Origin: Porticoccaceae bacterium
Lineage (GTDB): Bacteria > Pseudomonadota > Gammaproteobacteria > Pseudomonadales > Porticoccaceae
Assembly (NCBI GenBank): GCA_029250825.1
Contig: JAQXEN010000091.1
Coordinates: 1 to 64,000 of the forward strand
Direction: 5' to 3'
DNA: 64,000 nucleotides
The position numbers were made by a program, and so were the translations under genes. Positions 1 to 64,000 of this stretch are shown here, in pieces. The notes beneath the pieces are model-generated. The model made no database searches. It saw only the letters and a program-made list of their open reading frames with translations, and had not been told where the DNA came from. The first letter of the stretch is position 1. Each line of letters starts with the position of its first letter.

Positions 1-129
1 GCTAAAGTTCGCAGCTGCGAGTTCTACGAGAAGCCTACGTGGGAACGCAAGCGTAAAGCAGCAGCAGCTGTAAAGCGCAACCAGAAAAAAGTATCTCGCG
101 AATCACGCAAGTTTACTCGCCTCTATTAA
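1..129 (+). CDS. rpsU: 30S ribosomal protein S21, C-terminal part
   Basis: The window opens inside this gene; 42 codons and a TAA stop are present. The translated end contains EFYEKPT, a run of Lys/Arg and Ala, and closes with TRLY, which is the conserved C-terminus of S21. S21 is a small basic protein of the 30S subunit that helps initiation-complex formation. The N-terminal part lies outside the window. The order rpsU-yqeY-dnaG-rpoD is the classical macromolecular synthesis arrangement. A strong terminator hairpin follows within 50 bases, so S21 can be made independently of the downstream genes. Confidence 0.95.
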
Positions 130-172
130 GCACCGCTCTTAGATCCAGAGCAGTACCGTAAAGAGTCAATGC

Positions 173-197
173 AAAGAGCGCCCAACCGGCGCTTTTT
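173..197 (+). terminator. Intrinsic terminator after rpsU
   Basis: An AGCGCC / GGCGCT stem with a five-base loop (CAACC) is extended by A-U pairs and followed by a run of five T. This is the form of a rho-independent terminator. It would end or attenuate the rpsU transcript before yqeY. Confidence 0.8.
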
Positions 198-239
198 GTG
201 TTTCTGGAATTCAGTAATACCATCCTCAGGAGAATGTAC

Positions 240-686
240 ATGTCCATGAAAAATACGCTTAAAGATGCCATGAAAGAGGCGATGCGAGCCAAAGACAAAC
301 CCCGCCTAAGTGCTATTCGCCTAGTCCAAGCCGAAATCAAGCGTGTCGAGGTTGATGAGCGTATCGATATTGATGACGCCAGAGTATTAGCCATTCTCGA
401 CAAAATGGTTAAACAGCGTCGAGATTCTATCGCCCAGTACGAAGCTGCCGGCCGTCAGGAACTGGCTGAGATTGAAATCGCCGAGATCAATGTTATTCAA
501 GACTTTTTACCCACTGCACTCACAGACGCCGAAATCACTGAACTGGTGCAGAACGCAATCAGCCAGATCGGTGCCGCTTCGATGGCCGACATGGGCAAGG
601 TAATGGGTATTCTGCGCCCACAGGTTCAGGGGCGTGCCGATACAGGTGCCGTCAGTGGTTTAGTTAAAGCTGCGCTCAATAGTTGA
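240..686 (+). CDS. yqeY: GatB/YqeY family protein
   Basis: This is a small alpha-helical protein of 148 residues, the usual size of stand-alone YqeY. The family resembles the C-terminal tRNA-binding domain of the GatB amidotransferase subunit, but its cellular role is not settled. The N-terminal segment with AMRAKDKPRLSAIRL is the family signature, and GKVMGILRPQVQGRAD near the end is also typical. I chose ATG 240 because an AGGAG sits seven bases before it; ATGs at 234 and 246 are in frame but badly spaced. It lies between rpsU and dnaG, as in many gammaproteobacteria. Confidence 0.9.
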   Translation: MSMKNTLKDAMKEAMRAKDKPRLSAIRLVQAEIKRVEVDERIDIDDARVLAILDKMVKQRRDSIAQYEAAGRQELAEIEIAEINVIQDFLPTALTDAEITELVQNAISQIGAASMADMGKVMGILRPQVQGRADTGAVSGLVKAALNS

Positions 687-695
687 GCGCCTAGC

Positions 696-740
696 AACTA
701 AACACTCAGTGACTAAACACTCAGTAACTAAACTCTCAGT
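696..740. repeat. Tandem repeat, 15 nt x 3, between yqeY and dnaG
   Basis: Three consecutive 15-base units, AACTAAACACTCAGT, GACTAAACACTCAGT and AACTAAACTCTCAGT, begin ten bases after the yqeY stop. A fourth, badly decayed unit (741-755) runs up to a GGAG that precedes a possible TTG start of dnaG. The array is non-coding if dnaG starts at 873. Confidence 0.9.
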
Positions 741-872
741 CACTGAACCTGGAGCAGCTTGGCTCTCAACCGCCGAGCACTTGCCCGCCAAGTAATTAAT
801 AGCCAAGCAGGTTTATTTCCCATCCCAAGGGGTTACACTAAGCCTTCAAAAAACGAGCAACCTGTAACGCTG

Positions 873-2849
873 ATGGCTGGAAGAATCCCGCAAACATTTA
901 TTGATGACCTGCTCGACCGCATCGACATTGTCGATGTGGTCAATGGTCGCGTGCCGTTAAAAAAAGCTGGCAAGAATTACAAAGCCTGCTGCCCCTTCCA
1001 CGAAGAGAAAAGCCCTTCCTTTACCGTTGCCCAAGACAAACAGTTCTACTACTGCTTCGGCTGTGGTGCCGGCGGCAACGCCCTGGGCTTTGTCATGGAG
1101 TTCGACCGCCTCGATTTTTTACCTGCAGTGGAAATGCTGGCGCGCAATGCCGGCCTAGAAATTCCACGGGAAGCGGCACAGGATCCGGGGATTAGCAAAC
1201 AGAAAGACAATCTCTACTCAATCCTCTCCGAGTCCGATCGCTATTTTCGCAAACAGTTGCGCGAGCATGCAGGGGCCGCCACTGCTGTGGATTATCTCAA
1301 GGCACGGGGTCTCAGTGGACAGGTCGCCGGCCAATACGGTGTCGGCTATGCGCCACCGGGTTGGGACAATCTATTAAAAGCCGTAGGCACCGATGACCAG
1401 CGCCGTGGACTGTTAAATGAATCCGGTATGCTGGTCGTCAAGCCGGAAGAAAAAAAACAGTATGACTTCTTTCGCCACCGTATAACCTTCCCTATCCGCG
1501 ACCAACGGGGCCGCACTGTTGGCTTTGGTGGAAGAGTGCTGGATGACAGCAAACCCAAGTATCTCAATTCACCGGAGACTCCGGTGTTTAGTAAAGGCCG
1601 AGAGCTCTACGGCCTCTATGAAGCTCGGCAAAAACTTAAAGAGATCCCCTGTCTAATAATGGTTGAGGGCTATATGGATGTTATTGCACTAGCCCAATTC
1701 GAGATTAATAATGCTGTAGCCACCTTGGGTACTGCACTAACCGAGAGCCATCTGCAAAAGATTTTCCGCTACACCTCCGAGATCGTATTTTGCTTCGACG
1801 GCGACAAGGCTGGACGCAAAGCGGCGGCGCGAGCATTAGATACAGCAATTCCAGAGATGCGCGATGGCGTCTCAGCAAAATTTTTGTTTCTACCGGATGG
1901 CGAAGATCCAGACACTATGGTGCGCCAGCTGGGCAAACAAGACTTTATGCAACAGGTGGACAGAGCACAGCCACTCTCCGAATTTCTCTTTGAACAGCTC
2001 AGCGATGGCATCGACAGCAGCACCGCCGATGGCAAGGCGCGCCTCAGTAAGATCTGCGCACCCCAGATCAACCGTATACCTCAGGGAGTTTTTCGCCAAC
2101 TGATGCTGGAAGAACTCTCAAGCCGTACCGGTATCTCTGCCGAGAATCTGCGCGACTATGTGGCTACACACAAGCCCCCGGCCCAGCGAGGTAGTGTACC
2201 TCAGGGGCCAGCACAGCCTCCAGTGCAGACAGACAGTCAGAGCAGAAATCAAGCGCCGCCCGATGACTTTTACGCGGGGCCGCCACCGGATGATATCTAC
2301 GGCGAAGGCGACTACGAGCAGCCCTATCCAGAAACTCTGGTGGTGCGACGTAGCAAAATTCGTCTATCGCCGATTAAGTTTCTCAGCGCCCTGTTGGTCA
2401 ACCATCCACAGTTAGCTGAATATGTTGAAGATACAGAGATGCTCAGTGTCTCTGCAGACCCGGATATGGCTCTGTTCCTGAAGATTTTGGCGCTGATTAA
2501 TAGCGATGTAGCCTGCAGCAAGACGTCGCATATATTTGCCCGCTGGCAGGCCACCTACTCGGATCAGAGCGAATTACAGCTGCTCAAGACCCTGGCTGGC
2601 AGCGAGCTTCATCAGCCGCCAAAAGGCACTGGCCGAGATGACGATCAGGAATTTACTGACACTCTGGCCCACGTTTCTCGGGATGCGTTTGAAGCTCTTC
2701 CGGGAGAGCGCAAAGCAACTTATCTGCTGGCTCAGGAAAGCCTCAGTGAGCGCCAGATTAAGCAGTTGCTAAAGATTCATATGCAACTGGGCGACGACAA
2801 TCAATTCGTCGAGCTAAAAAATAAGATAAAACAACGACTTGTAGTCTAA
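873..2849 (+). CDS. dnaG: DNA primase
   Basis: DnaG makes the RNA primers for Okazaki fragments at the replication fork, working with DnaB helicase. Counting from ATG 873 (658 residues), the CHC2 zinc-binding domain has C40, H43, C61 and C64. The Toprim catalytic core shows E265 in VEGYMDV and the DGD metal site at 309-311. The C-terminal DnaB-interacting domain follows a Pro/Gln-rich linker containing two similar pieces, PPDDFYAG and PPDDIYGEG. The start at MAGRIP matches the usual DnaG N-terminus. An in-frame TTG at 759 with GGAG four bases upstream would add 38 residues; family comparison argues against it, although 873 itself has only a weak ribosome binding site. Confidence 0.96.
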   Translation: MAGRIPQTFIDDLLDRIDIVDVVNGRVPLKKAGKNYKACCPFHEEKSPSFTVAQDKQFYYCFGCGAGGNALGFVMEFDRLDFLPAVEMLARNAGLEIPREAAQDPGISKQKDNLYSILSESDRYFRKQLREHAGAATAVDYLKARGLSGQVAGQYGVGYAPPGWDNLLKAVGTDDQRRGLLNESGMLVVKPEEKKQYDFFRHRITFPIRDQRGRTVGFGGRVLDDSKPKYLNSPETPVFSKGRELYGLYEARQKLKEIPCLIMVEGYMDVIALAQFEINNAVATLGTALTESHLQKIFRYTSEIVFCFDGDKAGRKAAARALDTAIPEMRDGVSAKFLFLPDGEDPDTMVRQLGKQDFMQQVDRAQPLSEFLFEQLSDGIDSSTADGKARLSKICAPQINRIPQGVFRQLMLEELSSRTGISAENLRDYVATHKPPAQRGSVPQGPAQPPVQTDSQSRNQAPPDDFYAGPPPDDIYGEGDYEQPYPETLVVRRSKIRLSPIKFLSALLVNHPQLAEYVEDTEMLSVSADPDMALFLKILALINSDVACSKTSHIFARWQATYSDQSELQLLKTLAGSELHQPPKGTGRDDDQEFTDTLAHVSRDAFEALPGERKATYLLAQESLSERQIKQLLKIHMQLGDDNQFVELKNKIKQRLVV

Positions 2850-2891
2850 GATAACAAAAATTGGCACGGCCAAATAAAGCCTAAATTGGTG

Positions 2892-2920
2892 CGGACATGG
2901 CGTATATTTTCGGCTATAAT
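2892..2920 (+). promoter_or_regulatory. Candidate sigma-70 promoter of rpoD
   Basis: A perfect TATAAT at 2915-2920 lies 17 bases after CGGACA (2892-2897), which matches four of the six bases of TTGACA. The element is about 40 bases before the rpoD start, in the dnaG-rpoD gap. Spacing and match quality fit a housekeeping promoter; this is inferred from sequence only. Confidence 0.6.
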
Positions 2921-2960
2921 TCTCCGCTATTTTTCAGCGTCTAAACAGTAATTGAGTCCT

Positions 2961-4799
2961 ATGAGCGATACCAACCAAAAGCAACAGTCCGGCATCAAAG
3001 ATCTTATAGCCAAGGGCCGCGAACAGCGCTACCTAACCTATGCTGAAGTCAACGATCACCTGCCAGAAGATATAGCCGATCCGGAACAGGTCGAAGATAT
3101 AATCCAGATGATCAACGACATGGGTATTACTGTCTTTGAGACAGCCCCCGATGCCGACACCCTTTCAAGCCTTGCCAGTGACAATACCCCTGACGAAGTG
3201 GCCGCCGCAGAAGCTGCTGCCGCGCTTGCCTCAGTAGAGTCTGAGCAGCACCGCACCACCGATCCAGTGCGCATGTATATGCGTGAAATGGGGTCGGTTG
3301 AGCTGTTGACTCGCGAAGGCGAAATTGAAATTGCCAAGCGGATTGAAGAAGGCACCCGGGAGCTGATGTCTGCGGTCGCCGACTGGCCGACTACCGTTGC
3401 CACAATTATTGCTGAATATGAAAAAGTTGAATCCGGAGAGAAGAAACTCACCGATATTATCAGCGGTTATCTAAATCCGATGGAGCACGTGCCCTCAGCA
3501 CTGGCACAGCAGCAAGCTGCCGAAGCCTTAAAGCTTGAAAATGGCGAAGAGGAAGAAGAAGAGGAAGAGGAAGAACAGCACGAAGGTGGACTGGATCCTG
3601 AAGTCGCCTTTGAACGCTTTGACGCCATCCGCAAGCAGCTGAAGAAAACCGATACCTGCGTGGCCCGCTATGGCCGCAACGGTGACGCATCGCAGAAGAA
3701 TCTCGAAGAACTGGCCGAGCTGTTTAAGTTTTTAAAACTGACCCCGCGTCAGTTTGATCCACTGATTGCCAAAGTCAGACTGGCAGTGGAGCGAGTTCGC
3801 GCCGAAGAACGCAAAATCATGCGCCTGTGCATTCGTTTGGGCAAAATGCCGCGCAAAGAATTTATCAAACTGTTCCCCGGCAATGAATCAAACATGACCT
3901 GGACAACAGAGCTGGCCAAGTCAAAAGAGAGCTGGGCCGAGCGTGTTGCGGCGCAGGAAGTTGAAATTCTCCGTTCACAGCGCAAGCTGGCCCAGGTTGA
4001 GAAGCTGGCTGATATGAACGTTGCCCAGATCAAAGATATCAATCGCCGCATGACAATGGGCGAAGCAATGGCCCGGCGCGCCAAGAAAGAAATGGTTGAA
4101 GCCAACCTGCGACTGGTTATCTCCATTGCGAAAAAGTATACCAACCGTGGTTTGCAGTTTCTCGACCTGATCCAGGAAGGCAATATCGGTTTGATGAAAG
4201 CAGTGGATAAGTTTGAATATCGTCGCGGTTACAAATTCTCCACCTATGCAACCTGGTGGATCCGTCAGGCGATCACAAGATCGATTGCCGATCAGGCCCG
4301 CACAATCCGAATTCCAGTGCATATGATTGAGACGATCAATAAGCTCAACCGTGTATCACGCCAGATGCTTCAGGAAATGGGTCGCGAACCCTCTCCAGAA
4401 GAGTTGGCAGAACGCATGGAAATGCCCGAAGATAAGATTCGTAAAGTCCTCAAAATCGCCAAAGAGCCAATCTCAATGGAGACGCCCATCGGTGAAGACG
4501 AAGATGCCAGCATCGGCGATCTGATTGAAGATACCACTATCGCCCTGCCCCTAGACGAAGCCACTAAGAACAATCTTACCGAGTCAACTCGCGGTGTTCT
4601 GAGTAGCCTCACCGCAAGGGAAGCCAAAGTATTGCGCATGCGTTTCGGTATCGATATGAACACCGATCACACCCTCGAAGAAGTTGGCAAGCAGTTCGAT
4701 GTAACCCGAGAGCGTATTCGTCAGATCGAAGCCAAGGCACTGCGCAAACTGCGTCATCCGACTCGCTCGGATCACCTGCGTAGCTTTATTGACGAGTAA
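2961..4799 (+). CDS. rpoD: RNA polymerase primary sigma factor (sigma-70)
   Basis: This is the housekeeping sigma factor that directs core RNA polymerase to -35/-10 promoters. From ATG 2961 it has 612 residues, a normal length. Region 1.1 contains [15 protein letters not shown]; region 1.2 has [11 protein letters not shown]. Regions 2.1-2.4 contain [20 protein letters not shown] and [16 protein letters not shown], the -10-binding and melting elements. Region 4.2 contains [18 protein letters not shown], the -35-binding helix-turn-helix. The non-conserved region between 1.2 and 2.1 carries an unusual run of about ten glutamates. A TTG at 2952 would add only three residues and is unlikely. Confidence 0.97.
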
Positions 4800-4946
4800 A
4801 AAGAAACATCTGCAGCCCACGAGGGATGACAGGTGTGTTGCTAAGAGTGAGTACTACCAAGCAGCCTTTGGTATAAACGTTACACAGCAGTAAAAAAGTT
4901 TTAAACCTAGCGTCAAAATCGACGTTTAAGCTTAACGCAGGATTTT

Positions 4947-5038
4947 TGTTCCTAGGGTAGGAGTCGCGTAGGATTCGGAGGGAGCATACTTACAGTATGT
5001 GATCGAGGAATCTGAGCGCGCGACGACGCCTAGGCACA
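4947..5038. repeat. Long nested palindromic element upstream of the tRNA
   Basis: Four separate inverted segments share one centre near 4992: CCTAGG (4951-4956 / 5029-5034), GTCGCG/CGCGAC (4963-4968 / 5019-5024), GATTC/GAATC (4972-4976 / 5008-5012) and CATACT/AGTATG (4985-4990 / 4994-4999). Transcribed, this could fold into a long interrupted hairpin of about 90 nt with a three-base tip. It ends 15 bases before the tRNA gene. I see no second copy in the window. It has the size and shape of an intergenic REP/ERIC-like repeat or a structured RNA; which one cannot be decided from one copy. Confidence 0.8.
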
Positions 5039-5052
5039 AAAGGACAAGTTAA

Positions 5053-5129
5053 GGGCCCTTAGCTCAGTTGGTTAGAGCATCCGACTCATAATCGGCAGGT
5101 CCCGTGTTCAAGTCACGGAGGGCCCACCA
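5053..5129 (+). tRNA. tRNA with CAT anticodon, probably tRNA-Ile2
   Basis: The gene is 77 bases with the CCA end encoded. The acceptor stem GGGCCCT/AGGGCCC, D arm (GCTC..GAGC), anticodon loop CTCATAA and T arm CCGTG-TTCAAGT-CACGG can all be folded by eye. The anticodon CAT is read as AUG by Met tRNAs but as AUA by tRNA-Ile2 after TilS adds lysidine. C4 and C5 in the acceptor stem match the tRNA-Ile2 pattern rather than elongator Met, and tRNA-Ile2 (ileX) also lies just downstream of rpoD in Escherichia coli. The first anticodon-stem pair (T27-C43) is mismatched. Confidence 0.9.
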
Positions 5130-5136
5130 TACAACC

Positions 5137-5167
5137 AGCCACGCGCCTCCCATAAAGGCGCGTGGCT
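5137..5167 (+). terminator. Hairpin after the tRNA, possible terminator
   Basis: A perfect 12-base-pair stem (AGCCACGCGCCT / AGGCGCGTGGCT) with a seven-base loop starts eight bases after the tRNA. No T run follows, so it may act as a processing or stability structure or as a weak terminator. Confidence 0.6.
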
Positions 5168-5432
5168 GCTAGTTCAACTCAACAGTCTCTCAACACCCGA
5201 ACAACACCTCTCAACAAAAGCCCAAGTCATCCGCCTACCACGACAATTTCCCCTAATACTCAGACTAATACAGTTAAGAATAGACACCTTCCTTAAAACA
5301 AGTATTATAGAGACTTTATAGTAGTTGTCAGATTCGCTCTGTCTTGGCTAGAGGACAATAGCTGCCCAGACATATTGAGGTTGCCGTTTAAACAACAAGC
5401 CTCTTGATTAACAATCGCTCTGGAAGCAATAC
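5168..5432. other. Gene-free stretch before the LuxR-type gene
   Basis: No supportable reading frame or RNA gene was seen here. It contains A+T-rich, promoter-like pieces (for example TATTAT near 5304) but no convincing paired -35/-10 set. A GTTTAAAC palindrome lies about 40 bases before the LuxR-type start. Confidence 0.5.
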
Positions 5433-6044
5433 ATGCAGTTTGAAAGCAACCATATCATTTTCGTAAAAATTCTCGATGTTCCAGCGACATTCTTAAAAGC
5501 CCTTCCCCAGATCACCACTCACTCACTGTCTGACACCACTGTGACAATGAGTCTGGCACCCAACTTTGATTTATCTGAACCCAAAGTCCCTAAAAAACTT
5601 AAAAACAAAGAAACCACCGTAACTGTACTCAACCTTGTTTTCGACCAACTGTCTGACTCAGAAACAGTGCAGCCGGCAAGTCAGATTGGTGGCGATAAGC
5701 TGAGTTTTATAAGCCAGAGGCACTTGGCCAACTTAGAGAGATTTAGTAGGTTTGTGATGACATCAGCGCTTCCTAAAATCCCCCAACCAGAGGACTTTAA
5801 GATTTCAGTGGAATCTCTGCTGACGCAGCGGGAATGGGATATTTTGCGCCTGGTATACATGGGCTACTCGAGCAAAAAAATCGCCGCAGCTCGAAACCTT
5901 AGCCATAGAACGATAGAATTACATCGCCAGAACTGTGCTCAAAAAATCGGCACGATTACACCGCTACTGCTCGCCGCACTGTTCTCAAACAGTGTTCTGG
6001 ACACCTATTACTGGACAAATTCGAAGACAGAATCACTGGGCTAG
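5433..6044 (+). CDS. LuxR-family HTH transcriptional regulator (solo)
   Basis: This 203-residue protein ends in a LuxR/GerE-type helix-turn-helix at about residues 128-180: LLTQREWDILRLVYMGYSSK followed by KIAAARNLSHRTIELHRQN. The N-terminal 125 residues match no receiver, PAS or acyl-homoserine-lactone domain that I recognise; they look mixed alpha/beta. GGAAG about eight bases before ATG 5433 supports the start. No histidine kinase or LuxI-type synthase is nearby, so the signal it answers to is unknown. It is likely a DNA-binding regulator, possibly of the neighbouring secreted protein or cytochrome genes; that link is inference from position only. Confidence 0.75.
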   Translation: MQFESNHIIFVKILDVPATFLKALPQITTHSLSDTTVTMSLAPNFDLSEPKVPKKLKNKETTVTVLNLVFDQLSDSETVQPASQIGGDKLSFISQRHLANLERFSRFVMTSALPKIPQPEDFKISVESLLTQREWDILRLVYMGYSSKKIAAARNLSHRTIELHRQNCAQKIGTITPLLLAALFSNSVLDTYYWTNSKTESLG

Positions 6045-6119
6045 ATTCAATTAAGCCGCCCACTGCAGTGTCGGTAAACAACGATGGGCGAGCGAGAGGC
6101 AAGGCTCTGTATAGCTACC

Positions 6120-8195
6120 TCAATAGGGGCCATTCTGGTCTTCAGGGTTGCTCCACAACGCAGACCAAACCACTGTTCCATCTATATAAAATACTGCATC
6201 ACCATCAAATACCGCTCGCTGGCGACTGTCCCAGAACTGCTGTCTTTGAGCGTTAATCTGACCCACTTCAACAATTGCAGCATCCGCTGGTCGATCTTTG
6301 CTGTCGATTTCAAATAGCATCAAACGCTGCTCGTCTCTGTAGCCGCCTTCATCAGAATAAAGCCCAAGGGAGAGCGGTATAGAAAAACGATCCGTGGTCT
6401 CATCCACTACCTGATAGGTAAAAGCATGGCGGTTATAGCGCGCCTCGGAATAACTCCAGTTAGCGCCCTCGACCAGACTGGTCGAACCCAGAGAGAAAGG
6501 CGCGGTCAAGACTGCCACATTATAGAGTTCCAACTTGACCAAACCCTGCTCATCCTGCCCCAGACCCAACAGCAGATCATCATTGACTGGATGCAAGAAG
6601 TCAGAGAAACCGGGAACACTGAGTTCACCGGCGATAAGTGGTTCTAAGGGATCACTGAGATCGAGAACGTAGAGTGGATCGATACGCTCAAAGGTCACTA
6701 GATAGAGCCTGTCTCCAAAAAAGCGTACCCCATAAAGGTCTTCATTGGGCTTGCCGATAGCAGCGGGTTGCTCGTTGTTAGGAAGAGTCGAGACTAACTC
6801 CAATTCAAGTTTATCCGCGGCTAACTTAAGTACCGAGAGCTGATGCTCTATGCGATCTTCTCCGTTATCGGTACGCTGACTGGTGACCATGCGCAGATAA
6901 CCCTCGTGCTCATTGATGCGGAAATCTTTATCGCCATTCAGTGCCAATGCACCGTCAACAACCCCAGAACCAAGATAATCGAGGTCAGTCGACAGTTCAT
7001 AGCTGTGCACTAGTGTGCGGCTGTCCATTCCAGCCTCAGCATAATCAACCTGAGTCAGATAGATCGCGTTATTGCTTACATAGATCCCGGAGGTCGGCTC
7101 AAGATAGCAGACAGCATTGGCCACCGACTGACTTTGCAGATCAATGGCGATCAACATTGTCATGGTAGGAAAGCCGTTAGTCTCGGGGGCCAAGCTATTT
7201 TCGCGATCGGTGACACGGCAATCAGAGGCGCTAAGCAGCGGACTTTTGGCTCCATTGATCATCATGTTGGGCAAAATATCTTCAGGCTCCAGACCATCGA
7301 GCAGGGTTTCATTCTCGGCGGCCTCGAGTTCATTGGGATAATACCGATATCCAACTACGTCCGGCGTGTGGCGGGCCACAAGGTAGACTATATCCCCCTG
7401 TCGGCGACTGTTTACAAAGCCCCCTTGAAACTCCAACTGCAGCAGTCGATCTGGATCGGTCACATCACTGATATCGTAGATATCCAGTGCCGTGGTCTGC
7501 CCAGCCCAAATCGATGGATCTGCAAAAGAAGTACCAAAAGAACCCCACCAGCCACTACTGCTGATAGAGACTAGCTGATTATCATTGATATACAGCCCTT
7601 CAACCGTGCGGTCCCCCTCCAGAAGAATTGCCCCAACCTGATCCGCCTTAGCGGCCTCGGGATCGGTGGCGAGAATACGGATACTGCGCTCTTCATTGGG
7701 ACCCGGGACCAGTGACATATCGCTGGCTTCAGCGCCCTCTTCCTCACTGCCCTCTTCAATACTGCCCTCGGCTAAATCCTCCTCCAGCATGACTTCTGGA
7801 AAAGCAATATCTTCGAATACAAAGCAGCAATCCATACCGCGACTCGGAGCAATAAATAGATGATTGCCGTCGTATTTTACATAGTCATGCTCATCGACAC
7901 TGGTCTCCAGAGTATAAGTGGTAGTAAAACTCTCATTGCTAGCCGGCGCTGCAGAGTCCACAGTCACCTCAATAATTTCGGTGGAAGTCCTATTGGCAAC
8001 CGAACTCTGGGTAAAGCTCTCGCGCATCGTTTCCACTAACTGATCTGCACTCTCCAACGCCACCAGCAGACCCTGAGGAGCTGGCGAGTTATCTTCAGGC
8101 TTGTCAATTTGCGGGGCAGAGGAGCCACCGCCGCCACCGCAGGACACCATGATCATTGCTATGAGAATCAACACAATCTGGGAGATATTTTTCAT
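6120..8195 (-). CDS. Secreted beta-propeller lipoprotein
   Basis: The protein of about 691 residues begins with a lipoprotein signal: a hydrophobic stretch, then the lipobox MVSC at residues 16-19 and a poly-Gly/Ser tether. The rest is rich in beta-strand repeats, with stretches such as EHDYVKYDGNHLFIAPSRG and GVRFFGDRLYLVTFERIDPL. These resemble the family of secreted proteins with a C-terminal beta-propeller distantly related to WD-40 (PF09826 type); recognition is by pattern, not by search. An acidic Glu/Ser segment lies near residues 145-165. ATG 8195 was preferred over TTG 8210 because of spacing to a GAG and the compact signal peptide. It is divergent from the octaheme cytochrome gene, with a shared 199-base promoter region. 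Its biochemical role is unknown. Confidence 0.75.
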   Translation of the reverse strand: MKNISQIVLILIAMIMVSCGGGGGSSAPQIDKPEDNSPAPQGLLVALESADQLVETMRESFTQSSVANRTSTEIIEVTVDSAAPASNESFTTTYTLETSVDEHDYVKYDGNHLFIAPSRGMDCCFVFEDIAFPEVMLEEDLAEGSIEEGSEEEGAEASDMSLVPGPNEERSIRILATDPEAAKADQVGAILLEGDRTVEGLYINDNQLVSISSSGWWGSFGTSFADPSIWAGQTTALDIYDISDVTDPDRLLQLEFQGGFVNSRRQGDIVYLVARHTPDVVGYRYYPNELEAAENETLLDGLEPEDILPNMMINGAKSPLLSASDCRVTDRENSLAPETNGFPTMTMLIAIDLQSQSVANAVCYLEPTSGIYVSNNAIYLTQVDYAEAGMDSRTLVHSYELSTDLDYLGSGVVDGALALNGDKDFRINEHEGYLRMVTSQRTDNGEDRIEHQLSVLKLAADKLELELVSTLPNNEQPAAIGKPNEDLYGVRFFGDRLYLVTFERIDPLYVLDLSDPLEPLIAGELSVPGFSDFLHPVNDDLLLGLGQDEQGLVKLELYNVAVLTAPFSLGSTSLVEGANWSYSEARYNRHAFTYQVVDETTDRFSIPLSLGLYSDEGGYRDEQRLMLFEIDSKDRPADAAIVEVGQINAQRQQFWDSRQRAVFDGDAVFYIDGTVVWSALWSNPEDQNGPY

Positions 8196-8394
8196 TATTA
8201 TTTTTCTCAATTAACCTTTGGGGCAAGTATATTCAAGTTTAACTAGCTACCTCGCAGGCTGCAAACTTATACCATAGAGAAGCCCCGCTGCCGTGGAAAA
8301 ATATTTTGCATCCTAACCCCAGAATCAAATGCTAAACTGGCGCTGCACCGGCCCTAAATTAGCTCTACAAACCCGACAAATAGATTGAACAAAA

Positions 8395-10695
8395 ATGCCC
8401 CGACCACACCGCGCCAATTTTATCTATCACCTCACGCTGATTATCACCGGGGTTTTATTGGTTGCGTTTATTGGCACTGCACTTATTAGCCCAACAGCGC
8501 CCAGTGATCCACTGATCATTACTGGTACAGAGACCAATCGCAGCGATAGCGCTTACCTAGGTAGCAACAGCTGTGCCGGATGCCACGCAGAGGCCTACCA
8601 AGATTGGCGTGACTCCCATCACGATCAGGCCATGCAGCACGCCACCGGTAAGACAGTCAAAGGGGACTTTAATAATCGCGTATTTGAAGCGCCTGGCAAC
8701 AGCGCCCTATTTTCAACAAAAGCCGATGGTTTTTACGCCCGCTTAGCCGGTATCAATGGCGAGGTCCAAGAACATAAAATTCTCTACACCTTTGGCACAG
8801 AGCCCCTGCAGCAGTATCTTGTGGCCTTTGCCGATGGCCGCCTACAGCAGCTTCCTGTGGCCTGGAACACATTGACTGAGCAATGGTTTGACCCTCAGCC
8901 AGAGTTACTCGCACAACCTGGTGAATGGGTGCACTGGTCTGAGGGAGGCAAGAACTGGAATAGCATGTGTGCCGACTGTCACAGTAACAATGTTGAGAAG
9001 AACTTTGATATTGCCAGCAACAGTTACAGCACCAGCGTCTCGGAGATCGATGTGGGCTGTGAAGCCTGTCATGGCCCCGGGCGCGATCATGTTACGGCAG
9101 TTAGTTCAGCCAACTTTGATGCAGCGCTGGATCAGCTGCATATCAGTATGAAGGTCGGAGAAAATTCTCAGGCAGTGGTGGATCAGTGCGGGCGCTGTCA
9201 TGCTCGCCGCCAGCAACTGACCAACAAGTTTGAGCATGGCAGCAGCCAATTACTAGATTACTATTTACCCCAACTGCTGACCCCTCCAACCTATCACAGC
9301 GATGGCCAAATTCTCGATGAGGTGTTTGTCTACGGCTCCTTTGTCCAGAGCAAAATGTATCACTCAGGGGTCGGCTGTGTGGACTGCCACCAGCCCCATA
9401 GCGCAAAGCTTAAAGCCGAGGGCAATAAGCTCTGTGTCGGCTGTCATAGCAGTGAGCTATTCGATACACCCAAGCACCATCAGCATAGCGTGGATCTGGC
9501 AGGGACAATGGACAGCAATCAAGCTCAGGGAACCCAGTGCATTGACTGCCATATGCCAGGGCGACCCTATATGGGCAATGACTATCGCCGCGATCATAGC
9601 TTTCGCATACCGCGACCGGATCTCAGTGTTGCCCAGGGTACCCCCAATGCCTGCAATGACTGCCACAGCAAAGAGTCCGCCAAATGGGCTGCGGAAAAGA
9701 TTGTGCATTGGTATGGCCCTGAGCGTCCGGCACACTTTTCTGAAATCCTAAGTGCCGCTGCCAGCCAGCCCAATAATGCGGTGAAGCCTCTAGTATCGCT
9801 ATTAAATGATCTATCACAGCCAGCCATTGCTCGCGCCACGGCAGCCTCTCTGCTGGCCCCAGATATCTCACTTCCGCAAGTAGAACGCGCCATCATCCAT
9901 GCAACCAATGATCAGAGCGCATTGTTGCGAACCATCTCGGTTCAGACGCTCAATGCCAGTGCCAATAAAGTTTCACCCCTACTTGAGCGTCTCAATGACC
10001 CCGTACGTGCAGTGCGTATCGCCGCCGCTGAAGGGATGGTTGATGTGCCGGAGAACCAGGTACCAGCGGCGCTAACTGATGCTTTTAGTCAGGCCAATCA
10101 AGAGTATCAAACCTCACTGATGGTTAATGCCGACTTCCCCTCCGGTCGAATGCGTATGGCGGTTGATCAGCATCGCCGGGGTAATCTGGAGCAAGCTGCT
10201 AGTGAGTATTTAGCGGCATTAAAAATCGACAGTGGTTATAACGGGGCGCGGATGAATCTGGCGCAACTCTATTACAGCCAAGGAAAGCTGAGCGATACAG
10301 AGAGACTCTATCGAGAAGTGATCGAAGGAGAACCCAAGGCCAGCGACGCTCACTATTCTCTGGGACTACTGATGGCCGAACAGGGAGACTTCGAAGAGGC
10401 CGCGCTGTCACTAGAGAACGCCGCTTCCACCGGCAATAACCCACGCGCTTGGTACAACCTTGCGGTGTTGCATCAGCAGTCGGGGAAATCAATGGACGCG
10501 GAAAAAGCCTATCTGGCAGCCCTGCAACTAGCGCCGGGAAATGCAGAGTTTATCAATGGTCTGGTAAGCCTCTACGGTCAACAGCAGCGCTGGTTTAAAG
10601 CCATGCAGCTAATTGACCGAGCATTGATTGATGATCCCAACAAGCCTAGCCTAGAGCAATTAAAGCGGGCGGTGGGGCAGCGCTTGGGTTCTTAA
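8395..10695 (+). CDS. Octaheme c-type cytochrome fused to HEAT-like and TPR repeats
   Basis: This protein has 766 residues. One N-terminal membrane segment (about 11-33) anchors it with the rest in the periplasm. Eight CXXCH heme motifs are visible: C60, C192, C222, C265, C328, C347, C382 and C420, each followed by His at +4. Residues about 440-560 look like short alpha-helical HEAT-type repeats, and about 585-760 hold several TPRs (for example NLAQLYYSQGKLSDTERLYR and YNLAVLHQQSGKSMDAEKAY). The heme part resembles the doubled-CXXCH/cytochrome c554 class. The likely role is periplasmic electron transfer within a protein complex built on the TPRs; substrate and partner are unknown. No maturation or reductase genes are adjacent. 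Confidence 0.85.
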   Translation: MPRPHRANFIYHLTLIITGVLLVAFIGTALISPTAPSDPLIITGTETNRSDSAYLGSNSCAGCHAEAYQDWRDSHHDQAMQHATGKTVKGDFNNRVFEAPGNSALFSTKADGFYARLAGINGEVQEHKILYTFGTEPLQQYLVAFADGRLQQLPVAWNTLTEQWFDPQPELLAQPGEWVHWSEGGKNWNSMCADCHSNNVEKNFDIASNSYSTSVSEIDVGCEACHGPGRDHVTAVSSANFDAALDQLHISMKVGENSQAVVDQCGRCHARRQQLTNKFEHGSSQLLDYYLPQLLTPPTYHSDGQILDEVFVYGSFVQSKMYHSGVGCVDCHQPHSAKLKAEGNKLCVGCHSSELFDTPKHHQHSVDLAGTMDSNQAQGTQCIDCHMPGRPYMGNDYRRDHSFRIPRPDLSVAQGTPNACNDCHSKESAKWAAEKIVHWYGPERPAHFSEILSAAASQPNNAVKPLVSLLNDLSQPAIARATAASLLAPDISLPQVERAIIHATNDQSALLRTISVQTLNASANKVSPLLERLNDPVRAVRIAAAEGMVDVPENQVPAALTDAFSQANQEYQTSLMVNADFPSGRMRMAVDQHRRGNLEQAASEYLAALKIDSGYNGARMNLAQLYYSQGKLSDTERLYREVIEGEPKASDAHYSLGLLMAEQGDFEEAALSLENAASTGNNPRAWYNLAVLHQQSGKSMDAEKAYLAALQLAPGNAEFINGLVSLYGQQQRWFKAMQLIDRALIDDPNKPSLEQLKRAVGQRLGS

Positions 10696-10765
10696 CTCTT
10701 AGTTAGTGCCCAGTAGCTCTCAACGCTTAATTCTTACCTAGGGCGGATAGCGCAATAAGCACTGC

Positions 10766-12427
10766 CTATCGAAGTACTGCTCTGGCTTTCTCCAAGAGAT
10801 TACCCGCATGATTCATCACATGGAAAACAATGCTCTGCTCATTGCTCCCGGTAACCAGATGGGCACCGGGACCAATAGCATAAATTGCCACATCCTCACC
10901 GCCGTGGGTTTCAGACTCTCTTGGCACCAAGACCTCCTGGTGAAAACCCTCCGCCTCGGTGTCCACGGCGGTCAAATCCTGACGCCCGCCCAGGGACTTG
11001 CTGTAATAGGCCATATCGGCATTGGTTTCATCACCCAGATCGCGAAACCCGAGACCATTGATATAGCCCAGGGTCGTATAGGGCAGCCCGTCATCACCTA
11101 GAATCGGCGTCTCCGAACCCACCTCAACAACTTTTCCCAAAATCGGATTGCCGCGCTTGGGATAACCGGCCATGGTAAATACGTGACTATGATCCGCAGT
11201 AACAATAATCAGTGTATCCTCGCGACTGGTTGCATCCAGCGCAGCCTGGACTGCAAGAGACAGCTCCACCGTATCACTCAAGGCGGCAAAGGCACTGTTA
11301 GCGTGATGACCGTGGTCGATACGCCCAGCTTCCACCATCAGGAAAAACCCTCGATCATTATTATCGAGAATATCGATGGCCTTCGCGGTCATCTCGGTTA
11401 GGGATGGCTCTCCAGCGATATCGTTTTTGCGATCCGCCGCGTAGAGCATCTCCGACTCATTAAACAGTCCGAATAGCTGCTGATTGCTGGCACTATCCAC
11501 GGCGTCAAAACCGGCCTGATCAAACACATAGTCGCCATCGGGATAGAGTGCCTTCCACTCGTCCACAAGATTGCGCTTATCGTTGCGATCACCCTCTACC
11601 GGGCTGCGGGCATCTGGGCTGTTAGCAGCCGCATCCTTGGGCAGAAATTCTCGCCGTCCGCCACCCATTGCAACCTCGATACCATTGCTATCGACACCGG
11701 GATAGCGAGCCTCGAGATTGCGCTCAAAATTAATTAATTGCGAGGCTATATCCTCACAGCCTGCGGCAAGGGCCGCCGCTGGCATCATCGATGGGTTTTC
11801 CCAATCACGATCGGCTGATTTAGCATAGGTGGCCGCCGGCGTAGCATGAGTAATGCGTGCAGTGGAAACAATGCCAGTAGACAGCCCGGCGAGCTCGGCC
11901 AGCTCCAGCGCAGTAAATACCTGATTGCCAGCAGCAGATTCACAGTCCCCTTTAAGGGTATCTTCATCGAGGCCAATAACCCCAATATTGGTTTTAACAC
12001 CGCTTATAAGTGCAGTCATGGTGCCTGCAGAATCTGCTGTTTGAGCATCGACATTATAGGTTTTTGACAGGCCAACAAAGGGGAAGCGGCCAAAGCTTAG
12101 GCTGTTCTCTTCACCGGACATGCCCTGCTGCTGACCATCAAAAATACGCGCTGCAGTGACTGTGGTCACCCCCATACCATCGCCGACAAAGAGAATAATG
12201 TTTTTCGCCGAGCCGGCCTCTAATGCTAGGCGCTGAACCTGATTATTGGTCTCAGCCACCGCTGCCGCAGACTCTCTGTACCACTGATTATCAAGGGTAC
12301 CGAGAAGTGCTTTGTGGGTTGCGGCTTTTGGCGCCTCAGGTGGCGTGCAGCCAACCAGTAGCAGCGCAATCAGACCCGCGATAGACTGGTTAAATCGATG
12401 AAGGTGCAATGATTTCGAGCTCTGCAT
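10766..12427 (-). CDS. phoA: Alkaline phosphatase, lipoprotein form
   Basis: This is a PhoA-superfamily phosphomonoesterase that releases phosphate from organic esters outside the inner membrane. Counting from ATG 12427 (553 residues), a lipobox LLVGC puts the lipidated Cys at 27. The first metal-site Asp is D83 in FVGDGMG, and the nucleophile is S133 in TADSAGTMTAL. Further metal ligands lie in EAGRIDHGHH, TADHSH and ETHGGED. ATG 12427 has AGGA eight bases upstream; an upstream in-frame ATG at 12457 has no such site. Many PhoA proteins are soluble, so the lipid anchor is a difference worth noting. No Pho box was identified. Confidence 0.93.
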   Translation of the reverse strand: MQSSKSLHLHRFNQSIAGLIALLLVGCTPPEAPKAATHKALLGTLDNQWYRESAAAVAETNNQVQRLALEAGSAKNIILFVGDGMGVTTVTAARIFDGQQQGMSGEENSLSFGRFPFVGLSKTYNVDAQTADSAGTMTALISGVKTNIGVIGLDEDTLKGDCESAAGNQVFTALELAELAGLSTGIVSTARITHATPAATYAKSADRDWENPSMMPAAALAAGCEDIASQLINFERNLEARYPGVDSNGIEVAMGGGRREFLPKDAAANSPDARSPVEGDRNDKRNLVDEWKALYPDGDYVFDQAGFDAVDSASNQQLFGLFNESEMLYAADRKNDIAGEPSLTEMTAKAIDILDNNDRGFFLMVEAGRIDHGHHANSAFAALSDTVELSLAVQAALDATSREDTLIIVTADHSHVFTMAGYPKRGNPILGKVVEVGSETPILGDDGLPYTTLGYINGLGFRDLGDETNADMAYYSKSLGGRQDLTAVDTEAEGFHQEVLVPRESETHGGEDVAIYAIGPGAHLVTGSNEQSIVFHVMNHAGNLLEKARAVLR

Positions 12428-12515
12428 ACTGTTAATCCTGTCACGGGAAGTAGTCAAAAACCAAAGTCTTTGTTACGACAGCATTGTGACACTATGTGGG
12501 ACGGAGACGCGAGAT

Positions 12516-12767
12516 TTAGTCGAAGCGCAAAATCTCATCAATATCGAGGCCGTGAGCCTTGGCTATTTTGAACAGTTGCCAGAGTGACACAATGGCTTGG
12601 GGATCCTGTTCCATCCGTTGATACTGACGCAACGATAATTCGTAATCCGCCATATCTTCTTGAACTAGGTGCCCTTTTTTGCGCAACGAGACAATGCGTT
12701 TCTGCAGTTTTTCTTGTAGCTGCAAAAATTCATCGTAGTAAGCGGAGTCTGCATTTGGGCGTTGCAT
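12516..12767 (-). CDS. Small XRE-type helix-turn-helix protein
   Basis: This is an 83-residue protein. After a short helical N-terminus, residues from about 25 on follow the Cro/CI-type HTH pattern: IVSLRKKGHLVQEDMADYEL then SLRQYQRMEQ, and end with DIDEILRFD. The recognition helix is less basic than usual. ATG 12767 has a GAG nine bases upstream. The open frame continues upstream to 12971, but that part has no family resemblance and overlaps the divergent promoter region. It could autoregulate or control the divergent lipoprotein gene; this is inferred from position. Confidence 0.65.
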   Translation of the reverse strand: MQRPNADSAYYDEFLQLQEKLQKRIVSLRKKGHLVQEDMADYELSLRQYQRMEQDPQAIVSLWQLFKIAKAHGLDIDEILRFD

Positions 12768-13008
12768 ATCAGTTTTCTCAGATAAACGTTGACCTAGGAC
12801 GCCAAGGTTGGCATATTCAAAACCACAGCGACACGCCATGCTTGACGTCTTCCGTGACGAGCTAAATGAATATAAATGCGCGAACTGTGAAAACAACGGA
12901 GCTCTCTCTGGAGAGCTGACAAAGGAGCTATTTAACCAGCGTACTTCTATAAGAGTGCCCAGAGGGCCCACTCAAAGACAAAGTACTGTGTACAGGGAGC
13001 TACAATCA

Positions 13009-13479
13009 GTGACACTTCAACTACCCAACAAACTTATTCTCAGCATAGTAATAGTGGCCGGCACTTTACTGGGCTGTGCCCATAATGATTCAACACCCAG
13101 CTATGGCCTTGATACCTATACTTTAGGTCGCAGTTCGGTATTCACCCAACGTGAGCTAATTAATGAACAACTCAAAGACCCCGCTGAGATAGATACCCAA
13201 GTGCGAGACGCGCTGCTCAATAGTTACTGTGACCTGATGGCCCAGGGAGTAATCTATGTATCACCGGACAACCAGCCACAGCAGTGCCGTAGCCAGATTG
13301 AGAGCCTCAGCGGGACCAAGAGCCTCAGCGGGACTAAGAGCCTCAGCCAAACTGAAAGCCTCAGCAATAAAAGACGCCGATGCGCCTTCAAGTATCACAG
13401 CTGCATAAAATCCTGCCCTTTAAAGGGCGATGACTGCCTGCCCTGTATCGAGCGGGCAAAACGCTGCCTCAACGAGTAA
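13009..13479 (+). CDS. Small Cys-rich lipoprotein of unknown function
   Basis: The frame is open from 12808, but I place the start at GTG 13009, which has AGGGAG nine bases upstream and leads straight into a signal peptide ending in the lipobox LLGC. The mature protein of roughly 130 residues has an 18-base tandem repeat in its gene giving SLSGTK-type repeats. Its C-terminus is rich in Cys (pattern C-x6-C-x3-C-x6-C-x2-C-x6-C, read from CAFKYHSC, CPLKGDDC and CIERAKRC). The evenly spaced cysteines suggest disulfides or metal binding in the periplasm. I do not recognise a family. It ends one base from the end of the convergent GST gene. Confidence 0.6.
   Translation: MTLQLPNKLILSIVIVAGTLLGCAHNDSTPSYGLDTYTLGRSSVFTQRELINEQLKDPAEIDTQVRDALLNSYCDLMAQGVIYVSPDNQPQQCRSQIESLSGTKSLSGTKSLSQTESLSNKRRRCAFKYHSCIKSCPLKGDDCLPCIERAKRCLNE
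13303..13365. repeat. Tandem repeat, 18 nt x 3.5, inside the Cys-rich lipoprotein gene
   Basis: The unit AGCCTCAGCGGGACCAAG is followed by AGCCTCAGCGGGACTAAG, a diverged AGCCTCAGCCAAACTGAA and a half copy. The period is a multiple of three, so the frame is kept and the product gains SLSGTK-like hexapeptides. Confidence 0.9.
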
Positions 13480-13480
13480 C

Positions 13481-14110
13481 TCAACTGGACCCATAGGCAT
13501 AAAAACCACCGCGTTCCAGTGCCGCACTGTAGGCTGGGCGCTGGTGTAAACGCTGGCGATAGGCTGCGATATTCGGCAGGGTTTCCAGAGAATAGAGCAG
13601 CGGTGCAATCTCGACCACAAACGAAAGCTGAATATCGGCGCCAGAAAAACAGTTATCCACTAACCAGTCAACACCCTCAAGAGCATTCTCCAGATAGCCG
13701 AGATGACGCTGCAGTTCATCGGCGATTCTTGGCTGCAAAGGTGCTCCCGCATCTCCCAGCCGCGCGGTATACATCTTAAGCATCAGTGGCAACATGGCAC
13801 TGCCCTCAGCATAGTGCAGCCACTGCATATATTGTTCATGGCTATGACTACCGGTTTCAGGCTGTAAACGGCCAGCACCATAGTGGCGCAGGATATAGTC
13901 GATAATGGCACCGGACTCGATAATAGTGGCGTCGTCATCGGTCAACACTGGCGACTTGCCTAAGGGATGAACCTGCTCCAATTCCGGCGGTGCAAGATTG
14001 GTCACGGGATCGCGCTGATAGGTTTCTAATTGGTACTCAAGGCCGAGTTCTTCGAGTAACCAGAGCACTCGCTGGGAGCGGGAATTATTTAAATGATGGA
14101 CAGTCAACAT
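13481..14110 (-). CDS. Glutathione S-transferase family protein
   Basis: This 209-residue protein has the normal GST length. The N-terminal thioredoxin-like domain starts MLTVHHLNNSRSQRVLWLLE, with S10 and S12 in the region that usually contacts glutathione, and contains GKSPVL plus the Glu-Ser pair (IIESGAI) that binds the gamma-glutamyl part. The C-terminal all-helical domain has the typical SGADIQLSF segment near residue 165, comparable to the FTxAD N-capping box. It probably conjugates or reduces electrophilic compounds in the cytoplasm; the substrate cannot be told. It is transcribed towards the Cys-rich lipoprotein gene. Confidence 0.88.
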   Translation of the reverse strand: MLTVHHLNNSRSQRVLWLLEELGLEYQLETYQRDPVTNLAPPELEQVHPLGKSPVLTDDDATIIESGAIIDYILRHYGAGRLQPETGSHSHEQYMQWLHYAEGSAMLPLMLKMYTARLGDAGAPLQPRIADELQRHLGYLENALEGVDWLVDNCFSGADIQLSFVVEIAPLLYSLETLPNIAAYRQRLHQRPAYSAALERGGFYAYGSS

Positions 14111-14199
14111 AGCTGAGACTCTTATATAAAAGATTAACTACTGCTCTATAGGGCAGTTCATTGCGCTGAGTGGACAGCTGCCAATCCAGTATACCTAAA

Positions 14200-14241
14200 A
14201 ATTAGCGCCCAATAATTAGCCCCAAGCAATTAGCGCCGAAC
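14200..14241. repeat. Tandem repeat, 14 nt x 3, upstream of rlmA
   Basis: Units AATTAGCGCCCAAT, AATTAGCCCCAAGC and AATTAGCGCCGAAC follow one another and the next four bases (AATT) begin a fourth. The array ends two bases before the TTG where the rlmA open frame begins. Confidence 0.88.
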
Positions 14242-14243
14242 AA

Positions 14244-15242
14244 TTGTTCTCTGCTATTAACCGCTGTAAGCTGTGGTCTCGTCTGTTTGCCTCCGAGATT
14301 ACCTTGCCCAAAGCCTTTGCCTACCCAGCGTTGCGCTCCACTCGCGACAATTTTAAATGTCCAAACTGCGATCAGGCATTGATCCTGCAGCCCGAGACTC
14401 AGCCCCAAACTTATCGCTGCAATAATCAGCACAGCTTTGATCTAGCTCGAGAGGGCTATCTGAATCTACTGTTGGCGCAGAACAAACGCAGCCGCAATCC
14501 CGGCGACAGTGATGAGATGATTCGCAGCCGACAGCGCTTTTTGAATGCCGGTTATTACCAACCTCTAGCCGACGCCATTATCGCCGCCGTAGCCAAGGCC
14601 GCGAACGGCACTGAGCAGAGTGTTTTAGATCTCGGCTGCGGCGAGGGATACTACTTACAGCAGTTGCGCATAGCCTCTCAAAACGTAGCCTCTCAAAAAC
14701 TAGCCTCTAAAACGACAGCCTCCGACACTAAAAGCTCCAACCAAACCCTTAAACTACTGGGCATAGATATCTCTAAGTTTGCCGTGCGCCTCGCGGCAAA
14801 ACGCAAAATCGATGCCCGCCTCGCAGTGGACAGCGTCTACAATATTCCTCTATTTGAAAACCGCATCGATACCGCTGTTTCAGTATTTTCGCCGATCAGT
14901 ATCGAGGAAACTGCACGGGTACTTAAACCCCAAGGCAAACTGATTATGGTGGGTCCCGGTGCAGAGCATCTATCCGGTCTCACTGCTCTGATCTACGAAC
15001 AGTCTCTGCCCCACGGCGGCAACACAGAGGGTTTGGAAAAGGCGGCGCAATTTAGCCTGCTGGAGCAGATTGAAATAAAGCAGACTATTGTGGTTTCTGG
15101 CAGCGATATTATCGATCTGCTCAAGATGACACCCTACTACTGGCACAGTCGTCCGGAGCAGCAGGAGATGCTGACCCAACTGGATAAGCTTGAAACACTG
15201 ATCCACTTTAATATTAATATCTATCAGAACCAGAACAGCTAA
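14244..15242 (+). CDS. rlmA: 23S rRNA (guanine-N1)-methyltransferase RlmA
   Basis: RlmA methylates G745 of 23S rRNA with S-adenosylmethionine. The N-terminal zinc ribbon has C39, C42, C59 and H63 (FKCPNC and RCNNQHSF). KRSRNPGDSDEM and FLNAGYYQPL are highly characteristic of the family, and the SAM-binding motif VLDLGCGEGYY follows. Directly after this motif lies a low-complexity insert of about 20 residues, encoded by a 15-base tandem repeat; the normal fold resumes at LLGIDISKFAVRLAAKR. The start is uncertain: there is no ATG, the frame begins at TTG 14244, and a TTG at 14331 would give the family's usual N-terminus, but neither has a clear ribosome binding site. Confidence 0.9.
   Translation: MFSAINRCKLWSRLFASEITLPKAFAYPALRSTRDNFKCPNCDQALILQPETQPQTYRCNNQHSFDLAREGYLNLLLAQNKRSRNPGDSDEMIRSRQRFLNAGYYQPLADAIIAAVAKAANGTEQSVLDLGCGEGYYLQQLRIASQNVASQKLASKTTASDTKSSNQTLKLLGIDISKFAVRLAAKRKIDARLAVDSVYNIPLFENRIDTAVSVFSPISIEETARVLKPQGKLIMVGPGAEHLSGLTALIYEQSLPHGGNTEGLEKAAQFSLLEQIEIKQTIVVSGSDIIDLLKMTPYYWHSRPEQQEMLTQLDKLETLIHFNINIYQNQNS
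14671..14730. repeat. Tandem repeat, 15 nt x 4, inside rlmA
   Basis: Units TAGCCTCTCAAAACG, TAGCCTCTCAAAAAC, TAGCCTCTAAAACGA and CAGCCTCCGACACTA run in succession. They encode ASQNV-ASQKL-ASKTT-ASDTK-like pentapeptides, a surface insert in the methyltransferase fold. Confidence 0.9.
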
Positions 15243-15269
15243 CAGAATCCATCACTACAAGAACCCAAT

Positions 15270-16154
15270 ATGACCCCAGCAGAGCAACAATTTTTAACCC
15301 GCAACAGACTCCATGAAACCTATCTCCGGAGTGCCGAAAAGTGGTTCTCGCCGCTGCTGGAAAAAATCCAACCGGGCGGGGACAAGGCGCTGATTATTGG
15401 TATCAATGGCTCCCAAGGCTCGGGTAAATCGACCCTCGCCGATTATCTCTGCACCATGTTCAAGGAACGCCACGCACTGCGCTCAGTGTCTCTGTCTCTG
15501 GATGATTTTTACCTGACTCAACGAGAGCGTCAAGAGCTATCCAAGAGGGTTCATCCACTATTAGAAACTCGTGGAGTGCCCGGCACTCACGATATCCCTC
15601 TGGCCATTCAGACTATTGCTCAGCTAGTCGATGGTTCCGGGGAAACCGTTGTCCCGCGGTTTGATAAGAGTCAGGACGATCGCATGCCAGCGGCACAATG
15701 CGATACTGTTAATGGCCCAGTGGATATTATTATTCTTGAAGGCTGGTGTGTCGGTGCCAAGCCCCAGACTGAGGGGCAGTTAATTGAACCACTCAATAGC
15801 CTCGAGGCCGATAGAGATCCAGATGGAGTTTGGCGTAACGCTGTCAACCAGGCACTGGCCGGAGAGTATCAGACTTTATTTGCACTGCTAGATCTGCTGA
15901 TTATGCTCCAGGCACCCTCTTTCGATACGGTGTTTAACTGGCGTCTGGAACAGGAAGAAAAGATGCTTGCGCGCCTGGGAGATGCCGCCACTAAAGAGCA
16001 GCACCAAGGCATTATGTCGGGCAATCAAATTGCCCAGTTTATTGCTCACTACCAGCGTATTACCGAACAGAGTTTGGCCGAAATGCCTGAGCGCGCCGAT
16101 CATCTATACAGGCTCGACCCTCAGCGACAGATTGTCAATTGCGTGCATAGATGA
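15270..16154 (+). CDS. P-loop kinase, D-glycerate 3-kinase (GLYK/Tda10) like
   Basis: This 294-residue protein has a Walker A motif GSQGSGKST at about residues 47-55. It also shows SLDDFYLT, RGVPGTHDIPLA, VPRFDKSQDDR and IIILEGWCVG, the order seen in plant D-glycerate 3-kinases and yeast Tda10-like proteins of the phosphoribulokinase/uridine kinase class. It most likely phosphorylates a small hydroxylated metabolite; D-glycerate is the family precedent but not proven for bacterial members. It follows rlmA by 27 bases on the same strand, so the two may be co-transcribed. Confidence 0.8.
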   Translation: MTPAEQQFLTRNRLHETYLRSAEKWFSPLLEKIQPGGDKALIIGINGSQGSGKSTLADYLCTMFKERHALRSVSLSLDDFYLTQRERQELSKRVHPLLETRGVPGTHDIPLAIQTIAQLVDGSGETVVPRFDKSQDDRMPAAQCDTVNGPVDIIILEGWCVGAKPQTEGQLIEPLNSLEADRDPDGVWRNAVNQALAGEYQTLFALLDLLIMLQAPSFDTVFNWRLEQEEKMLARLGDAATKEQHQGIMSGNQIAQFIAHYQRITEQSLAEMPERADHLYRLDPQRQIVNCVHR

Positions 16155-16172
16155 TTCTAGTTTGCGGGCTTG

Positions 16173-16228
16173 GCTTTAAAATCTCAGCTTTAAAATCTCG
16201 GTTTTAAAAACCAAGCTTTACAAGCCTA
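16173..16228. repeat. Tandem repeat, 14 nt x 4, between converging genes
   Basis: Units GCTTTAAAATCTCA, GCTTTAAAATCTCG, GTTTTAAAAACCAA and GCTTTACAAGCCTA lie between the kinase stop and the CBS gene stop. GCTTGG before the array and CCAAGC inside it are inverted, so the transcripts could also fold here. Confidence 0.88.
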
Positions 16229-16239
16229 GCACTTACAAA

Positions 16240-16650
16240 TTAAGCCGCTGCATTGGCAAACTGACTGACCACGGTAAGCAGTTGTCGGCAGGTTATCTGT
16301 CCTACCAACTTTCCCTTGTCTACCACCGGCAGACGACGGTGACCCTGCTTGATCATAAAGTCTGCTACTTCGACCACATCAGCATGCAACTTGCAGGAAT
16401 CCACCTCTTCGGTCATATAGTCGCGAACGCTGCCAATATCAGAATTGTTGTTATAGCTGGCATTGAGAATGGCTCTGAGACAGTCCAACTCTGAGAGCAC
16501 ACCCAGCAAAGTGCTCTGGTCATCCACCACACAGACACCGGAGACTTTGTGGTCAACAATCAACTCGATGGCATCAAAGACATTGTCGGTGGCGGATACA
16601 CTAATTGGATTGCGCGACATGTAGTCGCTTAAATCAACAGAACGCAGCAT
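16240..16650 (-). CDS. CBS-domain protein
   Basis: This 136-residue protein consists of little more than two CBS motifs: the first around YMSRNPISVSATDNVFDAIE to GVLSELD, the second around YMTEEVDSCKLHADVVEVAD to VGQITCRQLL. Paired CBS motifs form a Bateman module that senses adenine nucleotides or similar ligands. No catalytic domain is attached, so it probably regulates a partner protein. ATG 16650 has AGGGG six bases upstream. A gap of about 220 bases containing a terminator separates it from purA. Confidence 0.88.
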   Translation of the reverse strand: MLRSVDLSDYMSRNPISVSATDNVFDAIELIVDHKVSGVCVVDDQSTLLGVLSELDCLRAILNASYNNNSDIGSVRDYMTEEVDSCKLHADVVEVADFMIKQGHRRLPVVDKGKLVGQITCRQLLTVVSQFANAAA

Positions 16651-16790
16651 AAAATTCCCCTCGATTAATCATTCAGTTAGACCGTTTAATAAATTACTCG
16701 GTAACCCATAGTTAATAATTTTAGCCTGAATAGACAGGCCCAGTGCAACTATTTTTAAACTGAGACCTAAGAAAAACATAAACTGGGATA

Positions 16791-16816
16791 AAAAAAGGCC
16801 TGCTCGAAAGCAGGCC
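16791..16816 (-). terminator. Intrinsic terminator of the hisZ-purA unit
   Basis: On the minus strand, an eight-pair stem (GGCCTGCT / AGCAGGCC) with loop TTCG is followed by six T. It lies about 55 bases after the purA stop. Confidence 0.9.
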
Positions 16817-16869
16817 CTTTAGGATTAACAGCACTACACCAAGAGGGTTAAGATTAACCTCCCAAAAGG

Positions 16870-18192
<1,323 letters not shown>

Positions 18193-18222
18193 TTAGGCTG
18201 CCTAGCGCTTAATATTTAAACC

Positions 18223-19401
18223 CTAGGACAGCTTTTGAATAACCCAAGAACCGTCCTGTTCAACTAAGACACGGTCACAATTTAACTCACTGTGGTCAAC
18301 CCGCTGTTCGGCAAAACCCTGCACAACTCGCTCACCCTGACTGCGCAGTGTTTGAATCTGTTCTGCCACTGCTGAGCTGCTACTAAAAGGCACAAAGATG
18401 CCCAACTTAGCAGCCTGTTTAGTGGCGCTTTGACTAACTAGAGATTTGAGGTTGCAGGCAAATCCGGTGGCCGGACGAGGACGGCCAAAGGCTTCGCCTA
18501 CATGGTCGTAGCGTCCGCCATTGCCCAGTGCCTTGCCATAACCCTGCACATAGGCGGCAAATACCACACCAGTGTGATAGTGATAACCAGGCAGCTCACC
18601 CAGATCCAGATAGACGGTGACATTGCGCTGAGCAATCACCGCAACAATTTCTTCGAGCTGGGCCACCGCAGCTAAAACCGCCGCCGGTGCGCCGGCCAAT
18701 TTCTCTCGAGCCGCGGCCAGTACTTCAACGCTGCCAGCTAGACTGGGCAAAACATTTAACCAACCGGCCAGTTGTGGATCGCTGATATTAGATTCAATCC
18801 ACTGCCCCAGTTCTCGAGCAGCTTTGCGCTGCACTAGATCAAATAGCTCAGATTCCCGGTCGGCACTGAGGCCCGCATCAGCCAATAGACCACGGAAGAT
18901 ATCCACATGGCCCAAATCGAGATGCACATTTTCAACACCCGCGCTGCTAATGCTCTCTAATAACAGTTCAATTACTTCGATATCGGCGGCCACTGTGGCC
19001 TCGCCAAATAACTCAACGCCGATAGAGATAGGAGTGCGCGATTCAAGCGGCCCACGGGGGCGGGTGTGTAAGACGGTGCCGGCATAACAGAGTCTGCTGG
19101 GGCCTTCTCGGCGCAGGCTGTGAGCATCCATACGTGCAGTTTGCGGCGTAATATCGGCGCGAATGCCCATCATGCGGCCACTCAACTGGTCGGTAATACG
19201 AAAGGTCATCAGATCTAAATCGGAGCCAGAACCACTGAGTAGCGAATCGGTAAACTCAACCATTGGTGGAATCACCAGATCGTAGCCCCAACAGTTGTAG
19301 AGATCGAGAAGCTGACGGCGCAGATGCTCGACAACCTGAGCGCGCTCTGGAAGCACCTCATCAACACCGTCTGGCAATAACCAACGATCTGCAATTGTCA
19401 T
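18223..19401 (-). CDS. hisZ: ATP phosphoribosyltransferase regulatory subunit
   Basis: HisZ is a histidyl-tRNA-synthetase-like protein without aminoacylating ability that binds the short form of HisG and makes it active and histidine-sensitive. The 392-residue sequence has class II synthetase elements (RADITPQTARMDAH, GNGGRYDHVGEAFGRPRPATG) but lacks the anticodon-binding domain and diverges at the histidine site. Its presence predicts a short HisG elsewhere in the genome. It sits between the DUF2065 gene and purA on the minus strand. Confidence 0.94.
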   Translation of the reverse strand: MTIADRWLLPDGVDEVLPERAQVVEHLRRQLLDLYNCWGYDLVIPPMVEFTDSLLSGSGSDLDLMTFRITDQLSGRMMGIRADITPQTARMDAHSLRREGPSRLCYAGTVLHTRPRGPLESRTPISIGVELFGEATVAADIEVIELLLESISSAGVENVHLDLGHVDIFRGLLADAGLSADRESELFDLVQRKAARELGQWIESNISDPQLAGWLNVLPSLAGSVEVLAAAREKLAGAPAAVLAAVAQLEEIVAVIAQRNVTVYLDLGELPGYHYHTGVVFAAYVQGYGKALGNGGRYDHVGEAFGRPRPATGFACNLKSLVSQSATKQAAKLGIFVPFSSSSAVAEQIQTLRSQGERVVQGFAEQRVDHSELNCDRVLVEQDGSWVIQKLS

Positions 19402-19470
19402 GAATCTTTTTTCAACCTCTAGCTTTAAAATCTGTTTGGCCCATTTTGGGGCCTATAAAGTGCTTTGTAC

Positions 19471-19656
19471 TCAGCGTATAAAGAACAGAGCGACAGCACC
19501 GATGGTCATACTTAAAAGGCCAATACGGCGCATCTTTCGATCATCGACTGTGGCGATTACCTCAACCATGCTGCGCCATCTGGATGGCGACAGGAAAGGC
19601 ATGATGCCCTCTAATACCAACATCAGACAGATTGCGGTGGCTACGTCTTTTAGCAT
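19471..19656 (-). CDS. DUF2065 (YjeT-like) small membrane protein
   Basis: This 61-residue protein has two hydrophobic segments (about residues 5-22 and 42-60) separated by a basic loop containing PSRWRSM and the DDRKMRRIGL stretch. That is the layout of DUF2065/YjeT inner-membrane proteins found between hflC and purA in many proteobacteria. ATG 19656 has a GAG nine bases upstream; GTG 19665 is less likely. Its function is unknown. The hflC terminator lies just upstream, so it probably begins the hisZ-purA unit. Confidence 0.85.
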   Translation of the reverse strand: MLKDVATAICLMLVLEGIMPFLSPSRWRSMVEVIATVDDRKMRRIGLLSMTIGAVALFFIR

Positions 19657-19712
19657 AAGTATCACTCAGCGTAAGTACCAATGCGCTCGATCAACCAGTT
19701 CAAAATCGGCAC

Positions 19713-19737
19713 AAAAAAACCGGGACGTGCCCGGTTT
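19713..19737 (-). terminator. Intrinsic terminator downstream of hflC
   Basis: On the minus strand, AAACCGGG / CCCGGTTT pair around a five-base loop and are followed by a T run. It is about 130 bases past the hflC stop and separates the hfq-hfl unit from the DUF2065-hisZ-purA unit. Confidence 0.88.
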
Positions 19738-19867
19738 CGAGATTTTAGCAAAGTCACCAACAATGTGGCAGGAGTTTTTACGCTAATTAGGCTATCGGGG
19801 GCCAAACAACATTAAATGGCCCTAAATAGCCCAAAAGCATAAACACATCCAACCGGCTCAGAGCCGA

Positions 19868-20737
19868 TTATTTACCGTCTTGATTCTGCAAATACTTAAA
19901 GAAGTCACTGTCCGGCGCCACAAGCATTATGTCGCCCTTATTAGAGAACGAGTTCTTATAAGCATTGAGACTGCGCACAAAGGAGTAAAACTCCGGATCC
20001 TGCTGATAGCTTGTGGCATAAATACCCGCCGCCTCAGCGTCTCCAGCTCCACGCAACTGCTCGGCGTCGCGATAGGCATTGGCCAGTTCAATAGTGCGCT
20101 CGCGATCTGCCGAAGCGCGAATACGCTCAGCTTTTTCCTTACCCGTAGAACGCAGCTCAGTGGCTTCTTTCTCACGCTCAGCAGTCATACGTCTAAATAC
20201 CTGACTGCTCACTTCCTGAGGAAGATCGATTCGCTTAACTCGAACATCGACTACTTCAATACCCAGACTGCCGAGTACCGACTCATTTAGATCAGAGGTG
20301 ATATCTTCCATCAGCGCATCGCGCTCACCAGAGACCACTTCGTGTAACGTGCGCGTACCAAACTGATTTCGCAGCCCGTTGTTAACACGATTGGCCAAAC
20401 GGTTGTGCGCGACGGTTTCAACGCCACCGGTAGCCTTGTAGTAAGTCTCAACATTGGCAATGCGCCACTTAGCGTAGGAGTCAACGATCAGACGCTTCTT
20501 CTCAACAGTGAAGAAACTGGCTGGCTGTGCATCGACAGTCAAAACCCGCGCGTCAAACAGTCGTACATCATCGGCAAACGGCATTTTGACATGCAGGCCA
20601 GGCTGAATATCCGCTTCCACTAAACGTCCAAAGCGCAATTTCACGCCGCGTTCCGTTTCACTCACCACATAGAGTGTGCTGCTGGCCACCATTAACAAAA
20701 CAGCGACGACAATTACAGACTTTAATAAATTGCTCAT
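19868..20737 (-). CDS. hflC: Protease modulator HflC
   Basis: HflC is an SPFH/prohibitin-family protein that forms, with HflK, the large periplasmic cage around the FtsH protease. It has 289 residues. A single N-terminal membrane anchor (about 5-24) is followed by the band-7 domain (ETERGVKLRFGRLVEADIQPG) and a charged helical segment with TAEREKEATELRSTGKEKAE. Its ATG overlaps the hflK stop by four bases (ATGA), so the two are translationally coupled. Confidence 0.97.
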   Translation of the reverse strand: MSNLLKSVIVVAVLLMVASSTLYVVSETERGVKLRFGRLVEADIQPGLHVKMPFADDVRLFDARVLTVDAQPASFFTVEKKRLIVDSYAKWRIANVETYYKATGGVETVAHNRLANRVNNGLRNQFGTRTLHEVVSGERDALMEDITSDLNESVLGSLGIEVVDVRVKRIDLPQEVSSQVFRRMTAEREKEATELRSTGKEKAERIRASADRERTIELANAYRDAEQLRGAGDAEAAGIYATSYQQDPEFYSFVRSLNAYKNSFSNKGDIMLVAPDSDFFKYLQNQDGK

Positions 20738-21864
20738 CGTCTTCTCCCCGCTGATGTCGGCTCTACGTTACGTTGCAACTTCTCAAGAACCTGATTGGTA
20801 ATTCGATCGATCATCTGGCCATTGCCCTCATCGGATCTAAGCTTCGACTGACTGCCCTCTTGGATCAGTTTATCCAGCGGCAGATAGAGCATATTGTTGC
20901 CGCTTTCCGCATCCACCAAGATCTTGGTGCTGTTCATCATCACCTGCTCGACTGCATCTAAGTAGAGACGATCCCGGGTCACTTTTGGCGCTTTGGCATA
21001 TTCGGTGTAGAGGTTTGTAAAGCGCTGAGCTTCACCCTCTGCCTTAGAGACTACCTGAGATTTGTAGGCACCGGCTTCTTCACGCATACGCTGAGCGGCA
21101 CCACGAGCTTCAGGAATAATTCCGTTGGAATAAGACTGGGCTTCGTTGACCAAACGCTCGAGATCTTCTCGTGCCTTGATCACATCATCATAGGCAGACT
21201 TGACCTCATTGGGTGGTCGCGCCTCTTCAATATTGATCTTTACAACATTGATGCCGCTACCATAGGTGTTCAGCAGATCCTGAAGCTTTTGAGCCGTGGA
21301 GATAGCAATCTGTTCACGGCCGGTCGAGATAACACCATCGAGACCGGTGCTGCCGACCACATGGCGCAGGGCGCTGTCAGTGGCGTGTTTGAGACTGGTC
21401 TCTGGATCGCGAATATTGAGCACAAAACCTTTAGCATCATCGATGTTGTACTGAACGGTCAGAGAGATCTCAACAATATTTTCATCCTGAGTCAGCATCA
21501 ATCCCCGCGCCGAGTACTGGCGCTCTTCGGTGACCCGAACGGTGTAAACATTGTCAATTAACTTGGGATTCCACTGCAGACCTGAACCCAGAGTTTCGTG
21601 ATATTTACCAAGACGCAAGACTACTGCCTGCTCTTTTTCATCAACCTGGTAAAAGCCCATCAGTCCCCAGAGGACCAGCAGTACTACAACCACAATTGGG
21701 AGTAAATTTTTGCCATCAGAGGCACCGGATCCATTTGATCCACCACCAAAGCTGCTGAATTTTTTCTTCAGTTGATTGAGCGCTTCATCGAGATCTGGCG
21801 GGCCATCATTACCACGCTTTCCACCCCATGGGTCCTTGCCACCACCCGGTTCATTCCAGGCCAT
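20734..21864 (-). CDS. hflK: Protease modulator HflK
   Basis: HflK is the partner of HflC in controlling FtsH. The 376-residue protein has the typical N-terminal Gly/Pro/Asp-rich cytoplasmic stretch (MAWNEPGGGKDPWGGKRG), one membrane segment at about 52-70, the band-7 domain (VDEKEQAVVLRLGKYHETLG) and a long helical tail. It lies 87 bases after hflX and overlaps hflC, as expected for the conserved hfq-hflX-hflK-hflC order. Confidence 0.97.
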   Translation of the reverse strand: MAWNEPGGGKDPWGGKRGNDGPPDLDEALNQLKKKFSSFGGGSNGSGASDGKNLLPIVVVVLLVLWGLMGFYQVDEKEQAVVLRLGKYHETLGSGLQWNPKLIDNVYTVRVTEERQYSARGLMLTQDENIVEISLTVQYNIDDAKGFVLNIRDPETSLKHATDSALRHVVGSTGLDGVISTGREQIAISTAQKLQDLLNTYGSGINVVKINIEEARPPNEVKSAYDDVIKAREDLERLVNEAQSYSNGIIPEARGAAQRMREEAGAYKSQVVSKAEGEAQRFTNLYTEYAKAPKVTRDRLYLDAVEQVMMNSTKILVDAESGNNMLYLPLDKLIQEGSQSKLRSDEGNGQMIDRITNQVLEKLQRNVEPTSAGRRR

Positions 21865-21950
21865 AATTATTCTCCAATTAAAGTAAATGTCTTACCGGCG
21901 TCTAAACAATTTAGCGCCGGCATAATTCTAAAGCCTTTGGCTTCAACTAG

Positions 21951-23246
21951 CTACAGTGTCACCAAATCGTCTAAGTCCAATCCCGAGGTCTTAATCAAGC
22001 GCAGAAAATCGATTTCTGATAGCTTGACCTCTAGGTTGATCCATCCGTTTTCATCCACCTGCTCATCTAATACGGCTTTGTGACTATAAAGGGATGCACG
22101 CAGTGCACCCTGATCCGGTTTTAGACGCAGGGTTTTGTGAACAAACTGTCCCGGCAAACGCTCGGCCACCGCCTGCAACAGCAGATCTAGGCCTTCATTT
22201 TTCAGTGCTGACAACCACACCGCTACCGGCTGACCCTCGGCATTGCGGTCAATGCGGGCGCTAAAGTCTTCCAGCAGATCTACTTTGTTATAGACCATTA
22301 GGGTCGGCAATTTGTGGGCATCAATTTCTTTCAGCACCTCTTCAACGCGCTTGATATTGGTGGCGCGATCCTCCGCCGCGCCGTCGACCACATGCAAGAG
22401 CAAGGTGGCATTCGCCGCCTCTTCCAAGGTGGCGCGAAAGGCGTCGACTAAACGGTGTGGCAAATGGCTGATAAAACCCACGGTGTCCGCAAACACAACT
22501 TCTCCCTGCTCGGGCACCTCGAGCTTGCGCATGGTGGGATCGAGGGTGGCAAATAATTGGTCCGCGACAAATACATCTGCCTGAGTCAGGTTGTTAAACA
22601 GTGTCGACTTGCCAGCATTGGTATAACCCACCAGTGAAACTGCAGGCACCTCTGCTCGCACTCTGGCACGACGCCCCTGAGCACGTTGCTTGCGCACTTT
22701 TAACAGGCGACCCTGAATCGACTTTATGCGATCGCGAACCATACGGCGATCCGACTCAAGCTGGGTTTCACCTGGACCGCGCATACCGATACCGCCGCGC
22801 TGACGCTCCAAGTGAGTCCAACCGCGAACCAGTCGTGAGGATAGATGTTGTAGTTGCGCCAGTTCGACCTGCAGCTTGCCCTCGTGAGTGCGGGCGCGCT
22901 GGGCAAATATATCGAGAATCAAACCGGTGCGATCGAGCACTCGACACTTGAGTTCGGCTTCAATATTGCGCTCTTGGCTGGGAGAAAGATTGTGGTTAAA
23001 GATAACCAACTCGGCATCGTGGCTGTTGACCGCCGCGGCAATTTCTTCGAGCTTGCCGGTGCCGGCAAATAATTTAGCGTGGGGAGCAGAGCGAGAGCCG
23101 GTGATAAGATCCACCGGATCGCCGCCCGCAGATAATACTAATTCTTCAAACTCCCTCGGATCTTCGGGTTCGGATTCACTCTGCAATTTTAAGTGAACAA
23201 GAATTGCTCGTTCCCCAAATTCGGGTCGTTCGAAAAATAATGACAC
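21951..23246 (-). CDS. hflX: Ribosome-associated GTPase HflX
   Basis: HflX is a GTPase that binds the 50S subunit and splits stalled ribosomes, especially in stress. The 431-residue protein has the HflX N-domain, the linker motif GIGMRGPGETQLE, and GTPase motifs G1 GYTNAGKST, G3 DTVGF and G4 NKVD. The start is GTG 23246, only five bases after the hfq stop, and there is no strong ribosome binding site, so translation is probably coupled to hfq. Confidence 0.96.
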   Translation of the reverse strand: MSLFFERPEFGERAILVHLKLQSESEPEDPREFEELVLSAGGDPVDLITGSRSAPHAKLFAGTGKLEEIAAAVNSHDAELVIFNHNLSPSQERNIEAELKCRVLDRTGLILDIFAQRARTHEGKLQVELAQLQHLSSRLVRGWTHLERQRGGIGMRGPGETQLESDRRMVRDRIKSIQGRLLKVRKQRAQGRRARVRAEVPAVSLVGYTNAGKSTLFNNLTQADVFVADQLFATLDPTMRKLEVPEQGEVVFADTVGFISHLPHRLVDAFRATLEEAANATLLLHVVDGAAEDRATNIKRVEEVLKEIDAHKLPTLMVYNKVDLLEDFSARIDRNAEGQPVAVWLSALKNEGLDLLLQAVAERLPGQFVHKTLRLKPDQGALRASLYSHKAVLDEQVDENGWINLEVKLSEIDFLRLIKTSGLDLDDLVTL

Positions 23247-23251
23247 TCTAA

Positions 23252-23539
23252 TTAATAATCGTCAGCGTAATTTCCGCCATCGTCATCAAAACTTCCCTGA
23301 CCAGGCGATCCCGCCCCACCAGAGGTTGGCAGCTTAACTACGCGCGATGGGACAATTGTTGAAATAGCGTGCTTGTATACCATTTGGCTAACAGTATTTT
23401 TTAGCAGCACTACAAATTGATCAAATGACTCTACCTGTCCCTGTAACTTGATTCCATTAACCAAAAAGATGGAAACTGGGATGCGTTCTTTCCTTAACAC
23501 ATTAAGAAAAGGGTCTTGTAAATTATGCCCTTTTGACAT
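23252..23539 (-). CDS. hfq: RNA chaperone Hfq
   Basis: Hfq is a hexameric Sm-like protein that pairs small RNAs with mRNAs. The 95-residue protein has Sm1 ([20 protein letters not shown]) and Sm2 ([13 protein letters not shown]) motifs, with Q8 and the YKH residues of the proximal U-binding site present. A short acidic Gly/Asp-rich tail follows, like the C-terminal tip known to modulate RNA release. AGGAGA precedes the ATG. A terminator-like hairpin lies between miaA and hfq, implying either partial read-through or a separate promoter. Confidence 0.98.
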
Positions 23540-23584
23540 TTATACTTCTCCTTATAATTTAAATAAAGCTGCCATTCCAACAGC

Positions 23585-23610
23585 AAAAAGGCAGATCAAA
23601 CTTGATCTGC
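23585..23610 (-). terminator. Terminator or attenuator between miaA and hfq
   Basis: On the minus strand, GCAGATCA pairs with TGATCTGC around a four-base loop, followed by CTTTTTG. It lies 34 bases after the miaA stop and about 45 bases before hfq, so it could lower miaA read-through into hfq. Confidence 0.75.
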
Positions 23611-23643
23611 AACTACATCACTAACATTGACCGCCAACTTCCA

Positions 23644-24633
23644 TTAACTTTCCATGTTGTCACAGTATATGGGCGCTGAAGGCAGTTTTTTCAAGGCCAA
23701 CTGACAAATATTATTCACTGACAGTAGTTCGGTCTCATTATCCACTTCTATTTCGCAACTGGAGGGCCAGTTGCGCAGCCAAGTAATTTGCCTTTTGGCC
23801 AACTGGCGGGTAGCGATAATACCTTTCTCGACCGCCTCATCTAGACTGCACTGTCCCTGTAAGTACTGCCACAACTGACGATAGCCCACTGAACGAATCG
23901 CCGGCAGGTCCTCATGAAGATCGCCGCGCTGAAACAGTGCCCTAACCTCCGTCTCAAACCCCCTATCCATCATCTTGTGAAACCTAGAGTTTATACGATC
24001 GTGGATAAGCTTTCGATTATTTGGCAGCATAGCAATTTGCTTTATCGAGTAGCTTTGGGCAACACCGCCAACATTTGGTTCACGGCGCAGGGTCGACATG
24101 GGCACACCGCTAATTCGATAGACCTCTAGAGCTCGCTGAATACGCTGGGAATGATTGGGGTGCAAACTGGCAGCACTCTCTGGATCCACTGCACGCAACT
24201 GCTCATGCACGGAGGCCCAGCCAAAATCTTCTGCCTGTTTGAGTATCTCCGCGCGAATATCGGCATCCCCTGAAGGCATATCAGACAGCCCTTCAAGCAG
24301 TGCTTTAAAATACAGCATGGTGCCGCCCACCAGCAGCGGGATTTTACCTCTACTACTAATCTCCGCCATCTCCCGGGTGGCATCGGCAATAAAGTCTGCC
24401 GCGGAATAGGTTTCCAGGGGATCGAGAATATCGATCAGGCGATGAGGGGCAGCTTCCAGAGTAGCTTTATCCGGCTTGGCGCTGCCAATATCCAGCTGCC
24501 GATAGATCTGGGCTGAATCCACATTGATCAACTCGACCGGCAGGTGCTGCTGCAAAGCGATGGCCAAATCGGTCTTGCCGCTGGCAGTGGGGCCCATAAC
24601 AAAAATCGCCGGCGGCCGCTCGGTGCTTGCCAA
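23644..24633 (-). CDS. miaA: tRNA dimethylallyltransferase
   Basis: MiaA transfers a dimethylallyl group to N6 of A37 in tRNAs that read U-starting codons. The 329-residue protein has the P-loop [11 protein letters not shown], the DSAQIYR segment with the catalytic Asp, and [13 protein letters not shown] near the end. The start appears to be TTG 24633: it directly follows the mutL stop, and the GAGGG inside the mutL end is ten bases upstream. A downstream ATG (VMGPTAS) would cut into the P-loop strand. Confidence 0.96.
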
Positions 24634-24637
24634 AGGA

Positions 24638-26491
24638 TTAACGCCCTCTCAAAAACAGTTTATCCAGTTGATCGAGAGTCAACTGGGACCAGGTGGGTCT
24701 TCCATGGTTGCACTGGCCGCTGCGTTCAGTGGCTTCCATATCCCGTAGCAATGCATTCATTTCGGGGTTGCTTAATTTGCGATTGGCGCGCACTGAGCCG
24801 TGACAGGCCATAGTCGAAAGAATTTCATTGATATGATCCCTGATCCGCTCCGAGTTGCCGTGTTCAAGCAAATCCGAAAGCACATCCCGCAACAGTGCTT
24901 CCACCTCAGAGCCGCGCAATATGGCTGGAATTTCTCTGACGATCACACTCTCCGCCGCGGCCCGCTCGACCACAAAGCCGAGTTTGGTAAACACGTCATT
25001 GTGCTGCTCAGCTGCATCGGCTTCCCGCTGGCTGACGGCAAGACTTTCTGGCACCAATAGGGGCTGAGAGATTAGTCCCTGATCATCAAATGCTCCTTTC
25101 ATGCGCTCATAGGTAATGCGCTCATGAGCGGCGTGCATATCGACAATAATTAAACCCTCGCGGTTCTCGGCGAGAATATAGATACCTTTTAGTTGGGCAA
25201 TTGCGTAGCCCAGAGGCGGGATATCCTGCTGGTCCCCCAAAGTATTATCGGACTCTGGCAGATTGATGCCATTGGTAGAGTAGAGACTCTGGTAATTTTG
25301 CATTGATCCAGCTGAACCCGATGTAGCACCAGATGAACTGCCACCAAAATTAGGCCGCGAGGAAAACTGCATCGCTGGCTGAGACTGCGGTGCCGCCTGC
25401 CAGTCCGGTGAAGGCTGATTGACCATGCCGGGAAACTGTTCGCCGCCTTCAATAAGCTCCCCAGCACTGTTTGACTGCAGATGATCCTGAGGACGGTCTT
25501 CCGCCAGGGCCTTCTTTAAGGTGCTGGAGATAAAGCTGTGAATCGAGCCGCTTTCCCGAAAACGCACTTCGTGCTTGGTGGGGTGCACATTGACATCCAC
25601 ATCCGCCGGGGTGATTTCAAGAAACAGTACAAAAGCCGGATGACGACCATGGTAGAGCACATCCTGATAGGCCTGGCGCACAGCATGGGAAACCACCTTG
25701 TCGCGAATACAGCGGCCATTGACAAAAAAGTGCTGCAGATCCGCCTGGCTTCGGGAGAACGTTGGCAGACCAATCCAACCCCAGAGGCGCAGCCCAGGAC
25801 GGGTATTGTCCACATACAGCGCCTGTTCCATAAAGGTGGTGCCACAGATATCCGCAACCCGCTTTTCCTGTTCCAGCTGGGTCTTGGCCGGGCGCAGACT
25901 GAGCTGTGCGCGCTGGTTGTGACGCAGACTGAAGGCTACATCAAAGCGGCTCAGGGCGAGCTTTTTAATGCTGTCATCGATCCGGTTATATTCGGTTTTT
26001 TCAGTGCGCAGAAATTTACGTCGCGCCGGCGTGTTAAAGAACAGATCACGCACTTCAACGCTGGTACCCTGAGGGTGAGAGGCGGGAGTCACTTCCACCT
26101 GCATATCACGGCCTTCAGAAATTGCTCGCCAGGCACTGCTGCCACCGTTGTTGGAAGTTAAGCTGAGACGCGACACCGAGGCGATACTGGCCAGTGCTTC
26201 GCCACGAAAACCGAGAGTGGCGACGGCCTCGAGATCTTCAAGGTCATCAATTTTACTGGTTGCATGACGACTCAGAGCCAGAGCTAAATCGTCATGGTCA
26301 ATGCCGCCGCCATCATCGCGAATACGGATTAGCTTAACACCGCCCTGCTCAATATCGATCTCGATACTTTGGGCTCCGGCATCGAGGCTATTTTCCACTA
26401 GCTCTTTCAGCACTGAGGCCGGACGTTCCACCACTTCACCGGCGGCAATCTGATTGGCCAGCTGGGGGCTGAGAATTTTGATAACTGACAT
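24638..26491 (-). CDS. mutL: DNA mismatch repair protein MutL
   Basis: MutL links mismatch recognition by MutS to strand removal. The 617-residue protein has the GHKL ATPase motifs: [29 protein letters not shown] and [14 protein letters not shown] Pro/Ser/Gln-rich linker spans about 340-420 and the C-terminal dimerisation domain follows. The endonuclease motif DQHA(X)2E found in non-enteric MutL is not evident; DMHAAHERI occupies the place and keeps only part of it. It is located between the amidase gene and miaA as in Pseudomonas and Escherichia. Confidence 0.97.
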
Positions 26492-26560
26492 ATTCGGCGG
26501 CCTTTTATCGGCGTATTAAAAATCGGATGCTAATTTAAACTGGGGCGATACTCGCGAATA

Positions 26561-27973
26561 TTATCCGGCGGGAATCATTATTTTCTGACCAACTTTAATG
26601 GTGCTGGAACGCATTTTATTATAGCTCAATATACGTTTCACCGAGGTGTTGTAGCGCTGGGCTATACCGGACAATGTATCGCCCCGTGCAATCACATAGC
26701 TGCGGACCTGAGTATTCTTTGCCGCCTTGAGAGCAGTACCCGTTAGTGGATTATCGTGGAAATAATCTGTCAGGCCAGTATATATCGCTTGGGCCATGCG
26801 CTGCTGATAGTTGCCATTACTGAGACGACTTGCCTCAGTGGGGTTGGAGATAAATCCTGTTTCAATCAGCAGCGAGGGAATATCTGGCGATTTAAGCACC
26901 AAAAAACCCGCCTGCTCCACCTTCTTTTTATGCAGTCTCGCCACGCCGCCCATATTTCTCAGCACATAGTCGCCGGCCTCTAAACTGCTCTTAAGAGTAT
27001 TGTTCATAGACAGATCAAGCAACACCTCAACCAGCGCATCATCTTTATCATCAAGACTCATAGACAGAGAGCCGGCACCACCGATCAGGTCGGCGCGGTT
27101 TTCCTTGTTTGCCAAATAGCGGGCGGCCTCACTGGTAGCGCCTCGAGTAGAGAGCGCATAGACAGAGGCACCATTGGCTTTGGGATTGGTGAAAGCATCG
27201 GCGTGAATAGAGAGAAAGAAATCGGCGCGCTTATCATGGGCGATATCGGTGCGCTTGCGATGGGCCAGATAATAGTCTCCGGTGCGCACTAGCTCGCCGG
27301 CAAAATACTTATCCTGATCAAACAGTCGCTCCAGACGCTTAGCAATCTGCAGCGCCACCACTTTTTCACGGATCTTCTTCGGACCTAACGCTCCAGGGTC
27401 TTCACCACCATGACCGGCATCGATAGCAATCACGATCCGACGGTTGTCCACTGGCACCACTTTGCTAACAGTTTTAGTGGCGCGTGCTTTTGTGTCGAAA
27501 ATATCGACAACCAATCGATCGCCATATTGTGCAAGGGCTTTTAGCGTAAAGTGTGTATGTGTCACCGACTCTGTGAGATCAAACACCAATCGCAGATCGG
27601 CAGTGCCGCGCAGGCCTGAACGTATAGCTTTAATCGGTGTAGAGGTCAGATCGAGCTTGTCAAAGCTGGCTTTTAGCGTGCTATTTTTAATGTCGATAAC
27701 CAGTCGATCAGGGGCTTCCAGAATTGAGATCTTGTATTCCACCGGGCCACTGAGATCCAGCACTAGACGCGTATTGTCCGGCGCCCTCCAGAGTCTCACA
27801 CTGTCCACTTCAGCGCTGTAACTGGGGCTGACCCAGAGCATTGTTAAGCAGGCTAAAAGTAGATGGGCTATAAAATAGCCGGCCAGAGCAGTATTTTTAA
27901 CCACTGAAGTTTCTTTAAATACTGAGGCGATTTTAAATACTGAAGCGATTTTAATCTGCACCACTAACTCCAT
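26561..27973 (-). CDS. amiB: N-acetylmuramoyl-L-alanine amidase with AMIN and LysM domains
   Basis: This periplasmic zinc amidase cleaves the peptide stem from septal peptidoglycan during cell separation. It has a signal peptide, an AMIN domain (about 60-150, with RLWRAPDNTRLVLDLSGPVE), an Amidase_3 domain with zinc and catalytic residues in AIDAGHGGEDPGA, SIHADAF and LIETGFISN, and one C-terminal LysM (YVIARGDTLSGIAQRYNTSV). The start is uncertain: ATG 27973 overlaps tsaE, while GTG 27961 has GGAG six bases upstream. The N-terminal region before the hydrophobic stretch is extended by an 18-base tandem repeat (IASVFK-IASVFK-ETSVVK). The symbol amiB follows the mutL-linked gene position. Confidence 0.93.
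   Translation of the reverse strand: MELVVQIKIASVFKIASVFKETSVVKNTALAGYFIAHLLLACLTMLWVSPSYSAEVDSVRLWRAPDNTRLVLDLSGPVEYKISILEAPDRLVIDIKNSTLKASFDKLDLTSTPIKAIRSGLRGTADLRLVFDLTESVTHTHFTLKALAQYGDRLVVDIFDTKARATKTVSKVVPVDNRRIVIAIDAGHGGEDPGALGPKKIREKVVALQIAKRLERLFDQDKYFAGELVRTGDYYLAHRKRTDIAHDKRADFFLSIHADAFTNPKANGASVYALSTRGATSEAARYLANKENRADLIGGAGSLSMSLDDKDDALVEVLLDLSMNNTLKSSLEAGDYVLRNMGGVARLHKKKVEQAGFLVLKSPDIPSLLIETGFISNPTEASRLSNGNYQQRMAQAIYTGLTDYFHDNPLTGTALKAAKNTQVRSYVIARGDTLSGIAQRYNTSVKRILSYNKMRSSTIKVGQKIMIPAG
27897..27950. repeat. Tandem repeat, 18 nt x 3, in the amidase signal region
   Basis: Plus-strand units TTAAATACTGAGGCGATT and TTAAATACTGAAGCGATT are adjacent, and a diverged copy TTAACCACTGAAGTTTCT precedes them. 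The array ends exactly at the tsaE stop codon and encodes the charged n-region of the amidase signal peptide. Confidence 0.9.
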
Positions 27974-28541
27974 AGGTTTCTCTATCGAGCTGAGAAATTA
28001 TTACTCTAGCCTGTTGTGACTTTCCACTTAGAGTGACTTTGCGACCCTCATTAAGTTGCACAATCTCAACTAAAATATCTACTTCGGGCAGAAAGCCGGC
28101 ACCGCGTTCCGGCCATTCTATCAAGCACAGTCGCGATTCCACCAGATAATCTCGAAAGCCCATATACTCAAGTTCTTCAGGATCCTGCAGCCGATAGAAG
28201 TCAAAGTGGCATACCTGACCCATCACCAAATCATAGGGTTCCACCAAAGTATAGGTCGGGCTTTTAACCGCGCCACTGTGCCCTAAGCCGGTTAAAACAC
28301 CGCGACTAAGAGTCGTTTTTCCAGCTCCCAGATCACCCTGCAAAGCAATTAAAAGAGCTGGCTCTGGAGTCTTCCCTGGGCAGTCATTTTTAAGAGTGTT
28401 TTTGAGCCCACGACCAATCGCCTCAGCAATGCGATTGCCAAACTCTAGCATCGCCGCTTCATCGATTAACTCCAAAGAAAAATCTAGAGTCAAATCTAGG
28501 ACAGAACCTGAAGTCAGTTGCGTTTTGTGATCAGTCACCAA
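27951..28541 (-). CDS. tsaE: tRNA threonylcarbamoyladenosine biosynthesis ATPase TsaE
   Basis: TsaE is the ATPase of the TsaB-TsaD-TsaE complex that makes t6A37 in ANN-decoding tRNAs. The P-loop GDLGAGKTTLSRG, the segment SPTYTLVEPYD and CHFDFYRLQDPEELEYMGF are diagnostic. The protein is 196 residues, longer than usual, because of an N-terminal extension and an insertion before the P-loop. The start is TTG 28541 or GTG 28538; neither is strongly supported. The tsaB gene is also in this window, at 61.9 kb. Confidence 0.95.
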   Translation of the reverse strand: MVTDHKTQLTSGSVLDLTLDFSLELIDEAAMLEFGNRIAEAIGRGLKNTLKNDCPGKTPEPALLIALQGDLGAGKTTLSRGVLTGLGHSGAVKSPTYTLVEPYDLVMGQVCHFDFYRLQDPEELEYMGFRDYLVESRLCLIEWPERGAGFLPEVDILVEIVQLNEGRKVTLSGKSQQARVIISQLDRETYGVSGAD

Positions 28542-28591
28542 ACTGCACTCTCATCTTGTTATGACGTTTTAATAACGCTGTTGCAGGAGCT

Positions 28592-30142
28592 TTAACTCAG
28601 CTCACCATTTAATAATTTGCGCAGATAACCGAGCAAATCTGTTGCCGTCAGTCCGCGTACGCCCTGCTCTTCCACAGCCATATCCGCCGCCGCGGAGTGC
28701 AGGCAACAGCCCAATTGGGCAGCCAGTTTTGCCTCGAGACCCTGAGCTAAGAGAGCACCGACAATACCCGAGAGCACATCGCCCATACCGCCAGTAGCCA
28801 TTCCTGGGTTGCCATAGGGGCACACTGCAATAACCTCATCACCGGGGGCAGCGATTAATGTGCCGGCACCTTTTAGTAAAACCACAGCATTGTATTTCTC
28901 TTGAATCTGACGTACCGCAGCAAAGCGATCAGCCTGCACCTCGGCGACACTGACATTTAACAGTCTCGCGGCTTCAGCTGGGTGAGGTGTCATAATCCAG
29001 CCACTGCCTTGAGGCTGTGGCACAACTCGACCCTCGGCAATAATATTTAGCGCATCCGCATCTACCAGCATGGGCAAACCGGTGGCAACGGCCTTTTGCA
29101 ACAACTGCTCAGACCAGGGTGAACGGCCGAGACCTGGACCGACAATTAAGACTGAGGGCTTGTCTAACAGCGGTTCTAATTCCTGACCCGAGATAATCCC
29201 ACTAACCATTACCTCTGGCTGACGCGCCAGTGCTCCGGCAACATGGACTGGGCGAGTGGCCATGCTCACCAGTCCCGAGCCAGTGCGCAACGCCGCTTCC
29301 GCCGCCATCATTGCGGCGCCACCAAAGCTGTGATCACCGCCGATAACCATGCTGTGACCAAACTGATTTTTGTAGGCATCCACATCGCGAAGCGGAAGAT
29401 ATTCCATCAACTCATGGAGATCCATCAACTGTGCTGAGGGGGCCACCTGTTGAAAAATGTCTTCGTCCACATCGAGGGAGTGATAGATAACTTCGCCACA
29501 GAGGGCCGGACCGCGACCAGTAAACATACCCTGTTTGGCGGCAATAAATGTCACCGTAATATCAGCGCTAATAGCCACTGCTGCGGTGGCGCCGGAATCC
29601 GCATAGAGTCCCGAGGGCAGATCGATGGCCAAGACTGGCAGAGCTGCCTGATTAATCATCTCGATAGCTGCACCATATGGCTCGCGCATTGGGCCACTGG
29701 CGCCTATGCCCAATAGCGCATCCACTACAACGCCTTCGGACAGATCTATGCTCTCGTTAAACGGAGCAAAAATAACTCCCGCATCGACTGCATAGTCTCG
29801 AGCTGTCAGGGCATCTGCTGATAGTTTGGCTGGGGTCGATAATTCTACTACGCGCACGGCGAGGCTTTTCTCGGCAGCCAGTGTGGCCACTATATAGCCG
29901 TCGCCGGCGTTATTGCCTGAACCGCAAAATACAGTGATCAGTGAGGGAGTGCCAAAGGCTTCAAGTAGCTCATTAAAGGCTGCGCGGCCGGCACGCTTCA
30001 TCAGGACAATACTTGAGCTGTTGGTTGGGGCAGCCCCCGGCCCACCGACCGAAGCTGTAAGCAGCGCATCAAGCGCCAACTGATCTAGTTTGCGGACTGA
30101 TTCAGCCCCATATAATGCGTCTTGAATAACAATGTGCGACAT
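28592..30142 (-). CDS. nnr: Bifunctional NAD(P)H-hydrate epimerase / ADP-dependent NAD(P)H-hydrate dehydratase
   Basis: This enzyme repairs hydrated NADH and NADPH. The N-terminal YjeF_N epimerase domain (about 1-220) shows FCGSGNNAGDGYIVA and VVDALLGIGASGPMREPY. The C-terminal ribokinase-like dehydratase (about 230-500) shows VIGGDHSFGGAAMMAAEAAL, LVDADALN, MTPHPAEAARLL and YGNPGMATGGMGDVLSGI. The 516 residues fit the bifunctional form. It begins the minus-strand run nnr-tsaE-amidase-mutL-miaA-hfq-hflXKC and is divergent from queG with only 56 bases between the start codons. Confidence 0.96.
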   Translation of the reverse strand: MSHIVIQDALYGAESVRKLDQLALDALLTASVGGPGAAPTNSSSIVLMKRAGRAAFNELLEAFGTPSLITVFCGSGNNAGDGYIVATLAAEKSLAVRVVELSTPAKLSADALTARDYAVDAGVIFAPFNESIDLSEGVVVDALLGIGASGPMREPYGAAIEMINQAALPVLAIDLPSGLYADSGATAAVAISADITVTFIAAKQGMFTGRGPALCGEVIYHSLDVDEDIFQQVAPSAQLMDLHELMEYLPLRDVDAYKNQFGHSMVIGGDHSFGGAAMMAAEAALRTGSGLVSMATRPVHVAGALARQPEVMVSGIISGQELEPLLDKPSVLIVGPGLGRSPWSEQLLQKAVATGLPMLVDADALNIIAEGRVVPQPQGSGWIMTPHPAEAARLLNVSVAEVQADRFAAVRQIQEKYNAVVLLKGAGTLIAAPGDEVIAVCPYGNPGMATGGMGDVLSGIVGALLAQGLEAKLAAQLGCCLHSAAADMAVEEQGVRGLTATDLLGYLRKLLNGELS

Positions 30143-30198
30143 AACCGCGAGTTCCCAGTAAGATTAGCGCGATTATATGTCAGATTAGCCCTGAAACC

Positions 30199-31320
30199 AT
30201 GCCCGAAACCGATAGACTCAAGGATCTCGCGAAAAAAGTTAAAGCCTGGGGCTTGGAGCTGGGCTTTCAGCAGGTGGCTATTTCGCAACCGGATCTCAGC
30301 TCCGCATCAAAAAATCTTCTCGACTGGCTAGATAAGGGCTATCAAGGATCCATGCAGTGGATGGGAGAACATGGCGAAAAGCGCTACACCCCGAATCAAC
30401 TTGTGGAAAAAACCTTGCGGGTGATTTCGGTGCGCATGGATTATCTCACCGATAGCAATATGATCGCAGTCTTAAAGGATGACAATAAAGCTTATATATC
30501 AAGGTATGCCTTGGGCCGTGACTATCACAAGCTGATCCGCAAACGGCTCGCAAATCTGGGCAAAAAAATCGAAACCGAAATAGATTTTCACGGCCTCAAT
30601 CATCTGCAATTAACTCAGCGGCCCTTTGTGGATAGCGCCCCAGTGATGGAGAAACCCATCGCCGAGCAGGCTGGACTGGGCTGGATTGGCAAAAATACTC
30701 TAGTGATTAATGACCAAGCCGGCTCCTGGTTTTTTCTTGGGGAGATTTATATTTCTCTTGAGTTGCCGATTGATCAGAGTGAGCAAAGCAATAAATGTGG
30801 CAACTGCCGCGCCTGTTTAAAAGTCTGCCCCACCAATGCCTTTCCTGAGCCCTATGTGCTGGATGCTCGGAAGTGTATTTCCTATCTGACTATCGAGAGC
30901 CAAGAACCGATTCCGGAAGAGCTGCGTCCGTTAATGGGCAATCGGGTATTTGGCTGCGATGACTGCCAGATTATCTGCCCTTGGAATCGCTATTCTTCAA
31001 AAACAAACGAAATAGACTTTTCCCCCCGGCACAATCTCGATAACTCGGATTTAGTCACACTGTTTGAATGGACTGAAGAAGAGTTTTTGAACAACACCGA
31101 GGGTTCACCGATTCGCCGCATTGGCTATCAGCGCTGGCTGCGCAATCTTTCAGTGGGTCTGGGCAATGCGCCGCCATCACAGCGGATTACCGATGCCCTC
31201 AATAAAAGAGCCGATGACCCCTCTGCTCTGGTGCGTGAGCATGTTCTCTGGGCGCTCAATCAGCAACAGACGTCTAAGCAGAAGAACAGAGATAGCAGCA
31301 TAAAAGAATTTAAAGTTTAA
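30199..31320 (+). CDS. queG: Epoxyqueuosine reductase
   Basis: QueG carries out the last step of queuosine synthesis in tRNA, reducing epoxyqueuosine with a cobalamin cofactor and two [4Fe-4S] clusters. The 373-residue protein has the DUF1730 N-domain, [20 protein letters not shown], and the ferredoxin cysteines [16 protein letters not shown] and [13 protein letters not shown]. Its last ten bases overlap the 3' end of the convergent orn gene. The queG-orn-rsgA cluster is the same as in Pseudomonas. Confidence 0.97.
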
Positions 31321-31876
31321 TAAACACTTCGCGATAGTATTCCAACTCGCGGATCGAATCGTGGATATCATCCATCGCCAAATGACTGCCACGCTTTTTA
31401 AAGCCATTGGCCAGTTCCGGTTTCCAGCGCTGAACCAATTCTTTGAGCGTACTCACATCCAGATTTCGGTAGTGAAAAAAGCGCTGCAAGTCGGTCATAT
31501 AGTTAGCCAAAAAACGTCGGTCCTGACAGATCGAGTTACCGCACATGGGGGACTTGCCGGCGGGCACCCACTGACGCAAAAATTCAATGGTAGCGATTTC
31601 AGCCTCGGCTTCAGTCACGGTACTTTGACGCACTCTTTCAGTGAGACCAGAGCCGCCATGCTGGCGTGTATTCCACTCATCCATGCCATCGAGTAATTGG
31701 TCTGACTGGTGCACCGCGATCATCGGTCCCTCGGCGAGGACATTGAGATGTTTGTCGGTGACTACCGTGGCAATCTCAATAATCCGGTCATGTTCAGGAC
31801 TCAATCCAGTCATTTCCAGATCGATCCAAATTAAATTTAGCGGGTCGGAGTTGGCATTGGCGGTTGCAGCGGTCAT
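31310..31876 (-). CDS. orn: Oligoribonuclease
   Basis: Orn is a 3'-5' exonuclease that degrades RNA dinucleotides, including pGpG from cyclic di-GMP breakdown. The 188-residue DEDDh protein has [10 protein letters not shown] (first D and E), the middle Asp in [11 protein letters not shown], and [18 protein letters not shown] (final His and Asp). It is divergent from rsgA. The HD-GYP-type gene three genes away makes the pGpG connection interesting, though that protein looks degenerate. Confidence 0.97.
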
Positions 31877-31985
31877 CTAAATCTTCCAAGTGGGGTTAGC
31901 AAAATGTTCCTCGAAGCAGATATGCTATATCCTTGCAGCCGATAACGCCAGAGATGGCGTACAACCCAAATCCGCGAGAGCATTA

Positions 31986-33011
31986 ATGGCGAAACGCAAT
32001 CTCAGTAAACAGCAAAAAGGTCGTATCCAATCGATCCAAGAGCGACGCCGCGAGCGGGCTATTGCGAAAAAATCGGTCTCCGATGACCAGCTTGAAAATC
32101 TCACCCAACTGGGTCCGGAGATTCTGGGAACAGTAATTACTAACTTTGGCGCCCAGGTAGATATCGAAGGGCTTGAAGATCGCTTTAAGGGCAATATTTA
32201 CCGCTGTCACCTGCGCACCAATCTCGAGCCTCTGGTGACCGGCGACCGGGTGGTCTGGCGCTATGCTGAACCAGTGGGTGTAGTGGTGGCCCGAGAGCCG
32301 CGGGATTCAGAGCTATTGCGCCCCGACCCCTATGGCAAGCTGCGCCCAGTAGCAGCTAATGTGGACCGAATTGCTATTGTCTTTGCGGCCAAGCCGACTC
32401 CCTATAGCAATCTGATTGATCGCTATCTGATTGCCTCTGAGGCGCAGGGCATTCAACCTGTATTGATTATTAATAAATTCGATATGCTCAGTGACAGCGA
32501 CTTTCCAAAGGTTCAACAGCTGTTAAAAGATTACCGTACTGTGGGTTATGAGGTGCTCTGTGTCTCCGCTGCCACTGGCGAGGGCCTGGAGGAGTTGAAA
32601 AACTATATGGCCGCACACACTTCGGTGTTTGTCGGTCAGTCTGGTGTAGGTAAATCATCGCTAATTAATGAGCTGCAACCGGAGGCCAATATTTTGGTTG
32701 GGGAACTCTCAGCGGGCAAGGATAAAGGCCAACATACCACCACCGCATCGCGACTGTTTCATCTCGAAAATGGCGGCCATCTGATCGACTCTCCCGGTAT
32801 TCGAGAGTTTGCTGTAACCAATTTAAGTGATGAGCAGATTATCGATGGTTTTATCGAATTCAGGCCTTTTCTAGGCTACTGCAAATTCAGAGACTGCAAA
32901 CATTCGGTTGAGTTGGGTTGCGCGCTGCTTGCGGCGGCGGAAGAGGGAAAAATTCTGCCGATTAGATTGCTAAATTATCGCAATATCCTTGCCAGTCAGG
33001 ATGAAGAATAA
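31986..33011 (+). CDS. rsgA: Small-subunit ribosome maturation GTPase RsgA
   Basis: RsgA checks late 30S assembly. It is a circularly permuted GTPase: G4 (INKFDML) comes before G1 (VGQSGVGKSSLINEL) and G3 (DSPGIREF). The N-terminal OB fold and the C-terminal zinc site (CKFRDCKHSVELGC) are present. I use ATG 31986 because MAKRNLSKQQKGRIQ is the normal N-terminus and GAGAG precedes it; the frame is open further upstream. The TAA stop overlaps the next gene's ATG (TAATG). Confidence 0.96.
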   Translation: MAKRNLSKQQKGRIQSIQERRRERAIAKKSVSDDQLENLTQLGPEILGTVITNFGAQVDIEGLEDRFKGNIYRCHLRTNLEPLVTGDRVVWRYAEPVGVVVAREPRDSELLRPDPYGKLRPVAANVDRIAIVFAAKPTPYSNLIDRYLIASEAQGIQPVLIINKFDMLSDSDFPKVQQLLKDYRTVGYEVLCVSAATGEGLEELKNYMAAHTSVFVGQSGVGKSSLINELQPEANILVGELSAGKDKGQHTTTASRLFHLENGGHLIDSPGIREFAVTNLSDEQIIDGFIEFRPFLGYCKFRDCKHSVELGCALLAAAEEGKILPIRLLNYRNILASQDEE

Positions 33012-33838
33012 TGGTGGCTGATATTCCACGTCTGCTGGAACCGGCGCTCTTAGAAACCCTCTTAGGCTCAGAACCCAAAAGCGCCAATTTAATTATTGTC
33101 GATCTCTGCACTGATGCGCTCTATCCCCATAAACATGTTCCCGGCGCAGTGCATTTGCAGCCCGGCGTCTTGATGGCAGGCACTGCACCTTACCCTGGCA
33201 AGCTGCCCGCTATGGAACAGCTAGAGAATATTATTCGCTATCTGGGTATCAATGCCGACAGCCATATTGTGATTTACGATGATGAGGGTGGCGGCTGGGC
33301 TGGGCGCTTTGCATGGACATTGGATCTGCTCGGCTTTCAAAACTGGTCTTATCTAAATGGTGGTATTGTTGCCTGGATAAAAGAAGGTTTTGTCACAGAG
33401 AGTCAGATCAATCAGCCAGTGGCTTCGGACACTCAGGTTAGCATTGCCAACCCAGAGGTGTTGATCAGCTCAGATAAGATTATCAGTCAGCTGGAGAATG
33501 CCAATTTTGCGGTTTGGGATGCACGCAGTCCCGGCGAATACAGCGGCAATATGGTGCGCTCTGCCCGGGGCGGACATATCCCCGGGGCAATTAATATTGA
33601 GTGGACAGAGCTTATGGATCGACAGCGCAATTTGCGGATTCGCGAAGACAGCCAAGAGATCCTCGATAGGGCCGGCTTGGGCAGAGAGAAGTCTGTAACA
33701 ACCCACTGCCAGAGCCACCATCGCTCCGGGTTTACCTATATGGTGGCGCGGATCCTGGGTTACAAAAATATCAGTGCCTACGATGGTTCATGGGCAGAAT
33801 GGGGTAGTCTTGACCAAACGCCCATTGAACGCGGATAG
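33011..33838 (+). CDS. rhdA: Rhodanese-type thiosulfate sulfurtransferase
   Basis: The protein has two rhodanese domains in 275 residues. The first is the inactive type (VDLCTDALYPHKHVPGAVHL, VIYDDEGGGWAGRFAW). The second carries WDARSPGEYSG and the active-site loop HCQSHHRSGFTY, with the catalytic Cys followed by QSHHRS. This loop closely resembles Azotobacter/Pseudomonas RhdA (CQTHHRSG) rather than the CGSG loop of mercaptopyruvate sulfurtransferases. It overlaps rsgA by one base and precedes psd, as in Pseudomonas. The physiological sulfur acceptor is not known. Confidence 0.9.
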   Translation: MVADIPRLLEPALLETLLGSEPKSANLIIVDLCTDALYPHKHVPGAVHLQPGVLMAGTAPYPGKLPAMEQLENIIRYLGINADSHIVIYDDEGGGWAGRFAWTLDLLGFQNWSYLNGGIVAWIKEGFVTESQINQPVASDTQVSIANPEVLISSDKIISQLENANFAVWDARSPGEYSGNMVRSARGGHIPGAINIEWTELMDRQRNLRIREDSQEILDRAGLGREKSVTTHCQSHHRSGFTYMVARILGYKNISAYDGSWAEWGSLDQTPIERG

Positions 33839-33913
33839 AGGCTTGCTTGCGAGACTTATAAAATACAGCGGTTAAATCCGACTTAATAAATAGATCAATA
33901 AGAGTTTGAAACT

Positions 33914-34765
33914 ATGAATCACCAAGCAGAATTATTTGTTGCTCTGCAGCGACTACTTCCAAAGCATGCCCTATCAAGACTGATTGCTCGAGCTGCTGAA
34001 TCAAAGATCCCCTGGCTAAAAAATTGGCTTATCGAGCGCGCGATTGCCGCCTTTAATATCAATGTCCATGAAGCCGCAAGCAGTGATCTGGATGATTACG
34101 AAAACTTTAATAGCTTTTTTACTCGGGCTCTCAAAGATGGCGCCCGTCCCATTGATCGGCATGGAGACACTCTTATCTCACCCGCCGATGGCGCAGTGAG
34201 TCAGGCCGGCCCAATTACTCAACAGCGTATTATTCAGGCCAAGGGAAGTGATTACTCCACCAGCCGTCTGCTGGGCGACTCAGAAGAGGCCAAGCTCTAT
34301 AACAATGGCGCCTTCACGACCATCTATCTGTCGCCGAAGGATTACCACCGTGTACATATGCCAATAGCAGGAACCCTGGTTAGCACCCGCTATATTCCCG
34401 GAGATCTTTTTTCGGTAAATGATAAAACCGCTCAGGCTCTTCCGGGTCTGTTTGCACGCAACGAGCGGCTTGTGTGCCAGTTTGATTCAGAACTGGGGCA
34501 GTTTGCACTGGTATTTGTCGGTGCCATGTTGGTGGCGGGCATAGAAACAGTTTGGGGAGGTTTTGAAACCCCGGGGCGCGGTGCTGTGCGAAATGCCGAT
34601 TTTTCAGGTCGTGATCTGTATTATGACAAAGGGGAGGAGATCGGGCGCTTTAAGTTTGGCTCAACGGTTATTCTGTTATTTCAAAAGGATAAAATTGATT
34701 GGCAAGAATCCTTTGTTCCTCAAGCGGCGGTGCAGATGGGCGAGAAAATCGCCAGTTGCAAATGA
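33914..34765 (+). CDS. psd: Phosphatidylserine decarboxylase proenzyme
   Basis: Psd makes phosphatidylethanolamine at the inner membrane. The 283-residue proenzyme contains FNSFFTRALKDGARPI, SPADGAVSQAG, YLSPKDYHRVHMPI and the self-cleavage site FKFGSTVILLF near the C-terminus. Cleavage before the Ser there forms the pyruvoyl group. The usual LGST is FGST here, a known variation. It is 75 bases after rhdA on the same strand and converges on the HD-GYP-like gene. Confidence 0.97.
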   Translation: MNHQAELFVALQRLLPKHALSRLIARAAESKIPWLKNWLIERAIAAFNINVHEAASSDLDDYENFNSFFTRALKDGARPIDRHGDTLISPADGAVSQAGPITQQRIIQAKGSDYSTSRLLGDSEEAKLYNNGAFTTIYLSPKDYHRVHMPIAGTLVSTRYIPGDLFSVNDKTAQALPGLFARNERLVCQFDSELGQFALVFVGAMLVAGIETVWGGFETPGRGAVRNADFSGRDLYYDKGEEIGRFKFGSTVILLFQKDKIDWQESFVPQAAVQMGEKIASCK

Positions 34766-34773
34766 GTCTCGCG

Positions 34774-36222
34774 CTAACCTAAGAGGCGCTCTTTTAGGGC
34801 AGCAAAAAAGCTATTATTAAGATGGCCTGCCTGCTGATTCTGTGCCAGAGGGCCGGCATTTGAGGCGAGAGAGAAAGGCTTAGTGATAAGTTGATTGAGC
34901 ATATTCTCATCGACACCGAGACTCTCTGAATCGATATCTTTAACAATCGCCAACTTGGCAACATCAAAGGCCCGGCGGGTGCCAAATTTTTGCAGCTGGG
35001 CACGAGCCCTATCTTCATTTTTTAGATCCACAAAGATGTAGTTGTCGACATTGGCGCCCGCTTCGGTGGCTTCAAATACTGCCAGCCTCGGCGACAGTCT
35101 CGACTTGGGATTTTGTTCAATCACCATGCCTTGATCACCGGTGGTTAACTCCACTACGGTTCCCGCGGGATAGAGTCCCACCGACTGAATAAACTCAACC
35201 ACCAGATCCTCGGCAAAGGCTTTGTCGCGAAGTTCATAGAGTCTGGCTGTAGCTTTCGATGGTGTCAGCACCTGAGAGACTTCTCGGGGATTACAGAGGC
35301 GGTCGAACTCTGAGGCTATGCCCACAACTGCGGCCAAAAACGGAATACGCTGACCACTGCAACCCTTGGGGAATCCACTGCCATCAAAACGCTCACAGTG
35401 GAATTTAATAATATTCATAACTCGCCGATTATCAAAATCAGACTGTTTTAGCTTCTCTAAACTGGCACTGACAAAGCCGCGATACTCCGCCTCTTCCTCG
35501 GTATTGCGATCGGACTTGCGCAGTAGCATGCGGTCCATGCCCGCCTTGCCAACATCTTTTAACAGGGCGGCGAGACAGATATCTTTTAGCTGGTCTATTT
35601 CAAGACCAATATGGCGGGCAAACTGAGTCGCCCATAGACCTGAGCGAATACTGTGATCGTGAGTGTGACGATCCTTGGCACGGAGCTGTAACAGCCAGGT
35701 AAAGGCGTCGGGGCAGCGCACTACACTATCCACCATATCGTCAACGGACTGTTGTAGTTGGCGCAGATTAAATGGTCCACCCTTGGCGACTTGGCGAGTG
35801 GCAACACTCAAACAGCCGACTAAATTATTCATCACTCGGCGGGCGGCGGGCATCTCTTTGGAGAGCTCAATGGTTTTTTTGTAGATATCCGGATTAATCA
35901 CAAAGCTGCGCGGCTCGGAGTACTGGCGGCTGTCCATTAGGCCCCGAACCATCGGGCTGATGTCCTGCGCTTTGTTGCGCAGGTCATTGTTAAATTGGCG
36001 GCTACCGGCAGAGGGGGTTTTGAAATCCAGTGGTGAGGTGCCTTTGGCGATGTCGATATAGACATAGTCGCAGTAGGCTTTGACCCGAGAGGCATCGGCG
36101 ACATTCTTAATCAAAAAACCCTGAATCGGAAAGGGTGTCTCCGCCCACGGTTTGTCGAGAGCGGAAATAAACATCCCCACTTCAAGCTCATGAATAAAGA
36201 CTTTAAGTTGCTGTAGTGACAT
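34774..36222 (-). CDS. DUF3391 / HD-GYP-like protein with degenerate metal site
   Basis: This 482-residue protein has an N-terminal DUF3391 (KVFIHELEVGMFISALDKPW) and a C-terminal HD-GYP-like domain. Active HD-GYP phosphodiesterases carry LHDIGK, HHExxDGxGYP and VAD-xxD metal ligands. Here the corresponding pieces read LLKDVGK (His replaced by Lys), HCERFDGSGFP (second His replaced by Cys, GYP read as GFP) and IASEFDRL (Asp replaced by Ser). Cyclic di-GMP hydrolysis is therefore doubtful; it may act as a binding or signalling protein. A C-terminal extension after the domain has no recognised family. Confidence 0.88.
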   Translation of the reverse strand: MSLQQLKVFIHELEVGMFISALDKPWAETPFPIQGFLIKNVADASRVKAYCDYVYIDIAKGTSPLDFKTPSAGSRQFNNDLRNKAQDISPMVRGLMDSRQYSEPRSFVINPDIYKKTIELSKEMPAARRVMNNLVGCLSVATRQVAKGGPFNLRQLQQSVDDMVDSVVRCPDAFTWLLQLRAKDRHTHDHSIRSGLWATQFARHIGLEIDQLKDICLAALLKDVGKAGMDRMLLRKSDRNTEEEAEYRGFVSASLEKLKQSDFDNRRVMNIIKFHCERFDGSGFPKGCSGQRIPFLAAVVGIASEFDRLCNPREVSQVLTPSKATARLYELRDKAFAEDLVVEFIQSVGLYPAGTVVELTTGDQGMVIEQNPKSRLSPRLAVFEATEAGANVDNYIFVDLKNEDRARAQLQKFGTRRAFDVAKLAIVKDIDSESLGVDENMLNQLITKPFSLASNAGPLAQNQQAGHLNNSFFAALKERLLG

Positions 36223-36351
36223 ACGGTGCCAGATCTCTATCAGTGCTAATTATACAAAACCGAACTACTGCAAAATGTAACGCCTTCACCAAAGTAAAAG
36301 CGTGCACCGGTATGGTTTTAATAAATATAGACTAAGAAGAGCTGAGGTAAA

Positions 36352-37410
36352 TCAGTACTTTGTAGAAAACTTGTGAACAGCGTCAATAAATACTTTTACA
36401 TGGTCTGGGTCGATATCGGGGGTAATGCCGTGGCCGAGATTAAATATATGCCCAGTACCGCCGCCAAAGCCGTCCAAGATAGACGCTACTTGGCTTTCAA
36501 TAACCGCTGGACTCGCTCGTAAAACGGCCGGATCCATATTGCCTTGTAGCGCTACTCTGTCCCCTACTCGGCTCTTGGCCGCAGCTATATCGGTGCTCCA
36601 ATCGAGACCTAGAGCATGACAGCCAGTGTCGGCCATTTTTTCAAGCCAGAGTCCGCCACCCTTGGTGAATAGAATAACCGGCACATCGCGACCGTCGTGG
36701 TGGCTGATTAAGCCATCAACAATTTTCTGCATATAGGCGAGGGAGAATTCTGCATAAGCCGCGTGACTCAATGCGCCACCCCAGGTATCAAATATCTGTA
36801 CCACTTGGGCACCGGCGCGAATCTGGGCGTTTAAGTAATCAATTACCGACAGGGCTAATTTTTCAAGTAGCTGGTGCATCAGTTCAGGCTGGGTATAGAG
36901 CATGGTTTTGGCCCGCGCAAAGTCACGGCTACTCTGACCTTCGATCATATAGGTGGCGAGGGTCCAGGGGCTTCCGGAAAAACCGATCAATGGCACATGA
37001 CCATTGAGCTCCCGGCGAATCATGGTCACTGCATCGGTGACATAGGAGAGGTCGCTGGCGGTATTGATCACTTCTAGGGCTTCGATATCAGCCTCAGTTC
37101 TCACCGGCTTGCGAAACTTAGGGCCTTCTCCCGTTTCAAAATAGAGCCCCAACCCCATAGCATCGGGGATGGTCAAAATATCGGAGAACAGAATTGCCGC
37201 ATCCATCTCGTAGCGCTCGAGAGGCTGCAGGGTTACTTCACAGGCCAGCTCGGTATTCTTGCACAGACTCATAAAGTCGCCGGCCTGAGCTCTCACTGCT
37301 CGGTACTCGGGCAGATAGCGACCCGCTTGGCGCATCATCCATACTGGAGTGCGGTCCACGGGCTGGCGCATTAGCGCCTTGAGGAAGCGATCATTTTTTA
37401 ACTCAGACAT
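36352..37410 (-). CDS. hemE: Uroporphyrinogen decarboxylase
   Basis: HemE converts uroporphyrinogen III to coproporphyrinogen III in heme synthesis. The 352-residue protein begins with [19 protein letters not shown] and [16 protein letters not shown], the substrate-binding family signature with two conserved Arg, and has [16 protein letters not shown] and NLGHGITPD. It lies 74 bases after gltD on the same strand, the same neighbourhood as in Pseudomonas. Confidence 0.97.
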
Positions 37411-37484
37411 GCAATTTCCAAAATAATAAAGTTGCGTTCAATTTGCTTACAGGCAATGTAGTCAATACTGATCATTGGCGCCGT

Positions 37485-38927
<1,443 letters not shown>

Positions 38928-38937
38928 CTAATCAACG

Positions 38938-41900
38938 CTATTGCGGGTTGTCATGGGCCTGAGCTAACAGGCTGCTCAGGGTCGCCGCTTTTGGCTTAAC
39001 TAACCAAAACTTCGATGCGTAATCAGAAAAATTGCTAATAAGCTCTTGTCCCCAGGCACTGCCAGTCTCTCTGACATGCTCGCGGATCATATTTTTGAGG
39101 AATACCCGGTGGGATTCAGTGGCCTCAGCAGTAATCCGCTGAATATCAACCAGCTCCATGTTGTAGCGGTCGACAAAGTCACGATCCATATCCAGCACAT
39201 AGGCAAACCCACCGGTCATACCGGCGCCAAAATTGTATCCCGCGGCCCCCAACACAGTGACTATGCCACCGGTCATATATTCACAGCAGTGATCGCCGGC
39301 GCCCTCTACTACAGCGGTGGCACCGGAGTTGCGCACAGCAAAGCGTTCGCCAACAGTACCTGCGGCATGCAGACGGCCTCCCGTGGCGCCATACAGGCAG
39401 GTATTCCCCATAATCGGTGTGTCGTTGGATGCAAAGGTACTATCGCTCGGTGGACGCAAGATGATCTTGCCCCCAGCCATACCCTTGCCCACATAATCAT
39501 TGGCATCACCCTCGAGATAGAGCTCTAGGCCTCCGGCATTCCAGACTCCCAGTGACTGTCCCGCTACACCTTTCAGGTTCAACCGAATCGGCGCAGCCGA
39601 CATGCCAGTGTTGCCGTACCGCTTGGCGATTTCTCCGGACAGGCGAGCACCAATGGAGCGGTCGCAGTTATTCACGTTAAAGTCGAATGTGCCACCACTT
39701 TGCGACTCAATAAACGGCAGTGCCTGTTCGACCATTTTCTCAGCCAGCAAACCCTCATCGAGGGGATTGTTTTTTGGCTCTGAACAGGTCTGAGGCTTGC
39801 CATCTAGTTCGGGGCGCACTTCCAGCAGTGGCGACAGTTCTAAATGCTGCTGCTTGCTGGTCTCACCGGGCAGAACCTCAAGTAAGTCAACACGGCCGAT
39901 CAACTGCTCCACAGAGCTGACGCCCAAGGTCGCCAGCCACTCACGGGTCTCCATAGCAATAAACTTGAAGAAGTTGGTCGCCATAGCAACCGTGCCGCGG
40001 TAGTGATCGTTGCGCAGACGCTCGTCCTGAGTAGCGACACCAGTGGCACAGTTATTCAGATGGCAGATGCGCAGATATTTGCAACCCAGAGCAACCATAG
40101 GCCCGGTGCCAAAGCCAAAGCTCTCGGCTCCCAGAATGGCAGCTTTAATTACATCCAAACCGGTTTTTAATCCACCGTCAGTCTGAACTCTAACCTTGCT
40201 GCGTAGATCATTAGCGCGCAGAGTCTGGTGAGTTTCAGTCAGGCCCAGCTCCCAAGGGGATCCAGCATAGCGAATCGAACTCAGTGGGCTCGCCGCAGTA
40301 CCGCCATCGTAACCGGAGATGGTGATCAGGTCGGCGTAGGCTTTGGCCACACCGGCGGCGATAGTGCCAACACCGGGACGTGAGACAAGTTTTACCGAGA
40401 CCAGTGCAGTGGGATTGACCTGTTTTAGGTCAAAAATCAACTGAGCAAGATCTTCAATAGAGTAAATATCATGATGTGGTGGTGGTGAAATCAATGTCAC
40501 CCCCGGCACCGAGTAGCGCAGTCGAGCAATAAGCTCATTGACCTTGCCCCCTGGCAACTGACCACCTTCGCCGGGCTTGGCGCCCTGAGCGACTTTAATC
40601 TGCAGTACTTCAGCACTGGACAGATAGGCCGGTGTTACACCAAAGCGCCCAGAGGCAATCTGCTTAATTTTCGATGACCTAATGGTGCCATAGCGCGCGG
40701 GATCTTCACCGCCCTCACCAGAGTTAGAGCGACCGCCGAGGGTATTCATGGCTTCTGCCAATGACTCGTGAGCTTCAGGTGAGAGTGCACCCAGCGACAT
40801 ACCGGCAGAGTCAAAACGCTTGACGATATCCGCCACAGGTTCCACCGACTCTATATCGATGGGCGTGTTGGCATCATCCAATTTGAGCAGGTCACGGAGC
40901 GCCGCAACCGGTCGGTTATTCACCAGACCTGCATATTCGGTGTAGGCTTTGTAATCACCATTCTGAACCGCTTGATGCAGGGTCTGCACTACATCGGGAT
41001 TGTAGGCATGGTATTCCTGACCGTGGACATACTTGAGCAGGCCGCCGGGTTCGATTGGCTTGCGCAGCTTCCAGGCCTGCTTCTTGAGGGCGCTCTGATC
41101 CACTTCGATATCGTCAAAGGTAGCCCCTTCAAGGCGACTGACAAGGCCGGGGAAACAGAGATCGATAACTTCAGTGCTGAGGCCAATAGCTTCAAATAAC
41201 AGCGCTCCGCGATAGGAGGCAATGGTGGAAATGCCCATTTTCGAGAGAATTTTCAAGAGGCCTTTATTAATGCCTTTGCGATACTGTTTAAAGGCTGTGT
41301 CCACATCCACCAGGAGTTCACCGCTACTGATAAGGTCGCAGAGTACATGGTAGCTAAGGTAGGGATAGACCAGTGAGGCACCGCAACCGATGAGGGCAGC
41401 AATTTGGTGGGAATCTCGTGCGTAGCCGGTACTAGCGACTAAGTTAGCATCGGTACGCAGACCCTGTTCTATCAGGTGATTGTGCACGGCACCCACTGCC
41501 AACAAAATATGAATTGGCTGTTTTTCGGGGCTAATATTGTGATCCGAGAGGATACAGATAACCGCGCCGTCTCGAACCGCCGCTGCCACTTCAGCGCAGA
41601 CACGCTGAATAGCTTGTTGCAGATTTTCTTCACTGGCATCGTAGTTGAGAGCAAATTTGGCGACTGGGAACTGCTCAAATTCATTGCCCTTTAAGGCGTA
41701 GTATTTGCGCGGCGAGAGCACTGGGCTAGACAGACCAATTCGTGCACCCAGATAAGGGTTCTCGGCAAAGACACTCTCTTCCTGACCCAGCTCGACTCCC
41801 AGGGACATGACGATGGCTTCGCGCAATGGATCAATCGGCGGGTTGGTTACCTGAGCAAACTGCTGTCGGAAATAATCAAATAGGTTGCGCTGCTTTTTCG

Positions 41901-43395
41901 ACAGCACGGCCATAGGAATATCATCCCCCATAGACCCTGTTGCTTCTTGGCCGCCTTCGGCCAAAGGACGCAGCACCTGATCTCGCTCTTCGAAGGAGAC
42001 CTGGAACATCTTCATATAGCATTTAATTTCTTCGCGGCTCAGGGTGCCTTCGATATCAATGCTGTCCATATCGAAACTCGATTCGATAGCATAACGACCC
42101 TCCTTCAACCACTGTTTGTAGGGGTGGCGAGCGGCCAGCTGATCTTCGATTTCATCGCGGAAGAAGATTTTTCCTTCCTGAGTATCGATAGACAGGATAT
42201 CCCCGGGCCCAAGGCGGCCTTTGGATACCACATCTTCACTGCGGTAGTCGTAGACGCCGATCTCTGATGCAACCGTAATCACATCATCATTAGTGATCAC
42301 ATAGCGGGATGGGCGCAGACCATTGCGATCCAGAGTACAGACCGCAAAGCGGCCATCGGTGATAACCAGACCTGCCGGACCATCCCAGGGTTCCTGATGC
42401 ATGGAAAGGTAGTCATACAGGGCACGGTGATCGGGATTGCGATCTTCAACATTCTGCCAAGCTGGCGGAACCAGGGTGCGCACAGCTAGGTGCAAATCCA
42501 TTCCACCAGTAACCAGCATTTCAAGCATATTATCGAGGCTGGATGAATCCGAACCAGTGCGGTTTACCAGAGGTGCGGCTTCAGCCAGATCCGGTAATAA
42601 ATCAGTGCTGTATTTTGGCGTGCGCGCTACTGACCAGTTGCGATTGCCAACAATGGTATTGATCTCGCCATTGTGTGCCAGCATCCTAAAGGGCTGGGCC
42701 AGTGGCCACTGGGGCATGGTGTTGGTTGAAAAGCGCTGGTGGAATACACAGATCGCTGTTTCAAGGCGCTCATCGGCCAGATCCAAATAAAATCCAGGCA
42801 GATCAACGGGCATCATCAGCCCTTTATAACTAAGAATATTGGTGCCCAGACTGGCGATATGGAAGCGATTGTCATCCATCAGCTGTTTTTCAGCCTTGCG
42901 ACGACCCATAAATAGACGGGCGCTGAAACGTTTTTCGTCAGTGATCTCACCGGGACCGACAAATACCTGCTCAAAGGCTGGCAGCGACTCAATCGCAATT
43001 GGGCCCAAGCAGTTGTTATCGGTAGGTACTTCACGCCAAGCCAGTACTTTCAAGCCCTGAGCAACCAGCTCTTGTTCAAGAATCTTTTTTGCTTTAGTGC
43101 TTTTCTCTACGTTGGTGTTTAGCATCACTGCACCCACGGCATAGAGTTCAGGAAGCTCTATTTGCAGGCTATCTCGCAACACGGTACGCAAAAAACTGTC
43201 GGGCTTCTGCATCAGCAGACCACAGCCATCGCCGGTTTTACCATCAGCGGCAACGCCGCCGCGGTGAGTCATACAGGTAAGTGCCTGAATCGCATTCAGT
43301 AACAAGTTGTGGCTTGTCTTGCCCTTAATATGGGCAATTAAACCAAAACCGCAATTATCTTTAAAATCGTCAAGCCGACATAAGCTCTGAGCCAT
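38938..43395 (-). CDS. gltB: Glutamate synthase (NADPH) large subunit
   Basis: GltB takes the amide nitrogen of glutamine and makes two glutamates from glutamine and 2-oxoglutarate. The 1485-residue protein has the N-terminal class II amidotransferase domain; the catalytic Cys (C15 in [10 protein letters not shown]) becomes the mature N-terminus after removal of a short propeptide. The FMN and 3Fe-4S synthase domain includes [13 protein letters not shown] and [15 protein letters not shown]. The C-terminal GXGXG beta-helix contains [22 protein letters not shown] 249-base non-coding gap separates it from aroB. Confidence 0.98.
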
Positions 43396-43644
43396 AAATA
43401 AACTCTATTTAAAATTCCAAGTTAAACTCTCAATACAGCGCTATACCAGCGCCGGGATGCGCTAATCAAACAGCACTAGAGAGCAAAGTGATAATAGCCT
43501 TGAGAAACACAATTAGGCTAAGCAGACAAAGTGAGGCGCATTCTACACATTGTGAAACTATTCGACAATTCCCTTATACGCAGTAAACAGGGCTATGGAG
43601 CCTAATTGAGGGCAAAAAATCGAACAATATATGGCGTTAATCGG

Positions 43645-44739
43645 TCATTTACTGATACAGGCTTTGATTAACACCTGATTGAGGTGGTCAATTGAAAACT
43701 GCCCCGTAACAGTGGCCTCACCAAGACGCTTTAATAGGACTAGGCGCAACTGACCATCGAGAACTTTCTTATCCCTGATCATTAGCCCAGTGAAATCGTC
43801 GGGTTGCATATCGGCCGGCGGTGTTATGGGCAGCGAACAGCGCGCTAAAAGATCCTTGATTCTGTGTAAGTCAGCTTCAGACAGGTCGCCACTGATCACC
43901 GATAACTCGGCAGCCATCACCATTCCCGCAGCCACCGCTTCACCATGAATCCACTGTTTGTACTGCTGAAAGGTTTCAATCGCGTGGCCAAAGGTATGGC
44001 CTAAATTCAAGATTGCGCGAATGCCCTGCTCGGTTTCGTCTTCCGCAACAATCCGCGCTTTACTCACACATGACAGTTCAATGGCATAAGCCAGTGCCCG
44101 CTTGTCACGCTGGAGTAATAAGTCGACATTGTTTTCCAGCCACTGAAAAAAGTCAGCATCAACAATTAACCCGTACTTGATAACCTCGGCGAGGCCAGCA
44201 TAAAACTCTCGGTCTGGCAGGGTGGAAAGCGTATCGGTGTCAATAATCACCGCTTGGGGCTGATAGAAAGCGCCGATCATGTTTTTGCCCATAGGGTGAT
44301 TGACCGCGGTCTTGCCTCCCACGGAAGAATCAACCTGCGCTAGCAATGTGGTTGGAATCTGAATAAAGGCTACACCACGCTGGTAAGAGGCCGCGGCGAA
44401 ACCGGTCATATCGCCCACCACGCCGCCGCCGAGGGCAATTAATGTGGTCTTTCGATCATGGTGGTCGCCGATTAACTGATCAAAGATCAAATTCAGGGTA
44501 TCGAGATTTTTATATTGCTCACCATCGGCGAGAATAACGCGGCTCACCTGCTTATCCGTTAACTGCTGCTCCAACCGCTCCAAATACAGGGGAGCAATAG
44601 TCTCATTGGTGACGATCAGGACTTTTTTGCCGCTGATATAGCGGCCTATATCGGCATTGAAAATTTCATCGGAACCAATAGAAATAGGGTAGGAACGATC
44701 ACCCAAGGAAACCTGAACTTGTGTCGATTTTGCGGTCAT
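43645..44739 (-). CDS. aroB: 3-dehydroquinate synthase
   Basis: AroB is the second shikimate pathway enzyme, turning DAHP into 3-dehydroquinate with NAD and a divalent metal. The 364-residue protein shows [20 protein letters not shown], the metal/substrate segment [20 protein letters not shown] and HGEAVAAGM. It follows aroK by 68 bases, the standard aroKB pairing downstream of pilQ. Confidence 0.97.
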
Positions 44740-44807
44740 GAATCACTCTAACTGAGGCTAGTAAGGGACGCAGCCACAGAGTGGCAGCAGAAATTAGACT
44801 CAAGAGT

Positions 44808-45329
44808 TTAGCATAGGGCCGAAACCGCTTCAGCCAGTTTTTTTGCCAGTTTGAGAGGCTGTGTCGAGCCTGAAGGGAATACCAGATCGGCGACCTGATT
44901 GTAGAGAGGACTGCGGGTTTCGATAAGTCGCTTGATCACCCCTTCACGGTCAGCCACCTGCAGCAGTGGTCGAGACTTGTCGCGCTTAGTTCGCTCAACC
45001 AACTGTTCGAAAGTAGCCGAAAGATAGACTACCAGACCACTAGATTGAAGGACTGATCGATTATCACTGCTGAGGATAATTCCACCGCCGGTGGCGATAA
45101 CTTTAGCCGGCTTATCAGCCACCAGATCTATCAATACCTTGCTCTCGCGCTCGCGAAACCCGACCTCCCCCTCCATATCAAATATCCACTGAATATCGGC
45201 ACCAGCGCGGGCTTCAATTTCAGAATCCACATCGACAAAGGACAGGCCCAGCAGGACTGCCAGATGTTTGCCAATGGTCGTTTTGCCGGCACCCATAGGG
45301 CCGACGAGGAAGATATGTTGAGGTTTCAT
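44808..45329 (-). CDS. aroK: Shikimate kinase
   Basis: AroK phosphorylates shikimate with ATP. The 173-residue protein has the Walker A motif GPMGAGKTTIGK, the DVDSEIEARAG segment with the shikimate-binding Asp, the GFRERE motif and ATGGGII. Its start overlaps the pilQ stop by four bases (ATGA), so its translation is coupled to the pilus secretin gene. Confidence 0.97.
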   Translation of the reverse strand: MKPQHIFLVGPMGAGKTTIGKHLAVLLGLSFVDVDSEIEARAGADIQWIFDMEGEVGFRERESKVLIDLVADKPAKVIATGGGIILSSDNRSVLQSSGLVVYLSATFEQLVERTKRDKSRPLLQVADREGVIKRLIETRSPLYNQVADLVFPSGSTQPLKLAKKLAEAVSALC

Positions 45330-47629
45330 CGATCCAGTAAATTATCGTCAATTATTTTAGGCGTTATAAAGATTAGTATTTCACGTTTCTCGATATTGCG
45401 CAGTTCATTTCGAAACAGCTTGCCCACCAGAGGTAAATCACCCAGCAGCGGCACTTTATCGGTGCCATTAACTTCTTCTGTTTGAAAAATACCCCCTAAT
45501 ACCAGTGTCTGACCGTTTCCGACCAATGCCTGCGTCTCAATCTGAGTGATATCGATCGAGGGCTCGCCTGTGGGAGTAAATGCACCTACCGAGTCTTGAG
45601 AAACCAGCAAATCCATAATAATTCTATTATCCGGTGTGATTTGAGGGGTAACCTCTAGTTGCAACACCGCCTCCTTGAATTCTATGCTAGTTGCGCCGCT
45701 CGAGGTAGCCTTTTGGTAGGCTATTTCCGTTCCCGACTTAATCACCGCTTGTTGTTTGTCTCCGGTGAGCACTTTTGGCTGAGAGACAATCTCACCAAAT
45801 CCATCGGATTCTAGGGCGCTTAACTCAAGATCAATAAGGAAGTTATCGGTGAGATAACCGAGGCTAAAAGAGCCAGTGGGATTGGCAACACCGAGATCCA
45901 CCGCCAGACTGTCACCCAGACCAAAATCAAAATTTCGGGTGTAGGTAGTGGGCCCATCATCTGCCGTGCCAGCTAATCCATCGGCGCCATCATCGGCCTC
46001 GATCTCATCGGCGGAATAGGTGAAGCTCTCCGCCACACCGGCCCCGGGTGTCAAGCCGGATCGGCGTCCGGAAAAGCCCAGAGTTCGATCGCCAAAGGCA
46101 CTGCTAGTGGTGCCGCCAGCTAGCTTATCGATGCCGGCCAAGCCCCAGGTTACGCCGAGTTCTTTTTTAAAGTCGGTATTGGCAATAACAATACGCGCTT
46201 CAATTAACACCTGTTTAATCGGCACATCAATCTCATCGATCAGCCGCTTAAAGGCATTAATTTTATCCTCTGTGTCAGTGAGAATAATGGTGTTGGTGCG
46301 CTCATCGACTATGGCACTACCACGCTCACTCAAAATAGTAGTCGTGGCATTGCCCTCGCGGCCTCCGCCGCTAGACTGGCCTTCATCGGTACGGCTAGCG
46401 GTAAATAACTCGAAAATTTCGGCGGCGTCAGCATATTTAATTCTGACAAAGGTGGTCTCCAAAGGAGCCAACTCCTCAAGCTGCTTATTGGCCTCAACCT
46501 GCAGACGCTCCTGCTCGGCAATTTCAGCTGCCGGCGCAACCATCAGCACATTGCCTTCTCGGCGCTTATCTAAACCCTTGGCTTTAAGAATAATTTCCAG
46601 TGCTTGATCCCAGGGCACATCGTCCAGCCACAGAGTAATATTGCCTGTCACTGTGTCACTGGCCACCAGATTAAGAGAGGTAAATTCGGCGATAATCTGC
46701 AGCACAGATCGCACTTCAATATCTTGAAAATCTAGAGTTAGCCGCTCGCCACTAAAGGCAAACTTTTTCGACTGGGCTTCCACTTCCGCATCACTGAGTG
46801 GTTTGATATTAACCACATATTCACCATCCGCCTGATAGGCGAGATAATCGTATTGGCCCGACGCATCGATAGTCACTGTGGTCGCAGTGCCCTCTTGCTT
46901 GGTATCGACTGTTTCTACTGGGGTAGCAAAATCCACGACATCCAAACGCCGATCAAATTGATCGGGCAGATCGGTCTGATAAAAAGACAGTTGGATCTGG
47001 TTGTTACTGCGATCCACATCGACATTTACCGAAGGCTGGCTAAGGCCAATGATAATGCTGCCGGAGCCGTCTTCACCGCGGCGAAAATCCACATCCGTTA
47101 CCGCTAAACCACGACGCTTAAACTGGTCTGCCTGTGAACTGTCTGTGACGCTTTTTGGGGAGCGGTCTGATGAAGGCTCTAAAGAGCTCGATGCTTGGGA
47201 GAGAGCGGTCGCCGTGGGCAGTGGAGAGTCCGATTGCGCTAATCCTGCAACTCCGGCGCCTGCCCGCACCGTGACACTGCTACTGTCGCTGTCTATCTCA
47301 AAGGGAATAGATTCCTTTAAATTGACGATAAGTCGGGTTCGCGTGCCATCGGAAATAATCACTGCGGCGCTGGCATTTTCAAAACCCAGAGCATATTTTT
47401 TCTGTGGCAAACTGCTTTCCACTCCGGGAAAATCCACAACCAGGCGCGCCGGATTGCCAATTTCATAGGCGCTGGTCTGAGGCGGCTGCTCGGAAAATTG
47501 CAGCTTGATCTCAAACTGATCGCCCTGCAAAGAGGCGAATTCGATATCCGTTACCTGAGTTGCTGCACCAGCAAGCCCCGGTAAAAGCGCCAATAAAAAA
47601 TAGATATTGCGTTTGATTCGACTGATCAT
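45326..47629 (-). CDS. pilQ: Type IV pilus secretin PilQ
   Basis: PilQ forms the outer-membrane channel through which the type IV pilus extends. It has a signal peptide, AMIN domains that bind peptidoglycan (around residues 25-130 and 175-290), a secretin N/STN region (LTLDFQDIEVRSVLQIIAEF) and the C-terminal secretin core (VGNGQTLVLGGIFQTEEVNG, KVPLLGDLPLVGKLFR). A poorly conserved Gly/Asp/Thr-rich loop interrupts the core. I prefer ATG 47629, which has AGGGA eight bases upstream and starts a neat signal peptide; ATG 47656 overlaps the pilP stop and would add nine residues. Confidence 0.96.
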   Translation of the reverse strand: MISRIKRNIYFLLALLPGLAGAATQVTDIEFASLQGDQFEIKLQFSEQPPQTSAYEIGNPARLVVDFPGVESSLPQKKYALGFENASAAVIISDGTRTRLIVNLKESIPFEIDSDSSSVTVRAGAGVAGLAQSDSPLPTATALSQASSSLEPSSDRSPKSVTDSSQADQFKRRGLAVTDVDFRRGEDGSGSIIIGLSQPSVNVDVDRSNNQIQLSFYQTDLPDQFDRRLDVVDFATPVETVDTKQEGTATTVTIDASGQYDYLAYQADGEYVVNIKPLSDAEVEAQSKKFAFSGERLTLDFQDIEVRSVLQIIAEFTSLNLVASDTVTGNITLWLDDVPWDQALEIILKAKGLDKRREGNVLMVAPAAEIAEQERLQVEANKQLEELAPLETTFVRIKYADAAEIFELFTASRTDEGQSSGGGREGNATTTILSERGSAIVDERTNTIILTDTEDKINAFKRLIDEIDVPIKQVLIEARIVIANTDFKKELGVTWGLAGIDKLAGGTTSSAFGDRTLGFSGRRSGLTPGAGVAESFTYSADEIEADDGADGLAGTADDGPTTYTRNFDFGLGDSLAVDLGVANPTGSFSLGYLTDNFLIDLELSALESDGFGEIVSQPKVLTGDKQQAVIKSGTEIAYQKATSSGATSIEFKEAVLQLEVTPQITPDNRIIMDLLVSQDSVGAFTPTGEPSIDITQIETQALVGNGQTLVLGGIFQTEEVNGTDKVPLLGDLPLVGKLFRNELRNIEKREILIFITPKIIDDNLLDR

Positions 47630-47652
47630 TTTTCGATTCCCTAGCGAGTTGC

Positions 47653-48177
47653 TCATTCTTCTATAGCCATAGTGCGCGGCCGATTAATCCATCCGCCTTT
47701 GCCATCTGGAACGGTTTCCATAATTTCAAGCTCGCGGCGATTCACCTGAGTGATTAAGCCAAAATTTCTGCCCATGTGATTACCCCGCTCAACGCGATGA
47801 ACCTTGCCGTCACCGTCATCTACAAGGGCCCATATTTTGTCGCCTCGGGCCAAGGTGCCAACCATCGACAACTGTGCGTAACTGACTAATTCGAGAGATT
47901 CTTTAGGTCGCGATTGGTCTGGTGCCGGCACCGCATTGCCAGAGACCTTTTCGTCACCAGTAATAATCGCTGGCGGCTCAAAAGGACTGCGCAATGCCAG
48001 TGCGGAATAATTAAAGCGCTCCGCCTCTGGATAGACAGGAAGTGGCTCGATAACGCCCTGGGGGCGGGTGCGAGCATCGCTCATCTGTTTATCCAGATCG
48101 CTGTGCTGGCGATCATTGGCGCAGCCTGTGAGACCTACCAGAGAGACTAGAAGCATAGCCATGAAACCCTTGCTCAC
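47653..48177 (-). CDS. pilP: Type IV pilus assembly lipoprotein PilP
   Basis: PilP is the inner-membrane lipoprotein that links the PilMNO platform to PilQ. The 174-residue protein has lipobox LTGC at residues 16-19, an unstructured stretch, then the beta-sandwich domain with LVSYAQLSMVGTLARGDKIW and VHRVERGNHMGRNFGLI. It overlaps pilO by the ATGA arrangement. Confidence 0.95.
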   Translation of the reverse strand: MSKGFMAMLLVSLVGLTGCANDRQHSDLDKQMSDARTRPQGVIEPLPVYPEAERFNYSALALRSPFEPPAIITGDEKVSGNAVPAPDQSRPKESLELVSYAQLSMVGTLARGDKIWALVDDGDGKVHRVERGNHMGRNFGLITQVNRRELEIMETVPDGKGGWINRPRTMAIEE

Positions 48178-48785
48178 TGTTCGACCTCCGCTTTATATCT
48201 ATAAGTTTTGGCGTCGATCTGCATATTAAGACGGGAGCCATCGGACTGTTTGATCACATAATCATGCAGGGTGACAATTCGCGGCAGTGAGGCAACGCCG
48301 CTGACAAAGGAGCCGAAGTCATGGTAGTCACCGGTGACATCAATTTTGATTGGCAGCTCCACATAGAACTCGGAGACTTTTTCCGGCTGCAGATTAATCG
48401 ATTTCATCACCAGCCCACTGCCATAGGCGACCTCGGTAATATCCTCTAGTAATCCGGGCACCTCGGTATCTTTGGGCAACTGCTCGAGTAGTGCGCCAAA
48501 TGTTTCGTCCAGCTCAATCATCTGCTGTCGGTAGGCATCGAGATTGGCAGCCAAAAACGCTTTACTCTGATACTCCTGCAACAGCTCGCGCTCTTTTACC
48601 GCTCCGCGCTCAGTTAGTAAGCTGATATCTTTGACCTTTAAAAAATAACCCAAGCCAACAATCACCAACACAATAGATACCACGAGGATGGTTTTTAACG
48701 CGGCAGGCCAGACGCCAATCTGCTGAATATCCAGATCGGCAAAGTCGATATCCTTGAGTTCACTTAGACTTTCTTTAAATGACAT
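48174..48785 (-). CDS. pilO: Type IV pilus assembly protein PilO
   Basis: PilO is a bitopic inner-membrane protein that pairs with PilN. The 203-residue protein has one membrane segment at about 30-50, a coiled-coil part, and the ferredoxin-like C-domain with ITEVAYGSGLVMKSINLQPE. It lies 38 bases after pilN, while other genes of the operon overlap or abut. Confidence 0.95.
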   Translation of the reverse strand: MSFKESLSELKDIDFADLDIQQIGVWPAALKTILVVSIVLVIVGLGYFLKVKDISLLTERGAVKERELLQEYQSKAFLAANLDAYRQQMIELDETFGALLEQLPKDTEVPGLLEDITEVAYGSGLVMKSINLQPEKVSEFYVELPIKIDVTGDYHDFGSFVSGVASLPRIVTLHDYVIKQSDGSRLNMQIDAKTYRYKAEVEQ

Positions 48786-48823
48786 AACATCCCTGCTATT
48801 AATTTAATTCTGCTGTAATAATT

Positions 48824-49396
48824 CTATTGAAGAGTCGTTTCTTGAACTGATTCAGCAGTGCTCTCTATCTCCACCTGCAAATCAAAAACGCTACCCTGCT
48901 CGCCTAATCGAGCATCATGCTGAACCCTAGTGAGGTTTGAATTGATATATTTATCGGAGCTATCCAAATTTCTCATAAGGGCCGAAATTCGATTATTCGA
49001 TTCGGAGTAACCTGACACTTTGATCATTGCACTGCTGAGATTGAGGGATTCCAAATAGGTGCCATCGGGTACAGCACGAACCAGCTCATCAAATATTTTT
49101 ACAATCTCAGACCGATTGCCCTGCAGGTCTTGAATCACTTTCATACGCGAAAGCATTTCCTGTTTTTTACTTTTCAACTGGCTAATCTCAGCAACTTTTT
49201 TATCCATATCGGCAATATTGGACTGCAGGTAGCTGTTCCTTGAGTCTTGATTATCAAGCTGGTTTTGAGCCAATAAAACCCATACAACCACCAGTGCAAA
49301 ACCACCCACAGCAGCCGCTAACAACTTACTGAGAAAGGCTTTTCGCTGCAGTTCCCGCGCCTCTTCCCGCCAAGGAAGTAGATTAATTTTGGTCAT
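48824..49396 (-). CDS. pilN: Type IV pilus assembly protein PilN
   Basis: PilN is a bitopic inner-membrane protein. Its short cytoplasmic tail INLLPWREE is the conserved motif that inserts into PilM. One membrane segment (about 25-45) and a periplasmic coiled coil follow in 190 residues. The ATG directly abuts the TAA stop of pilM. Confidence 0.96.
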   Translation of the reverse strand: MTKINLLPWREEARELQRKAFLSKLLAAAVGGFALVVVWVLLAQNQLDNQDSRNSYLQSNIADMDKKVAEISQLKSKKQEMLSRMKVIQDLQGNRSEIVKIFDELVRAVPDGTYLESLNLSSAMIKVSGYSESNNRISALMRNLDSSDKYINSNLTRVQHDARLGEQGSVFDLQVEIESTAESVQETTLQ

Positions 49397-50464
49397 TTAT
49401 TCAAAACTCCTCATCGCCAGGCCCACGGCGAGCAGCATGGCTGGCGCGTCATTGGCCAGCGCAGTCGGATTGATCGACTTGTGCAATTGCATATTGGCGA
49501 AGGGATTGGCCACCGCCGTGGGCAGGCCAATCACTTGCTCGACTTCATCGACTAGCCCTTCCAGTGCCGAAACACCCCCGGCTAAAAACAGCTGGTCGAC
49601 ATAATTAAAGTGGCTAGAACTGTAAAAGAATTGCAGTGAGCGAGTGATATGTTGAACTAGGGACTCTTTAAAAGGGGCCAAGACTTCCGTGGCATAGTCT
49701 TCAGGTAGCCCCCCTTTGCGCTTCGCCTCCCCGGCTTCTTCCCAGGAGAGTCCATAGCGCCGCTGAATCTCTTCGGTAAGCTGTTTGCCACCAAAGAGCT
49801 GTTCTCGGTTATAGATAATTTTTCCATCCACCAGCACGGTAAAGCTAAACACGGTAGCCCCAACATCGGCGATGGCGACCACCTGATCGCTGACGTCGTC
49901 GAGCTGACCCTCGATTAACTTGTAGGCACGCTCTACGGCAAAGCTCTCTACATCAATCACCTTGGGATTAAAGCCAGCCATTTCCAGCGCCTGACGGCGG
50001 TGTTCAACATTCTCTTGGCGACAAGCGGCTAACAGCACTCTCACAAGATCGGGATTATTTTCCACCTCCCCCAAGACATCGAAGTCGAAGGCCACCTCTT
50101 CCATTGGGTAGGGTATATATTGATCCGCCTCCACCTCGATTTGCATTTCCATTTGCAGTTCAGTGAGACCGGCGGGCAATTCAATTTCTTTGGTGATCAC
50201 CGATGAGGAGGATACCGCCGCCACTATATCAGTGAGCTTGCTCCCCGAGCGCTTGACCACAGCGGTAATGGTCTCTGATAAGGCATCGAGATCAGCGATA
50301 TTTTTGTCGACAATGGTATTCGCAGGAAGGGGAAGGACTCGGTAGGCCTCAACTTTAAAATCGTCTCCGGCTTTGCTCAATTCGATCAGTTTGACCGCTG
50401 ATGAGGAGATATCCACTCCGAGCATAGGCTTAGAGGGTTTGGCTAAAAAATCGAAAAAGTCCAT
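49397..50464 (-). CDS. pilM: Type IV pilus assembly ATPase-like protein PilM
   Basis: PilM is a cytoplasmic actin-like protein that binds PilN and connects the platform with the motor. The 355-residue protein has LGVDISSSAVKLIEL, the FtsA/actin-type phosphate loop, plus EVEADQYIPYPMEEVAFDF, IADVGATVFSFTV and LFLAGGVSALEGL. It is the first gene of pilMNOPQ-aroKB and is divergent from the PBP1A gene across 225 bases, the arrangement known in Pseudomonas. Confidence 0.96.
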   Translation of the reverse strand: MDFFDFLAKPSKPMLGVDISSSAVKLIELSKAGDDFKVEAYRVLPLPANTIVDKNIADLDALSETITAVVKRSGSKLTDIVAAVSSSSVITKEIELPAGLTELQMEMQIEVEADQYIPYPMEEVAFDFDVLGEVENNPDLVRVLLAACRQENVEHRRQALEMAGFNPKVIDVESFAVERAYKLIEGQLDDVSDQVVAIADVGATVFSFTVLVDGKIIYNREQLFGGKQLTEEIQRRYGLSWEEAGEAKRKGGLPEDYATEVLAPFKESLVQHITRSLQFFYSSSHFNYVDQLFLAGGVSALEGLVDEVEQVIGLPTAVANPFANMQLHKSINPTALANDAPAMLLAVGLAMRSFE

Positions 50465-50663
50465 TTTCTTATATTAGTCCTTTAATTAGGCTACTCTATG
50501 TCTACAAATTTCCATAGCAGCTCACGGTAACAACCGATGGTAACCTTGCAAATGATGCACTTCACATTCTCTACACCCTATAATAGACCCTGAAATTTCT
50601 CGGTGCCTGAAATCCGGCGGCCTTTAAATATTATTTATGCGTTAGTGTATTGGTGCATATATT

Positions 50664-50696
50664 AGTTAAGCGGAAGTTAAGCGACAGTTATGCGAA
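50664..50696. repeat. Tandem repeat, 11 nt x 3, running into the PBP1A start codon
   Basis: Units AGTTAAGCGGA, AGTTAAGCGAC and AGTTATGCGAA are adjacent. The third unit contains the ATG of the PBP1A gene (50690), where an A-to-T difference from the other units creates the start. The first unit supplies GGAAG, a possible but distant ribosome binding site. Confidence 0.85.
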
Positions 50697-53245
50697 GACT
50701 CATTAAGCCCCTAGCTCTGCTAGCCCTCCTCGGAACAGGGGGTTTCCTTGTTGTCGCCTCCTGTTTGTATCTCTACCTTAGCCCAAAACTCCCATCAGTC
50801 GAGGAACTAAAGGAGATCGAGTTACAAATTCCACTGCGAATCTATTCACAAGATTTGAAAGTTATTGCGGAGTTCGGCGAAAAAAAGCGTTCGCCGGTAT
50901 CTTTTGATGAGATACCTCAACCTATGATCGATGCTTTCCTCGCCGCAGAGGATGACAGCTTCTTTGAGCATCGTGGAATCGTTATTACAGGGCTTCTTAG
51001 AGCTGCAGTGGAGCTGATCACCACAGGCCGAATACGCAGTGGTGGCAGTACCATTACCATGCAGGTTGCACGCAACTTCTTTCTCAATAACCGTCAGGAA
51101 TTCACGCGTAAATTTAATGAGATACTGCTCGCCTTCAAAATTGAAGAGGGTCTGACCAAGCAGGAGATACTCTCTCTCTATACCAACAAGATTTATTTTG
51201 GCAATCGAGCCTACGGTATTGGTGCCGCCGCTAATGTCTATTACGGCAAAAAACTCAACCAGTTAACTCTGGCCCAGACTGCCATGATTGCGGGTTTGCC
51301 AAAAGCTCCCTCGGCCTACAACCCCATAGCCAATCCCGAGCGCGCGCTGATCCGCCGCAACTGGATTCTCAGCCGAATGCTATTACTGGACAATATCACC
51401 GAGGAACAGTATCAGTTAGCCCGCCAAGAACCAGATCAGGCTTCTTACCACGGTTCTATCTCCGAACTCAGCGCCGCTTATATTGCCGAGATGGTGCGTC
51501 AGCAGGTGGTGGATAAGTTTGGTCTCAAAGCCTACACCGAAGGCTATTCTGCTATCACCACAATTGATTCGACAATGCAAAAGCAAGGCGTCACAGCGCT
51601 GCAGAGCGGCATTCTCGCCTATGATCAGCGGCACGGTTACCGCGGCCCAGAAAAAAGCGCTGTTGCCGAAGGAGAGTGGACTGAGCTGCTCAACAAGACC
51701 ACTACCTTTGGCATACTTGAGCCGGCGATTGTCAGCGATGTCTCTGAGGACCGCCTCACCCTGCTCAACCGCGATGGTGAGCTTGAAGAGCTCAACTGGC
51801 TGGATGGACTCAAGGATCTACGCCTCTATAAAACAGTCAATGCTCGGAGTGCACCGATCACTAGCGCCGCTGAGCTATTTAGTCGTGGCGATTTGATTCG
51901 CATAGTCCGCAGAGTCGACAATTCGCCCACTCTAGCCCAGATGCCCGAAGTGCAGGCTGCACTGGTGGCTCTAAATCCCGAAGATGGCGCGATCCGCACC
52001 CTAGTAGGTGGCTTCGATTTCCGCAGCAGCCGCTTTAATCGAGTGACTCAGGCTCTGCGTCAACCCGGCTCTAACTTTAAACCCTTTATCTATGCCACGG
52101 CTCTCGACAGCGGTTTTACACCGGCCTCAATTATCAATGATGCACCTGTGGTGTTTAACGATAAAAATCTAGAGGATATGTGGCGACCCGAAAATGATGG
52201 TGGCAAATTCTACGGCCCTACCAGACTCCGCGAAGCACTCTATCGCTCGCGTAATATGGTCTCGATCAGATTACTGAGACGCATGGGCATTGACCGTACT
52301 CTAGAGGGGCTGCAGGCTTTCGGCTTTGATACTGGAGAGATGCCTATCGATCTGTCCCTCGCTCTTGGCAGCCATGCATTGACACCCTTAAAGGTCGCCA
52401 GTGCCTACAATATGCTCGCCAATGGCGGCTACAGTGTCTCGCCTTACTTGTTAGACACAGTCATCGACCGAGGCGGTAACATCATCTTTGAAGCTACTCC
52501 CAAAACGGTTTGTAACAGCTGTGAAGTGGATGGTGGTGAAATAGATGGTAGCGACAGCGAACTAAGCTCTGGAGATTTGGCCGAAGGCCAACTAGTAGCG
52601 GATATAACAGCCTACTCTGCCAATGTTAATGCGGTGGATCTGCAGCTGGAAGAACTACTGAACAACCTCGCCAATGAATCAATTGCCGAAGAGGAGCGCC
52701 AGAGCTTAGAAGTCATTAAACGGGCGCTGCAGCAGCGACCCACCGACATCGTCAAGCCCAATGCCCCTAGAGTAATTAATAGACAAACCGCGTTTTTAAT
52801 CGACTCGATGTTAAAAGATGTCATCTTGCGCGGCACTGGGGTCAAGGCAAAAGTGCTTAAGCGAACTGATCTAGCGGGCAAGACCGGCACCACCAACGGA
52901 CCTCGCGATGCTTGGTTTTCCGGTTATTCGCCGCATCTCACCGTCACTACCTGGGTGGGGTTTGATAATAACTCCAAACTTGGCCGTAATGAATATGGTG
53001 GCTCTGCGGCATTGCCTATTTGGATCGACTTTGCACGTCAGGCACTGGATGGTAAACCTAATATAGAGCGGCCGCAGCCAGATGGTATTGTCATGGTGAA
53101 GATAGATGCTAAGACCGGCAAGCGTGTGGCGCCCAATCAACAGGGTATCTTTGAGTTCTTTAGAAGCGAGAATGTACCTGAGTTAAGTGCAGGTAAAACA
53201 CTGCCAGGAGAGGCTGACAACGCCTTACCCGATGATTTATTCTAG
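50690..53245 (+). CDS. mrcA: Penicillin-binding protein 1A
   Basis: This bifunctional peptidoglycan synthase has 851 residues. An N-terminal membrane anchor is followed by the GT51 glycosyltransferase (AAEDDSFFEHRGI with catalytic Glu, GGSTITMQVARN, KIYFGNRAYGIGAAA). An OB-like insert precedes the transpeptidase, with catalytic Ser in RQPGSNFKPF, SRN in YRSRNMVS and KTGTT in AGKTGTTNGP. A TATAAT at 50579-50584 is a possible -10, but no good -35 pairs with it. The start lies in an 11-base tandem repeat. It is divergent from pilM. Confidence 0.96.
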   Translation: MRRLIKPLALLALLGTGGFLVVASCLYLYLSPKLPSVEELKEIELQIPLRIYSQDLKVIAEFGEKKRSPVSFDEIPQPMIDAFLAAEDDSFFEHRGIVITGLLRAAVELITTGRIRSGGSTITMQVARNFFLNNRQEFTRKFNEILLAFKIEEGLTKQEILSLYTNKIYFGNRAYGIGAAANVYYGKKLNQLTLAQTAMIAGLPKAPSAYNPIANPERALIRRNWILSRMLLLDNITEEQYQLARQEPDQASYHGSISELSAAYIAEMVRQQVVDKFGLKAYTEGYSAITTIDSTMQKQGVTALQSGILAYDQRHGYRGPEKSAVAEGEWTELLNKTTTFGILEPAIVSDVSEDRLTLLNRDGELEELNWLDGLKDLRLYKTVNARSAPITSAAELFSRGDLIRIVRRVDNSPTLAQMPEVQAALVALNPEDGAIRTLVGGFDFRSSRFNRVTQALRQPGSNFKPFIYATALDSGFTPASIINDAPVVFNDKNLEDMWRPENDGGKFYGPTRLREALYRSRNMVSIRLLRRMGIDRTLEGLQAFGFDTGEMPIDLSLALGSHALTPLKVASAYNMLANGGYSVSPYLLDTVIDRGGNIIFEATPKTVCNSCEVDGGEIDGSDSELSSGDLAEGQLVADITAYSANVNAVDLQLEELLNNLANESIAEEERQSLEVIKRALQQRPTDIVKPNAPRVINRQTAFLIDSMLKDVILRGTGVKAKVLKRTDLAGKTGTTNGPRDAWFSGYSPHLTVTTWVGFDNNSKLGRNEYGGSAALPIWIDFARQALDGKPNIERPQPDGIVMVKIDAKTGKRVAPNQQGIFEFFRSENVPELSAGKTLPGEADNALPDDLF

Positions 53246-53281
53246 CCCCGATAACCCTATTCAAATGCTGGATTAATAGTA

Positions 53282-53950
53282 ATGACGCTAGATTGGCACA
53301 ATATTGACACTGTACTCTTAGATATGGACGGCACCCTGCTCGATCTGCACTTCGATACGTTTTTTTGGCTGCAACATCTGCCCAAGCGCTATGCCGAGCA
53401 ACACAATATCTCTGTGGAGCAGGTCGCCGAGAAACTGGCTCGGCGCATGAATGACTTTCAGGGAACATTAAATTGGTACTGCACTGATTTCTGGTCGGAG
53501 GAATTTGATCTCGATATTCTCTCCCTAAAACAGGAAATCGAACACCTTATCGGCTATCGCCCCCACGCGCGTTTATTTCTCGAAGCTCTCGGCACACACA
53601 ACAAGCAGCGCGTATTGGTAACCAATGCCCACCGCGACAGTGTTGACCTAAAGTTTTCCATCACCGGTATTGATGCCCATTTGGACTCAGTTATCTCCTC
53701 ACACGACTATGGTCAGCCGAAAGAAGATCAGCGCTTCTGGCAGCAACTGCAAAACAATATTAACTTTGATCCCGAGCGCACCCTGTTTATCGATGACTCA
53801 GAAGCAGTCCTGCACTCTGCAGAAAAATATGGCATTGCCCACCTGCTGTCCATCGAGCAGCCCGACAGCAAGACCGCTCGACATACGCCATCCAAATTCC
53901 CAATGCTCGATTCCTTTGCCCACCTTATGACGAGTGATGGGTTGGCTTAA
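53282..53950 (+). CDS. yrfG: GMP/IMP nucleotidase, HAD family
   Basis: YrfG-type HAD phosphatases hydrolyse GMP and IMP. The 222-residue protein has HAD motif I DMDGTLLDL, motif II VTNAH and motif IV FIDDSEAVL. FDTFFWLQHLPKRYAEQH and NWYCTDFWSEEFDLDI are typical of YrfG. It lies three bases before hslR, matching the conserved yrfG-hslR-hslO cluster, and 36 bases after the PBP1A gene. Confidence 0.93.
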   Translation: MTLDWHNIDTVLLDMDGTLLDLHFDTFFWLQHLPKRYAEQHNISVEQVAEKLARRMNDFQGTLNWYCTDFWSEEFDLDILSLKQEIEHLIGYRPHARLFLEALGTHNKQRVLVTNAHRDSVDLKFSITGIDAHLDSVISSHDYGQPKEDQRFWQQLQNNINFDPERTLFIDDSEAVLHSAEKYGIAHLLSIEQPDSKTARHTPSKFPMLDSFAHLMTSDGLA

Positions 53951-53953
53951 CCT

Positions 53954-54328
53954 ATGGACAAAGTACGCATTGACAAATGGCTCTGGGCCGCGCGTTTTTT
54001 TAAAACCCGCTCTCTGGCAAAGTCTGCCATCGAAAGTGGCAAAGTGCATATAGATGGCAATAAATCGAAGGCCAGTCGCCAGATAGAGCTGGGCATCATC
54101 ATCACCATCAAACAGGGCTTTGACAGCAAGACCGTGGAGGTTATCGGTCTCTCTGAACAGCGCCGTGGCGCACCAGAGGCGCTCTTGCTCTACGCTGAGA
54201 CAGCTGAGAGCATCGCCCTGCGAGAGAAAGACAGTGCCCTGCGCAAGGCCGCCAATGGCTCATCGATCAGCGATGGCAAACCGAATAAAAAACAGCGCCG
54301 CCAAATTCATCGATTTCTCAGCAGTTAG
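53954..54328 (+). CDS. hslR: Heat shock protein 15 (Hsp15), S4-domain RNA-binding protein
   Basis: Hsp15 binds 50S subunits carrying a stranded nascent chain and tRNA and helps recycle them. The 124-residue protein starts with the S4 fold VRIDKWLWAARFFKTRSLA, AIESGKVHIDGNKSKASR, and ends in a basic tail with KPNKKQRRQIHRF. It sits between yrfG and hslO. Confidence 0.95.
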   Translation: MDKVRIDKWLWAARFFKTRSLAKSAIESGKVHIDGNKSKASRQIELGIIITIKQGFDSKTVEVIGLSEQRRGAPEALLLYAETAESIALREKDSALRKAANGSSISDGKPNKKQRRQIHRFLSS

Positions 54329-54391
54329 GGCCGCATAAATAAGCCGGAGTTTTGGTTAATTAAGATAGGCCCGCTGGAAAATATCAGTACA

Positions 54392-55273
54392 ATGCCGCCT
54401 ATGAAAAATAACAATGACAGTCTTCAGCGTTTTATCTTTGAGAGCACCGACATACGGGGTGAAATAACTACCCTGTCCTCAAGCTATCAGGATCTTCTGG
54501 CGCTACAAAAATACCCACCTCAGGTTGAACTTTTGTTTGGCGAATTTCTTGCCGCCGTGACCCTGCTAAGCTCGAGACTAAAACACAGCGGTATGATCAC
54601 TGTGCAAGCCCGAGGCAGCGGCCCCATAACCACGATCATGGCGGAATGCTCTCAGGACAATAAACTGCGCGGCATTGTGCGCGGCGACTTTGACACCCTA
54701 GACGGCCTGAGCACCTTGCAGGAGTTGCTCGGCAAAGCCACTCTGGCCATCACTCTTGAGCCAGAGGGTAAAGAGCGTTATCAAGGCGTAGTGCCATTGG
54801 ATGAAGCGCAGCTCAGCAGCTGTCTCGAATTCTATTTTTATCAATCCGAACAGCTGCCGACCAAAATTAAACTGACATCAGATGCTAATAGCGCCACTGG
54901 ATTGCTGATCCAGCAGCTGCCCTCATCCGGTGATCAGGAAAAAAGCCAAGAGGACTGGCAGCGAGTTTCTAACTTACTTGAAACCCTCTCCAGCGAGGAA
55001 CAGTTACATCTCTCCCATAATGACCAGCTATACCGGTTATTCCACGAACAGGATTTGCTCTTATTTGAGCCTACCGAGATGCAATTTTCCTGTAGCTGCT
55101 CCCGTCAGCGCACCGAAAATGCCCTGCTTTCTCTGGGCCGCAAAGATGTCTTAGAACTGTCTGCAGAGCAGGGCCTGATTATGATTAACTGCCAATTCTG
55201 CTCTCAGGAATACCGCTTTACCGCCGCCGATGTAAAGCAGCTGTTTGACCCGTCGGAACCACTGCTACACTGA
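54392..55273 (+). CDS. hslO: Redox-regulated chaperone Hsp33
   Basis: Hsp33 is a holdase chaperone activated by oxidation. The 293-residue protein has the N-domain (RFIFESTDIRGEITTL, LRGIVRGDFDTLDGL) and the C-terminal zinc redox switch with the four cysteines CSC and CQFC, the usual C-X-C then C-X2-C set. ATG 54392 and ATG 54401 are both possible starts; the difference is three residues. Confidence 0.96.
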   Translation: MPPMKNNNDSLQRFIFESTDIRGEITTLSSSYQDLLALQKYPPQVELLFGEFLAAVTLLSSRLKHSGMITVQARGSGPITTIMAECSQDNKLRGIVRGDFDTLDGLSTLQELLGKATLAITLEPEGKERYQGVVPLDEAQLSSCLEFYFYQSEQLPTKIKLTSDANSATGLLIQQLPSSGDQEKSQEDWQRVSNLLETLSSEEQLHLSHNDQLYRLFHEQDLLLFEPTEMQFSCSCSRQRTENALLSLGRKDVLELSAEQGLIMINCQFCSQEYRFTAADVKQLFDPSEPLLH

Positions 55274-55400
55274 ACCTGTTACGCCGAGTGGGGTAGGAAA
55301 TCGCACTTAGATTCACAGGGCTTTTCTGGCATAATTGGCGTCCATTTTAGATCGCAACACCGACCATCAAATCGTTCACCCTTTGGAAGAGAGGAAGAGA

Positions 55401-56948
55401 ATGACCAACGCTGCTGTATACAGAGATCCCGGCTCGACTGAGCTTATTGAAATAGCCATTAAACGCGGGGAGGGACATCTTGCTGATACTGGCGCTTTTG
55501 TTGCCACCACCGGCCACCGCAGCGGGAGATCCCCCGCCGATAGATTTATCGTCGACGAACCCAGCTCATCTGACGCCATAGACTGGGGTTCGGTCAACCG
55601 TCCCTTTGATGCAGAACGTTTTGATGCGCTCTGGGAGCGCGCCTCTGAGTATCTTGCCGATCGCGAACGATTCGTAGCAGAGCTTCATGTGGGTCAGGAC
55701 TCAGAGCACTATATTCCGGTAAAGGTGACCACCGAAACCGCCTGGCACTGTCTGTTTGCAAGGAATATGTTTATCCGTACAGACAAATACAACCCTTCAA
55801 ATAAAGCACCGTGGAAAATTTTACATGCCGCCAACTTTGTCTGTGAGCCGGAGCGCGATGGCACTAACAGCGATGGTGTAGTGATTATCAACTTTGCTCA
55901 GCGCAAAGTGCTGTTGGCCGGTATGCGCTACGCCGGTGAGATGAAGAAAGCCATGTTCTCGGTACAGAATTTTCTGCTGCCAGAAAAAGATGTAATGTCT
56001 ATGCACTGTGCTGCCAATGTGGGTGAAGACGGCGACACGGCCCTGTTTTTCGGCCTCTCAGGCACCGGTAAAACCACCCTATCAGCGGACCCTGATCGCT
56101 ATCTGATCGGCGATGATGAGCACGGCTGGGGCAAGGGAACAGTCTTTAACATCGAGGGCGGTTGTTACGCCAAGACCATCGATTTGAGCCAGAAAAACGA
56201 ACCGGTAATCTGGGACGCGATTCGCTTTGGTTCAATTGTCGAGAACGTAGCGATATCCGAGGGTCAGCGAACCGCTGATTACTCAGATACCAGCCTCACT
56301 GAAAATGGCCGCTGCAGCTATCCTCTGGAACATGTGGAAAAGCGCTGTATCGAGAACCAATCTGGTGAGCCGAAAAATATTATCTTCCTTACCTGCGATG
56401 TGACCGGTGTACTGCCTCCGGTTTCAATGCTCAGTAAAGAAGCCGCTGCCTATCACTTTTTAAGTGGTTATACCGCCCGCGTGGGTTCCACCGAGCTGGG
56501 GGCAGAAGCGGGTATTCACCCGACCTTCTCAACCTGCTTTGGCTCACCCTTTATGCCCCGCCCGGCAAGTGTCTACGCTGAACTGTTGATGAGGCGTATC
56601 GAAGATTTTGGCTCTCGAGTCTATCTGGTTAACACTGGCTGGACTGGCGGCTCTGGTGGTGCTGGCGGAGTCGGTAACCGATTCCCTATTCCGGTAACCC
56701 GCGCTGTAGTGACGGCCATTACCAATGGATCCCTTGAGAACTGTGAGTCAGAGCACCTGGATCTGTTAAATCTGGATATTCCCACGAAAATTGACGGCGT
56801 TGACAGCAAGTATCTCAACCCACGCAATGCCTGGGATAATAAGGCTGCCTACGACAAACAAGCTGGGATATTAGCCAAGCTGTTTGTCGAGAACATCCAT
56901 AGCTTTGCGCCCTCTCAGGATATTATTGATGCAGGACCGCAGCTCTAA
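55401..56948 (+). CDS. pckA: Phosphoenolpyruvate carboxykinase (ATP)
   Basis: PckA makes phosphoenolpyruvate from oxaloacetate with ATP, the entry to gluconeogenesis. From ATG 55401 it has 515 residues. Signatures include [15 protein letters not shown] (oxaloacetate-binding Arg), the P-loop [14 protein letters not shown], the metal site [10 protein letters not shown] and [18 protein letters not shown]. The ATG has AGGAAGAG immediately before it; the frame is open to a TTG at 55335, but the extra 22 residues are not typical. A strong terminator follows. Confidence 0.97.
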
Positions 56949-56967
56949 ATTAACAAGCTGTAACTGA

Positions 56968-56999
56968 ATACCCGCTTTGAAAGAAGCGGGTATTTTTTT
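56968..56999 (+). terminator. Intrinsic terminator of pckA
   Basis: ATACCCGCTT pairs with AAGCGGGTAT around a six-base loop and is followed by seven T. It begins 20 bases after the pckA stop. Confidence 0.93.
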
Positions 57000-57043
57000 G
57001 CCTTTTATTTGTCCTCGCTATTTAGCCCATAAACTCAAGACGT

Positions 57044-57066
57044 AAAAAAACCCGCCTCAGCGGGTT
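57044..57066 (-). terminator. Intrinsic terminator of the cytochrome c5 gene
   Basis: On the minus strand, AACCCGC pairs with GCGGGTT around a four-base loop and runs into seven T. It lies 36 bases past the cytochrome stop and faces the pckA terminator. Confidence 0.9.
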
Positions 57067-57101
57067 CTTTAAACGACTAAAGATCTAACTGACAGGCTGC
57101 T

Positions 57102-57548
57102 CTACTTGCTGCCGTCCAGAATATGATCCACTGCAGCCTTTACTTCGTCATCGCTGCAATCCATGCAAGTGCCGCGCATTGGCATACCACGAATACCGTT
57201 GATAGCGTTGGTGTAGACTGTTTCCAGACCCTGCTCAAGGCGCGCAGACCAGGCAGCCACATCGCCCATTATAGGAGCGCCAGCAACACCAGAACTGTGG
57301 CAGGCAACGCAGTTGGTAGTATAAATATCACCGCCGTCACGGGCTGACTCAGCGCCGCCAGAGGCTACAACTGCAACCTGCCCAGCCATAGAGACATGAC
57401 CAGCTGGGGCTATTCTCGCAGCAACCTGCTGTTCTTGATTGGCGGTCAAATTAACCGTTTTATCACCGGATCCACAGCCCCACAAAACGGCACTGGCAAT
57501 AGTGATTAAAACGAGGTTGGTCAGTCGACTGCTCATGAATATTTTCAT
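57102..57548 (-). CDS. Cytochrome c5-type monoheme lipoprotein
   Basis: This 148-residue protein has a signal peptide ending in lipobox LWGC, so it is membrane-tethered in the periplasm. The class I cytochrome c domain has one heme motif CVACH followed by SSGVAGAPIMGD, the Met ligand in GMPMRG, and the CMDCSDDEVKAAVDHIL end that gives cytochrome c5 its characteristic disulfide. It probably shuttles electrons in the respiratory chain. ATG 57548 has GGAG ten bases upstream; a TTG one codon earlier is less likely. Confidence 0.92.
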   Translation of the reverse strand: MKIFMSSRLTNLVLITIASAVLWGCGSGDKTVNLTANQEQQVAARIAPAGHVSMAGQVAVVASGGAESARDGGDIYTTNCVACHSSGVAGAPIMGDVAAWSARLEQGLETVYTNAINGIRGMPMRGTCMDCSDDEVKAAVDHILDGSK

Positions 57549-57688
57549 CAAAGGTCATCTCCGGTTAAAGCTTGTTAGCAAATTTTGGCGGCATTATAGC
57601 GCGCAATCGTTCAATTCTCATTAGCAATACGTTGAATATTTCTCTTCGTATCCCTGCACTGCATTTATTCTGCTTAACTAGTTTTAAA

Positions 57689-58702
57689 CTAGCTGCCCAC
57701 TAAAGGTCTAATTCCCACTGCATGGCGCACTTTAGCAATCAGCGCCTGACTCTCAGCTCTAGCCTTTGCAGCACCCTGCTGCAAGATCTTTTCTATTTTA
57801 GCCGGGTCTTGCATCAATATTTCATAGCGTTCACGGGCATCGGCCAACTCTGTATTGACCAGTTCGAAAAGCTGCTTCTTGGCCTCGCCCCAGGCTATGC
57901 CATTAGCAAACTGTTCGCGCATGGCAGCGGTCTGCACCTCTGAGGCAAAGGCTTTCCATATCTGGAACACCGCCGATGTATCCGGATCTTTTGGCTCACC
58001 GGGTTCCAGCAGGTTGGTTTTGATTTTATTAATATGTTTCTTCAACTGCTTCTCAGTTAAAAACAGTGGAATAGTATTGCCATAACTCTTGCTCATTTTA
58101 CGGCCATCCAAACCCTGTAACACCGCAACATTGTCGTCTACCACCGCCGCTGGCAACACAAAGTGCTCGCCGTAATGGTGATTGAAGCGCTGAGCCACAT
58201 CTCGGGCCATTTCCACATGCTGAATTTGGTCGCGACCTACGGGGATTTTGTGGGCATTAAACATCAGGATATCCGCAGCCATCAGTATTGGATAACTAAA
58301 CAGCCCCATATTTATACCGAAGTCAGCGTCTTCGCCAAGCTCTTCATTGGCTTGCACTGCACCCTTGTAGGCGTGGGCGCGGTTCATCAAGCCTTTGGCT
58401 GTCATGCAGGTAAGAAACCAGGTCAGCTCTGGAATTTCTGGAATATCCGACTGGCGGTAAAAGGTTACCTTATCCGGATCCAATCCCAGTGCCAGCCAGG
58501 TAGCGGCAATCTCCATAGTCGAGCGCTGCACCAGCTCGGAATCTTGGGACTTGATCAATGAGTGATAGTCGGCCAAAAAGAAAAATGATTCAGAATCACC
58601 ACTGCGACTGGCTTCAATAGCCGGACGAATAGCCCCTACATAGTTGCCCAAATGGGGGGTTCCGGAAGTGGTGATACCGGTTAAAACGCGCTGCTTACTC
58701 AT
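57689..58702 (-). CDS. trpS: Tryptophanyl-tRNA synthetase
   Basis: This class I aminoacyl-tRNA synthetase charges tRNA-Trp. The 337-residue protein has the HIGH-type motif [10 protein letters not shown], the KMSKS motif exactly as [10 protein letters not shown], and [21 protein letters not shown]. The minimal length is normal for bacterial TrpS. It stands alone, about 100 bases from the aminopeptidase gene on the same strand. Confidence 0.97.
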
Positions 58703-58806
58703 ATTGACTCAATACTTTTCTAGGTTGGCAAATAATGCTGCGTATAATAATCGATCTACGATAACACTGCAGGTAAAGCTTATTCCTTTACTGGCCTTTT
58801 TAATTC

Positions 58807-60135
58807 TCAGTCATTCACAGCCACTTGCAAGCGTCCAGGACGATTAAAAAACTGCGTCAGCACCCGGGTAAGACGCTGAGGATCCAATGTGCCGGTTAAT
58901 TCACGGCAGGAGTGCATTGCCAACTGAGGTATTCCCACATCCAGTGTTGGGATGCCTAATTTCGCCGCAGTGACGGGACCAATGGTGCTACCACAGCCGA
59001 GATCCGTGCGGGTCACAAAGGACTGCACCGGCACATCCACCTCAGCACAGAGCTGACGGAACAGGCTCGCAGTGACACCATTAGTGGCATAACGCTGATT
59101 GGCATTGACCTTGATAACCGGGCCAGCATTGATTTCCGGCTTGTGGCCAGCTTCGTGTTTATCGGCAAAATTAGGGTGCACCGCATGGGCATTGTCACAG
59201 GAAATTAACAGAGATCCGTCAAGCACTCGTGCCCTATTACTGGCTCGTGCATCGCCACACAGATCATTGCACAGACGATCCACCACAGACTCTAGGAATG
59301 GCCCATCGGCGCCCACCGAGGAAACGCTGCCAACCTCTTCGTGATCATTGCAAACCAATACTGATGTGCAGTCTGTATCGGCATTAATCAGCGCTTGGGT
59401 GGCGACAAAACAACTGAGCAGATTATCCAGTCGCGCCGAGGCGAAAAATTCTTTGTTTAAGCCAACCGTTGCCGCGCCCTGCACATCATAGAAGCAGAGT
59501 TCGTAGTCCAAGACCTTTTCTCCTTCCGCCAAAAAACGCTCCGCCAACAGCTCGCGAAAATCAGTTTTTTCTTGGGCCTGCATCAGAATTGGTGGAATAT
59601 CAGTCTGGGCATTAATCGTGCGATCTTTATTGGCAGTGCGATCTAGATGAATCGCCAGACTGGGAATAATCGCAATCGCCTCATTGAAGTTGATCAGCTG
59701 TTGCTTTAACTGGCCACTGGTATCGCTGTAGACCAGACGCCCAGCAAGGGATAGATCGCGATCAAACCAAGGGTTGAGCAGCGCCCCACCATAGACCTCA
59801 ACACCGAGCTGGAAGTATTGGCTGTTGAGCATCTCAGGCTGGGGTTTAACCATCAGGCAGGGACTATCTGTGTGGGCACCGGCCATGCGGATCCCAGTTT
59901 CAGCGAGATCTTCGCTCCCCGCCACAAAGGCGATAATCGAAGAGCCATTGCGGGTGACAAAATATTTTTCGCCCGACTTTAGAGACCAGTCTTGAGATTC
60001 GCTGAGGGATTGGAAACCCGCCTCGCGCAATAAACTGGCGATATTGGCAACCGCGTGAAATGGCGTTGGCGAGCCATCAATAAAATCCGCCAAGTGCTTA
60101 TTAAAATTCTCTACCTGAGTATCAACAGGATTCAT
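58807..60135 (-). CDS. apeB: M18 family aminopeptidase
   Basis: This is a dinuclear-zinc aminopeptidase of the aspartyl aminopeptidase family. The 442-residue protein shows AGAHTDSPCLMVKP (metal-binding His and Asp), VYGGALLNPWFDRDL, DNLLSCFVA and CNDHEEVGSVSS (catalytic Glu and metal Glu), and ends with MHSCRE, which carries the last His ligand. ATG 60135 has AGGA seven bases upstream; TTG 60141 is a poorer choice. It likely removes acidic or other N-terminal residues from cytoplasmic peptides. Confidence 0.95.
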   Translation of the reverse strand: MNPVDTQVENFNKHLADFIDGSPTPFHAVANIASLLREAGFQSLSESQDWSLKSGEKYFVTRNGSSIIAFVAGSEDLAETGIRMAGAHTDSPCLMVKPQPEMLNSQYFQLGVEVYGGALLNPWFDRDLSLAGRLVYSDTSGQLKQQLINFNEAIAIIPSLAIHLDRTANKDRTINAQTDIPPILMQAQEKTDFRELLAERFLAEGEKVLDYELCFYDVQGAATVGLNKEFFASARLDNLLSCFVATQALINADTDCTSVLVCNDHEEVGSVSSVGADGPFLESVVDRLCNDLCGDARASNRARVLDGSLLISCDNAHAVHPNFADKHEAGHKPEINAGPVIKVNANQRYATNGVTASLFRQLCAEVDVPVQSFVTRTDLGCGSTIGPVTAAKLGIPTLDVGIPQLAMHSCRELTGTLDPQRLTRVLTQFFNRPGRLQVAVND

Positions 60136-60182
60136 TTTCAATTCCTTGTTATCGGTTCGCGATAAAATAATGTGCTTTAAGA

Positions 60183-61061
60183 CTAACGCTTATCCTGCTC
60201 AAGTCTAGCCAGCAAGCTTGAGGTATCCCAGCGATTGCCACCCATCTCCTGAACCTGCTGATAATAATGATCAACTAGTTGGGTCAGCGGCAGATCACTG
60301 CCATTGGCTTTGGCCTCATCTAGAGCAAAGGCTAAATCTTTGCGCATCCACTGCACGGCAAAACCATGCTCATATTCATTGGCCAACATAGTCTGATAGC
60401 GATTTTCCATCTGCCAGGACTGGGCTGCGCCTTTAGAGATAACCTCAACCACCTGATGCGCATCGAGGCCGGCGCGCTTGGCAAAATTAAGGCCCTCGGC
60501 GAGTCCTTGAACCACGCCGGCGATGCAAATTTGATTGACCATTTTACACAGTTGACCGCTGCCCACATCACCCATCAACTGGAGAGATTTGGCGTAGCTC
60601 TCGATCACTTCTGTCACTGCGGAAAAATGATCTTGCTGGCCACCACACATCACTGTCAGCTGGCCGTTTTCGGCGCCCTGTTGGCCACCGGATACCGGAG
60701 CATCAATAAACCCAAGACCCAAGGCATCTGCCTGCTCAGCCAACTCTCGGGCCACCAAAGCAGAAGTTGTAGTGTGGTCGACCAAAATTGAACCGGGACT
60801 CATTGCAGCCAAGGCGCCAGTTTTACCAGCAACCACAGCGCGCACATCGTCATCATTGCCAAGGCAGCTAAAGACAATCTCAGCACCCCTGACCGCCTTG
60901 TCTACTGTATCAGCAGACTCGCCAGCATATTCGCTCAGCCAGCGCTGACTGACGCTGTTGGTACGATTGTAAACAACCACCCCATAGCCCTGCTTGCTCA
61001 GCCATCCGGCCATGGGATAACCCATTACACCAAGCCCCAAAAAGGCCACAGATTTTTGCAT
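60183..61061 (-). CDS. NAD(P)-dependent beta-hydroxyacid dehydrogenase
   Basis: This 292-residue protein belongs to the 3-hydroxyisobutyrate dehydrogenase / tartronate semialdehyde reductase family. The Rossmann start is VAFLGLGVMGYPMAGWLSKQ. The substrate signature is IDAPVSGGQQGAENGQLTVM, and the catalytic Lys is in GSGQLCKMVNQI. The family acts on small beta-hydroxy acids; the exact substrate cannot be told. It is 20 bases before uppP on the minus strand. Confidence 0.9.
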   Translation of the reverse strand: MQKSVAFLGLGVMGYPMAGWLSKQGYGVVVYNRTNSVSQRWLSEYAGESADTVDKAVRGAEIVFSCLGNDDDVRAVVAGKTGALAAMSPGSILVDHTTTSALVARELAEQADALGLGFIDAPVSGGQQGAENGQLTVMCGGQQDHFSAVTEVIESYAKSLQLMGDVGSGQLCKMVNQICIAGVVQGLAEGLNFAKRAGLDAHQVVEVISKGAAQSWQMENRYQTMLANEYEHGFAVQWMRKDLAFALDEAKANGSDLPLTQLVDHYYQQVQEMGGNRWDTSSLLARLEQDKR

Positions 61062-61081
61062 CAGAGTTTCCTATAAATTAC

Positions 61082-61888
61082 TTATCCGGATTGGGAATAG
61101 ATCAGTCCCACCAGCAGAGTCCCTAACAGCAACCGATAGATTACGAAAGGCATCATGCCGACCCGCTGTACCACCTTCAAAAACACTTTAATACAGAGGT
61201 AGGCAGTTGTTGCCGAGAGCACTGTGCCAAGCGCAATGAGGCTCCAGTCAACCGATGGAGTCTCGACCAACTGCAGACCTTTGTAACCGCCGCTCAGCAT
61301 AATGATTGGAATCGCCATCAAAAAAGAAAACCTTGCTGCAGTCTCCCGATTAAAACCCAAAGCCAATGCCGCAGTAATAGTAATACCGGACCTAGAGGTA
61401 CCGGGAATCAAGGCCAAGACTTGAGCGATACCGACAATAAGGGCAGTTTGCCAACTGAACTGATCGATACTGCGGTGACCGCCGCCACGGCGATCAGCCC
61501 AACCCAACAGTAGGGCAAAGAAGATAGTGGTAAATGCAATCACCGCCATAGAGCGGAGATTGGCTTCGATATAATGGCTGAACAACAGTCCAATCACTGC
61601 AGCCGGCACCGTGGCTAAAAGAATATACCAGGCCAGATGACTCTCAGGTGTCTGACGGCGTTGAAAAACGCTATCCAGCCAAGCCTGACTGAGCACTGTT
61701 AGATCCTGGCGAAAATAGGTTATTACCGCCACAAGCGAACCCACATGAACTGCGATATCAAAGGTTAAACCCTGATCGGGCCAGCCCAATATCTCAGAGG
61801 GTAAAATCAGATGAGCGGAACTAGAGATCGGCAGAAACTCTGACAACCCCTGAATAATGGCCAACCAAATAGCTTGCATAAAATCCAT
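61082..61888 (-). CDS. uppP: Undecaprenyl-diphosphatase UppP
   Basis: UppP (BacA) recycles undecaprenyl pyrophosphate for peptidoglycan synthesis at the inner membrane. The 268-residue protein has about eight hydrophobic segments and the conserved LSEFLPISSSAH near the N-terminus (Glu-rich active site) and PGTSRSGITITAAL (second active-site motif). It begins two bases after the tsaB stop. Confidence 0.96.
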   Translation of the reverse strand: MDFMQAIWLAIIQGLSEFLPISSSAHLILPSEILGWPDQGLTFDIAVHVGSLVAVITYFRQDLTVLSQAWLDSVFQRRQTPESHLAWYILLATVPAAVIGLLFSHYIEANLRSMAVIAFTTIFFALLLGWADRRGGGHRSIDQFSWQTALIVGIAQVLALIPGTSRSGITITAALALGFNRETAARFSFLMAIPIIMLSGGYKGLQLVETPSVDWSLIALGTVLSATTAYLCIKVFLKVVQRVGMMPFVIYRLLLGTLLVGLIYSQSG

Positions 61889-61890
61889 TT

Positions 61891-62595
61891 TTACACTGCC
61901 CTTAACTTAGTGTGTTTTTTCCACGCCTCTGTTCCACGCAGATAGACCAGCTCAACCGAGTCGATATCCACAGCCTCATCCCGAGCCTGTTTTATTACTG
62001 CAATATCCAATAGATCAAGAGCATCCGGATAGATGCTTTGATAGCTGGGCTGGTCTGTGGCAGCCTGGTTAACTATAGACGATGCATCGCCAACTATAGC
62101 GTAAGGTTTTAAATGCGCTATAAGCTGCTCTGCGTCTTCCACACTGAGCAGTTGATCTTCTATAACAGCTTGATACTGTCCAGCCCTATCGAGCTTATAG
62201 GCGCCACAGTTAAACTCTCCCATACGCGCATCTAGCAGCGGCATTAGAATACCGGAGGCTTGATCACTGGGATCATATTTACGTCTATGAGTGTGAGCCA
62301 TCACCTGCAGAGTCGATACGGCAATAATCGGGATCTGCGCCCCAAAGGCCAAACCCTGCACGGTGGCAAAACCAATACGCAAACCGGTAAAGGAGCCGGG
62401 GCCAACAGTAACCGCGATGGCATCTAGTTCTGCTACTGCTATACCAGCCTCCACCAAAACAGCGTCGATCATCGCCATAATCAGTTTGGTGTGGGAGCGG
62501 GGTTCTTCTGAATAGCGGGAAAATCTCGACTCACCGACACAGAGGGCTACTGAACAGGCGGTGGTTGAAGTTTCAATCGCTAAGATGGATGCCAT
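61891..62595 (-). CDS. tsaB: tRNA threonylcarbamoyladenosine biosynthesis protein TsaB
   Basis: TsaB is an inactive ASKHA-fold partner that dimerises with TsaD in making t6A37. From ATG 62595 the 234-residue protein begins ILAIETSTTACSVAL and carries VTVGPGSFTGLRIGFATVQG, both diagnostic. The frame is open 11 codons further upstream, but MASILAIETST is the expected N-terminus and a GAGA lies nine bases before it. The partner TsaE is also in the window; TsaD and TsaC are not. Confidence 0.95.
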   Translation of the reverse strand: MASILAIETSTTACSVALCVGESRFSRYSEEPRSHTKLIMAMIDAVLVEAGIAVAELDAIAVTVGPGSFTGLRIGFATVQGLAFGAQIPIIAVSTLQVMAHTHRRKYDPSDQASGILMPLLDARMGEFNCGAYKLDRAGQYQAVIEDQLLSVEDAEQLIAHLKPYAIVGDASSIVNQAATDQPSYQSIYPDALDLLDIAVIKQARDEAVDIDSVELVYLRGTEAWKKHTKLRAV

Positions 62596-62656
62596 GGCAG
62601 AAAGTCTCACTGTACCGAGAGGTATCACTAGAGTCCGATTTTAAGTAGGCAGAAAC

Positions 62657-62687
62657 AAAAATCCCCCACCATTAGGCGAGGGATTTT
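62657..62687 (-). terminator. Intrinsic terminator of the Lys/Ala-rich protein gene
   Basis: On the minus strand, AAATCCCTCGCC pairs with GGTGGGGGATTT (two or three G-U pairs) around TAAT and is followed by a T run. It separates this gene from tsaB. Confidence 0.85.
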
Positions 62688-62755
62688 ACAGGTCTCAAGA
62701 CAATTAAACTATCTACAATTTCTCGCCATAAGACCTGGCAGCTTCAGTCGTAAAA

Positions 62756-63799
62756 TTACTTTTTAGCGGCTGGGGCTTTCTTAGCTGCGACTTTCTTAGC
62801 AGCTGGTTTCTTCGCTACAGCCTTCTTTGCAACTGGCTTCTTAGCCGCTACTGCTTTTTTCGCCACTGCTTTTTTGGCAGCTGGCTTCTTGGCAGCAACT
62901 TTCTTAGCCGCTACTTTTTTAGCCGCTGGCTTCTTAGCAACTGCTTTCTTAGCTGCTACTTTTTTAGCCGCTGGCTTCTTAGCTACTGCTTTCTTAGCTG
63001 CTGGCTTCTTGGCAGCAACTTTCTTAGCTGCTACTTTTTTAGCCGCTGACTTCTTGGCTACTGCTTTCTTAGCTGCTGGCTTCTTGGCAGCAACTTTCTT
63101 AGCGGCTGCTTTCTTAGCTACTGGCTTCTTAGCTACTGCTTTCTTAGCTGCTGGCTTCTTAGCAACAACCTTCTTAGCCGCTGGCTTTTTCGCTACAGGC
63201 TTAGCAGCAACCGCTTTTTTAGCTGCAGGCTTTTTTCCGGCGGCTTTTTTCGCTGCAGCTTTAAGCTTTGCAACTACCGCTTTTTCAGCTGCCTGAACTT
63301 TAAGGGCTGCTTTCTTTTCGGCGGCTTTCATTTTCTTCGAGGTCGCTTTAGCGCGAGCCTTTAACCAGCGCTTTTCAAATCGCTTCATTGCGGCGGCCAG
63401 ATCAGCATCCTGAGCAGCCTGCAAACGCGCTTCGGTTTTCAAGATAGCAGCCTTGGCAGCAGCTTCAGCAGTTGCAACTTTTTGCTTCAACTGAATATCT
63501 TTTAGCTCAGTCTTAGCATTGCGCAAACCGTCGCGCAATGCAGCGGCAATTTTACGGCTAGCAGAAGCCTGTTTACGAGCTGTAGCCAAACTGGCTTTAG
63601 CAGCAGCAGTTGCTTTTACGGCAATTTTTGCTTTAGCTTTGTTTACTTTAGCAACAACAGCATCATGTTTTTTGTTATGAGCTACCATTTGCTTTTTAAC
63701 TGAATCAACAAGCTTCGCTGCACTTTGAACAGGTGAAGTCTGTGGCTTTGCTTTTGCTTTAGATACTTTAGATACTTTTTTCTTGGCTGGGCGATTCAT
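62756..63799 (-). CDS. Histone H1-like Lys/Ala-rich protein (AlgP-like)
   Basis: This 347-residue, extremely basic protein has an N-terminal half that looks like a long helical or coiled-coil segment ([20 protein letters not shown]). The C-terminal half, about 185-347, is almost entirely repeats of KKPAAKK, KKVAAKK and KKAVAKK. This composition is seen in AlgP (AlgR3) of Pseudomonas and in PhaF-type and H1-like proteins that bind DNA non-specifically. The likely role is nucleoid binding or gene regulation; the exact job is unknown. AGGAACG lies nine bases before ATG 63799. Repeat number is likely to vary between strains. Confidence 0.85.
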
Positions 63800-63910
63800 T
63801 TATGCGTTCCTCAGGTATATAAATACAAATTTTACCATCATGATAAAAAGACATTGGTACTTGTTAGGCGGGAGTTTAAGCAGTTGTGGAATGTTTTTCC
63901 AATTAAAACA

Positions 63911-63930
63911 CTAATTTTGTACAAAATTAG
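63911..63930. promoter_or_regulatory. Perfect 20-bp A+T-rich palindrome upstream of the Lys/Ala-rich gene
   Basis: Arms CTAATTTTGT and ACAAAATTAG meet at 63920/63921 without mismatch, and a shorter CTAATTAG palindrome follows at 63935-63942. The site is about 110 bases upstream of the gene start. It could be an operator; no regulator can be named from sequence. Confidence 0.5.
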
Positions 63931-63970
63931 CGCTCTAATTAGAAAATAAAAGCAGATTTTAAGATTTTTT

Positions 63971-64000
63971 TAAAAAAAACACTGATTTTCCACAGTGTTT
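63971..64000 (-). terminator. Intrinsic terminator of a gene beyond the window edge
   Basis: On the minus strand, AAACACTG pairs with CAGTGTTT around an eight-base loop and runs into a T tract. It would end a minus-strand gene lying past position 64000. Confidence 0.75.

Follow-up and report, generated by a model that had tools for sequence, protein, structure and literature searches.

The window, a stretch of 64,000 nucleotides analyzed here as a whole, carries an ATG-initiated open frame for a 766-residue protein, called the octaheme protein below (Table 1), whose gene is present in a single copy in the genome. A preliminary description drawn from the sequence alone had claimed eight CXXCH motifs, a membrane segment, a HEAT-like and TPR tail, and a resemblance to doubled-CXXCH cytochromes, and all of these can be located. 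The CxxCH motifs fall at residues 60, 192, 222, 265, 328, 347, 382, and 420, and no cysteine of the 766 residues lies outside them. A predicted model has an N-terminal helix at residues 7 to 30, which may be an anchor or a signal. Pfam recognizes TPR families clearly (best E value of 1e-15), as well as Cytochrome_C554 (7e-9) and Paired_CXXCH_1 (1e-8); HEAT_2 is weak (23.1 bits versus a cutoff of 27.7), with helical repeats beginning at about residue 448 in the model. The divergent gene, 184 bp away, encodes a beta-propeller lipoprotein, as evidenced by its PF09826 match (E value of 7e-85) and a lipobox-like MVSC, and a Pfam scan of five neighbors found no reductase or quinol oxidase family, both as described earlier. 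The overall picture of an uncharacterized, probably periplasmic multiheme redox protein with a protein interaction tail is supported.

Table 1. Positions of the octaheme gene, its predicted features, and its two neighbors in the window
Feature	Positions	Strand	Basis
Octaheme-HEAT-TPR protein, 766 aa	8395..10695	+	Open frame, Pfam
Predicted N-terminal membrane helix or signal, residues 7-30	8413..8484	+	Structure model
Heme 1 site CAGCH	8572..8586	+	Motif
Beta-domain between hemes 1 and 2, residues 95-165, PLQQYL motif	8677..8889	+	Model and alignment
Heme 2 site CADCH, proposed open (substrate) heme	8968..8982	+	Motif; openness suggested by analogy with OcwA and MccA
Heme 3 site CEACH	9058..9072	+	Motif
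Heme 4 site CGRCH	9187..9201	+	Motif
Heme 5 site CVDCH, aligned to OcwA heme 6	9376..9390	+	Motif and alignment
Heme 6 site CVGCH, aligned to OcwA heme 7	9433..9447	+	Motif and alignment
Heme 7 site CIDCH, aligned to OcwA heme 8	9538..9552	+	Motif and alignment
Heme 8 site CNDCH, aligned to OcwA heme 9	9652..9666	+	Motif and alignment
HEAT-like helical repeats, residues 448-547	9736..10035	+	Model; Pfam HEAT_2 below cutoff
TPR repeats, residues 558-766	10066..10692	+	Pfam and model
Divergent beta-propeller lipoprotein (PF09826)	6120..8210	-	Pfam
Convergent alkaline phosphatase (PF00245)	10766..12457	-	Pfam

The full-length structure model is of moderate quality (pLDDT of 73.7, from 19 sequences). 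Because the 50 matches shown for the full-length fold search are TPR proteins, the heme domain was modeled alone, with 93 sequences, which gave a pLDDT of 90.2 and a pTM of 0.88. The best fold match of this model is OcwA from Thermincola potens (PDB 6i5b; Z of 21.9, rmsd of 3.1 over 326 residues), followed by 6qvm (Z of 14.2), the octaheme sulfite reductase MccA (PDB 4rkm and 4rkn; Z of 9.7), and NrfA (Z of at most 6.6). An NrfA-type nitrite reductase, a pentaheme protein with CXXCK (in some cases CXXCH) at its active-site heme, was considered and rejected, given eight CxxCH motifs, a size unlike that of NrfA, and the low Z score. By its predicted fold, the heme part is OcwA/MccA-like, which is a sharper label than doubled CXXCH.

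The likeness to OcwA comprises the predicted fold of the heme domain, the beta-domain between hemes 1 and 2, and the motif order, with motifs 5 to 8 aligning in sequence with OcwA hemes 6 to 9. Nevertheless, OcwA has nine hemes rather than eight, the motif of its second open heme (heme 5) is missing here, and the accessible text of PMC6703420 describes no TPR tail for OcwA, whereas the octaheme protein has its HEAT/TPR tail. According to the same text, OcwA and MccA share the beta-domain, OcwA hemes 1 to 4 and 6 to 9 align with the eight of the MccA core, and heme 2 is the active site in that core. MccA resembles the octaheme protein in its eight hemes and beta-domain but is the weaker fold match, and the octaheme protein differs in its HEAT/TPR tail and its want of a cysteine-copper site.

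Conservation is higher in the heme part of the family than in the tail. Eight heme sites are present in all 95 members of alignment A2, which omits L034 (identical to L049), L081, L095, L110, L119, and L120, and of which alignment A3 holds 93. The last site is CX3-4CH in 10 members: CX4CH in L065, L070, L076, L086, L087, L104, L116, L121, and L127 and CX3CH in L092. Nonmotif histidines H76, H232, H335, H361, H364, and H401 are kept in 94 to 95 of the 95 members, and Met321 and Met393 in all 95. This ligand count fits a putative set of six bis-His hemes, one His/Met heme, and one open heme, heme 2, which by analogy with OcwA and MccA would be the substrate site. MccA has a cysteine-bound copper at its active site. 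A2 shows no conserved cysteine column beyond the heme motifs, any such cysteine being shared by at most 31 of the 95 members, and therefore an MccA-type cysteine-copper site is absent.

Octaheme homologs turn up in 24 of 56 genomes, a count that includes the genome of the window, and each has eight CxxCH motifs, which speaks against a chance pattern. The preliminary description had proposed that the octaheme protein and the divergent beta-propeller form an electron conduit in a surface or periplasmic complex, and had named conserved adjacency as a check. The divergent arrangement is indeed repeated in G002, G023, and G032, and OcwA is a surface electron-transfer protein (accessible text of PMC6703420). 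The adjacency itself is not conserved: the propeller adjoins the octaheme gene in only 4 of the 24 octaheme-positive genomes (G000, G002, G023, and G032), all from the closest subgroup. Among 35 genomes of the window's genus, the octaheme gene is present in 15 and the propeller in 18, and they occur together in 6, versus 7.7 expected if they were independent; the propeller is absent from the locus read in G001, and the two genes are on different contigs in G034. A complex of the two proteins is consequently a highly improbable reading.

The genus has two octaheme subgroups. In that of the window, which comprises seven genomes, the convergent alkaline phosphatase follows the octaheme gene in all seven and the divergent propeller precedes it in four. 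The phosphatase was considered as a specific partner and set aside; PF00245 is present in 34 of the 35 genomes, so its presence says little and is probably plain synteny. In the second subgroup, a glutamine-synthetase-family gene precedes the octaheme gene in all seven loci read, and a TauD-family gene follows it in five, a contig end cutting one of the remaining two. FAD-oxidoreductase-like and TetR-like genes also belong to this second block (L035, L037, L038, L039, L041, L043, and L044).

Beyond the genus, a scan of named genomes confirmed at least 379 relatives, of which the best 80 were kept for locus analysis. Sources among these 80 include Bacteroidota, Desulfobacteraceae, Ignavibacteria, Caldithrix, Planctomycetota, Methylococcaceae, Pseudomonas, Thiocystis, Myxococcota, Aminicenantes, and others. 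The octaheme gene is also present in 30 of 299 genomes sampled from the phylum and is matched in 146 plasmid records, 124 of them from Rhizobium or Sinorhizobium. Long N-terminal parts in some homologs (491 residues in L095) appear to be untrimmed frames and were rejected as fusions. The plasmid records seen use only the names "tetratricopeptide repeat protein," "cytochrome c3 family protein," and "multiheme c-type cytochrome," and no described function for the family appears among the matches listed from the literature searched, which mostly excludes subscription papers. Octaheme-HEAT-TPR proteins are a widespread, large, OcwA-like family that is apparently unstudied.

Two kinds of neighbor recur in the 80 loci, which are the best 80 of at least 379 relatives and some of which are cut by contig ends: within 3 kb, a Rieske gene is found in 23, a cytochrome b gene in 20, and a sulfatase gene in 16. 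Neither Rieske nor cytochrome b lies within 3 kb in the other 53 loci surveyed, that of the window included. A subunit of a Rieske/cytochrome b complex was accordingly rejected as a description of the octaheme protein, because the genes adjoin in 20 of the 80 loci and not at the window or the 52 others. In a quick, midpoint-rooted tree, the Rieske-linked octaheme proteins form mostly one clade, with L109, L111, and L117 apart. The Aureibacter locus has, one after another on a single strand, two sulfatase-family frames and the genes for cytochrome b, Rieske, and the octaheme protein. By eye, a MoxR/DUF58/von Willebrand A/BatD-like set adjoins the octaheme gene in L036, L048, L070, L079, and L179, with DUF58 in L036 confirmed by Pfam.

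A Rieske protein normally donates electrons to its partner cytochrome, and by this argument a reductase fits better than an oxidase. One such reductase, which we regard as possible though doubtful, would be periplasmic and fed by quinol, would reduce a small molecule (nitrite, hydroxylamine, peroxide, or similar) at heme 2, and would serve detoxification or minor respiration, with the sulfatase link reflecting shared regulation or ecology. This would agree with the Rieske/cytochrome b genes in 20 to 23 of the best 80 of at least 379 relatives and with OcwA, the closest solved fold, which reduces nitrite and hydroxylamine (accessible text of PMC6703420); however, the recurrent neighbor families include none pointing to nitrogen oxides.

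The octaheme protein could instead reduce oxyanions of sulfur or selenium (sulfite, selenite, or tellurite). Sulfur metabolism would then account for the tie to sulfatases, and quinol electrons would arrive by way of Rieske/cytochrome b, a route already proposed for the Geobacter ext cluster. That cluster (ExtKL, ExtM, ExtN, the Rieske protein ExtO, and the cytochrome b ExtP) resembles the present loci in placing a Rieske/cytochrome b pair beside multiheme cytochromes and is linked to the reduction of selenite and tellurite, but its cytochromes have 5, 10, and 12 hemes (accessible text of PMC5877670). Caldithrix (PMC5317091) and anammox bacteria (PMC12954380) also have known clusters that combine Rieske/cytochrome b with multiheme cytochromes, as far as the accessible parts of these papers go. 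In a Caldithrix-like locus, Rieske and cytochrome b were confirmed by Pfam, and the cytochrome b comes near ExtP (255.6 bits, below the cutoff of 290); the octaheme protein itself reaches 21.5 bits with the NCBIfam ExtKL model, versus a cutoff of 250. Although MccA, an octaheme sulfite reductase, is the third-best fold, the MccA-type copper site is missing, as no cysteine outside the heme motifs is conserved, sulfatases yield sulfate rather than sulfite, and OcwA does not reduce sulfite (accessible text of PMC6703420). We therefore judge an oxyanion reductase improbable.

Of 40 octaheme genes surveyed across 36 genomes, 22 have a sulfatase no farther than 3 kb away, versus 0.42 expected from per-genome PF00884 counts, and such proximity is seen in 14 of 24 genera. 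These genomes were picked for having the octaheme gene, and one comes from the window's genus; the set omits G035 and G046, where contigs end, and 14 octaheme-positive genomes of that genus. For the latter, 13 loci were read and have no sulfatase nearby, G012 being outside that reading. The Pfam counts are independent, and the nearby sulfatases were found with a profile built from the same loci. The active site reads SCTAGR in all 31 sulfatases that score at least 550 bits with a home-made profile.

A profile of this TAGR subfamily (A4) was made from 24 octaheme-adjacent sulfatases, some of them within the 299-genome sample. It detects the subfamily in 40 of the 299 genomes, including 23 of the 30 octaheme-positive ones (Fisher P = 8e-18, partly circular), and by genus 14 are shared, of 18 and 25 (P = 4e-11, partly circular). 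The circularity arises because A4 derives from octaheme neighbors, and it affects the 3-kb test less. The other 7 of the 30 octaheme-positive genomes, that of the window included, have no TAGR sulfatase, a point in favor of the small-molecule reductase.

Plasmids extend the association. On those of Sinorhizobium and Rhizobium, an arylsulfatase, a HAD hydrolase, and the octaheme gene occur in this order with regulators divergent (one plasmid has one extra gene). The sulfatases there have CTPGR and score 323 to 329 bits with the TAGR profile and are therefore relatives of the subfamily. The octaheme gene also lies beside a sulfatase gene on a Bacteroidota plasmid. A HAD-family hydrolase with a signal-like N terminus recurs near the sulfatase and octaheme genes in L055, L090, L122, L128, L184, and L197 to L199. 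In the accessible text of PMC2912261, the arylsulfatase SMa1683 of Sinorhizobium meliloti stands at -5.0 in a tolC-mutant table, and we do not equate it with the octaheme-linked gene; that of PMC4941405 names a different arylsulfatase, and no argument here rests on either.

FGE and anSME share with the octaheme protein a genomic place beside sulfatases; they have no sequence or fold relation to it, an exported c-type heme protein. Among the new findings, the most informative is that the octaheme gene and FGE alternate beside Cys-type sulfatases. Each of the 40 TAGR-sulfatase genomes has an octaheme, FGE, or anSME-like gene. FGE, recognized by the C-x4-C pair that we take to be its signature or by a PF03781 E value of 1.3e-80 or better, is present in 13 of the 17 octaheme-negative genomes versus 4 of the 23 octaheme-positive ones (P = 3e-4 by genome and 0.02 by genus), counts that are inflated by shared ancestry. 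Of the 13, 6 showed the pair on reading (by eye for G258) and 7 were accepted by score; in 12 of them, a strong PF03781 gene adjoins at least one TAGR sulfatase. The remaining four octaheme-negative genomes (G225, G264, G344, and G324) have a Ser-type enzyme (STAGR) adjoining an anSME-like gene that is 36 to 49% identical to that of G215.

Weak PF03781 matches were not counted as FGE because, among the matches read, the C-x4-C pair was seen only in strong ones. The octaheme-positive genomes with a C-x4-C PF03781 protein are G121, G160, G164, and G319, and the weaker matches read have no pair; matches were read in part in G116, G211, G215, G217, and G334 and left unread in G120, G254, G260, G330, and G350 (best E values of 2e-41 to 3e-48). 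AnSME exceeds the cutoff in 6 of the 23, all of one genus. Neither FGE nor anSME does so in 13 of the 23, among them G112, G116, and G191, which have an anSME match below the cutoff (111 to 112 of 349 bits).

The same alternation appears gene by gene. Of 84 TAGR genes, 17 have the octaheme gene as a partner within 6 kb, 17 have FGE, 7 have anSME, and 43 have none of these. All 17 octaheme-partnered genes, found in 13 genomes, are Cys-type, and none is also beside FGE; the FGE-partnered genes comprise 15 of Cys type and 2 with the motif unread, and the anSME-partnered genes comprise 5 of Ser type and 2 of Cys type. No gene has two kinds of partner, and the chance of zero octaheme/FGE overlap would be 0.009 under independence. 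Genes repeating residues 60 to 200 of an earlier one were dropped from this census, one gene comes from G043, outside the 299-genome sample, and some flanks are shorter than 6 kb on a side (e.g., L201, L210, L228 to L233, L242, and L243). The Ser-type genes L205, L206, L207, L208, and L289 all lie beside an anSME-like gene (5 of 5, versus 2 of 77 Cys-type genes). AslA of Escherichia coli K-12, whose gene neighbors aslB, an anSME gene, is likewise Ser-type, though more distant (281 bits).

The octaheme protein may activate sulfatases, or it may serve some other need of FGE-less bacteria. In the latter case, it would be a service protein of bacteria that lack FGE (e.g., in low-oxygen lifestyles) with no part in activation, and the alternation would be inherited by shared ancestry. 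The weakening of the FGE contrast to P = 0.02 by genus points this way, as does the makeup of the sample, in which FGE-less octaheme genomes are mostly Gammaproteobacteria-class relatives and FGE-positive ones lie mostly outside. We nevertheless consider such a service role rather unlikely, since the sulfatase gene itself repeatedly has the octaheme gene beside it (17 genes in 13 genomes), an adjacency that also occurs on Rhizobium and Sinorhizobium plasmids and on a Bacteroidota plasmid. The small-molecule reductase, in turn, leaves the rarity of FGE in octaheme-positive genomes unexplained.

We tentatively favor, though as no likelier than the small-molecule reductase, an octaheme oxidoreductase that belongs to the OcwA/MccA branch, resides in the periplasm, is probably anchored in the membrane, is quinone linked, and activates Cys-type sulfatases in many lineages. 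Open heme 2 would be its substrate site, with six hemes bis-His and one His/Met; electrons would be exchanged with the quinone pool via the adjacent Rieske/cytochrome b pair, or otherwise via general c-type carriers; and the HEAT/TPR tail would dock a client protein. In many lineages, the client would be a Cys-type sulfatase, and the octaheme protein would replace FGE in oxidatively activating the active-site cysteine. In its most specific form, this would be a third, cytochrome-based, periplasmic sulfatase-activating system in which the HEAT/TPR tail binds the exported sulfatase, the open heme oxidizes the active-site cysteine to formylglycine, and the heme chain passes electrons to the respiratory chain, with no need of oxygen. 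That specific form we consider rather unlikely.

Several observations count against sulfatase activation. In the known cases, the site of action of FGE and anSME is the cytosol, whereas the octaheme protein is exported. The usual direction of electron flow from a Rieske partner, noted above, suits a reductase better. FGE is also present in four octaheme-positive genomes, no partner lies within 6 kb of 43 of the 84 TAGR genes, the window's genus has no TAGR subfamily, G112, G116, and G191 have the below-cutoff anSME matches, and the FGE contrast is P = 0.02 by genus. Among known systems, the c-type cytochrome MauG is comparable in that it builds a protein-derived cofactor within an enzyme of the periplasm; it has two hemes and a fold other than that of the octaheme protein, and it uses peroxide or oxygen.

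For the window's organism, a sulfatase role is an extrapolation from the family. The association with Cys-type sulfatases, present for the family, is absent for this genus: no sulfatase lies near the octaheme gene in the 14 loci read, and the TAGR subfamily is found in 0 of 35 genomes (best score of 292 bits). The window's genome, which is 91% complete, has seven PF00884 matches, and the three read are Cys-type (CTPSR, CAPSR, and CAPSR). It has no anSME match at an E value of 1e-20, and its one PF03781 match lacks the C-x4-C pair. Cys-type sulfatases with neither anSME nor a paired FGE would fit an octaheme route, although octaheme-negative relatives also have such sulfatases (14 Cys-type genes in ten genomes of the genus, the stretches read there containing neither FGE nor anSME), which is a further reason to call the role extrapolated. 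By that extrapolation, the client here would be either a different Cys-type sulfatase or a protein of another kind.

If the octaheme protein does activate sulfatases, it would explain how Cys-type sulfatases function in the 13 of 23 octaheme genomes without a recognized FGE or anSME, and it would join the rare cytochromes that build a protein-derived cofactor. Otherwise, the family still constitutes a large clade of OcwA-like proteins whose genetic context (Rieske/cytochrome b and sulfatase) is clear and is tractable in model rhizobia. An arylsulfatase cluster of Vibrio vulnificus is also listed in the literature searched. Elsewhere in the window, positions 62756 to 63799 hold a long, repetitive, Lys/Ala-rich frame that resembles histone H1-like bacterial proteins.
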